Assembly: GCA_003252105.1 (NCBI GenBank)
Contig: QKDL01000071.1
Coordinates: forward strand, 21,035-85,034
DNA length: 64,000 bases
Direction: 5' to 3'
Source of the DNA: Arcobacter sp.
GTDB lineage: Bacteria > Campylobacterota > Campylobacteria > Campylobacterales > Arcobacteraceae
Of the stretch, positions 1 through 64,000 are shown piece after piece. A program made the position numbers and the translations under genes. The notes beneath the pieces were generated by a model. The model was not told the DNA's origin, did no database searches, and saw only the letters and a program-made list of their open reading frames with translations. The number at the start of each line of letters is the position of its first letter. Position 1 is the first letter of the stretch.

Positions 1-77
1 GCAGATATAATAACAATTAAAATAAATACAATAGGCATACTCATAAGCTTAGCTTTTGTAGAAAAACTTTTTAGCAT
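1..77 (-). CDS. N-terminal fragment of a membrane protein, probably a methyl-accepting chemotaxis protein
   Basis: The minus strand starts an ATG at 77 preceded by AAGGAT, and reads MLKSFSTKAKLMSMPIVF followed by a hydrophobic run up to the window edge. Only about 25 residues are visible. A short basic start followed directly by a membrane helix is typical of chemoreceptors of this group, which anchor a periplasmic sensor in the inner membrane. That identity is inference from the anchor alone; another membrane sensor is possible. The gene is too short in this window for the ORF track. Confidence 0.45.
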   Translation of the reverse strand, partial: MLKSFSTKAKLMSMPIVFILIVIIS

Positions 78-221
78 TAATAATCCTTATAATTAAAGTT
101 GCATCAACATAGCATTAATGTTACTTTAATTTTATCATGAAAATTATTAATTGTTTACTAATGTTAGAGTTTATTTACTTTCTTAGACCAAAATAAGGGT
201 ATTATAGTAATATTTTGGACA

Positions 222-245
222 AATAGTAAAAATTATTTTACTATT
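222..245 (-). terminator. Hairpin downstream of murC
   Basis: AATAGTAAAA and TTTTACTATT form a perfect 10-bp stem around a 4-base loop, 14 bases past the murC stop. There is no clean U tract, so it may be a weak terminator or an mRNA 3' end stabiliser. Confidence 0.35.
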
Positions 246-258
246 ATTGCCAAATATT

Positions 259-1569
259 TTAATTACAGGTTCTTAATTGATAAGTTATATCACCTGCACC
301 AACTCCAATAATCAATCCATCTTCATATGTTTTTATTATTTTGTCATTTTTAATTAACTCAATTCGATTTTCACAACTATTTATTTTGTCTGCAAAGATT
401 GGAGAATACATAGAAAACTCTTTTTCAAAATCAATATCAATTTTTTGTTCACCAGGAATTGTCCATATTGGAAGAATTATAAGCTCATCACATCTTCTAA
501 AACACTTTTTGAACCCTTCAAGATTATCTTTGGTTCGTGAATATTTATGAGGTTGCCAAATAACTACTCTTTTTTGAATATTTGTAAGATTGTCATATAA
601 CTCAACAGAACGCATTGTTGCTTCTATCTCTGTTGGATGATGTGCATAATCATCTATTACTACCATAGTATCATTTTTTTGGACTATATCAAATCTTTTT
701 TTAATCCCTTTATAGTTTTTAAGATTTTCTCTAATAGTTTCAATATCAAGTTCATTTAAAGCAGCTAAAATAGCCAAAGAGGTATCAATAGCAATATGAA
801 ACCCAAATCCCCATACTTCAAAATATCCTAAATCTTTTAACTCAAATCTTGTACATGGTTCCCCATCTCTTAACATAAATGAAAGATTTTTTATATCACA
901 ACTTGGATAAAGATATATAGCATCTGATACATTTAGTTTTTTTATATGCTCATCTTCTGCATTTAAAACTCTTTTTTGACCTAATTCTATAAATCTCTCA
1001 TAAGATTCAAAAAATTTATCATAATCATAATGATAATATTCCATATGTTCTGGTTCAGCATTTGTAACAATCGAACAATAAGGATTTGAAAGTAAAAAAG
1101 AAGCATCCGATTCATCTGCTTCAAAAGCAACTAAATCATTTACATATCTAAAATTTGAACCAAAATCTTTTGAAATAGCTCCAATTAGAGCAGAAGAGTT
1201 TAATATAGAAGCCAAAATAGCAGTTGTAGTTGATTTACCATGAGCTCCTGCTACACAATAATTTTTTTTATCCCCTAAAATAATTGGCAAAGCTTCTTTT
1301 CTAGATAGTGTTCTAATCTGTCTAAGTCTTGCTTCTATTAGTTCTGGATTTTCATCTGTAACTGCTGCTGAATAGATTACAATATCAAAATCTTCACTTA
1401 TATTGTCTGCACTTTGAGGACAACTAACTTTGATTCCCTCTTTAATTAATTCTTGAGTAATTGGAGAACTTTTTATATCAGAACCACTAACCTCATGACC
1501 ATCATAATTTAAAAATCTTGCCAAGGCAGAAAGACCTATCCCACCTATTCCTATAAAATGTACTTTCAT
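259..1569 (-). CDS. murC: UDP-N-acetylmuramate--L-alanine ligase (MurC)
   Basis: Cytoplasmic ATP-dependent Mur ligase that adds L-alanine to UDP-MurNAc, the first amino acid of the peptidoglycan stem peptide. The N-terminal Rossmann motif GIGGIG is near residues 7-12. The ATP loop GAHGKSTTT is at about 108-116, with Ser in place of the more common Thr. EADESDASF near 150 and DDYAHHPTEI near 306 are typical Mur ligase central and C-terminal motifs. At 436 residues it is close to the usual family length. The upstream gene ends exactly at its start codon (1569), so the two are probably co-transcribed with the aminotransferase further upstream. Confidence 0.95.
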   Translation of the reverse strand: MKVHFIGIGGIGLSALARFLNYDGHEVSGSDIKSSPITQELIKEGIKVSCPQSADNISEDFDIVIYSAAVTDENPELIEARLRQIRTLSRKEALPIILGDKKNYCVAGAHGKSTTTAILASILNSSALIGAISKDFGSNFRYVNDLVAFEADESDASFLLSNPYCSIVTNAEPEHMEYYHYDYDKFFESYERFIELGQKRVLNAEDEHIKKLNVSDAIYLYPSCDIKNLSFMLRDGEPCTRFELKDLGYFEVWGFGFHIAIDTSLAILAALNELDIETIRENLKNYKGIKKRFDIVQKNDTMVVIDDYAHHPTEIEATMRSVELYDNLTNIQKRVVIWQPHKYSRTKDNLEGFKKCFRRCDELIILPIWTIPGEQKIDIDFEKEFSMYSPIFADKINSCENRIELIKNDKIIKTYEDGLIIGVGAGDITYQLRTCN

Positions 1570-2153
1570 TAAGCTTCCAATAAATATTTTAGATTTTCAC
1601 ACTCTGTATTTAAAACCTGTTCATTTTGTTTGATAAAATCTTTTTTATCGTAATTGAAATTTGTAATAAAATATCCATATTTTTCGTCAAGGTTTTCAAA
1701 ATTTAAATCAACTTCATTTTCATAAAAATCATCCAAAGATGTTTGTTTTGCTAAAGCTATTAAGTGAACCTTGAAAGAATCATTTAACACCTCATCCTCA
1801 ATAATCTTAGATAAAACAAAAATCAACTCTTTTGCACCTTTAAAATCACTATAACTCCACTTTTCTACAGCATATTCATAAAAAGCTCTTACATAAAAAA
1901 GGTTTTCATTTTCTAAATCTAATCTTTTGTTTTCATTTATTATTTTTTCTACATTTTCAAATGTGATTTTTAAAATATTTTCATAAACTGAATTTATTTT
2001 TTCCTCTTCCAAATCCAAAACTAACAAAGAGTCTAAAACCTCATACAAGGCAGCAATATCTTTTGCATTTACAGCATCTGTTCTAGTTTTTTCTAGGTAC
2101 TTTAAAAAATCTGGGTTTGTCCTTGTCTCATGTAAATCAGTTTTGTCCATCAA
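1569..2153 (-). CDS. Uncharacterised cytoplasmic protein between murC and dapC-like gene
   Basis: I do not recognise this 194-residue protein. It is rich in Glu, Asn, Leu and Lys, has no signal peptide or membrane segment, and looks mostly alpha-helical. It overlaps the end of the aminotransferase gene by 17 bases and touches the murC start, so it is translationally coupled on both sides. The start MMDKTDL could be either of two adjacent ATGs. Its position suggests a conserved operon with cell-wall precursor genes, but no function should be assigned from that alone. Confidence 0.7.
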   Translation of the reverse strand: MMDKTDLHETRTNPDFLKYLEKTRTDAVNAKDIAALYEVLDSLLVLDLEEEKINSVYENILKITFENVEKIINENKRLDLENENLFYVRAFYEYAVEKWSYSDFKGAKELIFVLSKIIEDEVLNDSFKVHLIALAKQTSLDDFYENEVDLNFENLDEKYGYFITNFNYDKKDFIKQNEQVLNTECENLKYLLEA

Positions 2154-3273
2154 TAAACTCCTTAAGTCTTATTAGTACCTCTTTAGTTTTTGTTGGGTTT
2201 TCTACAAGAGCAATTCTTACATACCCTTTTCCAATTCCATTTCTTCCTAAAAAACTACCTGGTAATACTTTTATATTTTTTTGTTTAAAAAGTTCTTTGG
2301 TAAACTCTAACTCATCTTTTACTTCAAGCCAAATATAAAAACTAGCTTTGGGAGGTTCTATACCTAAAAGCTCTTGAGCTAATTCAAAGTTTTTTTTATA
2401 AATTTTTCTAAAACCTTTTACATGCTCTTCATCATTCCAAGCTTCTGTTGCTGCAACTTGTAGAGGAACTGGAGAGGCACAGCCAACATAAGTTCTATAT
2501 TGCATATATCCATCTAAAATTTTTGCATCACCTGCTACAAAACCACATCTAAGACCTGGAGCAGAACTTCTTTTTGAAATAGAGTTCATAACAATTATAT
2601 TTTTAAATTCACTATTTCCAGCTTCAATACTAGCTTCTAAAAGTGAACAAGGTTTATCCTCTTCATTAAAAAATATTTCTGAATAACACTCATCATTTAC
2701 TAAAATAAAATCAAACTCTAAAGCTTTTTTAACCCAAACAACCATCTCCTCTTTTGTCATCTCTGCTGATGTAGGATTGTTTGGATAGTTTAAAATTACT
2801 AAATCACACTGTTTTAATTCCTCATCTGATAAATCTGCTTTAAAATTGTTCTCTTTTGTTAAATCTATATGAATAATCTTCGCTCTACTAGCTATTGCTG
2901 CACCTTCATAGATTTGATAAAAAGGGTTCGTAAAAGCAATAGTTGGTTCTTTTTTATCAAATAAAACATATTGTGGAAAATTAAAAAGTGCTTCTCTTGT
3001 CCCAAAAGTTGGAATTATTTCATTCATCTGTAAAGTAACATTAAATCTTTTTTGTACAAAATTTATCATTGATTGTTTAAGTTCAGGCATACCTGCACTT
3101 GCAGGATATTTTTGTAAAAGATTTGTAGATTTTTTTAAACTATCTTGTATAAATTGTGGTGTTTCAAATTTTGGCTCACCTATTGTTAAAGCCGAAAGTT
3201 CATATTTGTCATTAGGTTCAATTCCATCTAATAATTCATTTAATTTTTCAAATGGATATTTTTCAAAATTCAT
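2137..3273 (-). CDS. dapC: PLP-dependent aminotransferase, probably succinyldiaminopimelate transaminase (DapC)
   Basis: Fold-type I aminotransferase of class I/II. The PLP-binding lysine is seen in NSISKRSSAPGLRCGF (about K234), with NYPNNPTSA near 162-170 and the substrate-binding Arg in GLRCG. In Campylobacterota this family is usually assigned to N-succinyl-LL-diaminopimelate transamination in lysine and meso-DAP synthesis. This fits its position upstream of murC, since DAP is used two ligation steps after MurC. Substrate specificity cannot be read from sequence, so another 2-oxo acid aminotransferase role remains possible. The length (378) is normal. Confidence 0.75.
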   Translation of the reverse strand: MNFEKYPFEKLNELLDGIEPNDKYELSALTIGEPKFETPQFIQDSLKKSTNLLQKYPASAGMPELKQSMINFVQKRFNVTLQMNEIIPTFGTREALFNFPQYVLFDKKEPTIAFTNPFYQIYEGAAIASRAKIIHIDLTKENNFKADLSDEELKQCDLVILNYPNNPTSAEMTKEEMVVWVKKALEFDFILVNDECYSEIFFNEEDKPCSLLEASIEAGNSEFKNIIVMNSISKRSSAPGLRCGFVAGDAKILDGYMQYRTYVGCASPVPLQVAATEAWNDEEHVKGFRKIYKKNFELAQELLGIEPPKASFYIWLEVKDELEFTKELFKQKNIKVLPGSFLGRNGIGKGYVRIALVENPTKTKEVLIRLKEFIDGQN

Positions 3274-3278
3274 ATTTT

Positions 3279-4706
3279 TTATTCCTCAATAATTGGTATT
3301 AATAATTGACTATATTTATTTATGTCAAATGAGATTAAATCTGGGTTAGTATATAAAAATTTCCAGGCAAATCTTGATTTTAGCATCTGCTCTTTCAAAG
3401 GTAAAATTTGAAGTGTATTATCTAATTTTTTCAATTCCCTAATTGGATTTTTTTCATCTGAAATAATCTCAACTTTTTCATTAAAAATCTTTGCAAGATT
3501 TTCAAAGTGATCTAAAAGATTTGTTTTATTATCATCTTCACCCATTGGTTCAAGATTAAATATTTTTGTTTTTGTTTTTAGTTGTCCTGCTACATCAAAA
3601 ATTACAGGTGAAATTTGTTCATAAGAGTTGATATCATTGATTACTACAACTGTTCTTTTAATTGAACCAATTAGTTCATCTCCTAATTTAAAAATAGGAA
3701 CTCTAATATCCGATAAACCTTTTTTGTCTTTTCTATCTTTGAACATCTCATTTGTTAAAATAACCATTCCAATATCAAAAGCTTTTATATCTGCTTTTAA
3801 AAGTCTTATCATCCCTAAATTATGATAATCCATTTTTATCTCAACAGTATCATCATTTTTGAAACTATCTCTTATAAGTTCAATTATTTCAACTGTTGTT
3901 GGTCTTGTAATTCTTATAAAAAGTTTTCTATTTTTAAACCTTTTATTCAAATATTTAACCTCTTGAATTACATCTACTACTCTTTGTTTTGTTTGTAAAA
4001 ATAGATCCAGAAAAAGATAATTATTATGACCAAATGGCATCGGAAATTGCCCTTGAGATTTTCCAATAGCATTGTAAACTTGCATAAGCACAGTTGGTTT
4101 TCCAATTACCAAGATAACGTCATTTGGTTTTAAAATCAAAGATGGTTTGATATCTACAAGTTGTTCACCTCTGTATAAACCAAAAATTCTCCATTCATTT
4201 TGTTCTATTGAACCTACATATCTATAGGCATAAGAGCTTCCAAAAGGGATTTTTATTTCCATAATTTCCCCTTGTTTTAGCCCAATATTTTGTGCCATTA
4301 CTGGTACATTTGGTAATCTTTCAACCATACCATTAGCCAAAACTTCAATACCTTTATAGATATCTACATATGGGTCATCTAATTCTATTCCCCAATAATC
4401 CAATATAGACATATGTAGATTCTTTTTTCTTTGTTTTATATTTTTTATAACATTAAGCATTTCATCTTTAGAGTTCAATGCAATTAAAGCTTGAGAATGC
4501 ACATCCTTATCCAAAACCATAGCTAATTTAGATTCAGATGTTGGGTCAAATTTATAAAAAGTAAAGTTGGATGCTTTTTGTTTTGGAATAATTGCATCAT
4601 TCATATAAACAACATCGTAGTAGTTCTCTCTTGTATTAGATTGAACTATCCTTTGCATAAGTTTTTTTGCAACAATTCCATCAAGTATTACTAATATTTT
4701 TTTCAT
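3279..4706 (-). CDS. TrkA-C (RCK_C) domain protein of the COG3400 type
   Basis: A 475-residue cytoplasmic protein. The start MKKILVILDGIVAKKLM resembles a nucleotide-binding Rossmann half. A central stretch around residues 130-215 (VMAQNIGLKQGEIMEIKIP ... LKPNDVILVIG) looks like a TrkA-C/RCK_C ligand-binding domain. The C-terminal half has no domain I recognise. RCK_C domains sense small ligands and often regulate ion transport, but no channel gene is adjacent, so the role is open. It sits 5 bases upstream of dapC and probably heads that operon. The region upstream (4707-4818) is shared with the divergent tgt gene. Confidence 0.65.
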   Translation of the reverse strand: MKKILVILDGIVAKKLMQRIVQSNTRENYYDVVYMNDAIIPKQKASNFTFYKFDPTSESKLAMVLDKDVHSQALIALNSKDEMLNVIKNIKQRKKNLHMSILDYWGIELDDPYVDIYKGIEVLANGMVERLPNVPVMAQNIGLKQGEIMEIKIPFGSSYAYRYVGSIEQNEWRIFGLYRGEQLVDIKPSLILKPNDVILVIGKPTVLMQVYNAIGKSQGQFPMPFGHNNYLFLDLFLQTKQRVVDVIQEVKYLNKRFKNRKLFIRITRPTTVEIIELIRDSFKNDDTVEIKMDYHNLGMIRLLKADIKAFDIGMVILTNEMFKDRKDKKGLSDIRVPIFKLGDELIGSIKRTVVVINDINSYEQISPVIFDVAGQLKTKTKIFNLEPMGEDDNKTNLLDHFENLAKIFNEKVEIISDEKNPIRELKKLDNTLQILPLKEQMLKSRFAWKFLYTNPDLISFDINKYSQLLIPIIEE

Positions 4707-4783
4707 GCGATATTATATCTAAATCTACTAAGAATTATCTTGACAAGATTTTTCATATAAATAGCTTTAAAATGATTCTTTGA

Positions 4784-4789
4784 TATAAT
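4784..4789 (+). promoter_or_regulatory. -10 box for tgt
   Basis: TATAAT lies 30 bases upstream of the tgt ATG in an AT-rich stretch without a clear -35, the style typical of Campylobacterota sigma70 promoters. Confidence 0.5.
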
Positions 4790-4812
4790 CACATTTTAAA
4801 ATAAAGGAATGA

Positions 4813-5955
<1,143 letters not shown>

Positions 5956-5957
<2 letters not shown>

Positions 5958-6735
5958 AGATTTCTGCATAAATCAAATCTGTACCACACTTTAACTCACG
6001 TAAATAAGTCAAAGCATTTTCAACATTTTTTTCATCTATGATAGAACCGTGTTGTGGTAATATTGCATTTATCTTCAAATCTTTAATTTTCTCAACAAAA
6101 CCTCTTGTGGCAATATTTGAAGCCATATAGTTTACATGAAAAAGATTCATATTATTTATATGCATATCAAAATCATCAACTACCAATTTCCAATCAATAT
6201 CTAGTGCTGCCCAAATATCACCTGAAAAAAGAAATTTAGAACTCATATCATATGTCACAAAAGCACCAGGAAAATGTAAAAAAGGAGCCTCAATAAACTT
6301 TATCTCTCTTCCACTTTCAAACATAAAAAAATCAGAACTATTTACACTATAAAAATCGTAATTATCCCTACCATAATGTGGTAATAATACATTTGTTCTA
6401 TCTGTAGAAAAAATAGTCAAGTCATCTTTTATATCTAACCAGTCTACCATTGAAGCAGCTACGTCTGGGTCTTGATGACATAAAACTAAACCTTTTATCT
6501 CTTCTAAACTTGCTACTTGTAAAGCTCTTGTTTTAACCTCTTCAAAAAACTCTCTACTTCCTGGGTCTATTATTAATGCCTCTTTACCACTTTTTATTAA
6601 ATAAACATTACATCTAAAAGCAGTTACATTATCAATTCCCAACCAATATATCTGAAGCCCTCCATCATCAAATAAACAAGTCACTTCTTCTAAGTCTATT
6701 TGTTTTCCAATATAATTATTAATCTGACTAAACAT
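5956..6735 (-). CDS. MBL-fold protein related to oxygen-binding di-iron (ODP) / flavodiiron beta-lactamase domains
   Basis: 259 residues with a beta-lactamase fold. The putative metal ligands are HQDPD (near 96-100), LHFPGAFVTYD, LFSGDIW and LPQHGSIID. This set resembles the di-iron centre of flavodiiron proteins, with Asp where the canonical HxExDH has Glu and with the last His of that motif missing. There is no flavodoxin domain, so it is not a complete NO or O2 reductase. Stand-alone ODP proteins are known as oxygen sensors in chemotaxis and redox control, which would suit a microaerobe, but that role is inference. It faces tgt and has no operon partner. Confidence 0.65.
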
Positions 6736-6804
6736 TTGAACTCCTAATAATATGTTTAAATTCTATCATAAATTTACCTTAACCACAATACAATCTTTTT
6801 TAGA

Positions 6805-6810
6805 TATAAT
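6805..6810 (+). promoter_or_regulatory. -10 box for gatC
   Basis: TATAAT about 32 bases before the gatC ATG. The AAGGAAA ribosome site lies just before the start. Confidence 0.5.
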
Positions 6811-6842
6811 ATAAATAAAATAATGTATTTTGAAGGAAAATC

Positions 6843-7133
6843 ATGACAGTTGATGATAAACTAATTGAAAAATTAGCGAAACTATCAAGTTTAGAAATCG
6901 AAGATTCTAAAAAAGAAAACTTAAAATCTGAACTAGCAGATATTATAAACTTTGTGGAAAATTTAAATGAAATAGATGTTTCTAGTATTGAAGCTACATT
7001 TAACACAGTTGAAGGTGGAACTGCTCTTAGAGAAGATATTTCAAAACAAGATTTAGAACTATCTAGTCATATCTTAAAATATGCACCAAAAGCAGAAGAT
7101 GGTTACTTTATAGTACCAAAAATCATAGAATAA
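6843..7133 (+). CDS. gatC: Asp-tRNA(Asn)/Glu-tRNA(Gln) amidotransferase subunit C
   Basis: GatC is the small subunit of the GatCAB complex that amidates Asp-tRNA(Asn) and Glu-tRNA(Gln). The family pattern is clear: VDDKLIEKLAKLSSLEIED at the N terminus, then LADIINFVENLNEIDVS, then ALREDIS and the C-terminal YFIVPKIIE. The length of 96 is normal. gatA and gatB are not nearby, which is common in this group. The next gene starts 9 bases later and probably shares its transcript. Confidence 0.95.
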   Translation: MTVDDKLIEKLAKLSSLEIEDSKKENLKSELADIINFVENLNEIDVSSIEATFNTVEGGTALREDISKQDLELSSHILKYAPKAEDGYFIVPKIIE

Positions 7134-7142
7134 AGAAATCTC

Positions 7143-7487
7143 ATGTCTGTAAAAGTTTATGGAATAAAAACTTGTAATTCAGTAAGAAGTGCACTAAAAT
7201 TCTTCAAAGATAACAATATTGAGGTTGAATTTTGTGATTTAAGAAAAGATCCACCACCTAGTGTTGATGTTAAATTTTGGGTTGAAAAAGCAGGTATCGA
7301 TATTGTTTTTAATAACAAAGGTACTAAATATAGAGATTTAAAACTAAAAGATTTAAATTTAGACGAAAATGGTAAACTTGAATGGTTGTGTAAAGAACCA
7401 ATGCTAGTAAAAAGACCTGTTATAGTACATAATGAAAATGTTACAGTAGGATTTAAAGAGGATATATATAAAGAGACTTTTTTATAA
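7143..7487 (+). CDS. ArsC/Spx-family protein (YffB-like)
   Basis: 114-residue thioredoxin-fold protein of the ArsC/Spx/MgsR superfamily. GIKTCNSVRSALKF carries one cysteine at the position of the arsenate reductase active site, and LVKRPVIV has the conserved Arg-Pro of the family. There is no second cysteine in a CxxC arrangement. Stand-alone homologues in Proteobacteria (YffB) are poorly characterised; glutathione-linked reduction or redox sensing are both possible. It is distinct from the true arsC in the arsenic locus at 44.7 kb. Confidence 0.8.
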   Translation: MSVKVYGIKTCNSVRSALKFFKDNNIEVEFCDLRKDPPPSVDVKFWVEKAGIDIVFNNKGTKYRDLKLKDLNLDENGKLEWLCKEPMLVKRPVIVHNENVTVGFKEDIYKETFL

Positions 7488-7542
7488 GTTTTTTTATTTT
7501 ATTCTTCAATTATTCTCTTTTAACTCTAAGTTAATTGATACT

Positions 7543-7568
7543 ATAATAATATATTTATATATTATTAT
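7543..7568. repeat. AT-rich inverted repeat before a small membrane protein gene
   Basis: ATAATAATATA and TATATTATTAT form a perfect 11-bp stem around TTTA. It overlaps a TATAAT (7542-7547) that could be the -10 box of the next gene, so it may be a protein-binding dyad rather than an RNA hairpin. Such AT repeats also arise by chance in this composition. Confidence 0.25.
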
Positions 7569-7579
7569 AGGGATTTAAA

Positions 7580-7903
7580 ATGAGTGGAGTACCTATTGCA
7601 TACTTAATAGTAATGATAATTTTCTTACTACCAATTTATAAAATTTTAAGAGCAAAACACCTTCTAAAAAAAGATAAAATATTTCTTATACTTTTGATAA
7701 TTTTACTTATCATAATTTCCACAATAATAATGATTGTTGAAGCTATACCTTTTGTTTTAGCTACAAATGAAGAAAAAATAGAAATGTTACGTTCAGGAAC
7801 TACTAGTATTTCAATAATAGGTTATCCCCTAATTTTACTTTCACCTTTAATAATATTTATTTATGCAAAATTTTTTTATAAGAAAAAAAAAGTTTATACT
7901 TAA
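7580..7903 (+). CDS. Small hydrophobic membrane protein, unknown function
   Basis: 107 residues with three predicted membrane helices (about residues 5-21, 35-60 and 75-98) joined by lysine-rich loops, ending in YAKFFYKKKKVYT. I recognise no family. ATG at 7580 follows AGGGAT. It stands alone between a possible promoter region and a strong bidirectional terminator, so it is likely a real single-gene unit. Confidence 0.6.
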   Translation: MSGVPIAYLIVMIIFLLPIYKILRAKHLLKKDKIFLILLIILLIIISTIIMIVEAIPFVLATNEEKIEMLRSGTTSISIIGYPLILLSPLIIFIYAKFFYKKKKVYT

Positions 7904-7931
7904 AAGAAGAAAATATTTTTCTTCTTTTAAG
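7899..7931. terminator. Bidirectional terminator between membrane protein gene and DAHP synthase
   Basis: CTTAAAAGAAGAAAA and TTTTCTTCTTTTAAG form a perfect 15-bp stem with a 3-base loop between convergent genes, with T-rich runs on each arm. Confidence 0.7.
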
Positions 7932-9279
7932 CTCTAGCTTCTTTTAATGTTTCAGCTATCATAAATGCCAATTCTAAAGATTGGTCAGCATTTAATCTTG
8001 GGTCACATTGAGTGTGATATCTACTAGATAATCCCTCTGCTGTAATAGCAGAACTTGTACTTCCTGTACACTCTGTTACATTTTGTCCAGTCATCTCTAA
8101 GTGAATTCCACCAGCAACACTTCCTTGTGCTTTATGGATTTGGAAAAATTGTTTAACTTCACTTAAAATATTAGCGAAGTCTCTTGTTTTGTATCCATTT
8201 GGTGCTTTTTCAACATTCCCATGCATTGGATCACAAGACCATACTACTTTTTTACCTTCACTTTCAACTTTCTTTAAAAGATTTGGAAAGATATCAGCAA
8301 CTTTATCATGTCCCATTCTAACTATTAGATTAAGTCGTCCTGCTTCATTTTCAGGATTTAGTGCATCAATTAGTTTAATTAATTCATCCTCTTTCATAGA
8401 TGGACCTACTTTACACCCTATTGGGTTTTTAATCCCTCTAAAATATTCAATATGAGCATCATCTAAACCTCTTGTTCTATCCCCAATCCATAACATATGT
8501 GCAGAACAATCGTACCAATCACCTGTTAAAGAATCTTTTCTTGTAAGTGCTTCTTCATAGTTTAATAAAAGTGCCTCATGAGAGGTATATAAAACTGTTT
8601 CTCTTAGTTGTGCTGTATTTTCACTTGTAATTCCACAAGATTCCATGAATTTAAGAGTTTCAGATATTTTATCAGCTAAAATCTCATATTTTTCACCTAA
8701 AGCATTGTTTTTTACGAAATCAAGATTCCAAGAATGAACTTGATGTAAATCAGCCATACCACCTCTTGCAAATGCTCTTAAAAGATTAAGAGTTGCAGCA
8801 CTTTGATTATATGCTTTTAAAAGTTTTTTAGGTTTTGGTGCTCTATCTTTTTCATTAAATCCAATATTATTTACAATATCACCTCTATATGAAGGTAAAG
8901 AGATTCCATTTATCTCTTCAAAGTCTGCACTTCTTGGTTTTGCAAATTGTCCTGCAATTCTTCCAACCTTTACAACTGGTTTTCCACCTGAAAATGTAAG
9001 TACAACAGCCATTTGCATCATAACTTTAAATAAATCTTTTATATTATTTGCATTAAAAGATGTGAATGATTCTGCACAATCTCCACCTTGTAATAAAAAG
9101 GCTTCACCACATGAAACTTTTGCTAATTGAGATTTTAGATTTCTAGCTTCTCCTGCAAAAATTAGTGGGGGATATGTTGCTAATTCAGACTCAACTTTTT
9201 TTAATTTTTCTAAATCTGTATATGTTGGTTGTTGCTTTATTGGAAAATCTCTCCAACTTTTTGGATTCCAATTAGTCAT
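7927..9279 (-). CDS. Class II 3-deoxy-7-phosphoheptulonate (DAHP) synthase
   Basis: Condenses phosphoenolpyruvate with erythrose 4-phosphate, the entry step to aromatic amino acids. The plant-like class II family is recognised by the start [29 protein letters not shown] near 82-92, [14 protein letters not shown] and WSCDPMHGN. The length of 450 is typical. Transaldolase, which handles erythrose 4-phosphate, lies immediately upstream on the same strand, so the two genes may be linked by substrate. Feedback control cannot be judged from sequence. Confidence 0.95.
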
Positions 9280-9333
9280 AATAATCCCTTTATTTTAAAT
9301 AGTTCGAGATTTTATCTAATTTTGACTTAAGCA

Positions 9334-9366
9334 ACTTATAGTAACCACATAGGTTACTTTTAAGTT
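9334..9366 (-). terminator. Hairpin after transaldolase gene
   Basis: The core stem is AGTAACC-acata-GGTTACT, extended by outer AACTTA/TAAGTT arms with a small internal bulge, just past the transaldolase stop. There is no U tract, so it is a possible terminator or processing site. Confidence 0.4.
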
Positions 9367-9369
9367 ACA

Positions 9370-10365
9370 TTAGTCTCTTTGTAGTTTTTGAAGTAAATCT
9401 TTAAAAGATTCTTTGAAAGCTTCTAAGCCTTCTGTTAATAAAGCATTATAAATATTTTTCATATCAATACCTTTTTTTGATACCAATTCAAAATATTTAT
9501 TACACTCATTTTCACTTATCATTTTACTAGGTTCTTTTTTTCCATTTTCTACCCAATCTTCTATAGTTGCAAGGGGTGCAGTGTTAACTGTATTTGGATA
9601 AATTAAATTATCTACATAGTAACTTTGAGGTAAGCTATTACCTTTTACCCCTGTACTTGCAAATAAAGTTCTAATATTTTTATTCTCGAATTTTTCAACT
9701 TCATGGTAACATTTTGTGGCATTCATAATACCTAATTTTGAGGCTTCAAAACCATTTTGTACAAATTGAGTGTCACATTTTCTATCAAATCTTGAAACAA
9801 ATACAGAGATTACTGCTTTTGTATCTTTATTTGATTGTTTGATACCCTCATCTAATGCTTTTGCACACTCTATAGCCTGTTGTGGTGAAAAAATTAAAGT
9901 TGCATTTACATTAATCCCTTGTGATGTTAACTCTTTCATAGCTTCATATCCAGCAGTAGTTGCAGGTACTTTTATCATCACATTATCTGCTCCTATTTGA
10001 GCATTTAGTCTCATCCCCTCTTCTATAGTTCCTGCTGCATCATCACAAAGTAATGGATCAACCTCTATAGAGATAAATCCATCATCTATATCTTCTCTAT
10101 ATAAATCATCTAAAAGTTCTGCTGCTCTTTTAATATCAGTAATTGCAAGCTCTTCATAGATTGTTTTTGGTTCATTTGCTTGTAGCATTTCAAGTTGTTG
10201 TCCATATGCTACAGAGTTTGAAATTGAAGATTCAAAAATAGCTGGATTTGATGTAGCTCCATGAATAATCTCTTTTTTAATTAAATCTTTAAATTTATGT
10301 TCTAAAAAGTCTCTTTCTATAAAATCACACCAAAGTGTAAATCCAATATCTTCTTTTAAACTCAT
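9370..10365 (-). CDS. tal: Transaldolase
   Basis: Transfers a dihydroxyacetone unit in the non-oxidative pentose phosphate pathway. The start SLKEDIGFTLWCDFIERDFL and HGATSNPAIFESSI are typical of the epsilonproteobacterial type. The Schiff-base lysine lies in NVMIKVPATTAGYEA (near 130). The length is 331. serB lies 10 bases upstream and is probably in the same transcript. Transketolase, the partner enzyme, is at 49.6-51.5 kb. Confidence 0.93.
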   Translation of the reverse strand: MSLKEDIGFTLWCDFIERDFLEHKFKDLIKKEIIHGATSNPAIFESSISNSVAYGQQLEMLQANEPKTIYEELAITDIKRAAELLDDLYREDIDDGFISIEVDPLLCDDAAGTIEEGMRLNAQIGADNVMIKVPATTAGYEAMKELTSQGINVNATLIFSPQQAIECAKALDEGIKQSNKDTKAVISVFVSRFDRKCDTQFVQNGFEASKLGIMNATKCYHEVEKFENKNIRTLFASTGVKGNSLPQSYYVDNLIYPNTVNTAPLATIEDWVENGKKEPSKMISENECNKYFELVSKKGIDMKNIYNALLTEGLEAFKESFKDLLQKLQRD

Positions 10366-10375
10366 ATTAATATCC

Positions 10376-10996
10376 TTATATGTGGTCTAATATTTTTGTT
10401 AAATCTTTTGTATCAACAATAATATTAGCCTCTTTTTTTAATATATCTTTTGCACAAAATGCCACTTTTTTCGCTGCATATGGGAACATACTAACATCAT
10501 TTGCTCCATCACCTGCTACTAAAGTATCCTCTATTGAAACTCCTAGCATTGATTGAACTCTTTGAATCATGTCACCTTTGCTAAAACCAAACATCATATC
10601 TCCACCAACAAGACCAGTTAATATCCCATCTTTTTCATGTAAGATATTTGAAAAATCAGCATCAAGTCCTAACTTCTCTTTTGCAGGAGTTGTTCCTATT
10701 CTAAATCCACCTGAAAAACAAACTACTTTATAACCTTGTCTTTTTAATTCAGCTACAGTTTCATAAGCTCCTGGCATTAGTGGCAAATCTTTACATATTT
10801 GCACAGCTTTTGAGTATTCTAAACCTTTAAGTAAAGATACCCTTTCAACTAAAGATTCAAAAAAATCAAGCTCTCCAGCCATAGCTTTTTCAGTAATAGA
10901 AGCAACTTTTTCTTCTAAACCTAAAGGCTTTGCTAAAAAGTCAATTGTTTCACCGTCCATCAGTGTTGAATCAAAATCAAATACTGCTAATTTCAT
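10376..10996 (-). CDS. serB: Phosphoserine phosphatase (SerB)
   Basis: HAD-superfamily hydrolase completing serine synthesis. The nucleophile motif is DFDSTLMDGE at the N terminus, CFSGGF is motif II and VAGDGANDVSMF is the motif IV region. The ORF track begins at a TTG (MGIWMKL); I prefer the ATG at 10996, which has GGGA six bases upstream and gives the usual start MKLAVFDFDSTL. It has no ACT domain, so this is the short form (206 residues). It is divergent from the resolvase gene. Confidence 0.92.
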   Translation of the reverse strand: MKLAVFDFDSTLMDGETIDFLAKPLGLEEKVASITEKAMAGELDFFESLVERVSLLKGLEYSKAVQICKDLPLMPGAYETVAELKRQGYKVVCFSGGFRIGTTPAKEKLGLDADFSNILHEKDGILTGLVGGDMMFGFSKGDMIQRVQSMLGVSIEDTLVAGDGANDVSMFPYAAKKVAFCAKDILKKEANIIVDTKDLTKILDHI

Positions 10997-11025
10997 CCAT
11001 ATTCCCAATTTTATTTTTTTAAGGC

Positions 11026-11031
11026 TATAAT
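11026..11031 (+). promoter_or_regulatory. -10 box for the YqgF-type gene
   Basis: TATAAT downstream of a T-rich tract, about 30 bases before the TTG start of the next gene. Confidence 0.45.
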
Positions 11032-11061
11032 ATTAGCGAAAAAAAGAATAAAGGAAACTGA

Positions 11062-11448
11062 TTGAAATTTGCATGCATAGATATAGGACTTAAAAGAATT
11101 GGAGTTGCAGTTTGTATGCATAAAGATATAATCACACCACAACCAGCTATATTAAGGAAAAATAGAAACCAAGCTTCAAATGATGTAAATGCTTTTTTAA
11201 AAGAGTGGGAGATTGATAAATTAATAGTTGGATATCCAAGTACCAGTGAGGATATGCAAAAAAGAGTTAAACATTTTGTGGATTTACTTAAACTTGAAAT
11301 CCCTTACGAATTTCAAGAGGAAAATATGAGTTCAATTGAAGCAGAAGAATTAATCAAAGGTGAAATAAAATACAAAAGAGATGGTAGAGTTGATTCTATC
11401 GCTGCTCAAATAATTTTAGAAAGATATTTAAGTAAAAATCAATCTTGA
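11062..11448 (+). CDS. ruvX: YqgF/RuvX-type putative Holliday junction resolvase
   Basis: 128-residue RNase H-like fold protein. The first acidic motif is ACIDIGLKRIGVAV, the second is LIVGYPSTSEDMQ, and the last carboxylate is in GRVDSIAAQIILERYL. Members act as pre-16S rRNA 5'-end nucleases in other bacteria and were first annotated as resolvases. The start is TTG at 11062 with AAAGGAAA upstream. The gene overlaps the convergent HD-GYP gene by 10 bases. Confidence 0.88.
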   Translation: MKFACIDIGLKRIGVAVCMHKDIITPQPAILRKNRNQASNDVNAFLKEWEIDKLIVGYPSTSEDMQKRVKHFVDLLKLEIPYEFQEENMSSIEAEELIKGEIKYKRDGRVDSIAAQIILERYLSKNQS

Positions 11449-12545
11449 TATTTTAATCTAACACTATTTAATTCATCAAAATGTTCAAAAAATAAATCCA
11501 CAAGTTTTGGTTCAAAGTGTTTCCCTTTTTGTTCTATAAAAAACTCTTTTACTTCTTCTATAGGCCAAGCTTCTTTATAAACCCTTTTACTAGCCAAGGC
11601 ATCAAAAACATCAGCCACTGCTGTTATTCTTCCAAAAATATGTATCTCTTCAGCTTTTTTCTTTTTAGGATACCCTGTACCATCCCATTTTTCATGGTGT
11701 TCATAAGCAACAATTGAAGCTGCTTTAAGTATTGGTTTATCTGAGTTTTTAAGCATATTATATCCCAAAGTTGAGTGAGTTTTCATAACTTTAAACTCTT
11801 CATCTGTTAATTTTGCTGGTTTATTTAATATCTCATCTTTTATACCAACCTTTCCTATATCATGCATAGGACTAGCAAGTTTTAATAAACTTGCTTCCTC
11901 TTTTGATAAACCATATTTTAAAGCTAAAATTTCAGAATATTTTGCAACTCTTTTTACATGGTTTCCTGTCTCTTTTGAACGTGTTTCGCCAATTGAACCC
12001 ATAGTATAAACAATATCTTTTTGTATATTGATTATCTCTTCTTCTGTTTTTATAACTTTTGTAATATCTGTACCATATACTAAAACAATATTAAGATGTT
12101 TTATACCTCTTAATACAAAGGTATAAATCTTATCCTCACTAAATTTATGCTCTATTTGATCCGTTTTTCCATCTAAAATTAATTGTTTTAAATAATCATT
12201 ATTCTCCAAAAACTCAAACTTATTTTCATCTTCAAAAAACTGTTTTGCTGGTTGATTTTTAAATTCAATCTCTGCTTTGTCATTAATCACAAAAACAGGT
12301 TCTGGATTTTTTTCTGGGAGAAGCTCCAAATATCTGTTTCTTTTTTTAAGCTCTTCATTCATCCCAAAAGTTGAATATAAAAAACAATTCTTAATTAGAT
12401 TCTGATAAACTAAAACAATTGTAGCTAACAATAAAAACCAATACCCAGTAGCAGAGGCTAATATTGCAAATAAAATACTTAGTATCCATCTTATATTAAT
12501 CTCTATTTCAGACATATTTGAACAATTTCTTTTAAAAAAATTCAT
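11439..12545 (-). CDS. Membrane-anchored PAS/HD-GYP domain protein, putative cyclic-di-GMP phosphodiesterase
   Basis: 368 residues: two closely spaced membrane helices near 15-50, a PAS-like segment around 70-150 (PVFVINDKAEIEFKNQPA), then an HD-GYP domain. The HD pair is in SPMHDIGKVGIKDEIL and the GYP motif in HHEKWDGTGYPKKKK. All the residues I know as metal ligands appear present, so hydrolysis of c-di-GMP is plausible. The last base of acpS upstream is also the first base of its ATG, so the pair is coupled. c-di-GMP control of adhesion is relevant to the LapA-like protein at the window end, but no direct link is shown. Confidence 0.85.
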   Translation of the reverse strand: MNFFKRNCSNMSEIEINIRWILSILFAILASATGYWFLLLATIVLVYQNLIKNCFLYSTFGMNEELKKRNRYLELLPEKNPEPVFVINDKAEIEFKNQPAKQFFEDENKFEFLENNDYLKQLILDGKTDQIEHKFSEDKIYTFVLRGIKHLNIVLVYGTDITKVIKTEEEIINIQKDIVYTMGSIGETRSKETGNHVKRVAKYSEILALKYGLSKEEASLLKLASPMHDIGKVGIKDEILNKPAKLTDEEFKVMKTHSTLGYNMLKNSDKPILKAASIVAYEHHEKWDGTGYPKKKKAEEIHIFGRITAVADVFDALASKRVYKEAWPIEEVKEFFIEQKGKHFEPKLVDLFFEHFDELNSVRLKYQD

Positions 12546-12901
12546 TATTTGTTCCTTTTTTCCAATGTCACTACAGCTACGGCTATACCTTGATCATGAG
12601 TAATAGACAAATAACTTTTTTTTATTTTAAATTTTTTTCGTAAAGCTTTTGTGTATTTGATTTTTGGGGCTCCTAATTTTGTTTTTTTTATTTTTATATC
12701 ATGAAAAGAACACTCTTTTCCAATACCTGTACCAATTGCTTTACTAGCAGCTTCTTTTGCTGCCCAAAAACCTGCTGCTGTTTCTGGTTTTTTTATAAGT
12801 TCAATCTCTTCATCATCTAAAAAACGCTCATAAGCTTTTCTTCCAAATTTTTCATACATATTTTTTATTCTATCAATTGAAGTTATATCAATACCTATCA
12901 T
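12545..12901 (-). CDS. acpS: Holo-[acyl-carrier-protein] synthase (AcpS)
   Basis: Transfers 4'-phosphopantetheine from CoA to ACP. The motifs are MIGIDITSIDRI at the N terminus (the Mg2+-binding Asp), FWAAKEAASKAIGTGI and YLSITHDQGIAVAVV. The length of 118 is standard. It is coupled to the HD-GYP gene downstream and divergent from the permease gene 43 bases away. Confidence 0.96.
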   Translation of the reverse strand: MIGIDITSIDRIKNMYEKFGRKAYERFLDDEEIELIKKPETAAGFWAAKEAASKAIGTGIGKECSFHDIKIKKTKLGAPKIKYTKALRKKFKIKKSYLSITHDQGIAVAVVTLEKRNK

Positions 12902-12931
12902 TTTAAGCCAACTTTTTAATCTTTGAATTTG

Positions 12932-12937
12932 TATAAT
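12932..12937 (+). promoter_or_regulatory. -10 box directly before permease start
   Basis: TATAAT ends 6 bases before the ATG at 12944. If used, transcription would begin at or next to the start codon, giving a leaderless or nearly leaderless mRNA. Confidence 0.35.
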
Positions 12938-12943
12938 ACGCTC

Positions 12944-13903
12944 ATGAAACTATTTATGAACAAATTATTATATCTTATTATCATGCTTTTTATAATAAGC
13001 TTAATATCTTTTTTGGCTATACATATGGCTCCAAATTCATTTTTTGCAAGCGGAGAGTTAAATCCCAATATTACAGAAGAATCTATAGAGCAATTAAAAG
13101 CTATTTATGGTTTAGATAAACCTTTATATATTCAATTTTTTTCTTGGCTTCTTGCAATAGTACAACTAGATTTTGGCATCTCTTTTGCAAGCGGACAGAT
13201 GGTTAAAACTGAAGTTTTAGATAGACTTCCTATCACTTTAACTATAAATATTATTTCAATGTTTTTAATTTTTGTTATTTCTCTATATTTAGGAGTGAAA
13301 TCAGCACTAAAGAAAAATAGTTTTTTTGATAAATTTACAGGTCAATTATCACTTCTAAGTTTTTCTATGCCTTCATTTTATCTTGCACTTTTATGTGTAC
13401 TTATATTTGCGATGTATTTTGAGATTTTACCTATTGCTGGACTTCATTCTGTACCAGATGATGGAAGTATAAACTACTATTTAGATTATGCATGGCATTT
13501 AGTTTTACCAATTTCTATAATAACATTTGGTGGAATTGGAAGTTTGATTTTATATATTAGAAGTTTAACTATTGAGATACTTAAATCAGATTATATATTT
13601 TTTGCACGCTCACGTGGATTAGATAATAAAAAAATATTAAGATATTATATTTTGCCAAATCTATATCCCCCTGTAATAACCCTTTTGGGATTATCTTTAC
13701 CAGGAATTATAGGTGGAAGTGTTATTTTAGAATCAATTTTTTCTATTGATGGGATGGGATTACTTTTTTATCAAAGTGCATTAAGCCATGATTATCCTGT
13801 AATAATGGGAATATTAATCATCGGTGCCTTTTTGACTTTGTTAGGTAATATATTGGCAGATTTAATTTTACTAAAGCTAAACCCTAATTTTGATGATAAA
13901 TAA
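12944..13903 (+). CDS. DppB/OppB-type ABC transporter permease
   Basis: Inner membrane permease of the peptide/nickel ABC family, with about six membrane helices. The ATPase-contacting EAA-like loop is intact: FFARSRGLDNKKILRYYILPN. The ORF track starts at a TTG; I prefer the ATG at 12944 (MKLFMNKLLY), although another ATG follows four codons later. No second permease, ATPase or binding protein gene is adjacent, so it is an orphan whose partners must be elsewhere. The substrate cannot be assigned. Confidence 0.85.
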   Translation: MKLFMNKLLYLIIMLFIISLISFLAIHMAPNSFFASGELNPNITEESIEQLKAIYGLDKPLYIQFFSWLLAIVQLDFGISFASGQMVKTEVLDRLPITLTINIISMFLIFVISLYLGVKSALKKNSFFDKFTGQLSLLSFSMPSFYLALLCVLIFAMYFEILPIAGLHSVPDDGSINYYLDYAWHLVLPISIITFGGIGSLILYIRSLTIEILKSDYIFFARSRGLDNKKILRYYILPNLYPPVITLLGLSLPGIIGGSVILESIFSIDGMGLLFYQSALSHDYPVIMGILIIGAFLTLLGNILADLILLKLNPNFDDK

Positions 13904-14016
13904 AAATATTATTGAACTAACTTAGAACTTCTTTTTAGAGTTTAAATTTATTTTTATGAAATAAGTCATAAAATTTCAGTTCCCAAAAAAACGGGTACTA
14001 TTTTTAAGGAAAATTA

Positions 14017-14835
14017 TTGGAAATTATAAAAACAATTGAACAGTTACAAGAGATAAGAAAAACTATCTCTTCTAGTGTTGGATTTGTTCCTACAATGGGA
14101 GCTTTACACAATGGTCATATTTCACTTATAAAAAAAGCTAGAGAAGAAAATGATATTGTAATAGTTTCTATATTTGTAAACCCTACACAGTTTCTTCCAG
14201 GAGAAGATTTAGATGCATATCCAAGAAAGGATGAAGCAGATAAAAAAATATGCCAAATGTGCAAAGTAGATTATCTTTTTATGCCAGATGTTACAACTAT
14301 GTACACAAAAGAAGAGATACTTATAAAAGCACCAAATAAAAGCTATATTTTAGAGGGTAAAGCAAGACCAGGTCACTTTGATGGAGTATTACAAGTTGTA
14401 CTTAAACTTTTTAATTTAACACAACCAACAAATGCCTATTTTGGAAAAAAAGATGCCCAACAACTTTCACTAATACAACAAATGGTAAAAAATCTATTTT
14501 TGCCAATAAATATTGTACCATGTGATATTGTAAGAGAATCAGATGGCTTGGCACTTAGTTCTAGAAATGTATATCTAAGTGAAACTCAAAGAAAAGATGC
14601 CCTACTTATCTCTAAATCTTTATACCTAGCAACTTCACTAATAGCTAAAAAAGAGTATAGTGTAGAAGCTGTAAAAAAACGAATCTTAGATACTATGAGC
14701 AATTTAGATGTGGAATATATAGCTATAGTAGACAGAGAATTTAATGAACTTGAAATTGTAGAACCTAAAAATACAATTATTTTAGTTGTAGTTAGATTTG
14801 GAAATACACGACTTTTAGATAATATTTGGATTTAA
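14017..14835 (+). CDS. panC: Pantoate--beta-alanine ligase (PanC)
   Basis: ATP-dependent condensation of pantoate and beta-alanine in CoA synthesis. The nucleotide-binding motif is VPTMGALHNGH near 24-34, followed by VSIFVNPTQF, and the KMSKS-like region is DGLALSSRNVYLS. The start is TTG at 14017 with TTAAGGAAAA just upstream. The length of 272 is normal. The preceding 113 bases hold no gene; I see only short AT-rich stretches there. Confidence 0.95.
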   Translation: MEIIKTIEQLQEIRKTISSSVGFVPTMGALHNGHISLIKKAREENDIVIVSIFVNPTQFLPGEDLDAYPRKDEADKKICQMCKVDYLFMPDVTTMYTKEEILIKAPNKSYILEGKARPGHFDGVLQVVLKLFNLTQPTNAYFGKKDAQQLSLIQQMVKNLFLPINIVPCDIVRESDGLALSSRNVYLSETQRKDALLISKSLYLATSLIAKKEYSVEAVKKRILDTMSNLDVEYIAIVDREFNELEIVEPKNTIILVVVRFGNTRLLDNIWI

Positions 14836-14866
14836 AGACTTGGAGATAAAATCCAAGTCTTTTATT
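14834..14866. terminator. Terminator after panC
   Basis: AAAGACTTGGA and TCCAAGTCTTT form an 11-bp stem with a 7-base loop followed by TTATTTTTT, a classical intrinsic terminator for panC. It also serves the convergent lipoprotein gene. Confidence 0.8.
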
Positions 14867-14868
14867 TT

Positions 14869-15726
14869 TTAATTTGTTGTAAAACCTATTATAATATCAT
14901 TGTTTCCACCATCATTTATCAAACTATTTTTCCCATAGTCTTCAAGTGTTGATTTTATTGTCAAAGTATATGTATTTGAAGATTCTAAATGTATTAAAGG
15001 TTTAACTGTTATAGTATCAAAATCATATAAAATAGAAAAATCTATATTATTTGATGAGCTATCTTGAAGAATTAAGTTATTTTTATTTACTAAAGTTTTT
15101 CTCACATCGTCATTGAAATTTAATACTATATCAATATCAATAGGTACATTAGTGTCACCATTTTTTATAGAACTATCCATTAATTCTAAACTCTGTTTGT
15201 CTTCAATTATTTCATAATATTCAAGTGTATTATGTAAATGTTTATTAACATCCGTATTACCTTTTGGACTAAACCCTTTTTCTAAAAGAAGTTCGTTAAC
15301 TTCAATATTATTTATATCCTCTTGGGGTACTAAATAAAATTTATTAAAATCTTTTCTTAAAATCTCAATTTTATCAGTTGTATCATCTGAATCAAGAGAT
15401 TGAAGAAGTGTTGCTATTTTTAATACCTTTTCATCTGATATATTAGTTCTATCTACACCAACTAAATCTTGTATAAACACTCTACCATCACTAGGCAAAT
15501 GGTCTAACTCTCCAATTTTTATATTACCTAGATAAAACTCTACTTTTCCACCTACATATGAAAATTCACCTTTATCATTTGTATAACTTTCATCTACACC
15601 ATTTATATATCTTATGCCATCAACAATGTCATCTACAAATATTCCCTTATTATCAGATGAACATCCAGTTATAAAAATAATTGCCATAAAATTAATAATA
15701 AATATACTTAATCCACTTAGGTTCAT
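14869..15726 (-). CDS. Putative lipoprotein with a C-terminal Ig-like domain
   Basis: The signal peptide ends in the lipobox FITGC near residue 22. The next part has two short glycine-rich beta segments (VDGIRYINGVDESYTNDKGEF, GKVEFYLGNIKIGELDHLP), a motif often seen in secreted Campylobacterota proteins. The last 100 residues resemble a bacterial Ig-like domain (VPIDIDIVLNFNDDVRK ... SSNTYTLTIKSTLED). It is probably exported and lipid-anchored. I cannot assign a function. It is monocistronic, with a divergent rimO upstream. Confidence 0.65.
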   Translation of the reverse strand: MNLSGLSIFIINFMAIIFITGCSSDNKGIFVDDIVDGIRYINGVDESYTNDKGEFSYVGGKVEFYLGNIKIGELDHLPSDGRVFIQDLVGVDRTNISDEKVLKIATLLQSLDSDDTTDKIEILRKDFNKFYLVPQEDINNIEVNELLLEKGFSPKGNTDVNKHLHNTLEYYEIIEDKQSLELMDSSIKNGDTNVPIDIDIVLNFNDDVRKTLVNKNNLILQDSSSNNIDFSILYDFDTITVKPLIHLESSNTYTLTIKSTLEDYGKNSLINDGGNNDIIIGFTTN

Positions 15727-15841
15727 AGTAGGTCCTTTTTGATTTTAAATAGTATGTTATAACACTATTATATAGTATTTAAAATAATGATTTAATCAAC
15801 ATTATTATAAAAATAAAAAATTTTACAAAATTGTCATATTA

Positions 15842-15850
15842 TGCTAAAAT
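15842..15850 (+). promoter_or_regulatory. Extended -10 promoter for rimO
   Basis: TG-C-TAAAAT: a TG dinucleotide one base before a -10 hexamer, 31 bases before the rimO ATG. Confidence 0.4.
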
Positions 15851-15881
15851 TCGCCAAAAATTATATGGATAAAATTAATAT

Positions 15882-17234
15882 ATGAAATTTAGTGAAAAAA
15901 AACCTACAAAAAGTTTACATCTGGTAAGTCTTGGTTGTACAAAAAACCTTGTTGATTCTGAGATTATGTTAGGAAAATTAAAAGATTACGAGATTACTGA
16001 TGATGCTAATAATGCTGATGTAATTATTGTAAATACCTGTGGATTTATTGATAGTGCAAAAGAGGAGAGTATCAATACAATTTTAAACCTACATGATGAA
16101 AGAAAAGAAGAGTCAGTATTGGTTATGGCTGGTTGCCTTAGTGAAAGATACAAAGAGGAACTTCAAAAAGAATTGCCTGAGATTGATATCTTTACAGGAG
16201 TTGGAGATTACGACAAAATTGATACTCTTGTAAATGAAAAAAGAAGTGCTTTTACAAACGAAGTATTTTTACTAAATGAAAACAACGATAGGGTAATCAC
16301 TGGTTCATCTTACCATGCCTATATAAAACTTAGTGAAGGTTGTAACCAAACATGTTCATTTTGTGCAATCCCAAGTTTTAAAGGTAAACTTCACTCTAGA
16401 ACTTTAGAATCACTTGTTAAAGAGGTAAAAAACCTTGTTAAAAATGGTTATAAAGATTTTTCATTTGTTTCGCAAGATTCTTCATCATATTTAAGAGATT
16501 TAAATATCAACAATGGACTGGAACTTCTAATCCAAGAAGTTGAAAAGATTGAAGGGATTGAAACAGCTAGAATACTATATTTATATCCATCTACAACAAC
16601 ATTAGAACTTATAGAAAAAATAAAAGATTCAAAAGTTTTTGAAAACTATTTTGATATGCCTTTACAACATATTACACCTCATATGTTAAAAACTATGAAA
16701 AGAGGGAAAGGTGTAGAAAAGCTAAAAGAGCTAATGGATGCTATGAGAAACACACCAAACTCTTTTGTAAGAACTACCTTTATAGTTGGCCACCCAGGAG
16801 AGTCTCAAGAGGATTTTGAAGAGCTTTGCACTTATGTAAAAGAATATAAATTTGATAGAGCAAATGTATTTTCATATTCTGATGAAGAGGGAACAGCTGC
16901 TTTTGATAGAGTTGATAAAATTCCACAAGAACTAATAGACCAAAGAGCTGAACTATTAGGAGAGATAATCGAGCAAACAACTCAAAACTCTTTAGAAAAT
17001 GAAGTAGGAAAAGTTTTTGAAGTATATATTGATGGAGAAAGTGATGAACATGAGTATCTTCTAAGTGCTAGAAAAATTACTTGGGCACCAGAAATTGATG
17101 GTGAAATTTATATAAATGACAATGAACTTTTTGATGAAAATGATGAACCTGCTCAATTAAAATTTGGTTCTAAATATAAAGTGAAAATTACAGAACTTGT
17201 AGGAGATAAGCTTCTAGCTACTGTAATTGAATAA
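15882..17234 (+). CDS. rimO: Ribosomal protein uS12 methylthiotransferase (RimO)
   Basis: Radical SAM enzyme that methylthiolates the conserved aspartate of ribosomal protein S12. The N-terminal UPF0004 domain starts HLVSLGCTKNLVDSE, with further cysteines in VNTCGFI and AGCLSERY. The radical SAM cluster motif is CNQTCSFC, followed by a C-terminal TRAM domain (GKVFEVYIDGESDE onwards). LGCTKNLVDSE separates RimO from MiaB. The stop overlaps the tilS start by one base (TAATG), so the two are coupled. Confidence 0.93.
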   Translation: MKFSEKKPTKSLHLVSLGCTKNLVDSEIMLGKLKDYEITDDANNADVIIVNTCGFIDSAKEESINTILNLHDERKEESVLVMAGCLSERYKEELQKELPEIDIFTGVGDYDKIDTLVNEKRSAFTNEVFLLNENNDRVITGSSYHAYIKLSEGCNQTCSFCAIPSFKGKLHSRTLESLVKEVKNLVKNGYKDFSFVSQDSSSYLRDLNINNGLELLIQEVEKIEGIETARILYLYPSTTTLELIEKIKDSKVFENYFDMPLQHITPHMLKTMKRGKGVEKLKELMDAMRNTPNSFVRTTFIVGHPGESQEDFEELCTYVKEYKFDRANVFSYSDEEGTAAFDRVDKIPQELIDQRAELLGEIIEQTTQNSLENEVGKVFEVYIDGESDEHEYLLSARKITWAPEIDGEIYINDNELFDENDEPAQLKFGSKYKVKITELVGDKLLATVIE

Positions 17235-18220
17235 TGAAAATTCAAATAACAAATATCAACACCACAAAAAATCTTTTAGCCTTTTCTAGTGGTGTTGACT
17301 CTACTGCCCTATTTTTTATCCTTTTAGAAAACAATATCCCTTTTGATATTGCAATAGTAAACTATAATCAAAGGCAACAAGCAAAAGAAGAGATAAAATA
17401 TGCAAAAGAGTTAGCAAAGAAATATGACAAAAAACTTTTTATCAAAGATGTAGAATTGAACTCTACTTCAAACTTTGAAAAAAATGCAAGAGATATTAGA
17501 TATAATTTCTTTGAAGAGATTATTGCACAAGGCAACTATGAAACACTAATTACAGCACATCAACTAAATGATAAACTTGAGTGGTTTCTAATGCAACTTT
17601 CACAAGGTGCTGGTTTAGTTGAACTAATTGGATTAGAAGAGTATACATATAAAGAAACTTATCAAATTTTTAGACCGCTACTACAATACACTAAAGAAGA
17701 GTTAGAAACCTTTTTAAATAAAAGAGATATCAAATATTTTATTGATGAATCAAATTTTGATGAAAAATATACAAGAAACTATTTTAGAAAAAATTTTTCA
17801 AATGAGTTACTTCATAATTTCCAAAAAGGGATAAAACAAAGTTTTAAATATCTTGAAAATGATTTAAACTCTTTAAACATTGATTATACCCCTATCTACA
17901 AAGAAAAAGAGCTTGAAGTCTTTAAACACTCAAATGATTACAATATTGATATTAGAGTTATTGATATAAGTTTAAAAAAAAGGGGTATATTGTTAAGTAA
18001 AAAGCAAAGGGATGAAATACTAAAACAAAAAGAGTTAGTTGTCTCTCATAAAATTGCAATCAGTATTAACAACCAATATATATTTATATCTCCTTATGAA
18101 AATATTTCAATGGATAAAAAATTTAAAGAGTTGTGTAGAATAAATAAAATCCCTAAAAATATTAGAGCTTATTTATATAAAGATAAAATAAAAGAGATTT
18201 TTAATTTTTTAAAAATCTAA
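17234..18220 (+). CDS. tilS: tRNA(Ile)-lysidine synthase (TilS)
   Basis: Converts cytidine 34 to lysidine in tRNA(Ile2), so that AUA is read as Ile. The PP-loop is FSSGVDSTALFF (SSGVDS rather than the usual SGGxDS), with TAHQLNDKLEWFLMQL downstream. At 328 residues it is a short form with a reduced C-terminal region, as in other Campylobacterota. It overlaps the convergent small flagellar-cluster gene by 20 bases. Confidence 0.9.
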   Translation: MKIQITNINTTKNLLAFSSGVDSTALFFILLENNIPFDIAIVNYNQRQQAKEEIKYAKELAKKYDKKLFIKDVELNSTSNFEKNARDIRYNFFEEIIAQGNYETLITAHQLNDKLEWFLMQLSQGAGLVELIGLEEYTYKETYQIFRPLLQYTKEELETFLNKRDIKYFIDESNFDEKYTRNYFRKNFSNELLHNFQKGIKQSFKYLENDLNSLNIDYTPIYKEKELEVFKHSNDYNIDIRVIDISLKKRGILLSKKQRDEILKQKELVVSHKIAISINNQYIFISPYENISMDKKFKELCRINKIPKNIRAYLYKDKIKEIFNFLKI

Positions 18221-18470
18221 CCATTTTTCTATTTGTAACCATGTCTTCTTTTGTTTGTTTTACATGTTCTTTTAAAAAATTGATATTTTTATAAAAAAGT
18301 TCTAGCAGTGCTTGGAAATCTTTCATCTCCAAATCAAAATCTGTTACTTTCATATCATTAAGATATTTACTATACCATTTTACTAAAGCATCTGCTCTTT
18401 CGTAAGACTCTAGAGAATCAATATATCTTAATTCTTCTAAAGCTTTTAAAGACCTGTTTCGTCTTTCCAT
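18201..18470 (-). CDS. Small helical protein at the end of the flagellar cluster (FliT-like position)
   Basis: 89 residues, all predicted helical, with many charged residues and no signal sequence. It overlaps fliS by 25 bases and is the last gene of the fliD-fliS unit. Genes in this place commonly encode FliT-type chaperones of FliD. The size and helicity fit, but I see no decisive motif, so the assignment is positional inference. Confidence 0.6.
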   Translation of the reverse strand: MERRNRSLKALEELRYIDSLESYERADALVKWYSKYLNDMKVTDFDLEMKDFQALLELFYKNINFLKEHVKQTKEDMVTNRKMVRFLKN

Positions 18471-18802
18471 GCGTCAATTAAACCTTGAACAACTTTCATT
18501 ACTTGGTTAATTGAATTAATATTATCATCAACCCCTGCAGTAAATAGAGTTTCTATTTGATATAGATATAAACCATCTAAATAATATGCAACATCCCCAC
18601 CATCAAAATCCAATACATTTCTTAATTCATCAAAAATAGCTACACATTTATTTATATATGTAAATTTTTCTTCAACATTCCCATTTTCCATAGCATACTT
18701 GACAAACGATAGATACTTTAGTATACCTTCATATAATTTAAGTACTAAAACGTATGGATCATTAGATACTGCATTTTGTTGCTGGTAAGCTTCTATTCCC
18801 AT
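18446..18802 (-). CDS. fliS: Flagellar export chaperone FliS
   Basis: Four-helix cytoplasmic chaperone that binds the C terminus of flagellin before export. The family start is AYQQQNAVSNDPYVLVLKLYEGILKYL, and FTYINKCVAIFDELRNVLD follows. The length is 118. It lies 68 bases downstream of fliD and overlaps the next small gene. No flagellin gene is in the window. Confidence 0.9.
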   Translation of the reverse strand: MGIEAYQQQNAVSNDPYVLVLKLYEGILKYLSFVKYAMENGNVEEKFTYINKCVAIFDELRNVLDFDGGDVAYYLDGLYLYQIETLFTAGVDDNINSINQVMKVVQGLIDAWKDETGL

Positions 18803-18870
18803 AATACTCTCCGGTTAGATTATGGGGATAGTATAATATATATTTCTTAAAAAAGCACTAAAATTCAATT

Positions 18871-20247
18871 TTACGAAGCTGTTGATTGATCAATCATCAT
18901 TTTTAATCCAGAAAATTGAGATTCAAATTGAGTTATAATAGCTCCATATGCAGCAAATTGTTGTGCCATCATTGAATATTTACTATCTAAATCCTCTACA
19001 GCTTTCTCTTTTTCTTCCTCTAATGATGTTTTTCTCGCATTCATATTATCTTCATATTTAGTTAATAAACCTTCAAAAGAATCTAAATCATCTATATAAG
19101 TTTTTAACTGTGTACCTAATCCTTCTGCTTCAGCCACACCTAAAAATAGATTTTTTAAATCATTAAAGTTGTTTTCAACAACATCTGTAAATTTACCTGT
19201 ATCTAAAGATACATAACCGCTTTTATCAACTTCAAATCCAAAATTAAAAACATTTAAATCATTATTTGTACCGTAAGATCCAAATATAAAACCTTTAACT
19301 TCATCCATCATTGTTCGAAGTGTTGATTTATCATCGATACTACTCTCTGCTGAATACAATTCATCATTTACTAATGTGACCAATTCATTATATTTATTTA
19401 TAAAATCTTCCATAAATGTTTGAATTGTTGTAGTATCTTTTTCAATAGAGATTGTTGAAGTACCTTCAGCAACTGCTGTTATTTTCAATCCGTTATCAAC
19501 AGTGATAACATTTGAAGATAAATCATAAGATATTCCATTTACCAATGCAGTTAAATTTTGTGCTTTTTGTACGTTTGCACCAGAAGCTTCAGTTGTCCCG
19601 TCAATTGTATAACCAAGAGCTTGACTTGCAGTACCTGTGATCTTTAATTCATTTTCAAGTCCAGAATCAGTACTTTTAATAACAAGTCTATAAGAGTCAT
19701 CTCCAACTTGTTCTATTGAAGCACTAAGAGAAGAGATATAATTGATTGATTGAGCAATCTCTTCATATGTTTTTCCAGTAGTGCTAATGGTATGTGTTGT
19801 AGTATATAATCCATCCGCACCAGCTAAGGAAATAACTAAATCACCACTATCAACATCAGCTTCTAATGCTGTTGAATCAACTGCATCAGATTGGAATACA
19901 TCCCTTTTTGCCAATGTATTAATTGTAACAGATGTAGTACCTGTATTAAGTGCAGATTCATCAGCTGCATCAAAAATAACAGAATCTCCTGTTGCATTAG
20001 CTGTTTTTTGATCAAATGCAGTAACTCCACCAGAGACATATAAATCAAAAGGTTTAGTTACATCAAGTAGCTCTAAAACTTTAGCTTTTATCTCACCAAA
20101 TTTTTCTTGTTCTAAATCCCAACTTTCTAAATCATCTTCTATAGGTTTTACAGAAGCTGTTCTATCTGCTTCTTTTAACTTATCTATTAAGTCTTGATTT
20201 AATGTAGCAGCTTGTCCACTACCTAATCCTAATATTCCATCAGCCAT
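18871..20247 (-). CDS. fliD: Flagellar filament cap protein FliD
   Basis: Forms the distal cap that places flagellin subunits. The N-terminal D0 helix (residues 1-50, SGQAATLNQDLIDKLKEAD) and the C-terminal coiled region (LLTKYEDNMNARKTSLEEEKEKAVEDLDSKYSMM) are clear. The centre has domains rich in Thr, Ala and Ser (SVTINTLAKRDVFQ). The 458-residue length is usual. AGGAGG precedes the ATG. flgK is 9 bases upstream, so the pair is one operon. Confidence 0.92.
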   Translation of the reverse strand: MADGILGLGSGQAATLNQDLIDKLKEADRTASVKPIEDDLESWDLEQEKFGEIKAKVLELLDVTKPFDLYVSGGVTAFDQKTANATGDSVIFDAADESALNTGTTSVTINTLAKRDVFQSDAVDSTALEADVDSGDLVISLAGADGLYTTTHTISTTGKTYEEIAQSINYISSLSASIEQVGDDSYRLVIKSTDSGLENELKITGTASQALGYTIDGTTEASGANVQKAQNLTALVNGISYDLSSNVITVDNGLKITAVAEGTSTISIEKDTTTIQTFMEDFINKYNELVTLVNDELYSAESSIDDKSTLRTMMDEVKGFIFGSYGTNNDLNVFNFGFEVDKSGYVSLDTGKFTDVVENNFNDLKNLFLGVAEAEGLGTQLKTYIDDLDSFEGLLTKYEDNMNARKTSLEEEKEKAVEDLDSKYSMMAQQFAAYGAIITQFESQFSGLKMMIDQSTAS

Positions 20248-20256
20248 GATAGCCTC

Positions 20257-22407
20257 CTATGACTTAATTCCAAGCAATGTTTGAAGCATCTCATCAACTA
20301 CTGTAATAATTTTTGCATTAGCTGTGTATGCTGCTTGAAATTTGATTAAGTTGATCATCTCTTCATCACCATCAACTTTTGTATATTGATCATAATCAAA
20401 CTGTAATGCCTCTTTTACACTCTCTTGAGTTTCTAATAAAAAGTCATTATTCTCTTTTGTTGTAGATATATTTATTTTTAATTCTTGATAAAATTCTGAA
20501 AATGAACTAGCTTCAATATTTGAACCATCTTGGGCAAAGCCATCAAAACCAATATCTTTTTTCCATTGAAGTTGTGCCAAATAGTCTAAATCTTCTTGAT
20601 CTAATTCATTTACCATCTCTTCATTAAATTTTAAAGACTTAACATTTCCACCACTAAATAAATTTAAATCTCTAATATCTTCAATTCCATTATATTCATC
20701 TGTTGCTACATGTCCATAAATATATTGATCAGTTCCAGTTTTTACATATTTATCAGTTACATCACTTAATGCTCTAGCAAAGGCATCTAATTTATCTTTA
20801 AATACTGTAAATCTGTTATATCCTGAATCAGTAGTTAAATTCTCTAATTGAGCCTTTAAACTACCTGATTTAAAAGAAACTTCACTACCATATACAGATA
20901 GAAAAACTTTATTTAAAGGTTCCTGACTTTGAAAATCATCTTTAAAAATATTGCTTCTAGTATAATCTGCATCAGTTGATGTAGTTGAAGAAGTAAATAT
21001 TAAACTACCATTAACCTCTGTACCAGGAACATTTTCTGTAATTTGTAAAAATCCATCTGTATCTACATCAGCAGTTAATGTACCACTTAAAGCACTATTA
21101 TTTATAGCTCCTGATAAAGCTGTAGTATAATTTGTTTCATCTATTACATATGCAGCTACAACACTACCATCAGCAGCATATGTAGAGGTATCTCCAATAC
21201 TAACAGAAACTGATGTCCCTTCTGCTTCATAAGTAAAAGTATCTCCTGAATCTATCTTTGGTTCAGTAAAAGAGATTCTTCCTTCAAATTTACCTGCTTC
21301 ACCTGCCACATCAGATTCAACTACTAAAAATTTATCTTTATAATTATTTGTTAGTTTATTTCCATCTTCATCAACAGTATAATTTCCATTATAAGCTGTA
21401 ACTAAACCTGCTGTATCAGTATTTGAATTTATTTTATGAACTAATGCTCTAATATAATTTGAATCATCAATTGTTACATTTTCTGTGGTTCCATCACCAT
21501 CAAGGTCAAAATTGATTGTTTCACCAATAGTTACTGAAACTTCATGTTCATTATTTAATTTATAAGTAAGTTTGTCACCTACATTAAAATCTCTAGTTGT
21601 TGTTGCATCAATATATTTTATACCATCAACAGTATTTCCATTTACATTAGTTGTAACAAATTTATCTGCTTGTGCAGTTGGTTCATCAACCACACTTATT
21701 TGTCTAACATTTGTATTAAATCTAATAGCAACTGTTCCACCAATACTAAGCTGATATTGATTATCTGTTCTATCTACTGTTACATCAATATATTTTGATA
21801 ATTCTGATTCTAATTGGTCTCTTTTATCCAATAAATCATTAGTAGCTCCATTAAAATCTTCAATTTTAACGTTAATATCACCAATCTCTTTTAATATGTT
21901 ATTAATCTTCTCAACACTTTCGTTTATCTCTTCTCTTACTAATGTTTCCTCTTTTTCAATATCCGAATAAAGATTTTGTAAAGAATCAACAATAATATTA
22001 CCTTGTGTTTTTAATGTAGTTTTATATATTTCAGAGGTTGGATTTGCTCTTAAGTTTTCTATTGCTTGAAAATATCTATCCAAATCAAAAGAGAATCCAG
22101 CAGTATCTGTTTCTCTAAACATAGTTTCCACATTTCCAACCATTTGAGAAACTTTATCATAATAATTAAACTTACTTGTTTCCTCCATCAAAGTATCATA
22201 CATATATTGAGAAGTAACTCTATAAGCCTCATTTGCAGTAACTCCACGACCAGTAAATCGTGAATCTATAATATCTAGCTCACTAATTTGAACTACTCTT
22301 TTTTTATACCCAGGAGTGTTTTCATTAGCTATATTATTAGAAACATTCTCAACTGCTGTTTTAGAGGCACTTAAACCGGTTTGTGCTACGTGTAAAGAAT
22401 TTAGCAT
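20257..22407 (-). CDS. flgK: Flagellar hook-associated protein 1 (FlgK)
   Basis: Hook-filament junction protein. The N-terminal rod/hook motif is ANENTPGYKKR within SASKTAVENVSNNIANENTPG, and the C terminus has the matching INLIKFQAAYTANAKIITVVDEMLQTLLGI. At 716 residues it is longer than the enterobacterial form, with the extra length in a variable central insert (about 240-500) of repeated beta-rich segments such as INFDLDGDGTTENVTIDDSNY. AAAGGAGT precedes the ATG. Confidence 0.93.
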   Translation of the reverse strand: MLNSLHVAQTGLSASKTAVENVSNNIANENTPGYKKRVVQISELDIIDSRFTGRGVTANEAYRVTSQYMYDTLMEETSKFNYYDKVSQMVGNVETMFRETDTAGFSFDLDRYFQAIENLRANPTSEIYKTTLKTQGNIIVDSLQNLYSDIEKEETLVREEINESVEKINNILKEIGDINVKIEDFNGATNDLLDKRDQLESELSKYIDVTVDRTDNQYQLSIGGTVAIRFNTNVRQISVVDEPTAQADKFVTTNVNGNTVDGIKYIDATTTRDFNVGDKLTYKLNNEHEVSVTIGETINFDLDGDGTTENVTIDDSNYIRALVHKINSNTDTAGLVTAYNGNYTVDEDGNKLTNNYKDKFLVVESDVAGEAGKFEGRISFTEPKIDSGDTFTYEAEGTSVSVSIGDTSTYAADGSVVAAYVIDETNYTTALSGAINNSALSGTLTADVDTDGFLQITENVPGTEVNGSLIFTSSTTSTDADYTRSNIFKDDFQSQEPLNKVFLSVYGSEVSFKSGSLKAQLENLTTDSGYNRFTVFKDKLDAFARALSDVTDKYVKTGTDQYIYGHVATDEYNGIEDIRDLNLFSGGNVKSLKFNEEMVNELDQEDLDYLAQLQWKKDIGFDGFAQDGSNIEASSFSEFYQELKINISTTKENNDFLLETQESVKEALQFDYDQYTKVDGDEEMINLIKFQAAYTANAKIITVVDEMLQTLLGIKS

Positions 22408-22463
22408 AACTACTCCTTTGATATATTTTAACTAATTATTACATTACAATTCTTAAAGTTAGT

Positions 22464-23168
22464 TTAAAAAGGCCAAAACATCTGTATAATTCTTAACCCC
22501 CATGGGACATGAAGAACATCTTGTTCTTCTCCGTTTTTTTCATATAAAATCTGTAAATTTGCTATTTGTGATGATGGAACTGCATTATCAGAAGTAATAT
22601 CGTATGGTCTGATCACCCCTGTAAGAGTTAATGCCTGTTTTTGCCCATCTATCATAATCTCTTTTGTTCCTCTTATAAAATAGTTACCATTTTGATATAT
22701 CTCTTCTATTATTGCAGATACATTTGTTGAAAAATTTTCACTAAGAGTTGTTTTAGCTTCACCATTATTTGCTGTTGTGGTTGTAGTACCAAAATCAACT
22801 CCTAATAATGGATTTACATTTTTTGCTACATCAGCAGTCACTCCACCTAAAGTATTCCCTGCTGTTGCACTAAGTAATCCACCACCTAAACTATTTGTTC
22901 TATCACTTGAAACTTCTCTTTTATTATTTGTATTAGATGATAAAGACTCATCAATTTGAACCTGAATAATATCACCAATTTGTAAATCTTTTTTATCAGC
23001 AAATAAAGAAGGCCCCTTTACAGAATATAAAGAACCTTTATTTCTTTTTACTACTGGTGCAGGTTTTGGAACTTGAAGTTGAGGCTTTTTAAATTCAAGC
23101 TTTTCATTATCTCTAGCACAACCTACAAAAAGAAGAGGTATTAAAATAAGAAAATATTTACTACTCAT
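22464..23168 (-). CDS. flgH: Flagellar L-ring protein (FlgH)
   Basis: Outer membrane lipoprotein that forms the L ring of the flagellar basal body. The lipobox is LLFVGC, near residue 17. Family motifs are GSLYSVKGPSLFADKKDLQIGDIIQVQI and GNYFIRGTKEIMIDGQKQALTLTGVIRPYDI. The length is 234. It overlaps the upstream gene by 8 bases. Confidence 0.94.
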   Translation of the reverse strand: MSSKYFLILIPLLFVGCARDNEKLEFKKPQLQVPKPAPVVKRNKGSLYSVKGPSLFADKKDLQIGDIIQVQIDESLSSNTNNKREVSSDRTNSLGGGLLSATAGNTLGGVTADVAKNVNPLLGVDFGTTTTTANNGEAKTTLSENFSTNVSAIIEEIYQNGNYFIRGTKEIMIDGQKQALTLTGVIRPYDITSDNAVPSSQIANLQILYEKNGEEQDVLHVPWGLRIIQMFWPF

Positions 23169-23574
23169 TTAATTTACTCTCAATAACTTTTTGTAAATCA
23201 ATTGCAATTTTAATATCTTTTATATCTTTTTTAATTAATGCCATTGTTCCATATCTCACTTTTAAAGCATCCAAGTTTGTATCCATATCTGCTATTATTA
23301 GAACTTTATTTGAAACTAATTTAATTTTTTGAACATTTCTTTGTCCAATTAAATCAACTGCTGTTTCAATCTCTCTATATACTAATCTTTCTAATTTACT
23401 TTTTTTGTCTTGTTCTTCAACTTTTACAGCTTCAACACTAGCTTCAGAATCTTTTTCATTAAATTCATTACTCATATAATTATAATAAATAACAAACATC
23501 CCAATAACAACTAGTATTGATAATATTTTAATAAAAAATCTCTTTTTATTATTGTTTTTAACTGCAACTATCAT
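23161..23574 (-). CDS. Single-pass membrane protein in the flagellar operon, unknown function
   Basis: 137 residues: a basic N terminus, one membrane helix at about 14-31, then a charged helical stretch and a small alpha/beta tail (VQKIKLVSNKVLIIADMDTN). It overlaps flgH and is one base from fliL, so it is firmly inside the flagellar transcript. I recognise no family. A basal-body or stator accessory role is possible from context only. Confidence 0.65.
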   Translation of the reverse strand: MIVAVKNNNKKRFFIKILSILVVIGMFVIYYNYMSNEFNEKDSEASVEAVKVEEQDKKSKLERLVYREIETAVDLIGQRNVQKIKLVSNKVLIIADMDTNLDALKVRYGTMALIKKDIKDIKIAIDLQKVIESKLNE

Positions 23575-23575
23575 T

Positions 23576-24106
23576 TTATTTTATTACAAATGTTGTAAAT
23601 AGAATTTGCTTTACATTATTTTGTTTAATATCTGAATTTGTAGATGTAACTTCATTTATAATATTATTTATATCTTGAAGTAACTCCTCTTTTAATAAAG
23701 CTTTCCCACCAACTGTTAATAACTCTTCTGAACTTCTTGAACTAATTTGAGCAATAACAACATCAACAATCTCTGGTTTATACTCTTCTACTATTGATTC
23801 AATAGTTGGCTCAGTACTTTTCAATGAAAAAGAAAGTTTCATTAATTTTTCTCTTCCTTTTGCATTTGTAATATTTAATACTAAATCATTAACTGCTGCT
23901 TTATAAAATTCACTTCCCTCTTTTGTATCTTCACTTTTTACCTGTTCTTGTGAAGCTTTAGGATCAACATTTAACACTTTATCATATACAATATACCCTA
24001 GAAATCCTAAACCTGCTAATAGTATTACAATAAGTACAACTAGGACTACCATTAGCCCCTTTCCACTTTTAGATTGTTTTACTTCTTCATTTCCATCTTC
24101 TGCCAT
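23576..24106 (-). CDS. fliL: Flagellar basal body-associated protein FliL
   Basis: Inner membrane protein that assists stator function. A short cytoplasmic N terminus is followed by one helix (GLMVVLVVLIVILLAGLGFLGYIVY, about 18-42) and a periplasmic domain with LVLNITNAKGREKLMKLSFSL and a C-terminal FTTFVIK. The ORF track begins at a GTG; I prefer the ATG at 24106, because AAAGGGTG then lies at good spacing. It overlaps or abuts its neighbours. Confidence 0.9.
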   Translation of the reverse strand: MAEDGNEEVKQSKSGKGLMVVLVVLIVILLAGLGFLGYIVYDKVLNVDPKASQEQVKSEDTKEGSEFYKAAVNDLVLNITNAKGREKLMKLSFSLKSTEPTIESIVEEYKPEIVDVVIAQISSRSSEELLTVGGKALLKEELLQDINNIINEVTSTNSDIKQNNVKQILFTTFVIK

Positions 24107-24108
24107 AA

Positions 24109-24603
24109 TCACCCTTTATTTAGTTTTTCCACATTGTAATTTTGTAACATATTGGTTAAAGCCGCTGCATTTTTTGGACTTAAAAATTTCATCAAAGAGG
24201 TAACATTACTCTCTTTTAATCTAATGATTATATCAAAAACATCTTCAATTTTACCCTCATTAATCATTGCATTAAATATAGATGCAGCAATTTTGGGTTT
24301 CATTTTATTATATATTTTTGAAGTTTTGCTTTCAACTTCACCTTTAATATCACTTAGAATTTGTTTGTTCCTGTTATGCAAATCCTCTATTGCTTTTTTC
24401 TCTTTTTCTATTTTTGTAAGAATTGATTCAAGCTCTTTTTTTCTTGTTTGATACTCTTTTTCTTTTTTATTATAAAAGTCATTCAACTCTTTTTTTAACT
24501 CTTTTATCTCAATCTTTTGTTTTATTAATGCAGCACTACTTTGTCCCTCTTGGGCATAAGAAAATCCAAAAAATAAAATTATTGTTATAAATAGTCTATA
24601 CAA
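24109..24603 (-). CDS. MotE-like periplasmic coiled-coil protein
   Basis: 164 residues: a signal-like start (MYRLFITIILFFGFSYAQ), a coiled coil of about 70 residues rich in Lys and Glu, then a C-terminal part (KPKIAASIFNAM ... LMKFLSPKNAAALTNML) resembling the MgtE_N/FliG-like fold of MotE proteins. MotE acts as a chaperone for flagellar motor protein MotC in other bacteria. The start is TTG with AAAGGGGA upstream. The flagellar role is supported by position; the exact partner is unknown. Confidence 0.65.
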   Translation of the reverse strand: MYRLFITIILFFGFSYAQEGQSSAALIKQKIEIKELKKELNDFYNKKEKEYQTRKKELESILTKIEKEKKAIEDLHNRNKQILSDIKGEVESKTSKIYNKMKPKIAASIFNAMINEGKIEDVFDIIIRLKESNVTSLMKFLSPKNAAALTNMLQNYNVEKLNKG

Positions 24604-24615
24604 AAATATCCCCTT

Positions 24616-25020
24616 TTATCTATTAATATATTTACTTTGAATATATTCATCTGAAGCTTCTTGCTCAATTAAAAGCTTTCTTTGCATCTCTTCTTGTTTT
24701 TGTTCTTCTAAAATATATTTATATTGTTCACTCTCTTTTTGTAAATCAATAATCTCTTTTATAATTGTATCAAGCTTTTTAACATAAGTATTTTTTTGTA
24801 AATTCAATTTTTTTATATGCATTCTCATAGTATTTTTGTGTATTGCTAAAATTGAAAAATCTGAAATAGCTCCATATTTTTCTACTGATGTTGTATTGAT
24901 TTTTTGTTGAGTAAACATAATTTCTGTATCAATTTGATTTATTGATGATACTATTTGAGCTTTTTCCATCAATTTTTGGTCAGTTTGTAATTTTTTTAGT
25001 TGGTAAAGTTTCTCTATCAT
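24616..25020 (-). CDS. FliJ-like coiled-coil protein of the flagellar export system
   Basis: About 134 residues, almost entirely coiled coil, Gln and Lys rich, matching the size and character of FliJ, the central stalk of the export ATPase complex. FliJ sequences diverge strongly, so this rests on length, helicity and location between fliQ and the MotE-like gene. I prefer the ATG at 25020 to the TTG in the track; its GGGAAG ribosome site lies inside the last fliQ codons. Confidence 0.6.
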   Translation of the reverse strand: MIEKLYQLKKLQTDQKLMEKAQIVSSINQIDTEIMFTQQKINTTSVEKYGAISDFSILAIHKNTMRMHIKKLNLQKNTYVKKLDTIIKEIIDLQKESEQYKYILEEQKQEEMQRKLLIEQEASDEYIQSKYINR

Positions 25021-25021
25021 A

Positions 25022-25282
25022 TTACTTCCCAAAAACTAGTATCAAATCCCACAAATCTTTTGTGTAGGCTTCTATATGGTCTCCAATCCAAGGTAATGAT
25101 ATCAATACAAAAATTGATACAAATATAACTTTTGGAACAAAAGACAACGAAGCATCACTTACTTGAGTTACAGCTTGGAAAACAGATATTAATAAACCAA
25201 TAACCATACTTACTAATAAAGAAGGTAATCCTAATATCAAAATAATCTTTACTGTATTTTCAGCAATACCTATTAAGTCCAT
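25022..25282 (-). CDS. fliQ: Flagellar biosynthesis protein FliQ
   Basis: Small inner membrane component of the flagellar type III export gate, with two helices: IILILGLPSLLVSMVIGLLISVFQAVTQV and VPKVIFVSIFVLISLPWIGDHI. The family motif SVFQAVTQVSDASLSFVPK is intact. The length of 86 is standard. It ends one base before the FliJ-like start and begins one base after the end of the upstream acidic protein gene. Confidence 0.95.
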   Translation of the reverse strand: MDLIGIAENTVKIILILGLPSLLVSMVIGLLISVFQAVTQVSDASLSFVPKVIFVSIFVLISLPWIGDHIEAYTKDLWDLILVFGK

Positions 25283-25283
25283 C

Positions 25284-26279
25284 TTAATCTTTTACTTTTA
25301 TTGTTATTTCCAATGTTTTATTGTTTAATAATTTAGATATCAAATTTGCTATTTCATTAATATTTGCATTATTTACTTCCAGATTTTCATTAGGAGCTTT
25401 TATTTCATCTTGCACATTTACTTTTGGTACTTCAAAATTACTCTCAATTTTATTTGTATCCAATTCATCAAGAGCTTCGAGAATATCATTTTCACTTAAA
25501 GCATCAAACTCTGCAAATTCATCATCAGCCATATTTTCTCCTTGAATATTTCCATCTATTTCTTTTTCTTCATTTATATTATCTATATTATCAAAATCTT
25601 CATCAAAATCCAAATCTTTTAATTCAGATAAAGAGATATTATCAAGTGAATCTTCAACTTCTTCTTTTTTGTTTATTATTGAATCTAATCTAGTCTCATC
25701 ATAATCTTCTTGAAGATCTTTATTATCATTTGAACTTTCAATCTCTTCTTCAAACTTATTATTTATATCAATCTCTTCTATTTCATGAAGTTCATCAGGT
25801 TCTTGAATATCTTCATGACTTAATAAAGCACTTAATTCTTCATCTAATTGATAAGTATTCTCTCCATCTTCATTGCTATAAGCATCTTCAACGATTTCTA
25901 CTATTGAGCTTTGAATATCAGAAGCCTCTTTTTCACTCATTGAACTTTCTATTTTTCTAATTAAATGTTTTGAAAGTTCTTCAATTGAATCTACAGAGAT
26001 ATCTCCAATACCATGGTCAAGTAAATATTCTTGTTCAATTCCATCTTTGGGTTTTAAAAATTTGATTTTTTTATTTAAAGAGTTCTTTTTTATAATCTTT
26101 GTATCATCAATTAGATATATATTGTTTGGATTATCTTCTATAGCATTTTTAAGTTCTTCTAAAGTATTTAAATCAATTATTTCACTATGGTCATCTAATC
26201 TTAGTCTTATATTAGAATGTACCAATAAGTCATTAATCTCTTTTTTAAAACTCTCGCTTCCATAAATATATATAATCAA
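25284..26279 (-). CDS. Highly acidic protein heading the flagellar operon, unknown function
   Basis: 331 residues. The first 80 residues look like a compact alpha/beta unit (MIIYIYGSESFKKEINDLL). Residues 110-270 are a Glu/Asp-rich, probably disordered region with repeated short motifs (LDEELSALLSHED, LSELKDLDFDEDFD, FDALSENDILEALDELD). The last 40 residues form an amphipathic tail. The start is TTG at 26279. It directly precedes fliQ and is divergent from flgI. I do not recognise it. The short repeated LxxL acidic motifs could be partner-binding peptides. Confidence 0.6.
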   Translation of the reverse strand: MIIYIYGSESFKKEINDLLVHSNIRLRLDDHSEIIDLNTLEELKNAIEDNPNNIYLIDDTKIIKKNSLNKKIKFLKPKDGIEQEYLLDHGIGDISVDSIEELSKHLIRKIESSMSEKEASDIQSSIVEIVEDAYSNEDGENTYQLDEELSALLSHEDIQEPDELHEIEEIDINNKFEEEIESSNDNKDLQEDYDETRLDSIINKKEEVEDSLDNISLSELKDLDFDEDFDNIDNINEEKEIDGNIQGENMADDEFAEFDALSENDILEALDELDTNKIESNFEVPKVNVQDEIKAPNENLEVNNANINEIANLISKLLNNKTLEITIKVKD

Positions 26280-26324
26280 AGATTGGCCCTAAAATTATTT
26301 TTTTTTGATTATACCTTTATTTTA

Positions 26325-26330
26325 TATAAT
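26325..26330 (+). promoter_or_regulatory. -10 box for flgI-fliM
   Basis: TATAAT 40 bases before the flgI TTG, within the 90-base gap between divergent flagellar units. I see no convincing sigma54 (TGGCAC-N5-TTGC) or sigma28 site in the gap. Confidence 0.35.
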
Positions 26331-26369
26331 TTTTGATAAAATATATTCATTTTAGCGTAAGGTGTAAGA

Positions 26370-27407
26370 TTGAGATTTTTATTCATACTTTTTGTAATAT
26401 TCCATTCTATGTATGCCGTAACAATAAAAGATATCTCTAATATAGTAGGAATTAGAGAGAATCAACTTATAGGTTATGGTTTAGTTGTAGGATTAGCAGG
26501 AACTGGAGATAAATCACAATTTACTATGCAAAGTTTGCAAAACCTTTTACGAAATTCATATATAAAAATTCCTGCTTCATCAATTAAATCAAAAAATATA
26601 GCTGCCGTTATGGTAACAGCAGAACTACCACCTTTTGCAAGACAAGGGGATAAAATAAAAGTAAAAATCTCTGCTATTGGTGATGCAAAATCAATTGATC
26701 ATGGGGAATTATTACTAACCCAATTAAAAGCTGTAGATGGTCAAGTATACGCACTAGCCCAAGGAACTATTATTGCCGATACAAAAAATACAACTACTGG
26801 CTTTATATATGATGGTGCAACAATTGAAAATGAAGTTGATTACTCCCTAAAAAATGAGGATTCAATTAGACTAAGTTTAATTAAAAATGATGCTAAACAA
26901 GCTTACCAAGTAGAAAAAAAGATTAATGAATTTTTTGGTAAACCTTTGGCAATGGCAACTGATACCAGAACTGTTGAAGTAAAAAAACCAAGAGATATCT
27001 CAATTGTCAAGTTTATCTCTGATGTACAATCTATTCAATTAAACTCAGAATTTAAAAGAAAAATTATTATAGATATAAATAGAGAGAGTATAATAGCAGG
27101 AGAGGATATACCAATAGGTCCTGTTACAATTGCAAGGGATACTTTCACTATAAAAATTAGAAAACCTGATGTAGAATTTGATAGTTTAGAGGGTGCAAAA
27201 GATTTAGGTGATGGTTTAAAATTAAAAAATCCACCTGTTGCTGTAAATATAGACAATACACTTATGAGTACCTCAAAACAACCAACTGTTTCAGATTTAG
27301 TAAGAGCAATGAGAGTTATGAAACTACCTATGAAAGAGATTATAGATACACTTAAGATGATAAAAGAATTAGGTGCTATTGATGTTGAATTGGAATTAAG
27401 AGGATAA
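26370..27407 (+). CDS. flgI: Flagellar P-ring protein (FlgI)
   Basis: Periplasmic protein forming the P ring around the flagellar rod. It has a signal peptide (LFILFVIFHSMYA), then IKDISNIVGIRENQLIGYGLVVGLAGTGDKS, a strong FlgI signature, and ends in IDTLKMIKELGAIDVELELRG. The start is TTG at 26370, with AAGGTG upstream. The 345-residue length is normal. fliM starts 2 bases after the stop, so they form one operon. Confidence 0.95.
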   Translation: MRFLFILFVIFHSMYAVTIKDISNIVGIRENQLIGYGLVVGLAGTGDKSQFTMQSLQNLLRNSYIKIPASSIKSKNIAAVMVTAELPPFARQGDKIKVKISAIGDAKSIDHGELLLTQLKAVDGQVYALAQGTIIADTKNTTTGFIYDGATIENEVDYSLKNEDSIRLSLIKNDAKQAYQVEKKINEFFGKPLAMATDTRTVEVKKPRDISIVKFISDVQSIQLNSEFKRKIIIDINRESIIAGEDIPIGPVTIARDTFTIKIRKPDVEFDSLEGAKDLGDGLKLKNPPVAVNIDNTLMSTSKQPTVSDLVRAMRVMKLPMKEIIDTLKMIKELGAIDVELELRG

Positions 27408-27408
27408 A

Positions 27409-28506
27409 ATGGCTGAATTTTTAAGTCAAGATGAAATTGATGCTCTACTAGATATAGCCGAAGCTGGAGAAGAGATAGATGTTAGTGCTGAAGAGCAGGT
27501 AATATCAAAAGAAAAAAACTATTCAATTTATGATTTCAAAAAACCTAATAGAATCTCAAATGAACAGTTTAAAGCATTTTCAACACTTCATGATAAGATG
27601 TTAAGGGACTTGATTACAGACCTTTCAGCAATGCTTAGAAAAATAGTTGATATAAAACTATATTCAATTGAACAAATGACATATGGGGAATTTATCCTTT
27701 CAATTCCTCAATTAACATCACTAAATACCCTCTCAATTAAACCTTTAGATGGAAGAATAGTTATTGAGTGTAACCCTGGTATCTCACATAAAATCATTGC
27801 TGAACTTTTAGGAAGTGGAGCCGTTGCTGCAAGTGATAATCTTGATAGAGAGTTAACAGAAATTGAGGTTAATATTTTTGAACATTTCTATAAAATGTTT
27901 ATAAAACACCTTTATAGGGCTTGGGATGAAGTTACAACATTAAACTTTAAAATTGAATCAAGAGATACAAATGCAAATGCTATTCAAATTATCTCAGACC
28001 ACGAAATTGTTTTATTAGTTGTACTTGAAATTACTATTGATGAAGAATCAGGGTTTTTATCTATTTGTTATCCAATTGCTTATATTGAACAACTATTAAA
28101 TAAAATTGTGGAAAAGATTTTTAGTGAAGGTAAAAATAAAAAAGCTAGTAGAAAAAAAGATATTACAACTTTGATTTCTGGGGCGAAGATGCAAATTGAA
28201 GCAATTATGGCAGAAACGGAACTAACTGTTTCAGACTTACTAGAGCTAAAAGAAAATGACATAATTGTATTTAATAAAAATGCAACCTCATCTTCATCAA
28301 AAATCTATATAAATAATACTGAAAAATTTTTAACAGTATCTGGTATTTCAAACAATAGAAAAGCAATACAAATCAAATCTAATATAGACCATGAAAAACA
28401 AGAGACCCTAGAAGCATTAAGACAAATGAGAGAAGAAAGAGTTGTGAAAGCAAAAGAGTCTAATGAAAATATCAAAAGACTTCTTGCAGAAAGACATAGA
28501 AAATAG
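27409..28506 (+). CDS. fliM: Flagellar motor switch protein FliM
   Basis: C-ring protein that binds CheY-P and links FliG to FliN. The N-terminal CheY-binding peptide is LSQDEIDALLD, and the CheC-like middle domain includes SIPQLTSLNTLSIKPLDGRIVIE. The C-terminal SpoA domain (AETELTVSDLLELKENDIIVF) is followed by an unusually charged helical tail (QETLEALRQMREERVVKAK), which is longer than in typical FliM. Confidence 0.92.
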   Translation: MAEFLSQDEIDALLDIAEAGEEIDVSAEEQVISKEKNYSIYDFKKPNRISNEQFKAFSTLHDKMLRDLITDLSAMLRKIVDIKLYSIEQMTYGEFILSIPQLTSLNTLSIKPLDGRIVIECNPGISHKIIAELLGSGAVAASDNLDRELTEIEVNIFEHFYKMFIKHLYRAWDEVTTLNFKIESRDTNANAIQIISDHEIVLLVVLEITIDEESGFLSICYPIAYIEQLLNKIVEKIFSEGKNKKASRKKDITTLISGAKMQIEAIMAETELTVSDLLELKENDIIVFNKNATSSSSKIYINNTEKFLTVSGISNNRKAIQIKSNIDHEKQETLEALRQMREERVVKAKESNENIKRLLAERHRK

Positions 28507-28508
28507 TT

Positions 28509-29525
28509 CTATTCTTCTATACTCCATGTTAAAGTTTCCCCTGCATACATAGGAACAACTTGTTCATTTTTATATTCATATGATGAAGGTACTATAAACT
28601 CTTTTTGTATTAGTTTTATATCTTTTTTTGGTGGCTTAATCCCATAAATTTTTTGAGCATTTAAACTAATAAATTTATTTAAATTTTCTAAACAATTATT
28701 ATCATTAAAAAGTTGTGTTAATACTTGTAAAGCTATTGGTGCAGTAAATACACCAGCAGCACAACCACAACACTCTTTTTTATGTTTTGGATGGGGAGCT
28801 GAATCACTTCCAAACATAAGTTTTGGATGAGCTTTTAATGCTGCGTTTAATAATGCACTTCTATCTTCTGGTCTTTTTGCAATAGGTTTGCAAAATAGAT
28901 GTGGTTGAAGCATCCCACCAGCAACATCATCTAAAGTTATAAGCAGATGATGTAAAGTTACTGTTGCATAAAGGTTATCATATTTATCTAGTAATTCAAT
29001 AGCATCTTTTGTTGTGATATGTTCCATAATAATTTTCAAATCAGGAAAAGCTGATGCAATAGATTCATAAATAGGCATAAATTCTTTTTCTCTATCCATT
29101 ACAAATCCATTTGTTTCTCCATGAATACATAAAGGAATTCCAAGTTTACTCATAGATTCTAACGTAGGTCTTAAAACTTCTACATCCATAGAAGCAACAC
29201 CCGTTTCAGAATTTGTAGTAATCCCTGCTGGATAAAGTTTTATTGCAATGATTTCATCTTTTATATCTTCTAAAAACTCATAAGAGTAGTTATTTTGAAA
29301 AAATAGTGTTACATATGGTTCAAAATCATCATCTTTACATGCTTCTTTTATTCTTTGTTTGTAAGATAATAAAGCATCTTTTGTTGTAATAGGTGGTACT
29401 AAGTTTGGCATAACTAAAGCACCTGAAAAAGTTTTTGAAGTTAATGGTCCAACAAGATTTAACATATCTCCATCACGAAGATGAAGATGCATATCTAAAG
29501 CTTGTGATATTGTAAAAGAAGACAT
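28509..29525 (-). CDS. pyrC: Dihydroorotase (PyrC, class II)
   Basis: Zinc enzyme closing dihydroorotate from carbamoyl aspartate in pyrimidine synthesis. The metal-binding motif is DMHLHLRDG, the carboxylated lysine lies in IAIKLYPAG, the histidines are in IHGETN and MEHITT, and the catalytic Asp is in [10 protein letters not shown]. It is the E. coli-like stand-alone form, 338 residues. It ends 2 bases after the fliM stop (convergent), and its start lies one base from the end of the first PII gene, so it may be read from that gene. Confidence 0.95.
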
Positions 29526-29526
29526 A

Positions 29527-29886
<360 letters not shown>

Positions 29887-29944
29887 TTATATTTTAACCA
29901 AAATTTTTTAAAATAACTCTTTTTTACTAAACTACTATAATAGT

Positions 29945-31135
29945 TTAAAAAGCTCGCTTAAATTCTGGGTAAGCTTCAAGACCACACTCTTCAACATCAA
30001 GTCCTTGTAACTCTTCATCTCTTTGTGCTCTTAATGGAACAATTTTATTTATAACAAATAATACTATAAAAGAAACTACAAATACAAAAATACCAACTAC
30101 AACTACACCTTTTAATTGTCCTAATAATGTAATATTTACTCCATCACTTGCAAAAATACCAACAGCCAATGTTCCCCAAATACCATTTAATAAGTGTACT
30201 GATAAAGCACCAACTGGATCATCAAGTCTTAGTTTATCAAAGAAGCTAACTCCAAATACAACTAAAACCCCACCTATTGCACCTATTAAAATGGGTGTGT
30301 AAATATTGTATAAATCTGGTCCAGCTGTAATTGCAACAAGTCCACCTAAAGCACCATTTAAAATCATTGTGATATCAAGTTTTTTATACATAAAGTACAT
30401 AAACATACCAACTACAATTGCACCTGCTAATCCTGCTGTGTTAGTATTCATGATTGTTAAGGCTACAGCATCTGCACTCTCTTTTGAAGAGATTGAACCA
30501 ACAGAACCACCATTAAATCCAAACCAACCAATCCATAAAAGAAAAGCACCAAGAGTAACTAAAGGTACATTTGATGCAGGAATTACTTTAACTCCACCCT
30601 CTTTTGTGTATCTTCCAGATCTTGCTCCAATTACTAAAATTGCTGCAAGAAGTGCCCAACCACCTGTACTATGAATTACTGTTGAACCTGCTAAATCGTA
30701 CATATTTAAATCAAAAAATGTTCCCTTTAACATATCTGAACCCCAAGACCAATTTACTATAATTGGATAGATTATACCACCCATAATTATAGTAAATAGT
30801 GCTAAAGGAAGTACCTTTGCTCTTTCACTCACACCACCAGACATAATATTGATTACTTTACCGACAAATGCCATTTGAAAAAGAAAAGCTGCCCATTTTG
30901 ACATTGTATCACTTCCAAAATCACCAAATGCAATTGAGTAACCCACAAGTAAAAATGCTAAAGATGCCACTGCATAAATCATTGTGTTTACCATAAGAAC
31001 TGCTGTTACATTTTTTGTTCTTACAAGTCCTGCTTCAAGCATTGCAAAACCTGGTACCATAAAAATAATTAACGTCATTGCAAAAATTGCAAAAAACGTA
31101 TCAAGTACGTAGTTGATTGAATTTAAATCAGTCAT
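29945..31135 (-). CDS. amt: Ammonium transporter (Amt), first copy
   Basis: Inner membrane ammonium channel with about 11 helices. The twin conducting histidines are visible in GSTVIHSTGGWAL and ALSVHLLNGIWGTL, and the signature MPGFAMLEAGLVRTKN is near the N terminus. The cytoplasmic tail (VEECGLEAYPEFKRAF) is the region PII usually meets. Its promoter region carries the TGTATA-N5-TATACA dyad and a -10 TATAAT. Confidence 0.94.
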   Translation of the reverse strand: MTDLNSINYVLDTFFAIFAMTLIIFMVPGFAMLEAGLVRTKNVTAVLMVNTMIYAVASLAFLLVGYSIAFGDFGSDTMSKWAAFLFQMAFVGKVINIMSGGVSERAKVLPLALFTIIMGGIIYPIIVNWSWGSDMLKGTFFDLNMYDLAGSTVIHSTGGWALLAAILVIGARSGRYTKEGGVKVIPASNVPLVTLGAFLLWIGWFGFNGGSVGSISSKESADAVALTIMNTNTAGLAGAIVVGMFMYFMYKKLDITMILNGALGGLVAITAGPDLYNIYTPILIGAIGGVLVVFGVSFFDKLRLDDPVGALSVHLLNGIWGTLAVGIFASDGVNITLLGQLKGVVVVGIFVFVVSFIVLFVINKIVPLRAQRDEELQGLDVEECGLEAYPEFKRAF

Positions 31136-31165
31136 TTTTAGTCCTCACCTTTTGAAATGAGGTCA

Positions 31166-31171
31166 ATTATA
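31166..31171 (-). promoter_or_regulatory. -10 box of first amt promoter
   Basis: TATAAT on the minus strand, 30 bases before the amt start and 32 bases downstream of the TGTATA-N5-TATACA dyad, which places the dyad centre near -53. Confidence 0.5.
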
Positions 31172-31203
31172 TATTTTTTTAAGAGTTTTAGATAGTAGTC
31201 ATT

Positions 31204-31220
31204 TGTATATTAATTATACA
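31204..31220. promoter_or_regulatory. Dyad operator TGTATA-N5-TATACA upstream of first amt
   Basis: TGTATATTAATTATACA is a perfect 6-5-6 dyad. A second near copy, TGTATA-GTTTC-TATATA, begins 18 bases further upstream (31222). The same perfect 17-bp dyad is found twice more, before the second amt and before the sensor/NtrC-like/glnD operon. The geometry matches NtrC sites (TGCACY-N5-RGTGCA) with different arms. Confidence 0.65.
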
Positions 31221-31234
31221 TTGTATAGTTTCTA

Positions 31235-31265
31235 TATACTAAAGGAAAAAATATCCTTTAGTATA
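31235..31265 (-). terminator. Hairpin after second PII gene
   Basis: TATACTAAAGGA and TCCTTTAGTATA form a 12-bp stem with a 7-base loop, 10 bases past the PII stop. It has no U tract. It probably separates the amt2-PII unit from the first amt promoter. Confidence 0.5.
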
Positions 31266-31274
31266 AAATTGTTG

Positions 31275-31628
<354 letters not shown>

Positions 31629-31635
31629 CTATATA

Positions 31636-32850
31636 TTAAGCTTTTTTGAACTCTGGATAACACTCTAATCCTGTCTCATGAATGTCAAGACCAGTAATTT
31701 CAGTCTCTTCATCAACTCTTAATCCCATAACAAGGTCTAAAATTTTCCATACTATGAAAGAACTTATGAAAACAAATGCTCCAATTACAACAATACCTTT
31801 TAATTGTGCTAAGATTGTAACATCTGGATTAAAGATACCTACAGCTAATGTTCCCCAGATACCTGCAACTAAGTGAACAGATAAAGCACCAACAGGATCA
31901 TCAATTCTTAACTTATCAAAGAAAGGAACAGCGAATACAACTAATGCACCACCAACGATACCTTCAATAAATGCAACCATCATTCCTAAGTCTGGACCAG
32001 CTGTACAAGATACAAGACCAGCTAAAGCACCATTTAATACCATTGTTAAATCAACTTTTTTGTATAAAAGTTGAGTTAAAATAGCAGCCATAATAGCACC
32101 TGCACAAGCAGCCATATTTGTATCAGCAACAACTAATGCAACACCATCAATATCAGCTTTTGAACCTAATGCTAATTGAGAACCACCATTGAATCCAAAC
32201 CATCCCATCCATAAAATGAATGTACCAAGAGTTGCTAATGTTAAGTTTGAACCAGGGATTGGCTTAACTTTACCATCTTTTGTATATTTACCTTTTCTAG
32301 CTCCAAGGATAAGTACACCAGCTAATGCAGCCCATCCACCAACAGAGTGAACAATAGTTGAACCAGCAAAGTCAGAGAAACCAGCGATTACTCCACCTAA
32401 CTCAGTTCCACCCCAAGTCCAGTGACCTTGAATTGGATAAATAATACCACTTAATACTACAACGAAGATTAAGAATGGCCATAATTTCATTCTTTCTGCA
32501 ATTGAACCAGAGATTACAGATGCAGCAGTTGCAACGAATACAACTTGAAAGAAGAAGTCAGCTGCAGCTGGATAAGAAGCATCAGCAGCAGTTTCCATAC
32601 TAATAGTTGAGAAACTTCCAATAAATGAAGACCCCTCACCATACATTACATTGTACCCGATAAAGTAGTACATCATACAAGAGATTGCAAATAAAGCAAT
32701 GTTTTTTGTTAAAACCGTAGCATTATTTTTTGATCTCGTAAGACCAGACTCAAGCATTGCAAAACCTGCAGCCATCCACATTACTAGAACACCCATTATT
32801 ACAAATAGGAATCCGTCAAGAACATATTTTACATCAGCAAAATTTTCCAT
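31636..32850 (-). CDS. amt: Ammonium transporter (Amt), second copy
   Basis: 404-residue paralogue of the first Amt. The twin histidines lie in GSTIVHSVGGWAAL and ALSVHLVAGIWGTL, and the signature AGFAMLESGLTRSKN is intact. It carries a longer acidic N-terminal part and the C-terminal PII-contact tail (IHETGLECYPEFKKA). Its codons look more optimal than those of the first copy, which suggests higher expression. The promoter has the TGTATA dyad with nearly the same spacing as the first copy. Confidence 0.94.
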   Translation of the reverse strand: MENFADVKYVLDGFLFVIMGVLVMWMAAGFAMLESGLTRSKNNATVLTKNIALFAISCMMYYFIGYNVMYGEGSSFIGSFSTISMETAADASYPAAADFFFQVVFVATAASVISGSIAERMKLWPFLIFVVVLSGIIYPIQGHWTWGGTELGGVIAGFSDFAGSTIVHSVGGWAALAGVLILGARKGKYTKDGKVKPIPGSNLTLATLGTFILWMGWFGFNGGSQLALGSKADIDGVALVVADTNMAACAGAIMAAILTQLLYKKVDLTMVLNGALAGLVSCTAGPDLGMMVAFIEGIVGGALVVFAVPFFDKLRIDDPVGALSVHLVAGIWGTLAVGIFNPDVTILAQLKGIVVIGAFVFISSFIVWKILDLVMGLRVDEETEITGLDIHETGLECYPEFKKA

Positions 32851-32880
32851 ATTTTTCCTTTACTAAAATGTTATGTTGGA

Positions 32881-32886
32881 ATTTTA
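32881..32886 (-). promoter_or_regulatory. -10 box of second amt promoter
   Basis: TAAAAT on the minus strand, 31 bases downstream of the second TGTATA-N5-TATACA dyad (32 bases at the first amt). Confidence 0.4.
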
Positions 32887-32917
32887 TCAGATTTAAAAAG
32901 TAAATATTCATTGATAC

Positions 32918-32934
32918 TGTATATTATTTATACA
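32918..32934. promoter_or_regulatory. Dyad operator TGTATA-N5-TATACA upstream of second amt
   Basis: TGTATATTATTTATACA is a perfect dyad in the 281-base divergent region between amt and the sensor-like gene. Its distance to the amt start (68 bases) is almost the same as at the first amt (69). The rest of this gap is AT-rich and shows no gene. Confidence 0.65.
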
Positions 32935-33065
32935 CATATTTAACTAATTTAAATCCAATATGAGCAATAGTTACCATAATACGGATACTTTCTAGTTTTT
33001 TACAAGATCTTAGATTTTATTAATATTTTAACATTAAATGTACATATTTTTATTTTTTAAATAAT

Positions 33066-33082
33066 TGTATAATATCTATACA
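33066..33082. promoter_or_regulatory. Dyad operator TGTATA-N5-TATACA upstream of the sensor/NtrC-like/glnD operon
   Basis: TGTATAATATCTATACA is a perfect dyad 50 bases before the ATG at 33132, with a TATAAT at 33105-33110. The gap from dyad to -10 is 22 bases, about one helical turn less than at the amt promoters, so the dyad sits on the same DNA face. Confidence 0.65.
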
Positions 33083-33104
33083 TAAAATTTAAACAACTGT
33101 ATGA

Positions 33105-33110
33105 TATAAT
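33105..33110 (+). promoter_or_regulatory. -10 box of the sensor/NtrC-like/glnD operon
   Basis: TATAAT 22 bases upstream of the ATG at 33132, followed by an AGGAG ribosome site. Confidence 0.5.
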
Positions 33111-33131
33111 AATCATAATTAGGAGAATAAT

Positions 33132-33995
33132 ATGAAAGAGTATTTAGAAGCTTATTTTCAAAATCAAGATAAAATAGAAGATTTTATTCAAGAAAGTTTA
33201 TTAAACTTAGGGGAAATAAAAAAACTAAGAGAAAATTATTTTAAAGATGTTTTCGATATATTTCCATCTTTAGAATTAGTATATATTATAAACAAAGACA
33301 CAAAGCTTCAGATTTCTCCAAATTTTTACAGAAATAATGTAGATGCAAGTGCACAAAATAAAACTAGAGAGTATTTAATCTCTAAACTACATTTCAAAGA
33401 GAATTCTAAAGCTGCATTTAGTTCACCTTATATTAGTAATGCAACAAGAAATAACTGTATTACTGTATCAATAAAAGAAGGTAACTACATAATATTTTTT
33501 GATTTTAAAATTGAAACACTTTTAGAAAGATTACATCTAATTGAGTTAAATAAACCATTTCATACATTAACAAAAGCATTTTATACTATAGCAGGTTATG
33601 CAATGTTTTTATTATCAGTATTTATAGTATTTTATTCAATATATGATTTTGTTCACTCATTTGTAATAAAAGGGATATTTGACTTAGACACAATCTTTAA
33701 GCCTATTATTGCACTAACCTTAGGTGTCGCAATATTTGACTTGGCAAAAACAATTTTAGAACAAGAAGTTTATTTTAAAAGTTATTCTAAAACAGCTAAA
33801 GTTGAAACTAAAATGGTAACAAAGTTTCTGATTTCAATCATTATTGCACTTTCTATTGAAGGACTAATGGTTGTATTTAAAATAGCAATTCATGATTATG
33901 ATAAAATGATAAATGCCTTATACCTGATTACTGGTATCTCATTGATTCTTATAGCTTTATCAATTTTTATCTATCTAACCAAAAAAGAAAAATAA
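33132..33995 (+). CDS. Membrane protein with N-terminal Cache/PDC-like domain, first gene of the glnD operon
   Basis: 287 residues. The first 150 or so look like a soluble sensor fold of the Cache/PDC kind (PSLELVYIINKDTKLQISPNFYRNN ... YISNATRNNCITVSIKEGNYIIFFDF), but without a preceding helix or signal, so its side of the membrane is unclear. Four membrane helices follow (about 157-180, 190-210, 228-248 and 258-280). There is no kinase or cyclase domain. The operon context suggests nitrogen-linked sensing, but no ligand or partner can be assigned. Confidence 0.6.
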   Translation: MKEYLEAYFQNQDKIEDFIQESLLNLGEIKKLRENYFKDVFDIFPSLELVYIINKDTKLQISPNFYRNNVDASAQNKTREYLISKLHFKENSKAAFSSPYISNATRNNCITVSIKEGNYIIFFDFKIETLLERLHLIELNKPFHTLTKAFYTIAGYAMFLLSVFIVFYSIYDFVHSFVIKGIFDLDTIFKPIIALTLGVAIFDLAKTILEQEVYFKSYSKTAKVETKMVTKFLISIIIALSIEGLMVVFKIAIHDYDKMINALYLITGISLILIALSIFIYLTKKEK

Positions 33996-34021
33996 ATATA
34001 GTATAATAAAGAAGGTATCAA

Positions 34022-34780
34022 ATGGAAGAATATATAGCAATTTCAAAAAATTCAAAAGAGATATTAAATTCGGCTCACTTACTTCAAAGTGTACAAGTCA
34101 ATGCACTGATTTCGGGAGAACCTGGAGTTGGTAAAAAATCATTGGCTCAATATATCGTACCGAAAGCTCCTGTTTTCAAAGCAAAAAATCTACAACAAGA
34201 TATAAGTGATGGGATAATAAATCTTCAAAATTGTTCTATTATTATTGATAAAATAGAAAATATTACTAATGTAGATTTGCTTACAACTTGGATAAACGAA
34301 AACAATATAAGAGTGATTGCAACAACATTAAAAGAGGATTTAAATGTTAAGTTAGCAGAGATATTCTCTATTACTATAGAACTCCCTCCATTAAGAGATA
34401 GGGAAGAGGATGTAAAAGCATTAACTGAAAAATTCTCAAAAGAAGCAAGTGATACACTTGATTTAGATAGGATAGTTCCCTCTAAACTAATGATAAATAT
34501 CTCAAATAATGCCCATAGCCTAAGAAAATCTATATATTTTTCATACCTTTTTGAAACAATTGGTGAAGATGAAATTTTAATGTTTATGGAAAACTATATG
34601 TTTGCCAATATGCAAGGGGAAAACTCATATAAAGATTTTTTATATCTTCTTGAAGTTCCTTTATTAAAAGCTGCAGCAAAAAAATATAAATCACAAGTTC
34701 AAATGGCAAAACATTTAGGATTAAACAGAATCACTCTTCGAAAAAAATTAGATATTCATAAGGATTTATTGAATGAGTGA
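34022..34780 (+). CDS. Shrunken NtrC-like protein: degenerate AAA+ domain plus Fis-type HTH
   Basis: 252 residues with no receiver domain. The AAA+ part has a Walker A (SGEPGVGKKS), a degraded Walker B region (NCSIIIDKIEN, where active members have DE) and a preserved PPLRDREEDV stretch. The GAFTGA loop that contacts sigma54 is absent. The C-terminal 40 residues are a Fis-type HTH (AAAKKYKSQVQMAKHLGLNRITLRKKL). It is therefore unlikely to activate sigma54 and may work as an ordinary DNA-binding regulator. Rhodobacter capsulatus NtrC is a known GAFTGA-less case acting with sigma70. The stop overlaps the glnD start. Confidence 0.75.
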   Translation: MEEYIAISKNSKEILNSAHLLQSVQVNALISGEPGVGKKSLAQYIVPKAPVFKAKNLQQDISDGIINLQNCSIIIDKIENITNVDLLTTWINENNIRVIATTLKEDLNVKLAEIFSITIELPPLRDREEDVKALTEKFSKEASDTLDLDRIVPSKLMINISNNAHSLRKSIYFSYLFETIGEDEILMFMENYMFANMQGENSYKDFLYLLEVPLLKAAAKKYKSQVQMAKHLGLNRITLRKKLDIHKDLLNE

Positions 34781-37304
34781 AATAAATATCCTCGTTGAGG
34801 ATTTGATTTCAAATAATGCAAAAGATTTTGAAATTTCAAAAGTTTTTAAAAAATATTTTAAAGACTATCTAGCTTCTATAGACACTACAGTAGAAACAAC
34901 TGGCGGAAAAGACTTCTTTGTAAAACATACAAAAGAGACTGATAAATTTATTGTATTACTTTATAAATATATGCTAAGAAAACATTTTGGCGATTATCAA
35001 CCAATGAGCACTTCTGTACCAATAACACTAATAGCACTTGGAAGTTATGGTAGAGAGCAACTTTGTATCTATTCAGATGTAGATTTGATGATTTTATATG
35101 AAGATACAAGAGGTTATAACCTAAAAGAGATAATGGAAGAATTAATTACTCTTGCATGGGATTGTGGTTTGAAACTTGGTTCTAGAGTACATGAATTAAA
35201 AGAGGTTGAAAAAGCTGTAAAAGAAGATATAACTATCAAAAGTTCAATTTTGGAATCACGTATGATTTATGGCTCAAAACATCTTTGGTATGGATATCAA
35301 AATGTTTTAAGAAGAATAAGAAAAACAAACCAAAAAGAGTTTGTATTAGAAAAACTTGAAGAACATAAACAAAGACTTTTAAAATATCCACTTAAAATGG
35401 AACCAAATATCAAAGATGGTTATGGTGGTATGAGAGAAGCTAATATGATATTTTGGATGGCTACAGTTATATATGGAGTATCAGATATTAGACAACTTTC
35501 AGAAAAAGAGTTTAGTGAAGAGGAATACAAAAAATATCGAACTGCTTTAGAATATATTTTTCAAGTAAGAAGTGCTTTACATAATATTGCAAAAAAAAAG
35601 CTAGATGTTGTAAATTTTGATGTATTGCCAGAGCTTAGTTCAAAACTTGGTTTTGAACATAAACCAAGGATGACAAAAGAGCGTCAATGTATGGCTAAGA
35701 TTCTAGAGTCTTTACATAGAGTACACTTTTTTTCAACTATTATGGTAAAAAAATTTACAAGACAAATTATTACAAATAAAGAACATCCTTTGGAAGTTAA
35801 AAAATATAGATACAAAAAAAATCTATATATCATTGAGGATAAACTTTTTAGTTCATTTTATAACAAACCAAAAAAACTTATAGAGTTACTTGAAGAATTA
35901 ATCGAATTACCAAATGAAGTACAACATTTTGATAGATCATATATAAATTATGCAAGTCAATCAATCCTACCTAGTAAACTAACAAAAGATATAAAAAAAG
36001 TGATTAAAGCACTTCTTTTTAAAGAAAATTTATATCCAATAATCAAACTCATTTATAATGCAAGATTATTTCAATCAGTTATTCCTATTGCAAAAAAGAT
36101 TGTAAATCAACCTCAATTTGATGGATATCATCAACATCCTGTTGATGTTCATTCAATTAAAACATTAAAAAAACTCCAAGAGATACATGACCCATATGTA
36201 AAAGAGATATATGAATCTTTAGAAGAGAAAGAAAGAGCTTTAGTAAGACTTGTTTGTCTTTTTCATGATGTAGGAAAAGGTAGAGTAAATGATCATCATC
36301 TCTCAGGGGAAAAACTTTTTAAAAATCTTACTACATCTTTAGATTTTGAACACAATGATATTCAACTAGGAGCTTTACTTGTAAGATATCACAATATGAT
36401 GAGTAAAGTTGCTTCAAATGAAGATATCTACTCAGAAAAAATAATTCTAAGTTTTACAGCTTTATTAAAATCTGAGCTTGCTTTAAAAATGTTATATGTA
36501 GTGACATATGCTGATATCTCAGCAGTAGGTGAAACAGTATATAAAAGTTCTACAGCATCATTGTTAAGACAACTTTATTTACAAGCACTTCCTGCCTTTG
36601 AAAATAAAAACTTATTAAATGAAAACTCTCGAAGAATTGCTAAAATGGACACAATTAAAAAAAGCAAACAATATAAAGAGTTGTCAAATATTATGAAGAA
36701 AAAAATCCAATATATATCTTCAAATCAAATCTTTTTACAAAAAAAAGCAAAAGATATCTTGGATATTGCAATAAAAGCAAATGAGATTTCAACTTATGAT
36801 TATGAAATAAAAAATGCTCCTACTTTGATTATCAGAATTATTAGAAAACAACCTTTAAATCTAGGTTTTCTTTTAGGTAAGTTAGAGTTTTTAAATATTT
36901 CTACAATGAATATTTTTAAACTTTACGATGAAAAAAAATTCTTTGAAATAAAATTTTCTGAAGCTGTAGATGAAGAGGATTTATTATATATTTCACAAAT
37001 TATTGAAAACTCTTTTGATATGGATAAAAAAATTAATCTAAAAAAACCTATTATATTAAAAGAAAATGTAGGAATTGATTGTAACCATACAACATATCTT
37101 GCAGCTATGCAAGTTACAGCAAAAGACCAAAAAGGACTTTTTGCATATATTGCAAAAGTTTTTGATGACTTTAGTATTGAAATAGAAAGTGCCAAAGTTG
37201 GTTCAATAAAAGGGATGGCAAAAGATTTATTCTTGATTGAAAAAAATGGAAGATTTTGTAGTAAACAAGATGAGATTTTAAACTCTCTTTGTACAGATGA
37301 GTAA
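34773..37304 (+). CDS. glnD: [Protein-PII] uridylyltransferase/uridylyl-removing enzyme (GlnD)
   Basis: Bifunctional sensor of glutamine that modifies PII on Tyr51. The nucleotidyltransferase motif is LGSYGREQLCIYSDVDLMILYED near 84-106. The HD hydrolase domain shows HPVDVHSIKTL and LVCLFHDVGKG (about 450-510). Two ACT domains close the protein (TLIIRIIRKQPLNLGFLLGKLEF and MQVTAKDQKGLFAYIAKVFDDF). The length of 843 is usual. It shares an operon with the NtrC-like gene and lies next to two PII genes with intact Tyr51, so the full uridylylation circuit is present. Confidence 0.95.
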   Translation: MSEINILVEDLISNNAKDFEISKVFKKYFKDYLASIDTTVETTGGKDFFVKHTKETDKFIVLLYKYMLRKHFGDYQPMSTSVPITLIALGSYGREQLCIYSDVDLMILYEDTRGYNLKEIMEELITLAWDCGLKLGSRVHELKEVEKAVKEDITIKSSILESRMIYGSKHLWYGYQNVLRRIRKTNQKEFVLEKLEEHKQRLLKYPLKMEPNIKDGYGGMREANMIFWMATVIYGVSDIRQLSEKEFSEEEYKKYRTALEYIFQVRSALHNIAKKKLDVVNFDVLPELSSKLGFEHKPRMTKERQCMAKILESLHRVHFFSTIMVKKFTRQIITNKEHPLEVKKYRYKKNLYIIEDKLFSSFYNKPKKLIELLEELIELPNEVQHFDRSYINYASQSILPSKLTKDIKKVIKALLFKENLYPIIKLIYNARLFQSVIPIAKKIVNQPQFDGYHQHPVDVHSIKTLKKLQEIHDPYVKEIYESLEEKERALVRLVCLFHDVGKGRVNDHHLSGEKLFKNLTTSLDFEHNDIQLGALLVRYHNMMSKVASNEDIYSEKIILSFTALLKSELALKMLYVVTYADISAVGETVYKSSTASLLRQLYLQALPAFENKNLLNENSRRIAKMDTIKKSKQYKELSNIMKKKIQYISSNQIFLQKKAKDILDIAIKANEISTYDYEIKNAPTLIIRIIRKQPLNLGFLLGKLEFLNISTMNIFKLYDEKKFFEIKFSEAVDEEDLLYISQIIENSFDMDKKINLKKPIILKENVGIDCNHTTYLAAMQVTAKDQKGLFAYIAKVFDDFSIEIESAKVGSIKGMAKDLFLIEKNGRFCSKQDEILNSLCTDE

Positions 37305-37315
37305 AACTCATCTGT
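37293..37315. terminator. Hairpin at glnD stop
   Basis: ACAGATGAGT-aaa-ACTCATCTGT is a perfect 10-bp stem covering the glnD stop and touching the stop of the convergent Aas-like gene. Confidence 0.55.
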
Positions 37316-40300
37316 TACTCTAAAGCTAAACTTTTAGCTTTTGCAAAATCTTTTTTCCCACTTCCAAGTTTTGGAATCTCTTCTACAATTTTATAAATAC
37401 TTGGAACCATAAGATTGCTATCAAAACTCTCTTTTATTTTTATTTTTAACTCTTCAAGTTCTTCAAAACTAATATGTGAAATTAGTAAAACAATCTTCTC
37501 TCCCTTTTTATCATCAGATATTGAAGTAGCCAAAAACTCAATCTCATCATTTGAAATTAACTTTTCAATCTTTTGTTCAATTGCCCCAAGACTTATCATC
37601 TCTCCACCAAGTTTTGCAAATCTTGAAAATCTATCAACAATTGTTAAAAAACCATCTTCATCAACTCTTCCCTTATCTCCTGTAATATAATAAGTTTCCC
37701 CATCTAAATCTATTAAAACCTCTTTTGTTTTAACCTCATCTTTTAAATAACCTTTCATAACTTGTACACCACAAACTAATATCATACCCTCTTGATTTGT
37801 TGGAAGCTCTTCAAAAGTTTGAGGATCAACAATTTTGAATTTTGTTCCAGGTATTGGCATACCAACCGTACCTATTTTTCCACCTATTTGAACTGCTCCA
37901 TCAGGAGCTTTAACTGTGGGAAGATTACAAGAAGCAACAGGAGTTGTCTCTGTAACTCCATAACCTTCTAAAATTTCTTTTTCAAATTTTTCGTTAAACT
38001 CTTCTCTAACTTTTGCTGATAATTTTTCAGCTCCAGCTACAACCAGCCTTAAAGATTCAAACATCTCTTTTTTTACTTTTGCATTTTTAGTATAAAGTCT
38101 AAAAAATGTAGAAGTTCCTAACATAATAGTTGCTTTATATTTTTCAACCAATTTACCAATCGCATATCCATCTGTAGGATCTGGATGAGAAACACATCTA
38201 ATCCCTTCAATTAAAGGTAAGAATAAAGTAACTACTGTACCAAAAGCATGGAAAAATGGTAAAGAACCTACAAATATATCTTCATCATTTACATTTATTA
38301 TTGCAGCTATTTGTTGGCAATTTCCAATAATATTTTTATGAGTTAACTCAATACCTTTTGGTACTCCCTCACTTCCACTACTAAACATAATAACGGCTGT
38401 AGAATTTTTGTCTTGTTTATTTATATGGATTTTTTTTAGAATAAAACTTGGTAAAGCTATAACACTTAAAAGCGTTACTAAACCTTTTGGTTTGCTAACT
38501 TCTTGTTTTAAATCCTCCACATATAATACTTCACATAAAGATAAAACTCCATCTATATCTATACCTTTTTCTTTTAACTTATCAATAAATTTTTTTGAAG
38601 CTATTATTGTTTCTATCTCTGCTTTTTCGACACTTCCTTTAAGTGATTCAATTGAAGCAGTAAAATTTAGATTTACAACAGTTTTTCCTAACATTAAAAC
38701 AGAATTATTAAAAAATGCTCCCCCTGCACTAGAAGGAAATAACAATCCTATATTTTGACCTTTTAGTTTAGACTTTAATATATTTTTAAAAATAATTGAA
38801 GCTGTTAAAAACTTATATCCAGATAACTCCACACCAGTAGTATCAGCAAATATCAAACTATTTTTTATCTGTTTTAATCTATCAAAAATAAGTTCAGGAA
38901 TTGTTGCAAGATTTTCAGTATGAGTTCTCCATGATATAGTTGACAAAGTTTTAACAGCTTTTTTTATTGATACTGCTGTTGCCTCTTCTTTTTTCATAGG
39001 CTTAGAAAATGAAACTGTTACACAATTGGTTCTTTTACTTCTTTTATATCTTTTATTTGCTCTACTAAACATAGATTCCCATAAACCTCTAATATAAAAA
39101 GCAATCACAGGTACATCTGTTTTTGTTTGTTGTAAAATCAATTCGAAGCCTCTTTTAAACTCCCCTAAATGACCATTTCTTGTAATACTTCCTTCAGGAA
39201 AAAGTACCACAACATTTCCCTCATCAAGCTCTTTTGCTATAATTTTAATAGTTTGTTTACTAGAAACATTTGATATAGGAATTGCTTTAAAAAGTTTTAA
39301 AATCCAGTTTAAATACCATTTTTCATATATAGGTTTATGCATTACAAATTTGATTTGTCTTGGACTACTCATCAATACAACAGCCCAATCTATCCATGAT
39401 ACATGATTTCCAAGAAGTAATACACCACCACTTGATGGAATATTTTTTATCCCTTCAACCTCCAAATCATATTTTAATCCAACTATACACTTCATAAAAA
39501 GTAAAATCAAAGATTGTGGTAATTCGTAAATAGTATATACCATCCCAACTATAGTTATAAATAGAATTAAATAGATAGTATTTAATGGATCAAGATTGTT
39601 CAAAGATACAAAAGTTGTGATACTAAGCATTAAAAACATAGCTAAAGAGTGAAACCAATTGTTCCCTGCTAAAATAGTCCCTAATGTTTTTTTCTTTGCA
39701 TTAAATTGTATTAATGCATTTAGAGGAACAACAAAAAGCCCACCAAAAATACCAAAAACTAAAAAAGTCAACCCTAAAAATAAAGCACTCGTCATTTGTG
39801 TTGAAAGATATATCATAACTGCCATACCAATTGCAGCAAAAGGGATAGTTCCAACCTCAATATAGTGTTTTGAAAGTTTTGAATAAATTATTGAACCAAT
39901 TGCTATACCAATACCTGAAGCAGCAATTACACCATTTATTACAAATACGTCAGTTATATTTAAATATTGCTTCGCAAAAGATGGAAATACAGCCATTAAA
40001 CCTTGTGATACACCCCAAAATACAGATAAACCAATCACCGATAAAAAGATAATATTATTTGCATAAATTGTTTGAATATTTTTCTTTAATAATTTTCCTT
40101 TTAATAACTCTTTTTTATCAAGCTCTAAACTATCGTTTCTTTTATATGTAGTTTTTAATTTTTTTAATATAAATAAAGATACAAGCATCTCTAAAAAAGC
40201 AACTGGTACAATATAAAAAGTTAAAGGTAAAATTGCATCTAGTAATTGTTCTTTGGTATTTAATAATTCTAAATTATTTGTATTATAAAAAGATTCAAAT

Positions 40301-40788
40301 ACAAAAGAACCACTTGCAATAGAGAATAAAATAGCTATTATAGAAACTGCTTGTAAACTTGAGTTCCCTTTTGCTAAATTGTTTTTGCCCCAAATATCCA
40401 TAATAATTCCAAATTTTGCTGGCGAATATATAGCACTTTGAACAGCAAGAAGCACAAGATTTGCCATAGCTAAATAGAAATTTCCACTAAGATATGAAAA
40501 TACCATTAACATAGATAAAGTAAAAGATGAGATTGCACCATATATCAAAATATCTTTTTTGTTATATTTATCTGATAAATAACCACTTAAAGTAAATAAA
40601 AGTAAAAAAGGAATTAATATCAAAGCATTTATTATAGATATCCAAACCACTTGTTCACTTCCATCAAACACTTTAAAAGCTATGTTTTGTAAAAGAACTT
40701 TATGGGCAACATCAACGATAACATTACAAAATACAACAAATAAAAATGAAATCTTTATTATCAATATATTTTCTCTTAAACTATTCAT
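37315..40788 (-). CDS. Fused LplT-like transporter, PlsC-like acyltransferase and acyl-ACP synthetase (Aas-like lipid recycling protein)
   Basis: About 1157 residues in three parts. Residues 1-410 are an MFS transporter like LplT, with about 12 helices. Residues 430-620 are a lysophospholipid acyltransferase (GNHVSWIDWAV, LFPEGSITRNG). Residues 650-1150 are an AMP-forming acyl-ACP synthetase (MFSSGSEGVPKGIELTHKN, ILEGYGVTETTP, YYITGDKGRVDEDG). Together they would flip lysophospholipid inward and re-acylate it. In E. coli, lplT and aas are separate genes. I prefer the ATG at 40788, with AAAGGA upstream and a stop-start overlap (ATGA) with the amidohydrolase gene. Confidence 0.9.
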   Translation of the reverse strand: MNSLRENILIIKISFLFVVFCNVIVDVAHKVLLQNIAFKVFDGSEQVVWISIINALILIPFLLLFTLSGYLSDKYNKKDILIYGAISSFTLSMLMVFSYLSGNFYLAMANLVLLAVQSAIYSPAKFGIIMDIWGKNNLAKGNSSLQAVSIIAILFSIASGSFVFESFYNTNNLELLNTKEQLLDAILPLTFYIVPVAFLEMLVSLFILKKLKTTYKRNDSLELDKKELLKGKLLKKNIQTIYANNIIFLSVIGLSVFWGVSQGLMAVFPSFAKQYLNITDVFVINGVIAASGIGIAIGSIIYSKLSKHYIEVGTIPFAAIGMAVMIYLSTQMTSALFLGLTFLVFGIFGGLFVVPLNALIQFNAKKKTLGTILAGNNWFHSLAMFLMLSITTFVSLNNLDPLNTIYLILFITIVGMVYTIYELPQSLILLFMKCIVGLKYDLEVEGIKNIPSSGGVLLLGNHVSWIDWAVVLMSSPRQIKFVMHKPIYEKWYLNWILKLFKAIPISNVSSKQTIKIIAKELDEGNVVVLFPEGSITRNGHLGEFKRGFELILQQTKTDVPVIAFYIRGLWESMFSRANKRYKRSKRTNCVTVSFSKPMKKEEATAVSIKKAVKTLSTISWRTHTENLATIPELIFDRLKQIKNSLIFADTTGVELSGYKFLTASIIFKNILKSKLKGQNIGLLFPSSAGGAFFNNSVLMLGKTVVNLNFTASIESLKGSVEKAEIETIIASKKFIDKLKEKGIDIDGVLSLCEVLYVEDLKQEVSKPKGLVTLLSVIALPSFILKKIHINKQDKNSTAVIMFSSGSEGVPKGIELTHKNIIGNCQQIAAIINVNDEDIFVGSLPFFHAFGTVVTLFLPLIEGIRCVSHPDPTDGYAIGKLVEKYKATIMLGTSTFFRLYTKNAKVKKEMFESLRLVVAGAEKLSAKVREEFNEKFEKEILEGYGVTETTPVASCNLPTVKAPDGAVQIGGKIGTVGMPIPGTKFKIVDPQTFEELPTNQEGMILVCGVQVMKGYLKDEVKTKEVLIDLDGETYYITGDKGRVDEDGFLTIVDRFSRFAKLGGEMISLGAIEQKIEKLISNDEIEFLATSISDDKKGEKIVLLISHISFEELEELKIKIKESFDSNLMVPSIYKIVEEIPKLGSGKKDFAKAKSLALE

Positions 40789-41789
40789 GAGATATCCTTT
40801 ATAAGCTTTTGCCAATTAGTATATATACAAGAGTTCTCATCAAAATATTGATTAAAAAACTCAACATTTCTATCAAGTGGATTTTCTATTTTTTCCAACT
40901 CTCTTCTTTTTTTCAAACCTAAAGAGTGATGGGAAAAAAGAATAGAAAAAGGAACAGGAAAATCTGTACCGAACAACAGTTTATCATGAATTTGAGATTG
41001 ATTTTTTGCCAAATCCTCAATCACCTTTGCTCTTATATTTATAATCATTGCAGATAAATCTGCATATACATTTTCATGATTTTGTAAATACTCTATAGTT
41101 TTAAAATAATCCTCTCCAAATTTTGAAGTTTTAAAAGAGAAGTTATTTAAAAGTTTTTTGGGTCGTTTTTCCATAATAGAATTAACTCCAAAATGAGCCA
41201 ATACAACTTTACAGCCAACTTCAATGGCACTATTTGCAACTTCAATTTTTTCATACAGACTGTTTGATTCAACAGCATGTTCACTTCCTGTGTGGATAAT
41301 GATAGGTAAATCATAAGATTTAATCTTTTCAAAATATGGTATATATCTATCTTCATTTATATCTATATCCCAATAATTTTGTAAAAATTTTGCCCCTTTA
41401 AAACCTTTTTGAACATATTCATCAATTAAATCCAAAGCATCTTCTCTATTTGGATTTATTGAGAAAAAAGGGATAACCTCATTTGGGTATTTTTCATACT
41501 CTTTAAAAACATCCTCATTTGATGAACAAACTGTTTTATCCCTTGAAAGCTCTTTTCCATTTTTATCAATTTTTGCATCAACTGGTAAAATTACAGATTT
41601 TTTAACATATTTAGAAGTTTGTATATTGTTTATATAAGCCTCAACAAAAGCCTCATATTTTCTATCTAAAATCTCTTTTTTATCAACTCCTAATTTTTTT
41701 GCGAAAAATGAAATTGCAACTTTGTCATAAAGTCTTGAAAACTCAACATTTGGATTTAATAAATGTGTATGAAAATCTATAGTTTCCAT
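40785..41789 (-). CDS. Amidohydrolase-2 family metal-dependent hydrolase
   Basis: 334 residues with a TIM-barrel amidohydrolase pattern: IDFHTHLLNP at the N terminus, IIHTGSEHAV, VLAHFGVNS and the final Asp in LLFGTDFPVPF. The substrate is unknown; relatives include decarboxylases and lactonases. It is the middle gene of the merR operon, 2 bases after merR and overlapping the Aas-like gene, so it is under the same control. I see no direct tie to phospholipid repair. Confidence 0.8.
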   Translation of the reverse strand: METIDFHTHLLNPNVEFSRLYDKVAISFFAKKLGVDKKEILDRKYEAFVEAYINNIQTSKYVKKSVILPVDAKIDKNGKELSRDKTVCSSNEDVFKEYEKYPNEVIPFFSINPNREDALDLIDEYVQKGFKGAKFLQNYWDIDINEDRYIPYFEKIKSYDLPIIIHTGSEHAVESNSLYEKIEVANSAIEVGCKVVLAHFGVNSIMEKRPKKLLNNFSFKTSKFGEDYFKTIEYLQNHENVYADLSAMIINIRAKVIEDLAKNQSQIHDKLLFGTDFPVPFSILFSHHSLGLKKRRELEKIENPLDRNVEFFNQYFDENSCIYTNWQKLIKDIS

Positions 41790-41791
41790 TA

Positions 41792-42427
41792 TTAGTCCTT
41801 TTTAAACTCTATAATTGTATGTCTATTAAAAATATATGGTTTAAAAGAATTCAAAATATCCAAAACCAAAACCTCTGGTAAATATCCAGTATCTTCTAAA
41901 ACTTTTGTACTTAATTCTCTTTCTAATAATGCAAGTTTTTTACTTGTAGTTACATATTCATTTATAAGTTTTGTAGAGATATCGTATTTTCTAAGTTCCT
42001 CATATGTTCTCAAAACTTCAATCTCTGTTTTAAAATAAATCTCTTTTTCATCTAATAAATCTAAACTAATAGCCTCTTTTAATAACTCTTGATCTAAATC
42101 TTTTTTTGAAATTGGATTTTTTATCTCACTCGAAAGCATCATAATAGATTGTAAAATCAATTCTGCTCTATCATCAAAATTAATTTTATAATAATCAAAT
42201 AACTCTTTAATATAATCAATTGAAAAATTTAGATTATCTTTGAAATAGATAATTAGATTTAAAACAGTGATTGTAATCTCTGGATAATACTTCATATTTT
42301 TTGAAGTATTTACAGTATTTGGAAGTAAGCCTTTTTTATGATAAAAGGCGATTGTATGATTGCTAAGGTCAACTTGCTCTACAAGTTCACTCATCTTATA
42401 ATAATTTTTTTCATCTATAATTTTCAT
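41792..42427 (-). CDS. MerR-family transcriptional regulator
   Basis: 211 residues. The N-terminal winged HTH reads YYKMSELVEQVDLSNHTIAFYHKKGLLPNTV, with MKYYPE as the wing. The helix typical for dimerisation follows, then a C-terminal effector part without the cysteine pattern of metal sensors. It is the first gene of an operon with the amidohydrolase and the Aas-like protein. Two matched palindromes flank its promoter, so autoregulation is very likely. The effector is unknown; a lipid or acyl compound is a guess from the operon. Confidence 0.85.
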   Translation of the reverse strand: MKIIDEKNYYKMSELVEQVDLSNHTIAFYHKKGLLPNTVNTSKNMKYYPEITITVLNLIIYFKDNLNFSIDYIKELFDYYKINFDDRAELILQSIMMLSSEIKNPISKKDLDQELLKEAISLDLLDEKEIYFKTEIEVLRTYEELRKYDISTKLINEYVTTSKKLALLERELSTKVLEDTGYLPEVLVLDILNSFKPYIFNRHTIIEFKKD

Positions 42428-42441
42428 AATATACTCCTAAG

Positions 42442-42464
42442 AGTAAAGAGTTAAACTCTTTACT
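42442..42464. promoter_or_regulatory. Operator O1 of the merR operon
   Basis: AGTAAAGAGTT-a-AACTCTTTACT is a perfect 11-bp dyad lying between the predicted transcription start and the merR ribosome site. It shares AAGAGT-NN-AACTCTTTACTTT with O2. Confidence 0.65.
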
Positions 42465-42470
42465 TTTGGA

Positions 42471-42499
42471 ATTATAGATGATTTAAACTAAAAAGTCAA
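42471..42499 (-). promoter_or_regulatory. Sigma70 promoter of the merR operon
   Basis: On the minus strand, TTGACT and TATAAT are 17 bases apart, the best -35/-10 pair in the window. MerR activators normally act on 19-20 base spacers, so normal spacing here argues for repression. Confidence 0.75.
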
Positions 42500-42518
42500 G
42501 AGTACAACTCTTTACTTT
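42498..42518. promoter_or_regulatory. Operator O2 of the merR operon
   Basis: AAGAGTACAACTCTTTACTTT overlaps the -35 end and matches the O1 strand at 19 of 21 positions. The centres of O1 and O2 are about 52 bp apart, close to five helical turns. Confidence 0.6.
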
Positions 42519-42540
42519 TTAGTTTGTAACTATTTTGTAA

Positions 42541-42768
42541 TTAAAAAAGTTCTTGTATCTCTTGGGCTGTTAAAACTTTCCCTGTTGATTTTACTACTCC
42601 ATTTATAACTAATCCTGGTGTACTCATAACTCCATATTCCATAATTTTTATGGGATCATCAACTTTTTCAACCTGTGCAAAAACCTTTGCATTTGCAATT
42701 GCTGTTTTTACATTGTTGGTTAAAGTTTCACATTTTGAACACCCTGTTCCTAAAATCTCAATTTTCAT
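42541..42768 (-). CDS. Small thioredoxin-fold protein with CSKC motif
   Basis: 75 residues of the redox-active disulfide (TIGR00412-type) thioredoxin family. The active site is GCSKCETL near 9-16, and the cis-proline region is MSTPGLVINGVV. Such proteins are often found in arsenic and other metal resistance clusters. It is the last gene of the arsB-led unit here, 21 bases after the MBL gene, and could reduce ArsC or a partner. It could also serve an unrelated disulfide. Confidence 0.8.
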   Translation of the reverse strand: MKIEILGTGCSKCETLTNNVKTAIANAKVFAQVEKVDDPIKIMEYGVMSTPGLVINGVVKSTGKVLTAQEIQELF

Positions 42769-42789
42769 TTATTTTCTCCTTATTTATAT

Positions 42790-43710
42790 TTATTCCCATT
42801 CAAGTTGATTGTAATATGTAGAGATATTTGCATTATTTAACTGCTCAAAATGGTTTAGATACTCAAATTTTTGAGTCTTTACATGTTTTTTTACCTCATA
42901 AATATCAATATCTTCATCATAAGCTTTTTTTACATCATCTCTTAATATTTTTAGATATTCCAAAGTTGCTTTATATGAGTTTTTATCAAACTTTTTTCCA
43001 TGTCCACCTAAAAAATACTTTGCATCTATTTTTGCCAAGTTTTCAATAGCTTCAATCCAGCCATTTATATTTGAGGTTTTTTTGTAGCTTAGAAGTCTTC
43101 CATTAAATACAATATTTCCTACAAATAAAAAACTATCATCTTTTGAATAGATTGCAATATCACTCTTCTCTTCACTTATTTTACTTGGTTTTATTATCTC
43201 AAGTGTTTTAGTTGAACCTTTTATTTTATATCCACCATCTACTAAATTATCTGCATAAATCACTTCTGTTTTTTCATAAACCTCTTTTGAAAGGATTTGT
43301 TTCATCCTTTCAAATTTACTTGGATTCTCTTTTATGTCATCATTTATAGTTTTATGTCCAACTATTTTTGCTCCATGCTCTTTAAAATATGAGGCACCTT
43401 GAATTCTATCATCATGGTAATTTGATAAAATCACATGAGAAACTTCAAGTTTTGGATACTCTTTTTTCATCAAAGCATAAAACTCTTTTGCAAAATTATA
43501 TGTTGGCCCAGCATCTAAAACAACTAAGCTATCTCCCATATTTACATAACACATATTTGAGACAAAACCATTATTGTTTTTCATTGGTGGATGAAAATCA
43601 CCAATAACACAACTAATATCTTTTGTAATTTTTATTGGTTTTAAATCATAAAAATCTGCAAAAATAGAGCTAGTTAACAATCCTACCAATAAAACAACTT
43701 TTTTAAACAT
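42790..43710 (-). CDS. Exported MBL-fold protein in the arsenic locus
   Basis: About 306 residues with a signal peptide (MFKKVVLLVGLLTSSIFA). The beta-lactamase-type fold is seen in LVVLDAGPTYNFAKEF, ILSNYHDDRIQGASYF and FLGGHGKKFDKNS. The usual HxHxDH motif is altered to NYHDDR, so metal binding may be changed. Similar periplasmic MBL proteins (SoxH-like) occur near thiol and sulfur genes. I prefer the ATG at 43710 (AAAGGAG upstream) to the longer form, which would overlap the permease gene. Confidence 0.7.
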   Translation of the reverse strand: MFKKVVLLVGLLTSSIFADFYDLKPIKITKDISCVIGDFHPPMKNNNGFVSNMCYVNMGDSLVVLDAGPTYNFAKEFYALMKKEYPKLEVSHVILSNYHDDRIQGASYFKEHGAKIVGHKTINDDIKENPSKFERMKQILSKEVYEKTEVIYADNLVDGGYKIKGSTKTLEIIKPSKISEEKSDIAIYSKDDSFLFVGNIVFNGRLLSYKKTSNINGWIEAIENLAKIDAKYFLGGHGKKFDKNSYKATLEYLKILRDDVKKAYDEDIDIYEVKKHVKTQKFEYLNHFEQLNNANISTYYNQLEWE

Positions 43711-43720
43711 AAAACTCCTT

Positions 43721-44680
43721 TTATAAAATAGCATTAAAAATATATCCTATTAGAATAATACCACTTCCAACTATCATAAAAAATATAGCAATAAGTTTAG
43801 TATGTAACAATCTTTTTAAAATCATTGCTTCTGGTAATGACAAAGCAGTTACAGCCATCATAAAAGACAAGGCACTTCCAAGTAACATCCCTTTTGATGT
43901 TAAAACCTCAACAAGTGGCATAACTCCCGCGGCACTTGAATACATTGGGATTCCTAAAATAACTGCTAATGGTACAGTGTACCAAGCATCTCCACCTGTA
44001 TAACGAGCAATAAAATCTGTTGGAATATACCCATGGATAAAAGCACCAACTCCAACTCCTAGTATCACATATATATAGATTTTTTTGAAAATATCAAAAG
44101 TATAATCCCAAGCCTCTTTTACTCTTTGTTTACCACCTAAATCTATAGTTGGATTATCACAACACCCCTCCATAGGTTTAACCTCAAGCAAAATATACTT
44201 TTCCATATTTAATCTACCAATTATAAAACCACCAATAATAGCAACTAATAATCCAAAACCTATATATATAGCTGTAATCTTCCATCCAAAAAGTCCAAAT
44301 AACATTGCTATTGCTATTTCATTATTTAGTGGAGCCGAGATTAAAAAAGAGAAAGTCACTCCTAAAGGGATTCTTGCCTGTAAAAATCCCAAAAATAAAG
44401 GTATTGCACTACAAGTACAAAAAGGAGTTATAATCCCAAATATTGAAGCTAATATATTTCCTGTAAATTCTGATTTACCTTGTAAATATGCTCTTACTTT
44501 TTCAACATTAAACCAAGTTCTAAGATACGATACTAAAAAAATAATAGCAATAAGTAAAATAAATATTTTTACAGTATCATATATAAAAAAATGCAAAGCA
44601 CTAGTTAAATGAGATGTTTTATCCATCCCAAATAAAGTATAAATTAAAAAATCTACAAGTTTTTCCCAAGGTGTAAACAT
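43721..44680 (-). CDS. Permease of the COG0701 (ArsP/DUF318-like) family
   Basis: 319-residue inner membrane protein with about eight helices. The family motif TPFCTCSAIPLFLGFLQARIPLGVTFSFLISAPLNN is intact, including the CTC cysteines, and a second cysteine pair lies in MEGCCDNP. Relatives export organoarsenicals or other metal compounds, and its place between arsC and the MBL gene supports an arsenic role. Substrate is inference. Confidence 0.8.
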   Translation of the reverse strand: MFTPWEKLVDFLIYTLFGMDKTSHLTSALHFFIYDTVKIFILLIAIIFLVSYLRTWFNVEKVRAYLQGKSEFTGNILASIFGIITPFCTCSAIPLFLGFLQARIPLGVTFSFLISAPLNNEIAIAMLFGLFGWKITAIYIGFGLLVAIIGGFIIGRLNMEKYILLEVKPMEGCCDNPTIDLGGKQRVKEAWDYTFDIFKKIYIYVILGVGVGAFIHGYIPTDFIARYTGGDAWYTVPLAVILGIPMYSSAAGVMPLVEVLTSKGMLLGSALSFMMAVTALSLPEAMILKRLLHTKLIAIFFMIVGSGIILIGYIFNAIL

Positions 44681-44681
44681 C

Positions 44682-45083
44682 TTATAATCCTAACACTTCC
44701 TTAATTTTTGGAAGTAAAATTGTTTCTATCTCTTCATATGTTTTCTCAAAAGCCTCAAATCCTTTTCCATCTGGATCTTCAAATCCCACATGAATTTTTT
44801 CCACAGGTTTTGGAAACATAGGGCAAGTTTCATTTGCATGGTCACATACAGTTACAACTAAATCATAGTCATTGTTTATAACAGTATCTAAAGTTTTTGA
44901 GTGATATTGCTCTTTCCAAATTCCTTTGTCTTCAAGCAGTTTTTTAGCATTTGGATTTACTCTTCCACTTGCTTTTACTCCACTACTATCTGCACTTATT
45001 CCATCAAGTTTAGCATTTATAAGTGCTTCTGCTATTATACTTCTACAACTATTTCCTGTACATAAAATCAATACTTTTTTCAT
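44682..45083 (-). CDS. arsC: Thioredoxin-coupled arsenate reductase (ArsC, LMW phosphatase type)
   Basis: 133-residue low-molecular-weight phosphatase fold. The catalytic P-loop is CTGNSCRS at residues 8-15, and the second and third redox cysteines are in VCDHANETCPMF. It reduces arsenate to arsenite, using thioredoxin. It is one base from the permease gene and 10 bases downstream of arsB. Confidence 0.93.
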   Translation of the reverse strand: MKKVLILCTGNSCRSIIAEALINAKLDGISADSSGVKASGRVNPNAKKLLEDKGIWKEQYHSKTLDTVINNDYDLVVTVCDHANETCPMFPKPVEKIHVGFEDPDGKGFEAFEKTYEEIETILLPKIKEVLGL

Positions 45084-45093
45084 CTTTATCCTT

Positions 45094-46347
45094 TTAAATT
45101 AATGTTAATAAAACTATAAATAACACTGGTGGTGTTACTATAAGTCCAAATTTACTATATTGCCAAAATCCTATTTTTACACCTTTTTGTGATAAAACAT
45201 GAAGCCAAAGCAGAGTTGCCAAACTACCAAAGGGAGTCATCTTAGGTCCTAAGTTACATCCAATTATATTTGCATAAGCTAAAGCCTGATTTGGAATATC
45301 TTGCAATGCTATATCCATAACCATAACAGTTGGCATATTGTTCATAATTGCACTCAAAATTGCAGAGATAAACCCTGTTCCAAGTATGGCAACCATATCT
45401 CCTCTTTGAACTAAATCATTTAAAACAATTGTTAAATAATCTGTAAGCCCTGCATTTTTTAATCCATATACCACAATATAAAGTCCAATACTAAACCAAA
45501 CAACCTGCCAAGGTGCAGTTTTTATTGTAAGCCAAGCTTTTGCAGCTTTGTAGTAACTTGCGATGCTTAAGAAAATAAGTCCTCCACCAAGAGCAAAAAC
45601 TGATACAGGCAAATCAAATGAATCACCAATAAAATATGCAACTAAAAGTAAAGCAAGAAAAAACCAAGAAAATTTAAATAAAGTTTTGTTTTTCAAAACT
45701 TCATCTGGATTTTTAAGAAGTGTTATGTCAACCTCTTTTGGGATATCTTTTCTTAAAATTATCCATAAAACTAAAATAGAAACAATTGTACTTACAACAT
45801 AAGGGATAAACATATTTGATAAATATTCTAAAAACCCTATATTAAAATAGTTTGCTGTAACGATATTAGTCAAATTTGAAAATACAAAAGGTAAAGAGGC
45901 ACTATCACTTATAAATCCACCTGCAAGTAAAAATGCTAAAATTGTTTTTGCATTTAATTTCAAGATTCTCATTTTTGCTAATAAAATTGGAGTAAGAATA
46001 AGTGCTGCTCCATCATTTGCAAAAAGTGCTGATACAAATGAGCCTAAAATAAGAGCATATACAAACATCAAATGTCCATTGCCCTTTGATAGTTTTGCCA
46101 TCTTTATAGCACACCATTCAAAAAATCCAATCTCATCCAAAACCATAGAAAGGATAATAATACCAATAAAAGCCAAGGTTGCATCCCAAACAATATTTGA
46201 TACAACTAACACATCATCAAAACTTACTACCCCTAAAACTAAAGCAACTATTGCACCAATTACTGCTGTTGTACCTATTTGTAAGTTTTTGGGTTGCCAA
46301 ATCACAAAAATAAGAGTGACCAAAAATATACTACTTGCTAAAATCAT
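45094..46347 (-). CDS. arsB: Arsenite efflux permease (ArsB family)
   Basis: 417-residue inner membrane transporter of the ArsB/NhaD superfamily with about 11-12 helices. Recognised by IVWDATLAFIGIIILSMVLDEIGFFEW, ANDGAALILTPILLA and AIMNNMPTVMVM. It expels arsenite produced by ArsC. It is the first gene of a five-gene unit, directly behind an ArsR-type operator. Confidence 0.92.
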   Translation of the reverse strand: MILASSIFLVTLIFVIWQPKNLQIGTTAVIGAIVALVLGVVSFDDVLVVSNIVWDATLAFIGIIILSMVLDEIGFFEWCAIKMAKLSKGNGHLMFVYALILGSFVSALFANDGAALILTPILLAKMRILKLNAKTILAFLLAGGFISDSASLPFVFSNLTNIVTANYFNIGFLEYLSNMFIPYVVSTIVSILVLWIILRKDIPKEVDITLLKNPDEVLKNKTLFKFSWFFLALLLVAYFIGDSFDLPVSVFALGGGLIFLSIASYYKAAKAWLTIKTAPWQVVWFSIGLYIVVYGLKNAGLTDYLTIVLNDLVQRGDMVAILGTGFISAILSAIMNNMPTVMVMDIALQDIPNQALAYANIIGCNLGPKMTPFGSLATLLWLHVLSQKGVKIGFWQYSKFGLIVTPPVLFIVLLTLI

Positions 46348-46371
46348 TTAAAATTCATCCTTTATATTTTA

Positions 46372-46395
46372 ATAAATCAAGATATATTGATATAT
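46372..46395. promoter_or_regulatory. ArsR-type operator before arsB
   Basis: ATAAATCAA-gatata-TTGATATAT is 25 bases upstream of the arsB start. On the minus strand it contains ATATATCAATATATCTTGAT, which is identical to the core of the operator before arsR. Confidence 0.6.
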
Positions 46396-46400
46396 TCTAT

Positions 46401-46428
46401 AAAAAAAAGAGTAACTTTTTAGTTACTC
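46401..46428 (-). terminator. Intrinsic terminator of the arsR unit
   Basis: GAGTAACT-tttt-AGTTACTC is an 8-bp stem followed on the minus strand by eight Ts. It overlaps the stop codon of the cyclotransferase gene and separates the arsR unit from the arsB promoter. Confidence 0.8.
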
Positions 46429-46773
46429 CTCCATCTCTTCAACTTCTGGCTTTAAAGTATAAATAAAAGTTTCTACGTCCAACTCATCATACCTTTCAAC
46501 TGTTACAGGAGTTCTTACAAACTCTTGCCCCTCAAACTCATCTAAAAAATCCCAATGATTTATAAGATTTGAAGAGTAAAATAAATACCCATGAATTGTA
46601 TCTGCATTTTCATCTAGTTTTATACCAGGATAACCCATACTAGCACTCCAACCAGCATCTATAAGTCTTCCTTTTACAGTTGCTGGAACAAATTTTCCCA
46701 CAATATTTTCCAAAACATGTCCATTTGGACAATTTGGCATCAATGTTCCATATACAAACAATGTTTCTGTCAT
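46423..46773 (-). CDS. Gamma-glutamylcyclotransferase-like (AIG2 family) protein
   Basis: 116 residues of the GGCT/AIG2 fold. The substrate loop is VYGTLMPNCPNGH, the likely catalytic Glu is in FLDEFEGQEFVR, and GYLFYSS is typical. The family cleaves gamma-glutamyl peptides to 5-oxoproline. The gene overlaps arsR by 4 bases, so it is co-expressed with it. A link to thiol turnover under arsenic stress is plausible but inferred. Confidence 0.85.
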   Translation of the reverse strand: MTETLFVYGTLMPNCPNGHVLENIVGKFVPATVKGRLIDAGWSASMGYPGIKLDENADTIHGYLFYSSNLINHWDFLDEFEGQEFVRTPVTVERYDELDVETFIYTLKPEVEEMEE

Positions 46774-47081
46774 TTAGCTTCACAAACCTTTATTAGTTTT
46801 GGTAAATCAATTTCCAAAGTCATAATCTCTTTAATACAAGCCTGTCTAAACTCATCAAGAGGTGTTCTAATAGAATAATAAGCCCAACGACCTACTCTAT
46901 CAACCCTTAAAAATCCAGCCTCTTTTAAAATCTTTAAATGCCTTGATAATCTTGATTGAATCATATCAAAGGAGTTTTCCAAGTCACATACACAACATTT
47001 GTCATGAATATTTATAAACTTTAATATCTTTACTCTAGTTTCATCATTTAATGCAGATGCAGATTTTAAAAAAATATCCAT
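46770..47081 (-). CDS. arsR: ArsR-family arsenic-responsive repressor
   Basis: About 103 residues with a winged HTH. The arsenite-binding cysteines are in HDKCCVCDLENSF, in the CVCDL arrangement typical of ArsR, and the recognition helix is DMIQSRLSRHLKILKEAGFL. I prefer the ATG at 47081, which has AAAGGAG upstream. It represses its own unit and probably arsB through the two matching operators. Confidence 0.92.
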   Translation of the reverse strand: MDIFLKSASALNDETRVKILKFINIHDKCCVCDLENSFDMIQSRLSRHLKILKEAGFLRVDRVGRWAYYSIRTPLDEFRQACIKEIMTLEIDLPKLIKVCEAK

Positions 47082-47127
47082 GAAACTCCTTTTGAATTTA
47101 TTTCGAAAGTATATCATAAAAATTTTA

Positions 47128-47151
47128 ATATATCAATATATCTTGATATAT
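47128..47151. promoter_or_regulatory. ArsR-type operator before arsR
   Basis: ATATATCAA-tatatc-TTGATATAT is a perfect 9-bp dyad with a 6-base centre, 47 bases upstream of the arsR start. Confidence 0.65.
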
Positions 47152-47170
47152 AAGAACTTAAAAGTTATAT

Positions 47171-47902
47171 TTAAAACAACCCTTTATGCATTTTTTGATA
47201 ATTATTTATAAAATATTTAGTTGTTATAAAAAGTTCACTCTCTTCATATTTAACTTTTTCTATCTTTTTATCTCTAAGTTCATAGATTAAGGCATTAGGA
47301 TAAGAAAGAAGAATTGGGGAATGTGTTGCAATTATAAATTGACAGTTTTGTTTGATTAGTTGATGCATTCTTGCTAACATTGCCATTTGTCTATTTGGAG
47401 ATAATGCTGCTTCTGGTTCATCTAGTATATATAAACCATTTTCTCCAAATCTATGTATAAATAGGGAAAAAAAAGATTCTCCATGAGATTGTTCGTGTAA
47501 TGACTTTCCTCCATAATAATGTAAAAGAGGTTCTATTTTATCTAAAATATCAACTTCAGTAGCTACATTAAAGTAACTCTCTGCTCTTAAAAAAAAGTGA
47601 TTTTCAGGATGAATATGATGTTTATGTATTTTTAAATATTTAAATAATGAGGAATGTGATTCCCTTGTTGAAAAATTAAAATTTTTTGTTCCACCCTCAG
47701 GATTAAATCCCATTTTTATAGCCAAAGCTTCTAAAAGTGTTGATTTCCCTGAGCCATTTTCTCCTATTAAAAAAGTTACATTTTCATGAAACTCTAACTT
47801 TTTTAAAGCTTTTATAATGGGGATATTAAAAGGATATTCATTTTGTCTTTCTATATCTTTTTCATAGGTTGCAGAATAAATAAATGGTGTTTTATTTTTC
47901 AT
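47171..47902 (-). CDS. SMC/ABC-like AAA ATPase (COG3910-type)
   Basis: 243 residues. Walker A is FLIGENGSGKSTLLEAL, a signature-like stretch is EQSHGESFFSLF, Walker B is GLYILDEPEAALSPNRQ, and the H-loop is FIIATHSPILLSYP. It has no membrane part and no nuclease domain, so it is a stand-alone ATPase of unknown target. Homologues are widespread and not tied to a pathway. It lies upstream of arsR in the same direction with a 53-base gap after it. Confidence 0.8.
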   Translation of the reverse strand: MKNKTPFIYSATYEKDIERQNEYPFNIPIIKALKKLEFHENVTFLIGENGSGKSTLLEALAIKMGFNPEGGTKNFNFSTRESHSSLFKYLKIHKHHIHPENHFFLRAESYFNVATEVDILDKIEPLLHYYGGKSLHEQSHGESFFSLFIHRFGENGLYILDEPEAALSPNRQMAMLARMHQLIKQNCQFIIATHSPILLSYPNALIYELRDKKIEKVKYEESELFITTKYFINNYQKMHKGLF

Positions 47903-48031
47903 TCTATTACTTTTGTCATTTTTTATCTTTATAATTGATTATATTATTTCATATTATCATAAAAATTCTTATCTTTTCAAAATTTCCTATTTTTCCTTTT
48001 CTTTTATCAATTAAGTATAAAGTTCTCAACT

Positions 48032-48050
48032 AAAAAGTTTAGATTAAACT
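48032..48050 (-). terminator. Weak terminator after araC-type gene
   Basis: AGTTTA-gat-TAAACT followed on the minus strand by TTTTTAG; a short stem overlapping the stop codon. Confidence 0.35.
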
Positions 48051-48879
48051 AATTTATCGGTATATAAATCTCTTTAATCAAATCCTTATCATCAATATTT
48101 GGTGACCAATTTAAATATTTTTCGAAAGGTGCTACATCTTTACATAAAGATGATAACTCGTTTTCTACTATCCAAGAGAATAGATCCATCCATGTTTTAT
48201 TTACATTATCTTCTCCCATATAACTTATAGTAGCGAATTTTCCTCCTTCTAAAACTCTAACTGCGAATCCATTTTTTTCAAACTCTTGAGCACTTTTTTT
48301 GTCACAACTAATAGCTGCATCATATCTAATTTGCTCTGGTGGTGTTATCTCTGGGTCATTATGACAGATTCCAAATAACTCATTGTTTGTTAAGATATTG
48401 ATTCTTTTATCTGAGTCTAGTTTCCAAATCAACTCTTCCCATGCTTGGGCAGAACTTGTTTCATAGGCTCCATATTTTGTATTGTAGACTATATATGTGT
48501 TTTCTCTTTGTACTATTTTTGGTGTTTTCACTCTATTTTCCTTATAATAAAAAAGCAATTCAAGATGCTTTTTTCTATATTCGGTTGGAGTCATATTAAA
48601 TATCTTTTTAAAAGCTTTATTAAATCCATTTGGGGTTTCAAAGCCAACATCAAGAGCAATTGCAATAATAGATTTTTCACTATTGATAATATCAGCAGAA
48701 GCTTTTTTAATCCTAAGTCTAGAACTGTAAGACATTACGGACTCACCTACACTTACTTTAAAAATCCTACAAAAATAAAAAGGGGAATATCCAGCAATTT
48801 TTGATAATGTTTCAATATCAAAATCTTCATCTATATGGGTTTCTATAAAGTGAAGTACTTTTAATATCTGATTATTCAT
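48049..48879 (-). CDS. AraC-family regulator with C-terminal GyrI-like effector domain
   Basis: 276 residues. The N-terminal double HTH includes DIETLSKIAGYSPFYFCRIFKVSVGESVMSY and AIALDVGFETPNGFNKAFKKIFNMTPTEYRK. Residues 120-276 resemble a GyrI-like small-molecule binding domain (NTYIVYNTKYGAYETSSAQAWEEL), as in Rob/SoxS-type multidrug regulators. The 145-base divergent region to the oxidase-fold gene may hold its target promoter. The effector is unknown. Confidence 0.85.
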   Translation of the reverse strand: MNNQILKVLHFIETHIDEDFDIETLSKIAGYSPFYFCRIFKVSVGESVMSYSSRLRIKKASADIINSEKSIIAIALDVGFETPNGFNKAFKKIFNMTPTEYRKKHLELLFYYKENRVKTPKIVQRENTYIVYNTKYGAYETSSAQAWEELIWKLDSDKRINILTNNELFGICHNDPEITPPEQIRYDAAISCDKKSAQEFEKNGFAVRVLEGGKFATISYMGEDNVNKTWMDLFSWIVENELSSLCKDVAPFEKYLNWSPNIDDKDLIKEIYIPIN

Positions 48880-49024
48880 ATTAGCCTCTTTTATTTTTGA
48901 TACGTAAGTGTAAACAAATCTATAAAATTTGTCTTGTCCTATATTGCCTTATTTACAAATATATATACAATAATATAAAACAATATAAGCTAAAATATCA
49001 ATTTTAAATATTAAAAGGATAGCC

Positions 49025-49573
49025 ATGGGCAAAATTACAGATAAATTAAATGATTTAGATATAGAGTTTATAAATAATCAAAAAATGTTTTTTGTTTCAA
49101 CTGCCCCTAAAGAAGGAAAAATAAATCTATCTCCAAAAGGTTTAGATGATACATTTAAGATTATAGATGAAAATAGAATATTGTGGCTCAACTATTTTGG
49201 AAGTGGAAATGAAACTGCGGCACATCTATTAGAAGATGACAGAATGACTATAATGTTTTGTGCCTTTGAAGGAAAACCAAATATACTAAGATTGTATTGT
49301 AAAGCAAAAACAATACATGAAAGAGATAATCAATGGGATAAATATATTTCCCATTTTGAAAACAAAAATGCAGCTAGACAAGTTTTTGATATAACTATTG
49401 AAAATGTAAACAATTCTTGTGGTATGGGAGTACCTCTATATGAGTTTGTTGAACAAAGAGATGATTTAAGTGTTTTATTTAATAAAATGAGTAAAGAAGA
49501 GCAAATAGCCTATATGAAAAGAAAAAATCAAATAAGTTTTGATGGAAAACCAACAAAACTATTTGAAGAATAA
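49025..49573 (+). CDS. Pyridoxamine 5'-phosphate oxidase-fold protein
   Basis: 182 residues with the split-barrel FMN-binding fold: MFFVSTAPKEGKINLSPKGLDDTF and ILWLNYFGSGNETAAHLLEDDRMTIMFCAF are typical of the general PNPOx-like family. It is not PdxH itself, lacking its C-terminal signature. The start has AAAAGGAT upstream. It is divergent from the AraC regulator, whose target it might be. The substrate is unknown. Confidence 0.8.
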   Translation: MGKITDKLNDLDIEFINNQKMFFVSTAPKEGKINLSPKGLDDTFKIIDENRILWLNYFGSGNETAAHLLEDDRMTIMFCAFEGKPNILRLYCKAKTIHERDNQWDKYISHFENKNAARQVFDITIENVNNSCGMGVPLYEFVEQRDDLSVLFNKMSKEEQIAYMKRKNQISFDGKPTKLFEE

Positions 49574-49597
49574 AGTTAGAGTTTAAAACTCTAACTT
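49573..49597. terminator. Bidirectional terminator between oxidase-fold gene and tkt
   Basis: AAGTTAGAGTTT-a-AAACTCTAACTT is a perfect 12-bp dyad between convergent stops, with Ts following. Confidence 0.7.
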
Positions 49598-51508
49598 TTA
49601 TATATCGCTTTTAATTCTTTCAACTAAAGATTCTACAGTAAATCCAAACTCTTTAAATAATTCATCAGCAGGACCACTTGCACCAAATGTATCCATACCA
49701 TAAACTACGTCTGCAAATTTATAGTATTCTAAACCTCTAGCTGCTTCAATAGCAAATACTTTTGTATTTGGTTCAATAATAGTATTTATATACTCTTTAT
49801 CTTGTTCTAAAAGTAAATCAAAACAAGGTACTGAAACAATATTTGCATTTATTCCATCTTTTGCTAATTCACAAGCTGTTTGAAGAGCTAACATAACTTC
49901 ACTTCCTGAAGCCATTAAAGTAACTGTTGCATCATCTCTTTTTTTAAGAAGATATCCACCATTTGCAACTGTACCAAATGCTCTTTCATCTTTTAATACT
50001 TCTAAACCTTGTCTAGAACATACAAATGCAGTTGGTGCACTCATTTTAAGAGCAATTCTCCAAGACTCGATATTTTCACTTGCATCAGCAGGTCTAAATG
50101 TATAGAAATTTGGTAAAGCTCTAAATTGTGATAAATGCTCAATTGGTTGGTGTGTTGGTCCATCTTCACCTACACCAATAGAATCATGAGTCCATACGAA
50201 GTGTTGAGAAATTCCTGCAAGTGCTGCAATTCTTGCACTTGGTTTTAAATAATCTGAAAATACAAAGAATGTAGCTGAGAATACTTTGAATAATCCATAA
50301 AGATTCATAGCATTTGTCATTGCTGCCATTGCATGTTCTTTAATTCCAAAGTGAATGTTTCTTCCTTTTGGGAAATCACCCATCCCTTTTAATTCAGTTT
50401 TATTTGAAGGAGCAAGGTCAGCAGATCCACCTAAGAATCCAGGAATAGCTTGGGCAATTGCATTTAAAATTTTGTGGTTTGAATCTCTTGTTGCAACTTT
50501 AGTACCAACTTCAAATTCAGGATAAACTATAGAATCAAAATCTGGATTTTGTAGTTGCTCAATTTTTGCTTTTGTTTCATCACTTAATGTTGATAACCAA
50601 GCATTTTCTGCTTCAACACCTTTGATAAGTTTATCAAAAGCACCTTTTATATCATATGGTACAACAAAAGTCTCTTCTGGGTCAAAACCAGCTTTTTGTT
50701 TTGAAGCTTTGATTTCATCTTCACCTAAAGGAGCCCCATGTGTATGATGACTTCCTTCTAAAGTTGCAGCACCTTTTCCAATAGAAGTTGTTGCTATGAT
50801 TAAAACTGGTTTATCACATGCTTTTGCAGCAACAATTGCTTTGTCTATTTGGTCAAAGTTATGTCCATCTACTTCTAATACTTCGAAATTAATTGCTTGG
50901 AATCTTTTTTTAACATTTTCACTCCATGCAATAGATGTATCACCTTCAATTGTAATAGAGTTTGAATCATAAATAACAATTAAATTATCTAAACCTAAAT
51001 GCCCTGCGGTTGCACAAGCTTCATAAGAGATACCCTCTTGTAAATCTCCATCCCCACATAAACAAAAAACATTATGTGTAATAACATCTTTACCTAAAAT
51101 ATTTTGTGCATATTTTCCTGCCATTGCAAAACCTACGGCATTTGCAATCCCTTGCCCTAATGGTCCAGTTGTAATCTCTACTCCATGTGTATGTCCATAT
51201 TCTGGATGTCCTGGAGTTTTTGAATTTGATTGTCTAAAGTTTTTCATATCGCTTAAACTTACATCAAATCCCCATAAATGTAAAAGTGAATATACTAAAC
51301 CTGTAGCGTGTCCACCAGAGAAAACTAATCTATCTCTGTTTAGCCATTTATCATTTGCTGGATTTAAGTTTAAATGAGCACTTAACACAGTAGCAATATC
51401 TGCCATTCCCATAGGTGCACCTGGGTGTCCTGAGTTTGCTTTTTGTACCATGTCTGCTGCTAAGAATCTAATCGTATCTGCTTGTTTTTGAAGTAGTTGT
51501 TTTGACAT
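49598..51508 (-). CDS. tkt: Transketolase
   Basis: Thiamine diphosphate enzyme transferring two-carbon units in the pentose phosphate pathway. The start is QKQADTIRFLAADMVQKANSGHPGAPMG, the ThDP motif is GDGDLQEGISYEA, and THDSIGVGEDGPTHQPIEHL belongs to the central domain. The 636-residue length is normal. It supplies erythrose 4-phosphate for the DAHP synthase at 7.9 kb together with the transaldolase. Confidence 0.96.
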   Translation of the reverse strand: MSKQLLQKQADTIRFLAADMVQKANSGHPGAPMGMADIATVLSAHLNLNPANDKWLNRDRLVFSGGHATGLVYSLLHLWGFDVSLSDMKNFRQSNSKTPGHPEYGHTHGVEITTGPLGQGIANAVGFAMAGKYAQNILGKDVITHNVFCLCGDGDLQEGISYEACATAGHLGLDNLIVIYDSNSITIEGDTSIAWSENVKKRFQAINFEVLEVDGHNFDQIDKAIVAAKACDKPVLIIATTSIGKGAATLEGSHHTHGAPLGEDEIKASKQKAGFDPEETFVVPYDIKGAFDKLIKGVEAENAWLSTLSDETKAKIEQLQNPDFDSIVYPEFEVGTKVATRDSNHKILNAIAQAIPGFLGGSADLAPSNKTELKGMGDFPKGRNIHFGIKEHAMAAMTNAMNLYGLFKVFSATFFVFSDYLKPSARIAALAGISQHFVWTHDSIGVGEDGPTHQPIEHLSQFRALPNFYTFRPADASENIESWRIALKMSAPTAFVCSRQGLEVLKDERAFGTVANGGYLLKKRDDATVTLMASGSEVMLALQTACELAKDGINANIVSVPCFDLLLEQDKEYINTIIEPNTKVFAIEAARGLEYYKFADVVYGMDTFGASGPADELFKEFGFTVESLVERIKSDI

Positions 51509-51591
51509 AATTATCCTAATTTCAAGAAGTTTTTATATTAATTTTGAGCGATTATATCTAAAAGATATTAAAAAAAAAATGAAGAGATTTT

Positions 51592-51623
51592 TATAACAGA
51601 AACTTATAATTGTTTCTGTTATA
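51592..51623 (-). terminator. Terminator at the end of the type I secretion operon
   Basis: TATAACAGAAAC and GTTTCTGTTATA form a 12-bp stem with an 8-base loop, 9 bases past the WG-repeat gene stop and before tkt. The minus-strand sequence continues with AAAAATCTC, so U-richness is weak. Confidence 0.6.
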
Positions 51624-51631
51624 TTTAAATA

Positions 51632-52387
51632 TTAAAAATTGTCTGCTTTTTCAAAAGCTTTTCTAGTGATTTCTTCACCATCAAGATTTAAATAAGTCCA
51701 TAGTTTTCCTTTTTCAACTCTTGCAATTCCTTTTGAATAATCATCTGCAAATGCATATTTTGGCTCTACGATTACATTACATTTAGTATCCATAAATCCC
51801 CATTTATCATCTTTTACAATTCTCATTCTTCCTTCATTAGATAAGTAAATCATATCATAATCTAAAGATGCAACAAGTTCATTATCTAAGTTTAGACAAC
51901 CATATTTTGTTTTTTTATTTTTATCATAATTTCTTACAATAACACTTCCATCTAAAACATCTCTAAGTTCATCATAGATTGGTTTAACTACAACTTCAAA
52001 CTTTTCATTGATTAAACCAAATTTTTTATCTACTTCTACTTTTGCATATCCATTAAAGAACTCACCAATAGAATCAAAAATTACTTTTAACTTTAATTTT
52101 CCATCTCTACCTATAATACCATATTTATCATCTACATTTCTTACTACTGCAAACTCTTCATCCCCTATATGTAGCCAATGAAGATTTATATAATGAGGAT
52201 GAACATATGTATTAGAATCTATATCTTTTAGATAACTCATATCTTTGTATATAGGTTTTACTTCTATTTCTCCATCTCTATTTATTAGTCCTTCTTTTTT
52301 TGCAACAGTTACAGTTGTAGCATCATCTTTATAAGTACACCCTGTATATAGCAATACTATTGCCATAAATATTAGTAACTTTTTCAT
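51632..52387 (-). CDS. WG-repeat lipoprotein of the type I secretion operon
   Basis: 251 residues: a lipobox (VLLYTGC), then five or so WG-type repeats such as KEGLINRDGEIEVKPIY, KYGIIGRDGKLKLKVIF, KFGLINEKFEVVVKPIY and KWGFMDTKCNVIVEPKY. WG repeats form beta structures of mostly unknown role. I prefer the ATG at 52387, with GAGGTG upstream. It is the last gene of the TolC-ABC-HlyD operon. A surface or periplasmic lipid-anchored accessory role is inference. Confidence 0.7.
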   Translation of the reverse strand: MKKLLIFMAIVLLYTGCTYKDDATTVTVAKKEGLINRDGEIEVKPIYKDMSYLKDIDSNTYVHPHYINLHWLHIGDEEFAVVRNVDDKYGIIGRDGKLKLKVIFDSIGEFFNGYAKVEVDKKFGLINEKFEVVVKPIYDELRDVLDGSVIVRNYDKNKKTKYGCLNLDNELVASLDYDMIYLSNEGRMRIVKDDKWGFMDTKCNVIVEPKYAFADDYSKGIARVEKGKLWTYLNLDGEEITRKAFEKADNF

Positions 52388-52398
52388 AATACACCTCA

Positions 52399-53730
52399 TT
52401 AGTTTATTTTATTAATTCTAAACTCAACTCTTCTTGATAATGCTTCATCTTCAACACCATTTGCATCATAGATTAAATTATCATAAGCTAACCCTTGATA
52501 ACTAAAATGTTCTTTTAGCCAAGTTTCATTTTCAACAATTAACGGATCTTTTTGAGCTAATGTATACTCGTAAACATGTTTTGCTCTTTTTTCTGAAAGA
52601 ATTTTATTTTTTGTATATCTTTCAACATCATTTTTAGCACTTGCGTAAACTGATGATGTATGACCTTCAATAATTACATCTTTGATTTGATCTTTATATT
52701 TGTCGATTATTTTCATATATCTTGGAATAAAATTATCAAGAATCTTTTTAAATCCATCTCTTAAATCTGAACTACCATGAGTAAATAAAACTTCTGGTTT
52801 TTTAAATCTAAATACCAATCCATCTTTATCTAATTCTGCATTCCAAGGATCAAAATCTGAACCAAATTCAGCCATTAAATCCTCATATAATCCAGCAATA
52901 TATGGAGTCTTCTCAATTACAGGTTCCTCTTTTTTGATTAAATCATTTAAATTTGCAATCTCAACATCTTTATCTATAGTGTTTGTACCAACAGCAGTAA
53001 CAATATAAGATTTAGTTAAATCAGGTTTTTTATCTAATGTTGCACAATATTTTTCAGGACTTACATCAGCTTTATATTTACCAAATGGTTTTAAAGAATC
53101 ACTTGATTCATCAGCAATTGTTAAATCAACTTCTGTAGCATAACCTTTTACAATTTGTCCACAAATCTGATTTGAATCTTGAAGATATTCATCTAGTGTA
53201 ATATCTAGTTTTTCACACATTTTAGTTCTATCTTTTGCTTGTATCATCTCAACAATAAATAAATCATTGTTTTTTGAAGCATTATGAATTGGTTTCATTT
53301 CATGCTTATCAAATACTTCTGTTAATGCTCCATTACATAATAGTAATCTTGACATCTCATTTGTACTATTTCTAGTTGAATCTAACAATGGTGTATCTTT
53401 AAAAACATCAACATTATTAACATTTGCACCTTTTTGAATTAAAAGTTCAGCTATTTCATACTGATTTAATCTAGCTGCAAGATGTAAAGGTGTATACCCA
53501 TACTTATCTTTAGTATCAATTTTAGAACCACTATTGATTAACTCTTTAACGATATTAAAATCTTTTGCTCTTACTGCATCGTGTAATGCTAACTCATAGA
53601 TGAAATCATCATCTGAAACTGGCTTAACTTTTTCCTCAACTATTTTTTCATTTCCAACTACTTGCTCTTTTTGAGAACAACCAGTTAAAAACAGTAAAAT
53701 AGCGAATGTAATGTAAATCAAATTTTTCAT
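52399..53730 (-). CDS. Lipoprotein with ankyrin repeats and a C-terminal OmpA-like peptidoglycan-binding domain
   Basis: 443 residues. The signal ends in LFLTGC. Ankyrin-type repeats lie around residues 45-165 (DKYGYTPLHLAARLNQYEIAELLIQKGANVN and two more copies). A middle part of about 120 residues is unassigned. The OmpA domain includes VIIEGHTSSVYASAKNDVERYTKNKILSEKRAKHVYEY and EALSRRVEFRI. OmpA-like lipoproteins are frequent beside secreted adhesin systems, but ankyrin repeats in one are unusual. I prefer the ATG at 53730, with AAAGGAAG upstream. Confidence 0.8.
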   Translation of the reverse strand: MKNLIYITFAILLFLTGCSQKEQVVGNEKIVEEKVKPVSDDDFIYELALHDAVRAKDFNIVKELINSGSKIDTKDKYGYTPLHLAARLNQYEIAELLIQKGANVNNVDVFKDTPLLDSTRNSTNEMSRLLLCNGALTEVFDKHEMKPIHNASKNNDLFIVEMIQAKDRTKMCEKLDITLDEYLQDSNQICGQIVKGYATEVDLTIADESSDSLKPFGKYKADVSPEKYCATLDKKPDLTKSYIVTAVGTNTIDKDVEIANLNDLIKKEEPVIEKTPYIAGLYEDLMAEFGSDFDPWNAELDKDGLVFRFKKPEVLFTHGSSDLRDGFKKILDNFIPRYMKIIDKYKDQIKDVIIEGHTSSVYASAKNDVERYTKNKILSEKRAKHVYEYTLAQKDPLIVENETWLKEHFSYQGLAYDNLIYDANGVEDEALSRRVEFRINKIN

Positions 53731-53740
53731 ATTTCTTCCT

Positions 53741-55084
53741 TTATTTTTCATGTAATGAATTTTGTTTTATTTTTAAAATTGGTTTTAGAATGTAATCCAT
53801 AATAGTTTTCTTACCAGTGATTACATCAACACTTGCAACCATCCCAGGGATAATTGGTAACTTATTTCCATTTTTTTCTAAATAATTTTTTTCTGTCTGG
53901 ACAACAATCTTATAATAACTTTTTCCATCTTTACTCTCTTTATCTATAATACTATCTGCTGAAATTTCAACAATTTTTCCTTCTAATCCCCCATAAATAG
54001 AAAAATCATAAGCTGTTATTTTTACTATTGCTTTTTGAGAAGGACTTATAAATGCAATATCTTTAGGGTCAATTTTTGCTTCAACTAATAAATTATCACT
54101 ATTAGGAATAATATCCATTAGGCTTGCACCTGGCTGAATAACTCCACCAATTGTATTCATATATATCTCTTTTACAATACCATCTACACTTGACTTTATA
54201 ACTGTTTTATCAATTTTATCAGTATCTGATACCATTCTAGCTTCAGCTTTTTTTATCTCTACAGAGATTCTTTGTAACTCTTTTGAAGCTTCAGCTTTAA
54301 ATTGTGTAATCTTTTCTATTCTTCTATTTTTTATCTCGTTTATAGCATATTTAGATCTAGGAATAGAAAGTTCGGCAGATTTTAAATCACCAACAATTTG
54401 TTGATATTCTTTCTCTATTGCTATAAGCTCAACCTTAGATTTCACACCAGTTTGTACTAGATCTTTTATAGTCTTTCTCTCTATTTTAACTAACTTTAAT
54501 CTAGTCTCATATTTTTCTATCTCTTGTTCAATCTCTTTTAATTCTTGAATTTTTTGATTCAATTGAGAATCTAAAACATTAACAGAACTTTTTAATTCAC
54601 TAACTCTATTTTTGAAAAGAAAAGTTTCTGATTTTATATAATCTTCTGAAATCTTTTTAATCTCATCAGGAAAAACTAAATTAGGAATTTTTTTATCTAT
54701 ATCAATTTGAGACTCAACTTCAAGTCTTACTTTCATTGCTAACCACTGATTATAACTCTCTTGATTCTCTTCTAAAGATGCTAAAAATCTCGTAGTATCA
54801 ATTTTCATAAGAGGTTGCCCTTTTTTTACTTGATCACCAGTTCTAATTAATATCTCTTCTACAAGTCCACCATCTAAAGATTGAATCGTTTGTATTTTTG
54901 AAGAAGGAATAACTTTCCCTTCACCTTTTGTTAACTCATCAATTTCAGCAATACTTGCCCAAATAATTACAGCAATAGCAAATGTCAAAATAAATAAAAA
55001 TAAGAAATCAATTTTAAATGCCGATTTTTCATTTGCTTGACCATAAAGGTTATGGACAAAATTTACATCATTATCTTTTTTCAT
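53741..55084 (-). CDS. HlyD-family membrane fusion protein of type I secretion system
   Basis: 447 residues. A short cytoplasmic part is followed by one helix (FKIDFLFLFILTFAIAVIIWASIAEID), a lipoyl-type domain starting GKVIPSSKIQTIQSLDGGLVEEILIRTGDQVKKGQPLM, a long coiled coil (about 100-290) and a C-terminal beta-barrel domain. It links the ABC protein to the TolC-like channel. I prefer the ATG at 55084 (GAGTGAAG upstream), which overlaps the ABC gene end by 14 bases. Confidence 0.93.
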   Translation of the reverse strand: MKKDNDVNFVHNLYGQANEKSAFKIDFLFLFILTFAIAVIIWASIAEIDELTKGEGKVIPSSKIQTIQSLDGGLVEEILIRTGDQVKKGQPLMKIDTTRFLASLEENQESYNQWLAMKVRLEVESQIDIDKKIPNLVFPDEIKKISEDYIKSETFLFKNRVSELKSSVNVLDSQLNQKIQELKEIEQEIEKYETRLKLVKIERKTIKDLVQTGVKSKVELIAIEKEYQQIVGDLKSAELSIPRSKYAINEIKNRRIEKITQFKAEASKELQRISVEIKKAEARMVSDTDKIDKTVIKSSVDGIVKEIYMNTIGGVIQPGASLMDIIPNSDNLLVEAKIDPKDIAFISPSQKAIVKITAYDFSIYGGLEGKIVEISADSIIDKESKDGKSYYKIVVQTEKNYLEKNGNKLPIIPGMVASVDVITGKKTIMDYILKPILKIKQNSLHEK

Positions 55085-57215
55085 CTTCACTCTTTTTTGC
55101 ACTTGCAAATACTTTTTCTTTTGGTCCATCTGCAATAATTTTACCATTATCCAATACAATCACTCTATCTACTAATGTAAGCAATGATAATTTATGGGTA
55201 ACTATTATTACTGTTTGATCAACTAATATATCTTTTAACTTCCTAATAAACTCTTTTTCAGTTTGTTTATCCATAGAGTTTGTAGGTTCATCAAAAATCA
55301 AAAATGATGGATTCCCCACCAATGCTCTTGCTAAAGTGATTGATTGTCTTTCTCCACCACTTAAACCTTCTCCTCTTTCTCCAACTATAAAATCATATCC
55401 AGCCTCATGCTTCCCTAGAAAATCATGAACACCAGCTATTTTAGATGCAGTTAAAACCTCTTCATCAGTTGCAAAAGGATCTCCTATCGTTATATTATCT
55501 TTTACACTTCCCATAAAAAGAAAAGATTCTTGTGGTACTACACCAATAGCTTTTCTTAAATCAACTGGGTCTATTTGTCTTACATCTGTATTATCTATAA
55601 GAACCGAACCTTTTGAGGGCACATAAAGATTTTGTATCATTTTAATCAAAGTTGATTTACCAGAACCAATTTTCCCTAATATTGCTACTTTTTCACCTTC
55701 ATTAATTTTCAAATTTACATTTTTTAAAACTTCATAATTTTGGTTTTTGTAAGAAAAAGAAACATCTTGAAACTCTATATTTCCATTTAAATGTGGTCTA
55801 CTTAAATATACTCTATGATCTTTTTCAACTTCTAAATTCATAATATCATCTATATTTTTAAGAGCAATTACTGTTTTATCATATTTAATTACCATATCAA
55901 CTATCTTTGATGCAGGAGCAACAGCTCTTCTATTTAACATCATTGCAGCTACTATGGCTCCCATTGTCATATCACCACTTACTGCCAAGAATACTCCAAT
56001 AACAACAACTACTATATTTGATGACTTTATAATAAGTTGAGTAAAGTTACTCGCTGCCTGTGATAAAAGTTGTGATTTTTCACCAAAATAAGCAGTTTGT
56101 CCCAATGATTTATCCCAATGAGTTTTCATCCTATTTTGTCCACGAACACTTTTTATTATCTCTAAACCAGCTACCGTTTCATTTAATGTAGTTTGTTTTA
56201 TCTGATCCTCTTTTACAGTTTTTAATACAGTTTTTTTAATAACTTTTTGTATAAAAAGAGAGAACCCAATGGTAATTATAATTGTAACAACAGGAATCCA
56301 ACCTAATGGACCACCTATATAAAACATTATGGCAATAAAAATAAATAAAAATGGTATATCAACCAATGTGGTAATTGTTGCTGTTGTAAAAAAATCTTTT
56401 ATAGACTCAAATGATTGTAATCTGTTTACAAACATCCCTGTTGAAGCAGGTTTTGAATTTATTCTAAGATTTAATAAATGGTCAAAAATCTTATTTGACA
56501 TAATTATATCAGCTCTTTTTGAAGCTTTTCCTATATAATATGATCTAATAGTTCTAAGTATAAAATCAAAAATAAATACAATAATTACACCAATTGTTAA
56601 TGCCCACAAAGATTCTATTGCATTGTTTGGTAAAACTCTGTCATAAACATTCATAATAAATAAAGGTAAGGCTAATACAAAAATATTTATCAATATAGAG
56701 GCAATAACTATTCTTACATAAAACTCTTTATTTTTTTTCATTGTACCCCAAAACCATTTTCTTGGTTCTGTTATAGATACTTCTTTTGCAACCCTATTTT
56801 CGAAATTATATGCTGGCTTTATTATTATAACTTTTCCAGTATATAAATTATTTAATTCATCTAAAGGAATTGTTGTTTCACCTAGACCTATCTCGGGTAT
56901 AATGACACTTGCAATATTTTCATCTTCATTATAATCTAAAAGAATCATTGAATCATATTCTTTTGTCAAAATCACTACGGGTAAAGTAAAAACTGAGATA
57001 TTTTCTATCTTTTCTCTTGAAACTAATTTAGAAATTAAATCAACTTTTTTTGATGCGATTATGAAATTCTTTACATCCATCACCTCACCAAATATAGATA
57101 AACCATTTATTAATGATTCTTTGGAAGTTGCACGTTGATAATATTTTGATATGAAAAATAGAGACTCTAAAAGAGTATCTACTTTTCGACTTACAGATTC
57201 TTCAAGTTGATTCAT
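55071..57215 (-). CDS. Type I secretion ABC transporter (LapB/LssB-like)
   Basis: 714 residues. The N-terminal 130 residues are a C39-like domain without the catalytic cysteine, typical of exporters that do not cleave a leader. The membrane domain runs from about 155 to 440. The ATPase has Walker A (LGKIGSGKSTLIK), signature (GLSGGERQSITLARAL) and Walker B (FLIFDEPTNSMD). Such exporters serve large LapA-like adhesins. It is 13 bases after the TolC-like gene. Its substrate is most likely the repeat protein at the window end. Confidence 0.93.
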   Translation of the reverse strand: MNQLEESVSRKVDTLLESLFFISKYYQRATSKESLINGLSIFGEVMDVKNFIIASKKVDLISKLVSREKIENISVFTLPVVILTKEYDSMILLDYNEDENIASVIIPEIGLGETTIPLDELNNLYTGKVIIIKPAYNFENRVAKEVSITEPRKWFWGTMKKNKEFYVRIVIASILINIFVLALPLFIMNVYDRVLPNNAIESLWALTIGVIIVFIFDFILRTIRSYYIGKASKRADIIMSNKIFDHLLNLRINSKPASTGMFVNRLQSFESIKDFFTTATITTLVDIPFLFIFIAIMFYIGGPLGWIPVVTIIITIGFSLFIQKVIKKTVLKTVKEDQIKQTTLNETVAGLEIIKSVRGQNRMKTHWDKSLGQTAYFGEKSQLLSQAASNFTQLIIKSSNIVVVVIGVFLAVSGDMTMGAIVAAMMLNRRAVAPASKIVDMVIKYDKTVIALKNIDDIMNLEVEKDHRVYLSRPHLNGNIEFQDVSFSYKNQNYEVLKNVNLKINEGEKVAILGKIGSGKSTLIKMIQNLYVPSKGSVLIDNTDVRQIDPVDLRKAIGVVPQESFLFMGSVKDNITIGDPFATDEEVLTASKIAGVHDFLGKHEAGYDFIVGERGEGLSGGERQSITLARALVGNPSFLIFDEPTNSMDKQTEKEFIRKLKDILVDQTVIIVTHKLSLLTLVDRVIVLDNGKIIADGPKEKVFASAKKSEDEKR

Positions 57216-57228
57216 ATGTTACCAATAA

Positions 57229-59037
57229 TTAGTTATTTGTTTTAAATTTTTTGAAAAGTTTTCTATGTTTATCTAATAAATCAATATATGTATTGTCATT
57301 AATTAAACTTTTATCCATACTTTTAAATAACTCTTTTGCATCAGCTAATTTATCAAAACTTCCATATATCACATTAATATTATTATTTGTATTGTATGTA
57401 TATATGTCATCTTTATTTAGATTTGTTTTATTTAAATAAGAATTTACATCAAAATTTTGATCAAAACTTGCTATTTTTATTGTATATTTTCCATCAGGTA
57501 AACTTTTTACTTGCTTATTTTTTTCCATACCATCTGCAGTTGGTTCTTTTTGAGTAGTACCATTAATTAAATTATTGATTTCAGAATCAATTGTTTTATT
57601 ATTTGCAGTAGCATCAGTATTATTTACTTTTGTTTGACCTAACTCTTTTAATAAATCTAAGTCATTAAGTTCATCATTATTGCTTTTAACTTTTTCTTTA
57701 AATTTACTTTTGTATTCTGAAGCAATAAATGGTCTACAAATTTGATTTTCAGACATTAAAACACTTGTAGTTAAAAATCCACTATGTGTCAAAATATCAT
57801 AATAATAAGTATATAATTGATATTCAAAATCTAACATATCTAAAGATGATCTATAAAACTCTGATTCTGCGTCAAGAATATCAATAAATGTTCTTGTTCC
57901 ATCTGTTAATTGTTTAAAATAAACTTCTTTAATATTATAGTTATCTTTAACATATTTTTTATAATTTTCAATTTTCTCTTTATACGCAAAATAGTTATTA
58001 TAACTTGTTTTTACCTCTTTAATAACTTCTGCTACAACTGTATCAAGAACTTTTTGTCTTTCTTGTAAAAAGATAATTTCTCTTTCCCTTGCTATTTTAT
58101 TTTTTCCACCTTCAAAAAGGTTCCAATTCATAATAATTCTAAATCTTGATATATCTTGTCTTCCATTTTCTGGATATGCTAAATCATCGTCTAGTGTACC
58201 TTGCCATTGAAATCTAAGAGTTGGTAAAAATGTAGCATTTGCTTGAACAATATTTTCTCTTTGAGTTTTGATATCTTCTATTGCTCTAAGAATTTTTGGA
58301 CTTTTTCTTAATGCTAATTCAATCGCTTCTTCTAATGTATCAGGAATAAAAGCTTCATTTATAGTTGGTCTACAAATGTTACCAATATTTTCGATACCTG
58401 ACTTTTCTTCAAAAATATTTTTTGCATCTGATGCAGTAATCTTTTGTTCTAAATATCTATCAATCACATAATGTTTTTTTGAATTAACTTGAAAGCTTTC
58501 TAATATTTCTCCACTGATTTCTTCTTTTTGCTGAGCAATCACTAGATAATCTTCATGAACTTGTAAATTTAATTGAGATAAATCAATCATCTCTTGAGAT
58601 TTAACAGCATCTAAATAACTGTTTATAGTTTCCCTTACAATTTCATCTACTCTTATCAAACTTCTATACTTGTTTGATAAATATAAGTGTCTATATTCTT
58701 CAACTTGACTTGGTGTTTGACCACCATCATAAATTATTTGTTCAAATTGTAAATATGCATTCCAACCATCTTTGCTAGCTGTAACAGGATCTGTTGCAAC
58801 ATTGTCTCTATCACTTCTAGTTTTAGAATCCTCAACATATGCTTGAAAATCCAATGTTGGATAATAATCACCACGTTCCTCATCAATATATTTTTGATAA
58901 GCATCCCTATTTAACTTTTCTGATAATATATCAGGGTTTTTGCCCATTGTGCTTACTACTGCATCTTTCAATGAAGTAGAGTTAGCAAGATTAACAAGAA
59001 GTCCTAACATAACTGCTGTTTTAATTAGTGTTTTCAT
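57229..59037 (-). CDS. TolC-family outer membrane protein with a C-terminal SPOR-like domain
   Basis: 602 residues from the preferred ATG at 59037 (signal MKTLIKTAVMLGLLVNLANS). The TolC-type repeats cover about 25-430: SLKDAVVSTMGKNPDILSEKLNRDAY, TLEEAIELALRKSPKILRAIEDIKTQ, and the channel helices LTDGTRTFIDILDAESEF. A linker of about 80 residues follows. The final 90 residues look like a SPOR domain (YTIKIASFDQNFDVNSYL ... INVIYGSFDKLADAKELF), which in other proteins binds septal, denuded peptidoglycan. A TolC channel with a SPOR tail is not a common arrangement. Confidence 0.85.
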   Translation of the reverse strand: MKTLIKTAVMLGLLVNLANSTSLKDAVVSTMGKNPDILSEKLNRDAYQKYIDEERGDYYPTLDFQAYVEDSKTRSDRDNVATDPVTASKDGWNAYLQFEQIIYDGGQTPSQVEEYRHLYLSNKYRSLIRVDEIVRETINSYLDAVKSQEMIDLSQLNLQVHEDYLVIAQQKEEISGEILESFQVNSKKHYVIDRYLEQKITASDAKNIFEEKSGIENIGNICRPTINEAFIPDTLEEAIELALRKSPKILRAIEDIKTQRENIVQANATFLPTLRFQWQGTLDDDLAYPENGRQDISRFRIIMNWNLFEGGKNKIAREREIIFLQERQKVLDTVVAEVIKEVKTSYNNYFAYKEKIENYKKYVKDNYNIKEVYFKQLTDGTRTFIDILDAESEFYRSSLDMLDFEYQLYTYYYDILTHSGFLTTSVLMSENQICRPFIASEYKSKFKEKVKSNNDELNDLDLLKELGQTKVNNTDATANNKTIDSEINNLINGTTQKEPTADGMEKNKQVKSLPDGKYTIKIASFDQNFDVNSYLNKTNLNKDDIYTYNTNNNINVIYGSFDKLADAKELFKSMDKSLINDNTYIDLLDKHRKLFKKFKTNN

Positions 59038-59171
59038 AGTTTTTTCCATTAGTTTTAGTCTATTTTTATTAATCATACTTAAAGATTGTTTACAAATTAC
59101 TTAAAAAATTATTTTAAGGAAACTTTTTGGAGACATTTCTTAATTTTATATTAATATGTGTAAAAATAAGT

Positions 59172-59177
59172 TATAAT
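59172..59177 (+). promoter_or_regulatory. -10 box next to the response regulator start
   Basis: TATAAT lies 5 bases before the ATG at 59183, so transcription may begin at the start codon (leaderless), or translation may begin at the later ATG at 59192. Confidence 0.35.
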
Positions 59178-59182
59178 TTTAT

Positions 59183-59875
59183 ATGCAAAAAATGAACCAT
59201 TTAGAAAAACTTAATATTTTGTATTTAGAAGACGAAGATATAATTAGAAATAATGTTAGTACAATGCTACAATACTTATTTAACGAGGTTTATGCAACAT
59301 CTTGTGTATCAGACGCTATATCATGCTTTGAAACAAAGGAAGTACACATAATATTAAGCGATATAAGCATGCCTGGTAAAAATGGCTTAGATTTTATAGA
59401 ACACTTACGATCAAAAAGAGTCAATATACCGGTGATTTTATTAACTGCTCATACTGATACAGATTTTTTGTTAAAAGCTACGAAGTTGAAACTTGTTGAT
59501 TATTTGACAAAACCTGTTAATTTTGTAGATTTAAAAAATGCATTATTAAAAGCAGGAGAAGAATATTTTGAAAATAATTCTCTTATAATAAATTTTCCAA
59601 ATCATATAACTTATGATTTTAATAAAAAATTACTTTATGAGAATAATATAACGAAAGATATAACGGCAAAAGAATTACAACTATTAGAGTTTTTATACGA
59701 GAATAAAAATAGAGTAGTTTCAAAAGAAGAGATTCAAAATGCAATATGGGAAGATTCATTTTATGCTACAGAATCAGCTTTTAAATCTTTATTAAATAAA
59801 CTTAGAAATAAAATTGGGAAACAATCTATAAAAAATATTTCTGGGATAGGTTATCAATTGATAATTAATGAATAA
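59183..59875 (+). CDS. OmpR-type response regulator
   Basis: 230 residues. The receiver domain (about 10-125) has the acidic pair ILYLEDEDI, the phosphoacceptor in HIILSDISMPGKNG (D60) and the switch Lys in DYLTKPVN. The winged HTH at 140-228 reads ITAKELQLLEFLYENKNRVVSKEEIQNAIW. The partner kinase gene is convergent and overlaps its end by 11 bases. It lies between the secretion operon and the adhesin, so control of either is likely but unproven. Confidence 0.93.
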   Translation: MQKMNHLEKLNILYLEDEDIIRNNVSTMLQYLFNEVYATSCVSDAISCFETKEVHIILSDISMPGKNGLDFIEHLRSKRVNIPVILLTAHTDTDFLLKATKLKLVDYLTKPVNFVDLKNALLKAGEEYFENNSLIINFPNHITYDFNKKLLYENNITKDITAKELQLLEFLYENKNRVVSKEEIQNAIWEDSFYATESAFKSLLNKLRNKIGKQSIKNISGIGYQLIINE

Positions 59876-60674
59876 GAGGGACAGTTATAATAAATCTTGC
59901 ACCTTTTTCTATATTTTCTACAAATAATCTACCATTCATATTATTTTCTACAATTATTTTTGACATAAAAAGACCTATTCCTGTACCATTTTTTTTATCT
60001 ACAGTAAAAAATGGCTCAAATATCTTTTCAACAGGATCTACACTAATACCCCCTGCATTATCTTCTATAATTAAAATTGAGTTATCTTCTTTTTTATCAA
60101 TTATAATTTTTATTTTAGGATTTTCTATTTTTCTATCAATTAAAGCATCTTTCGAATTATTTAATAAGTTAATAAGTACCTGAGAATATTCATTTTTAAA
60201 TCCATATATTTTAGGATTCTTTTTAATAATTATTTCAACTTTTATATCATGTTGCTTTAGGCACATATTGACCATACTTACTGCTAAACTAACTTGATTT
60301 GAAATTCTATAGTCAACTTTTTCTTTTTCTTTTGCAAAAAAATCTCTAAAATCATCTATAGTTTGAGACATATATTGAGTAATTGATTCTGATTTTTTTA
60401 AAAAATTTATAAGTTCAGATTCTTCAATCTTTCCTTCAAATTCAATTTTTGATTGGATTACCATAAATATTGAAGAGAGTTCCATAAGTGGTTGTCTCCA
60501 TTGATGAGCAATATTTCCAATCATTTCACCCATTGAAGCCATTTTACTTTGTTGAAACAATACTTTGTCATTTATTCTATTTCGTTCAATCTCTTCAGAT
60601 ATCTTACTTTTTAATAGTTTTATCTCTTCTTTTAATTGATTGTTTTCTTTTTTTAACGCTTCCTCAGTAGTCAA
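59865..60674 (-). CDS. Soluble sensor histidine kinase
   Basis: 269 residues without a membrane helix. Residues 1-45 form a coiled coil. The phosphorylated His is in GEMIGNIAHQWRQPLMELSS (H57), the N box is LINLLNNSKDALIDR, G1 is IEDNAGGIS, the F box is FEPFFT and G2 is GTGIGLFM. The short N terminus suggests that it receives input from another protein or through the coil. The start is TTG at 60674 with AGGACA upstream. It is downstream of the adhesin gene and convergent with its likely regulator gene. Confidence 0.9.
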   Translation of the reverse strand: MTTEEALKKENNQLKEEIKLLKSKISEEIERNRINDKVLFQQSKMASMGEMIGNIAHQWRQPLMELSSIFMVIQSKIEFEGKIEESELINFLKKSESITQYMSQTIDDFRDFFAKEKEKVDYRISNQVSLAVSMVNMCLKQHDIKVEIIIKKNPKIYGFKNEYSQVLINLLNNSKDALIDRKIENPKIKIIIDKKEDNSILIIEDNAGGISVDPVEKIFEPFFTVDKKNGTGIGLFMSKIIVENNMNGRLFVENIEKGARFIITVPLIH

Positions 60675-60700
60675 AATTGTCCTAGTGCAGTAGCATGAGT

Positions 60701-60731
60701 TATATAAGATAGCAAAATGCTATCTTATATA
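60701..60731 (-). terminator. Hairpin immediately after the adhesin stop
   Basis: TATATAAGATAGC-aaaat-GCTATCTTATATA is a perfect 13-bp stem, 4 bases past the adhesin stop and 27 bases before the kinase start. There is no U tract, so partial readthrough into the kinase gene is possible. Confidence 0.55.
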
Positions 60732-60735
60732 GTTA

Positions 60736-63700
60736 TTAGATGTCATCATCTACATCGATATCTGTATCAATATAAACAGTAACATTTGAGTTGTTTGTAT
60801 TTGTGTACTCATCAAACTCACCATCTTGTCCATCTACAGAAGTTCCTTCTTGACCTTTTGTCCATCCTTGATTATCATTAAGGTTTTCATCATCTGTAAA
60901 TGTTACAGTATCTCCATCATCACCTATAATAATCAAATCGTTATCATCATCTGTAGAATCAATAATTGAATCTAAATCAATTTCTAATTTATCTTCTTCG
61001 CCATTTTCCATATTTGCAATATTATTAGATACGATAGAATCTAAATCAATTGATTCTTCTTCACTTTCTGCTCCTGTTCCATCTTCTGAATCATCTCCAG
61101 ATTCATCATCTTTAGATTCTTCACCCTCTTCATTTGAACCTTCTTCAGCAAAAGATGTTGCTTCTTTTTCATCAGGTTCATTATCAGAATCAGTTTCCTC
61201 ATCATTTGATGATTCAGGTACATATTTATTCTCAACTAAAGTGATATCTGATGGATTTGAACTATAATTAAATACAATATCATTTGTATTTTGTTTTAAA
61301 TCTGTTCCTTCCGGTTGTTCACCTTTTACAATGATATCAGTACCAGCTTTAATTGCATATCCTACAACTTCGAAGCTACTATCTCCTGTTATTTCAGCAA
61401 CTTTACTTTCCAATGCACTTTCATATTCTTCTGGTACACTTGAATCTTTAACTTCACCATTCCAGTTATCTATTTTCACTTCTATAGCTTCGCCTGATGC
61501 ATTAGTTAAGAAGAATGTAACATTTGAAATTGCATGATCTAAATCAGTATCTGTGTCTGTATCCGAGTCACTATCTGAATCACTGTCGCTATCCGAGTCG
61601 CTATCGCTATCACTGTCTGAATCTGAATCTGAATCGCTGTCTGAGTCTGAATCACTGTCGCTATCTGAGTCACTGTCGCTGTCGCTATCTGAATCTGAAT
61701 CCGAGTCACTATCGCTATCGCTGTCTGAATCGCTGTCGCTGTCGCTATCACTGTCAGAATCTGAATCTGAATCGCTATCTGAGTCTGAATCGCTGTCGCT
61801 ATCTGAGTCACTGTCGCTGTCGCTATCTGAATCTGAATCGCTGTCTGAGTCTGAATCACTGTCGCTATCTGAGTCGCTGTCGCTATCTGAATCTGAATCC
61901 GAGTCACTATCGCTATCGCTGTCTGAATCGCTGTCGCTATCTGAATCTGAATCCGAGTCACTATCGCTATCGCTGTCGCTATCACTGTCAGAATCTGAAT
62001 CTGAATCGCTGTCTGAGTCTGAATCACTGTCGCTATCTGAGTCACTGTCGCTGTCGCTATCTGAATCTGAATCCGAGTCACTATCGCTATCGCTGTCGCT
62101 ATCACTGTCAGAATCTGAATCTGAATCGCTGTCTGAGTCTGAATCACTGTCGCTATCTGAGTCGCTGTCGCTATCTGAATCTGAATCCGAGTCACTATCG
62201 CTATCGCTGTCTGAATCGCTGTCACTATCACTGTCAGAATCTGAATCTGAATCGCTGTCTGAGTCTGAATCCGAGTCACTGTCGCTGTCGCTATCTGAAT
62301 CTGAATCTGAGTCACTATCGCTATCACTATCAGAATCTGAATCTGAATCTGAATCGCTGTCGCTATCTGAGTCACTGTCGCTGTCGCTATCTGAGTCACT
62401 GTCGCTATCGCTATCTGAGTCTGAATCTGAATCACTGTCGCTATCTGAGTCTGAATCCGAGTCACTATCGCTATCTGTATCTGTATCCGTGTCTGTATCA
62501 GTATCTGTATCTGTGTCTGTATCCGTATCAGTATCAGTATCAGTATCTGTATCAGTATCCGTGTCTGTGTCAGTATCTGTATCTGTATCTGTATCCGTGT
62601 CAGTATCTGTATCCGTATCCGTGTCTGTATCTGTATCTGTATCTGTATCCGTATCTGTATCTGTATCAGTATCAGTATCCGTGTCAGTATCTGTATCTGT
62701 ATCCGTATCCGTGTCCGTATCAGTATCAGTGTCAGTATCTGTATCTGTATCTGTGTCTGTATCAGTATCCGTGTCAGTATCTGTATCCGTGTCTGTATCC
62801 GTGTCTGTATCCGTGTCAGTATCTGTATCCGTGTCTGTATCCGTGTCTGTATCTGTATCTGTATCTGTATCTGTGTCTGTGTCAGTATCAGTATCTGTAT
62901 CCGTGTCTGTGTCAGTATCTGTATCAGTATCAGTATCCGTGTCTGTGTCTGTGTCAGTGTCAGTGTCAGTATCAGTATCTGTATCTGTGTCTGTATCAGT
63001 ATCCGTGTCAGTATCTGTATCCGTGTCAGTATCTGTATCCGTGTCTGTATCCGTGTCTGTATCCGTGTCTGTATCTGTATCTGTGTCAGTATCAGTATCT
63101 GTATCCGTGTCTGTGTCAGTATCTGTATCTGTATCAGTATCAGTATCCGTGTCTGTGTCAGTGTCTGTATCAGTATCCGTGTCTGTGTCAGTATCTGTAT
63201 CAGTGTCTGTATCAGTATCAGTATCTGTATCTGTGTCTGTATCAGTATCCGTGTCAGTATCTGTATCCGTGTCTGTATCCGTGTCTGTGTCTGTGTCTGT
63301 ATCAGTATCCGTGTCAGTATCTGTATCCGTGTCTGTATCTGTATCTGTGTCTGTGTCTGTGTCTGTATCAGTGTCCGTATCAGTGTCTGTATCAGTATCC
63401 GTGTCAGTATCAGTGTCAGTATCTGTGTCTGTGTCTGTATCCGTGTCAGTATCTGTATCTGTATCTGTGTCAGTGTCTGTGTCAGTGTCTGTATCAGTGT
63501 CTGTATCTGTGTCAGTGTCCGTATCAGTATCAGTATCAGTATCAGTGTCTGTATCAGTATCTGTATCAGTGTCAGTGTCTGTATCAGTATCAGTATCCGT
63601 GTCTGTATCCGTGTCAGTGTCTGTATCAGTGTCTGTGTCAGTATCTGTATCCGTGTCTGTATCAGTATCTGTATCCGTGTCTGTGTCAGTATCAGTATCC

Positions 63701-64000
63701 GTGTCAGTATCTGTATCCGTATCCGTGTCTGTATCAGTATCTGTATCAGTATCTGTATCTGTATCCGTGTCTGTGTCAGTATCTGTATCAGTGTCTGTAT
63801 CAGTATCAGTATCCGTGTCTGTATCCGTGTCAGTGTCTGTATCAGTGTCTGTATCAGTATCTGTATCAGTATCAGATTCTAATCTAGAACCTCTTTCTGT
63901 AGGAACTACTGGAGTTAATTCTTGACCTCTTGTTTCATCTATAAATAAAGTTGCATCACTAGCTGTTTCACCTGCTGCAGCTGCATCTAATGCTTCTGCT
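60736..64000 (-). CDS. Type I secreted LapA-like adhesin with a pure Asp-Thr/Asp-Ser dipeptide stalk (5' end outside the window)
   Basis: Continuous minus-strand frame from the window edge to TAA at 60736, about 1087 codons visible. The ORF track lists only the last 248 residues, because the repeat has no start codon. In order from the N side: the end of a LapA-like retention module ([20 protein letters not shown], then [10 protein letters not shown]), with AAAAG as a possible LapG cleavage site; 466 codons of DT; 305 codons of SD; three DT; a beta-rich domain of about 110 residues ([19 protein letters not shown] onwards); an acidic linker; and a C-terminal domain with [13 protein letters not shown] and [16 protein letters not shown], resembling type I secretion ends. 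No RTX nonapeptides are visible. The exporter genes lie downstream. Confidence 0.85.
61561..62475 (-). repeat. Asp-Ser dipeptide repeat tract of the adhesin
   Basis: 305 codons alternating Asp (GAT or GAC) and Ser (mostly TCA, TCG, AGT and AGC), with no other residue in the lines I translated. Longer copies occur inside it: 61981-62040 and 62101-62160 are identical, and a related block begins at 61747 and 62227, giving steps of 234, 120 and 126 bases. The G+C is far above that of the flanking genes. Confidence 0.9.
62476..63873 (-). repeat. Asp-Thr dipeptide repeat tract of the adhesin
   Basis: 466 codons alternating Asp (GAT or GAC) and Thr (ACA, ACT or ACG; ACC not seen). A longer block starting atcagtatccgtgtcagt on the plus strand recurs near 62761, 62995, 63241 and 63301, giving steps of about 234, 246 and 60 bases. 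All length changes in 6-base units keep the frame. Confidence 0.9.

Follow-up and report, generated by a model that had tools for sequence, protein, structure and literature searches.

The DNA analyzed here, which we call the window, is a stretch of 64,000 nucleotides at the end of contig C51 (positions 21035-85034) in a draft Arcobacter sp. genome of 3.0 Mb. In the part of interest, five minus-strand genes are transcribed in the order tolC-like, ABC exporter, hlyD, ankyrin-OmpA, and WG (Table 1). The genes upstream of the last two, which encode a pair of lipoproteins, are matched by the ABC, HlyD, and OEP families of Pfam. A divergent response regulator gene (59183) lies beyond the tolC-like gene, followed by a kinase gene (59865) and then by an adhesin gene.

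Table 1. Features of the exporter locus, with positions counted from the first base of the window.
Feature	Position	Strand	Details
WG-repeat lipoprotein	51632..52387	-	251 aa, lipobox YTGC, five WG repeats; Pfam WG_beta_rep 8e-36
Ankyrin - beta-sandwich - ZorB-II-like OmpA lipoprotein	52399..53730	-	443 aa, lipobox LTGC; Pfam Ank_2, OmpA
HlyD-type periplasmic adaptor	53741..55087	-	TIGR01843 382.6 bits, cut-off 208.65
LssB/LapB-type ABC exporter	55071..57215	-	TIGR03375 831.5 bits, cut-off 693.1; cysteine-free C39-like N-domain
TolC-like outer-membrane channel, C-terminal SPOR-like tail	57229..59076	-	OEP 2e-34
Response regulator, winged-helix output domain	59183..59875	+	Pfam Response_reg, Trans_reg_C
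Soluble histidine kinase	59865..60674	-	Pfam HATPase_c 4e-18
Lap-type adhesin, cut by contig end	60736..63999	-	LapG-type motif, then long Asp-Thr / Asp-Ser runs

An earlier note on this DNA had described two lipoprotein genes set behind hlyD with gaps of 10 and 11 bp. Their reading frames and coordinates are as it claimed, and the ribosome-binding sites and lipoboxes agree. The ankyrin-OmpA gene starts (MKNLIYIT) at 53730, 10 bp past the HlyD stop, with the ribosome-binding site AGGAAG; the WG gene starts (MKKLLIF) at 52387, 11 bp past the ankyrin-OmpA stop, with GAGGTG upstream. Both lipoboxes are good (LTGC-SQK in ankyrin-OmpA and YTGC-TYK in WG). Since Ser or Thr directly follows the lipid Cys in each protein, the E. 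coli rule predicts that both reside at the outer membrane.

Judged by those sequence features that can be tested, the system is Lap-type (LapA/LapG/LapD). ABC transporters of the LapB/LssB kind export retained adhesins, and the exporter scores above the LssB cut-off, with a C39-like domain that is degenerate and free of Cys. The adhesins of relatives begin with an N-terminal retention module of ~145 residues followed by (D/E)AAAAG; of the N-termini that we read, only that of L106 departs from this, with EAASAGE. A LapG-type di-alanine motif is encoded by the final bases of the window, and the window's adhesin begins at this motif because the contig ends there. The genome holds three LapG homologues with PF06035 matches over the cut-off, although the NCBIfam LapG equivalog cut-off was not reached (214.6 vs 320). 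One of them, on contig C73, adjoins a LapD gene (LapD_MoxY_N, GGDEF, EAL), and another, on C70, lies behind a large adhesin-type ORF. The third, on C4 (L197 3842-4510), has no LapD gene adjoining. In genome G213, lapG and lapD belong to the operon itself, where they are flanked by the response regulator and tolC genes and precede ankyrin-OmpA and WG. The two lipoproteins might, as had been suggested, hold the adhesin or its regulator; retention of the adhesin is itself explained by the Lap-type retention module and the LapG site. In the window's adhesin (60736-63999, minus strand), Asp alternates strictly with Thr and then with Ser over hundreds of residues, for which the only NCBIfam matches are staphylococcal Sdr/Clf serine-aspartate repeats; Asp-Thr runs of a similar kind occur in the adhesins of G197 and G209.

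We searched for the two lipoproteins in 104 genomes of the family Arcobacteraceae and read and tabulated the neighborhoods of nearly all matches. The ankyrin-OmpA protein was matched in 38 genomes, with OmpA-only and ankyrin-only matches counted, and the WG protein in 32. Ankyrin repeats are borne by 37 copies including the window's, one of which starts at a contig end, leaving 36 that are testable. Directly behind hlyD lie 29 of the 36, and WG is the next gene in 25 of the 28 hlyD-linked copies with a visible next gene, at a spacing of -11 to +19 bp. This linkage means that the pair belongs to the exporter, which bears out the claim that the lipoproteins are part of the secretion operon. The check proposed in advance was whether relatives keep the two genes mostly away from T1SS genes; when we ran it, they turned out to be mostly together. 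The arrangement is more than chance, and it recurs in diverged relatives.

The gene order does vary. The three hlyD-linked loci without WG next form one related group, in which a kinase gene comes next instead. WG directly follows hlyD without an ankyrin gene in G070 and G177, and likewise in G176 as far as its coordinates indicate. A histidine kinase gene follows WG in 13 loci, usually with the adhesin gene next; the window is therefore of a type that has both at the other end of the operon. WG had been described as the last gene of the set, and this is true of the window but not in general, given the 13 relatives with a kinase after WG and the three-member group without WG.

Full-length relatives of the ankyrin-OmpA protein were found only in Arcobacteraceae-type genomes, both among 150 genomes of the order and in a scan of 84,980 species that used just two peptide patterns. 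Relatives with named records are Halarcobacter, Malaciobacter, and other Arcobacter-like bacteria. We rejected the idea of a widespread ankyrin-OmpA protein, as nearly all other matches were to the OmpA part alone.

Seven ankyrin copies stand without hlyD: three are solitary (G150, G163, and G224), and the remaining four (G195, G197, G208, and G209) are second copies, their genomes having the operon as well. Relatives of WG occur elsewhere in four genomes (G178, G224, G227, and G228), in the first three beside an Era-like GTPase gene. The solitary copies and the displaced WG relatives would be expected if the two proteins were general envelope lipoproteins that merely share the exporter's operon. 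We consider this improbable, as the exporter linkage holds in several genera, with identities of 30-60% and with the locus at differing places in the chromosome. Even so, the pair is not universal among exporters of this kind: within the ABC clade, defined at an identity of 54% or more and comprising 84 loci in the family, about a third of loci have the pair and about two thirds do not, which makes it accessory rather than core.

Some of the second ankyrin copies have neighbors of their own. Genes that look Mur-ligase-like, ATP-grasp-like, and acyltransferase-like, as called by eye from the translations, are clustered there (loci L008 1-15000, L090, L087-L088, and L199). The cluster adjoins the second copy of the window's own genome (contig C7) and, in G197, G208, and G209, lies between the adhesin gene and the second ankyrin copy.

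The ankyrin-OmpA lipoprotein has three domains. Residue numbers here follow the alignments, with the codon preceding the start (53733) as number one; subtracting one gives the numbering from MKNLIY. The AlphaFold model (mean pLDDT 83) places ankyrin repeats at 41-165 and an OmpA fold at 282-442, with a beta-sandwich between them at 177-261 that was absent from the earlier description. Pfam recognizes Ank_2 (3e-18) and, weakly, OmpA (2e-06; 28.4 bits, cut-off 27.2); the weak score arises because the OmpA domain is of an unusual kind. A PDB sequence search with this domain returned a single match, ZorB of Sulfuricurvum kujiense (8vvi, 8e-27), and 8vvi was also the top Foldseek match. The PADLOC ZorB2 profile matches at 4e-52, and the NCBIfam ZorB2 model scores 144.1 bits against a cut-off of 400, covering residues 280-439 only. 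The N-terminal inner-membrane part of a whole ZorB2 protein is missing, with a lipobox and ankyrin repeats there instead.

The motif GHTSS, containing H358 and S360, is invariant in an alignment of 16 ankyrin-OmpA proteins, and these two residues correspond to H141 and S143 of ZorB II. ZorB II binds peptidoglycan, and mutation of H141, S143, R215, or R230 disrupts the binding (PMC11890865). Its S143 occupies the position of D188 in ZorB I (PMC11890865). Going by this alignment and these profile matches, the OmpA domain is specifically of the ZorB II kind and retains the His and Ser that ZorB II requires for peptidoglycan binding. We rejected a close fit to an ordinary Pal/OmpA domain on two grounds: ZorB II is the best match, and Ser stands where Asp is usual. 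A relic of a Zorya system was also rejected, because ZorA is absent and the N-terminus is the wrong one. No ZorA partner gene was found around the pair in the window or in the relatives' neighborhoods that we read. Short stand-alone OmpA proteins elsewhere are separate, and the two that we checked adjoin ZorA-like genes.

The channel of the exporter carries similar parts. TolC proteins of the clade have extra C-terminal domains that are SPOR-like, LysM, or OmpA, all of which are peptidoglycan-binding families. Pfam SPOR matches 7 of 22 clade TolCs, at best with 3.5e-11. The window's TolC tail stays below the Pfam SPOR cut-off (13.7 bits vs 21) and is called SPOR-like through its match to a profile of the relatives' SPOR-type tails. 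A LysM tail occurs in G220. OmpA tails, of the same kind as the domain in ankyrin-OmpA, are fused to the TolCs of G216, G217, G185, G043, and G191 and to that of a paralogue on contig C12 of the window's own genome. In a tree of OmpA domains whose base is weak and which has several long branches, the short ZorB-like domains stand apart from those carried by ankyrin proteins and TolCs, and the tail of the G216 TolC is nested among the ankyrin-OmpA domains (support 97/92). One kind of domain thus appears either fused to TolC or on a separate protein, which is the best evidence that the ankyrin protein works at the channel. A strict compensation between TolC tail and ankyrin-OmpA was considered and rejected: none of 28 loci lacks both a recognizable tail and an intact GHTSS, but the chance of this is ~0.14 and the loci are not independent, so that the pattern is suggestive and not significant. 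Two further observations concern the channels. The C12 paralogue (L009 4977-11451) is accompanied by a divergent response regulator gene and, where the contig ends, by an adhesin-like ORF, and G178 and G217 encode oversized TolC-like proteins of more than twice the usual length (1358 aa, L222 7954-12030; 1344 aa, L223 2029-6063).

The OmpA motif is degenerate or missing in seven loci that keep the ankyrin gene, so wall binding is not the sole role of the protein everywhere. Ankyrin lipoproteins without the OmpA part are 254 aa (L104 5680-6444) and 270 aa (L093 15305-16117) long, and L104 retains the exporter and WG genes. The retention of the ankyrin gene where the OmpA part decayed is one reason to ask whether the adhesin or LapG is the main target of the lipoproteins. 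Ankyrin domain and WG repeats would then bind the adhesin's periplasmic retention module and either shield its di-alanine site or present it to LapG, with OmpA only positioning them. Ankyrin repeats are protein-binding modules, and the adhesin gene is often next in the same operon. The fusions of the OmpA domain, on the other hand, are to TolC and not to the adhesin or LapG, and exporter loci of the same kind mostly do without the pair; on balance, we regard this explanation as unlikely, though as the most serious of the competing ones.

The WG protein offers fewer clues. Its AlphaFold model consists entirely of strands, at moderate confidence (pLDDT 73), and its two cysteines besides the lipid Cys are invariant. 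A PDB sequence search with it returned no match. Foldseek returned beta-propeller proteins at low TM; among them are the lipoprotein BtuK1, designed propellers, and 5ayw, presumably BamB of the BAM complex. Judging from its position in the operon, WG may be a beta-repeat scaffold partner. Relatives of the WG lipoprotein that directly adjoin an Era-like GTPase gene (L110 7883-8557, L122 7553-8227, and L123 7390-8049) have no exporter near. A wall-binding domain together with a propeller-like partner recalling BamB would also fit a pair of assembly factors, which would assist the insertion or opening of TolC trimers where the peptidoglycan has gaps and be dispensable once the channel is built. 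Many related exporters lack such genes, and we give this idea little credence.

We instead favor, by a narrow preference over all other readings combined, the proposal that the ankyrin-OmpA and WG proteins are accessory subunits that tie a Lap-type exporter with a load-bearing adhesin to the cell wall. Until it is cut by LapG, the adhesin would stay threaded in the TolC pore, so that forces pulling on it would load the pore. On the inner face of the outer membrane, the ankyrin-OmpA lipoprotein would bind the pore complex through its ankyrin and beta-sandwich part and grip peptidoglycan with its ZorB-II-like domain. The load would pass through this protein to the wall, and the pore would be held in place. 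The SPOR tail of TolC, or the LysM or OmpA tail in relatives, might serve the same end. WG would act within this complex as a scaffold of beta-repeats, perhaps much like BamB in BAM; this is the weakest step.

That the two lipoproteins could brace the channel against the wall had already been suggested, and the suggestion gains indirect support from the ZorB-II-like domain, with two key peptidoglycan-binding residues kept, from the same kind of domain fused to TolC in relatives, and from the SPOR or LysM tails on other TolCs. Counted against a load-bearing role are the absence of the pair from most loci of the ABC clade, the degenerate or missing OmpA motif in seven loci, the seven solitary or second ankyrin copies found away from hlyD, and the moderate confidence of the WG model. 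A broader version is possible but somewhat less probable than its absence: exchangeable wall anchors (SPOR, LysM, or ZorB-type OmpA), carried either on TolC or on a companion ankyrin lipoprotein with WG, may hold the pore-plugged adhesin to peptidoglycan.

To our knowledge, it is little understood how pore-plugged Lap-type adhesins resist the forces that pull on the outer membrane. The two conserved lipoproteins, one with a predicted wall-binding domain, and the exchanged tails on the channel make the load-bearing question directly testable. The findings also link a domain known from a phage-defense motor to adhesin export and give the WG-repeat lipoprotein family a lead based on gene neighborhood. 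In a search of open-access papers, we found no description of the ankyrin/WG pair, of a ZorB-type domain in an adhesin exporter, or of TolCs with such exchanged tails, and no functional study of WG repeats.

The locus can be compared with several known systems. With the LapA/LapBCE/LapDG system of Pseudomonas fluorescens, and with Bpf of Shewanella and Dvh/Bfs of Desulfovibrio, it shares the LssB/LapB-type ABC exporter, HlyD, and TolC, as well as an adhesin with a retention module and di-alanine site and genes for the protease LapG and the receptor LapD. It differs in the two extra lipoproteins, the TolC tails of wall-binding type, the two-component pair beside the exporter, and the usual placement of lapG-lapD at another site. 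In the bpf cluster of Shewanella oneidensis, the OmpA-family gene SO4321 lies between the T1SS genes and bpfG-bpfD, and its deletion affects biofilm (PMC4523816). OmpA-like proteins beside Lap-type exporters are therefore already known; the likeness rests on position and on the annotation in PMC4523816, and an ankyrin part or WG partner is not described for SO4321. The Salmonella SPI-4 T1SS has an auxiliary protein, SiiA, that binds peptidoglycan; bacteria that have lost siiA and siiB still secrete but are impaired in invasion (PMC12607715). SiiA thus resembles our proposal in mattering for adhesin function and not for secretion as such, but it sits in the inner membrane as a partner of the proton channel SiiB and has no lipoprotein, ankyrin, or WG part. 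Finally, ZorB of type II Zorya (8vvi, PMC11890865) shares the peptidoglycan-binding OmpA-like domain with its GHTSS motif, in sequence and in fold. Here, by contrast, there is neither ZorA nor an inner-membrane helix, and the domain belongs to a lipoprotein of outer-membrane type whose gene lies in the operon of an adhesin exporter.
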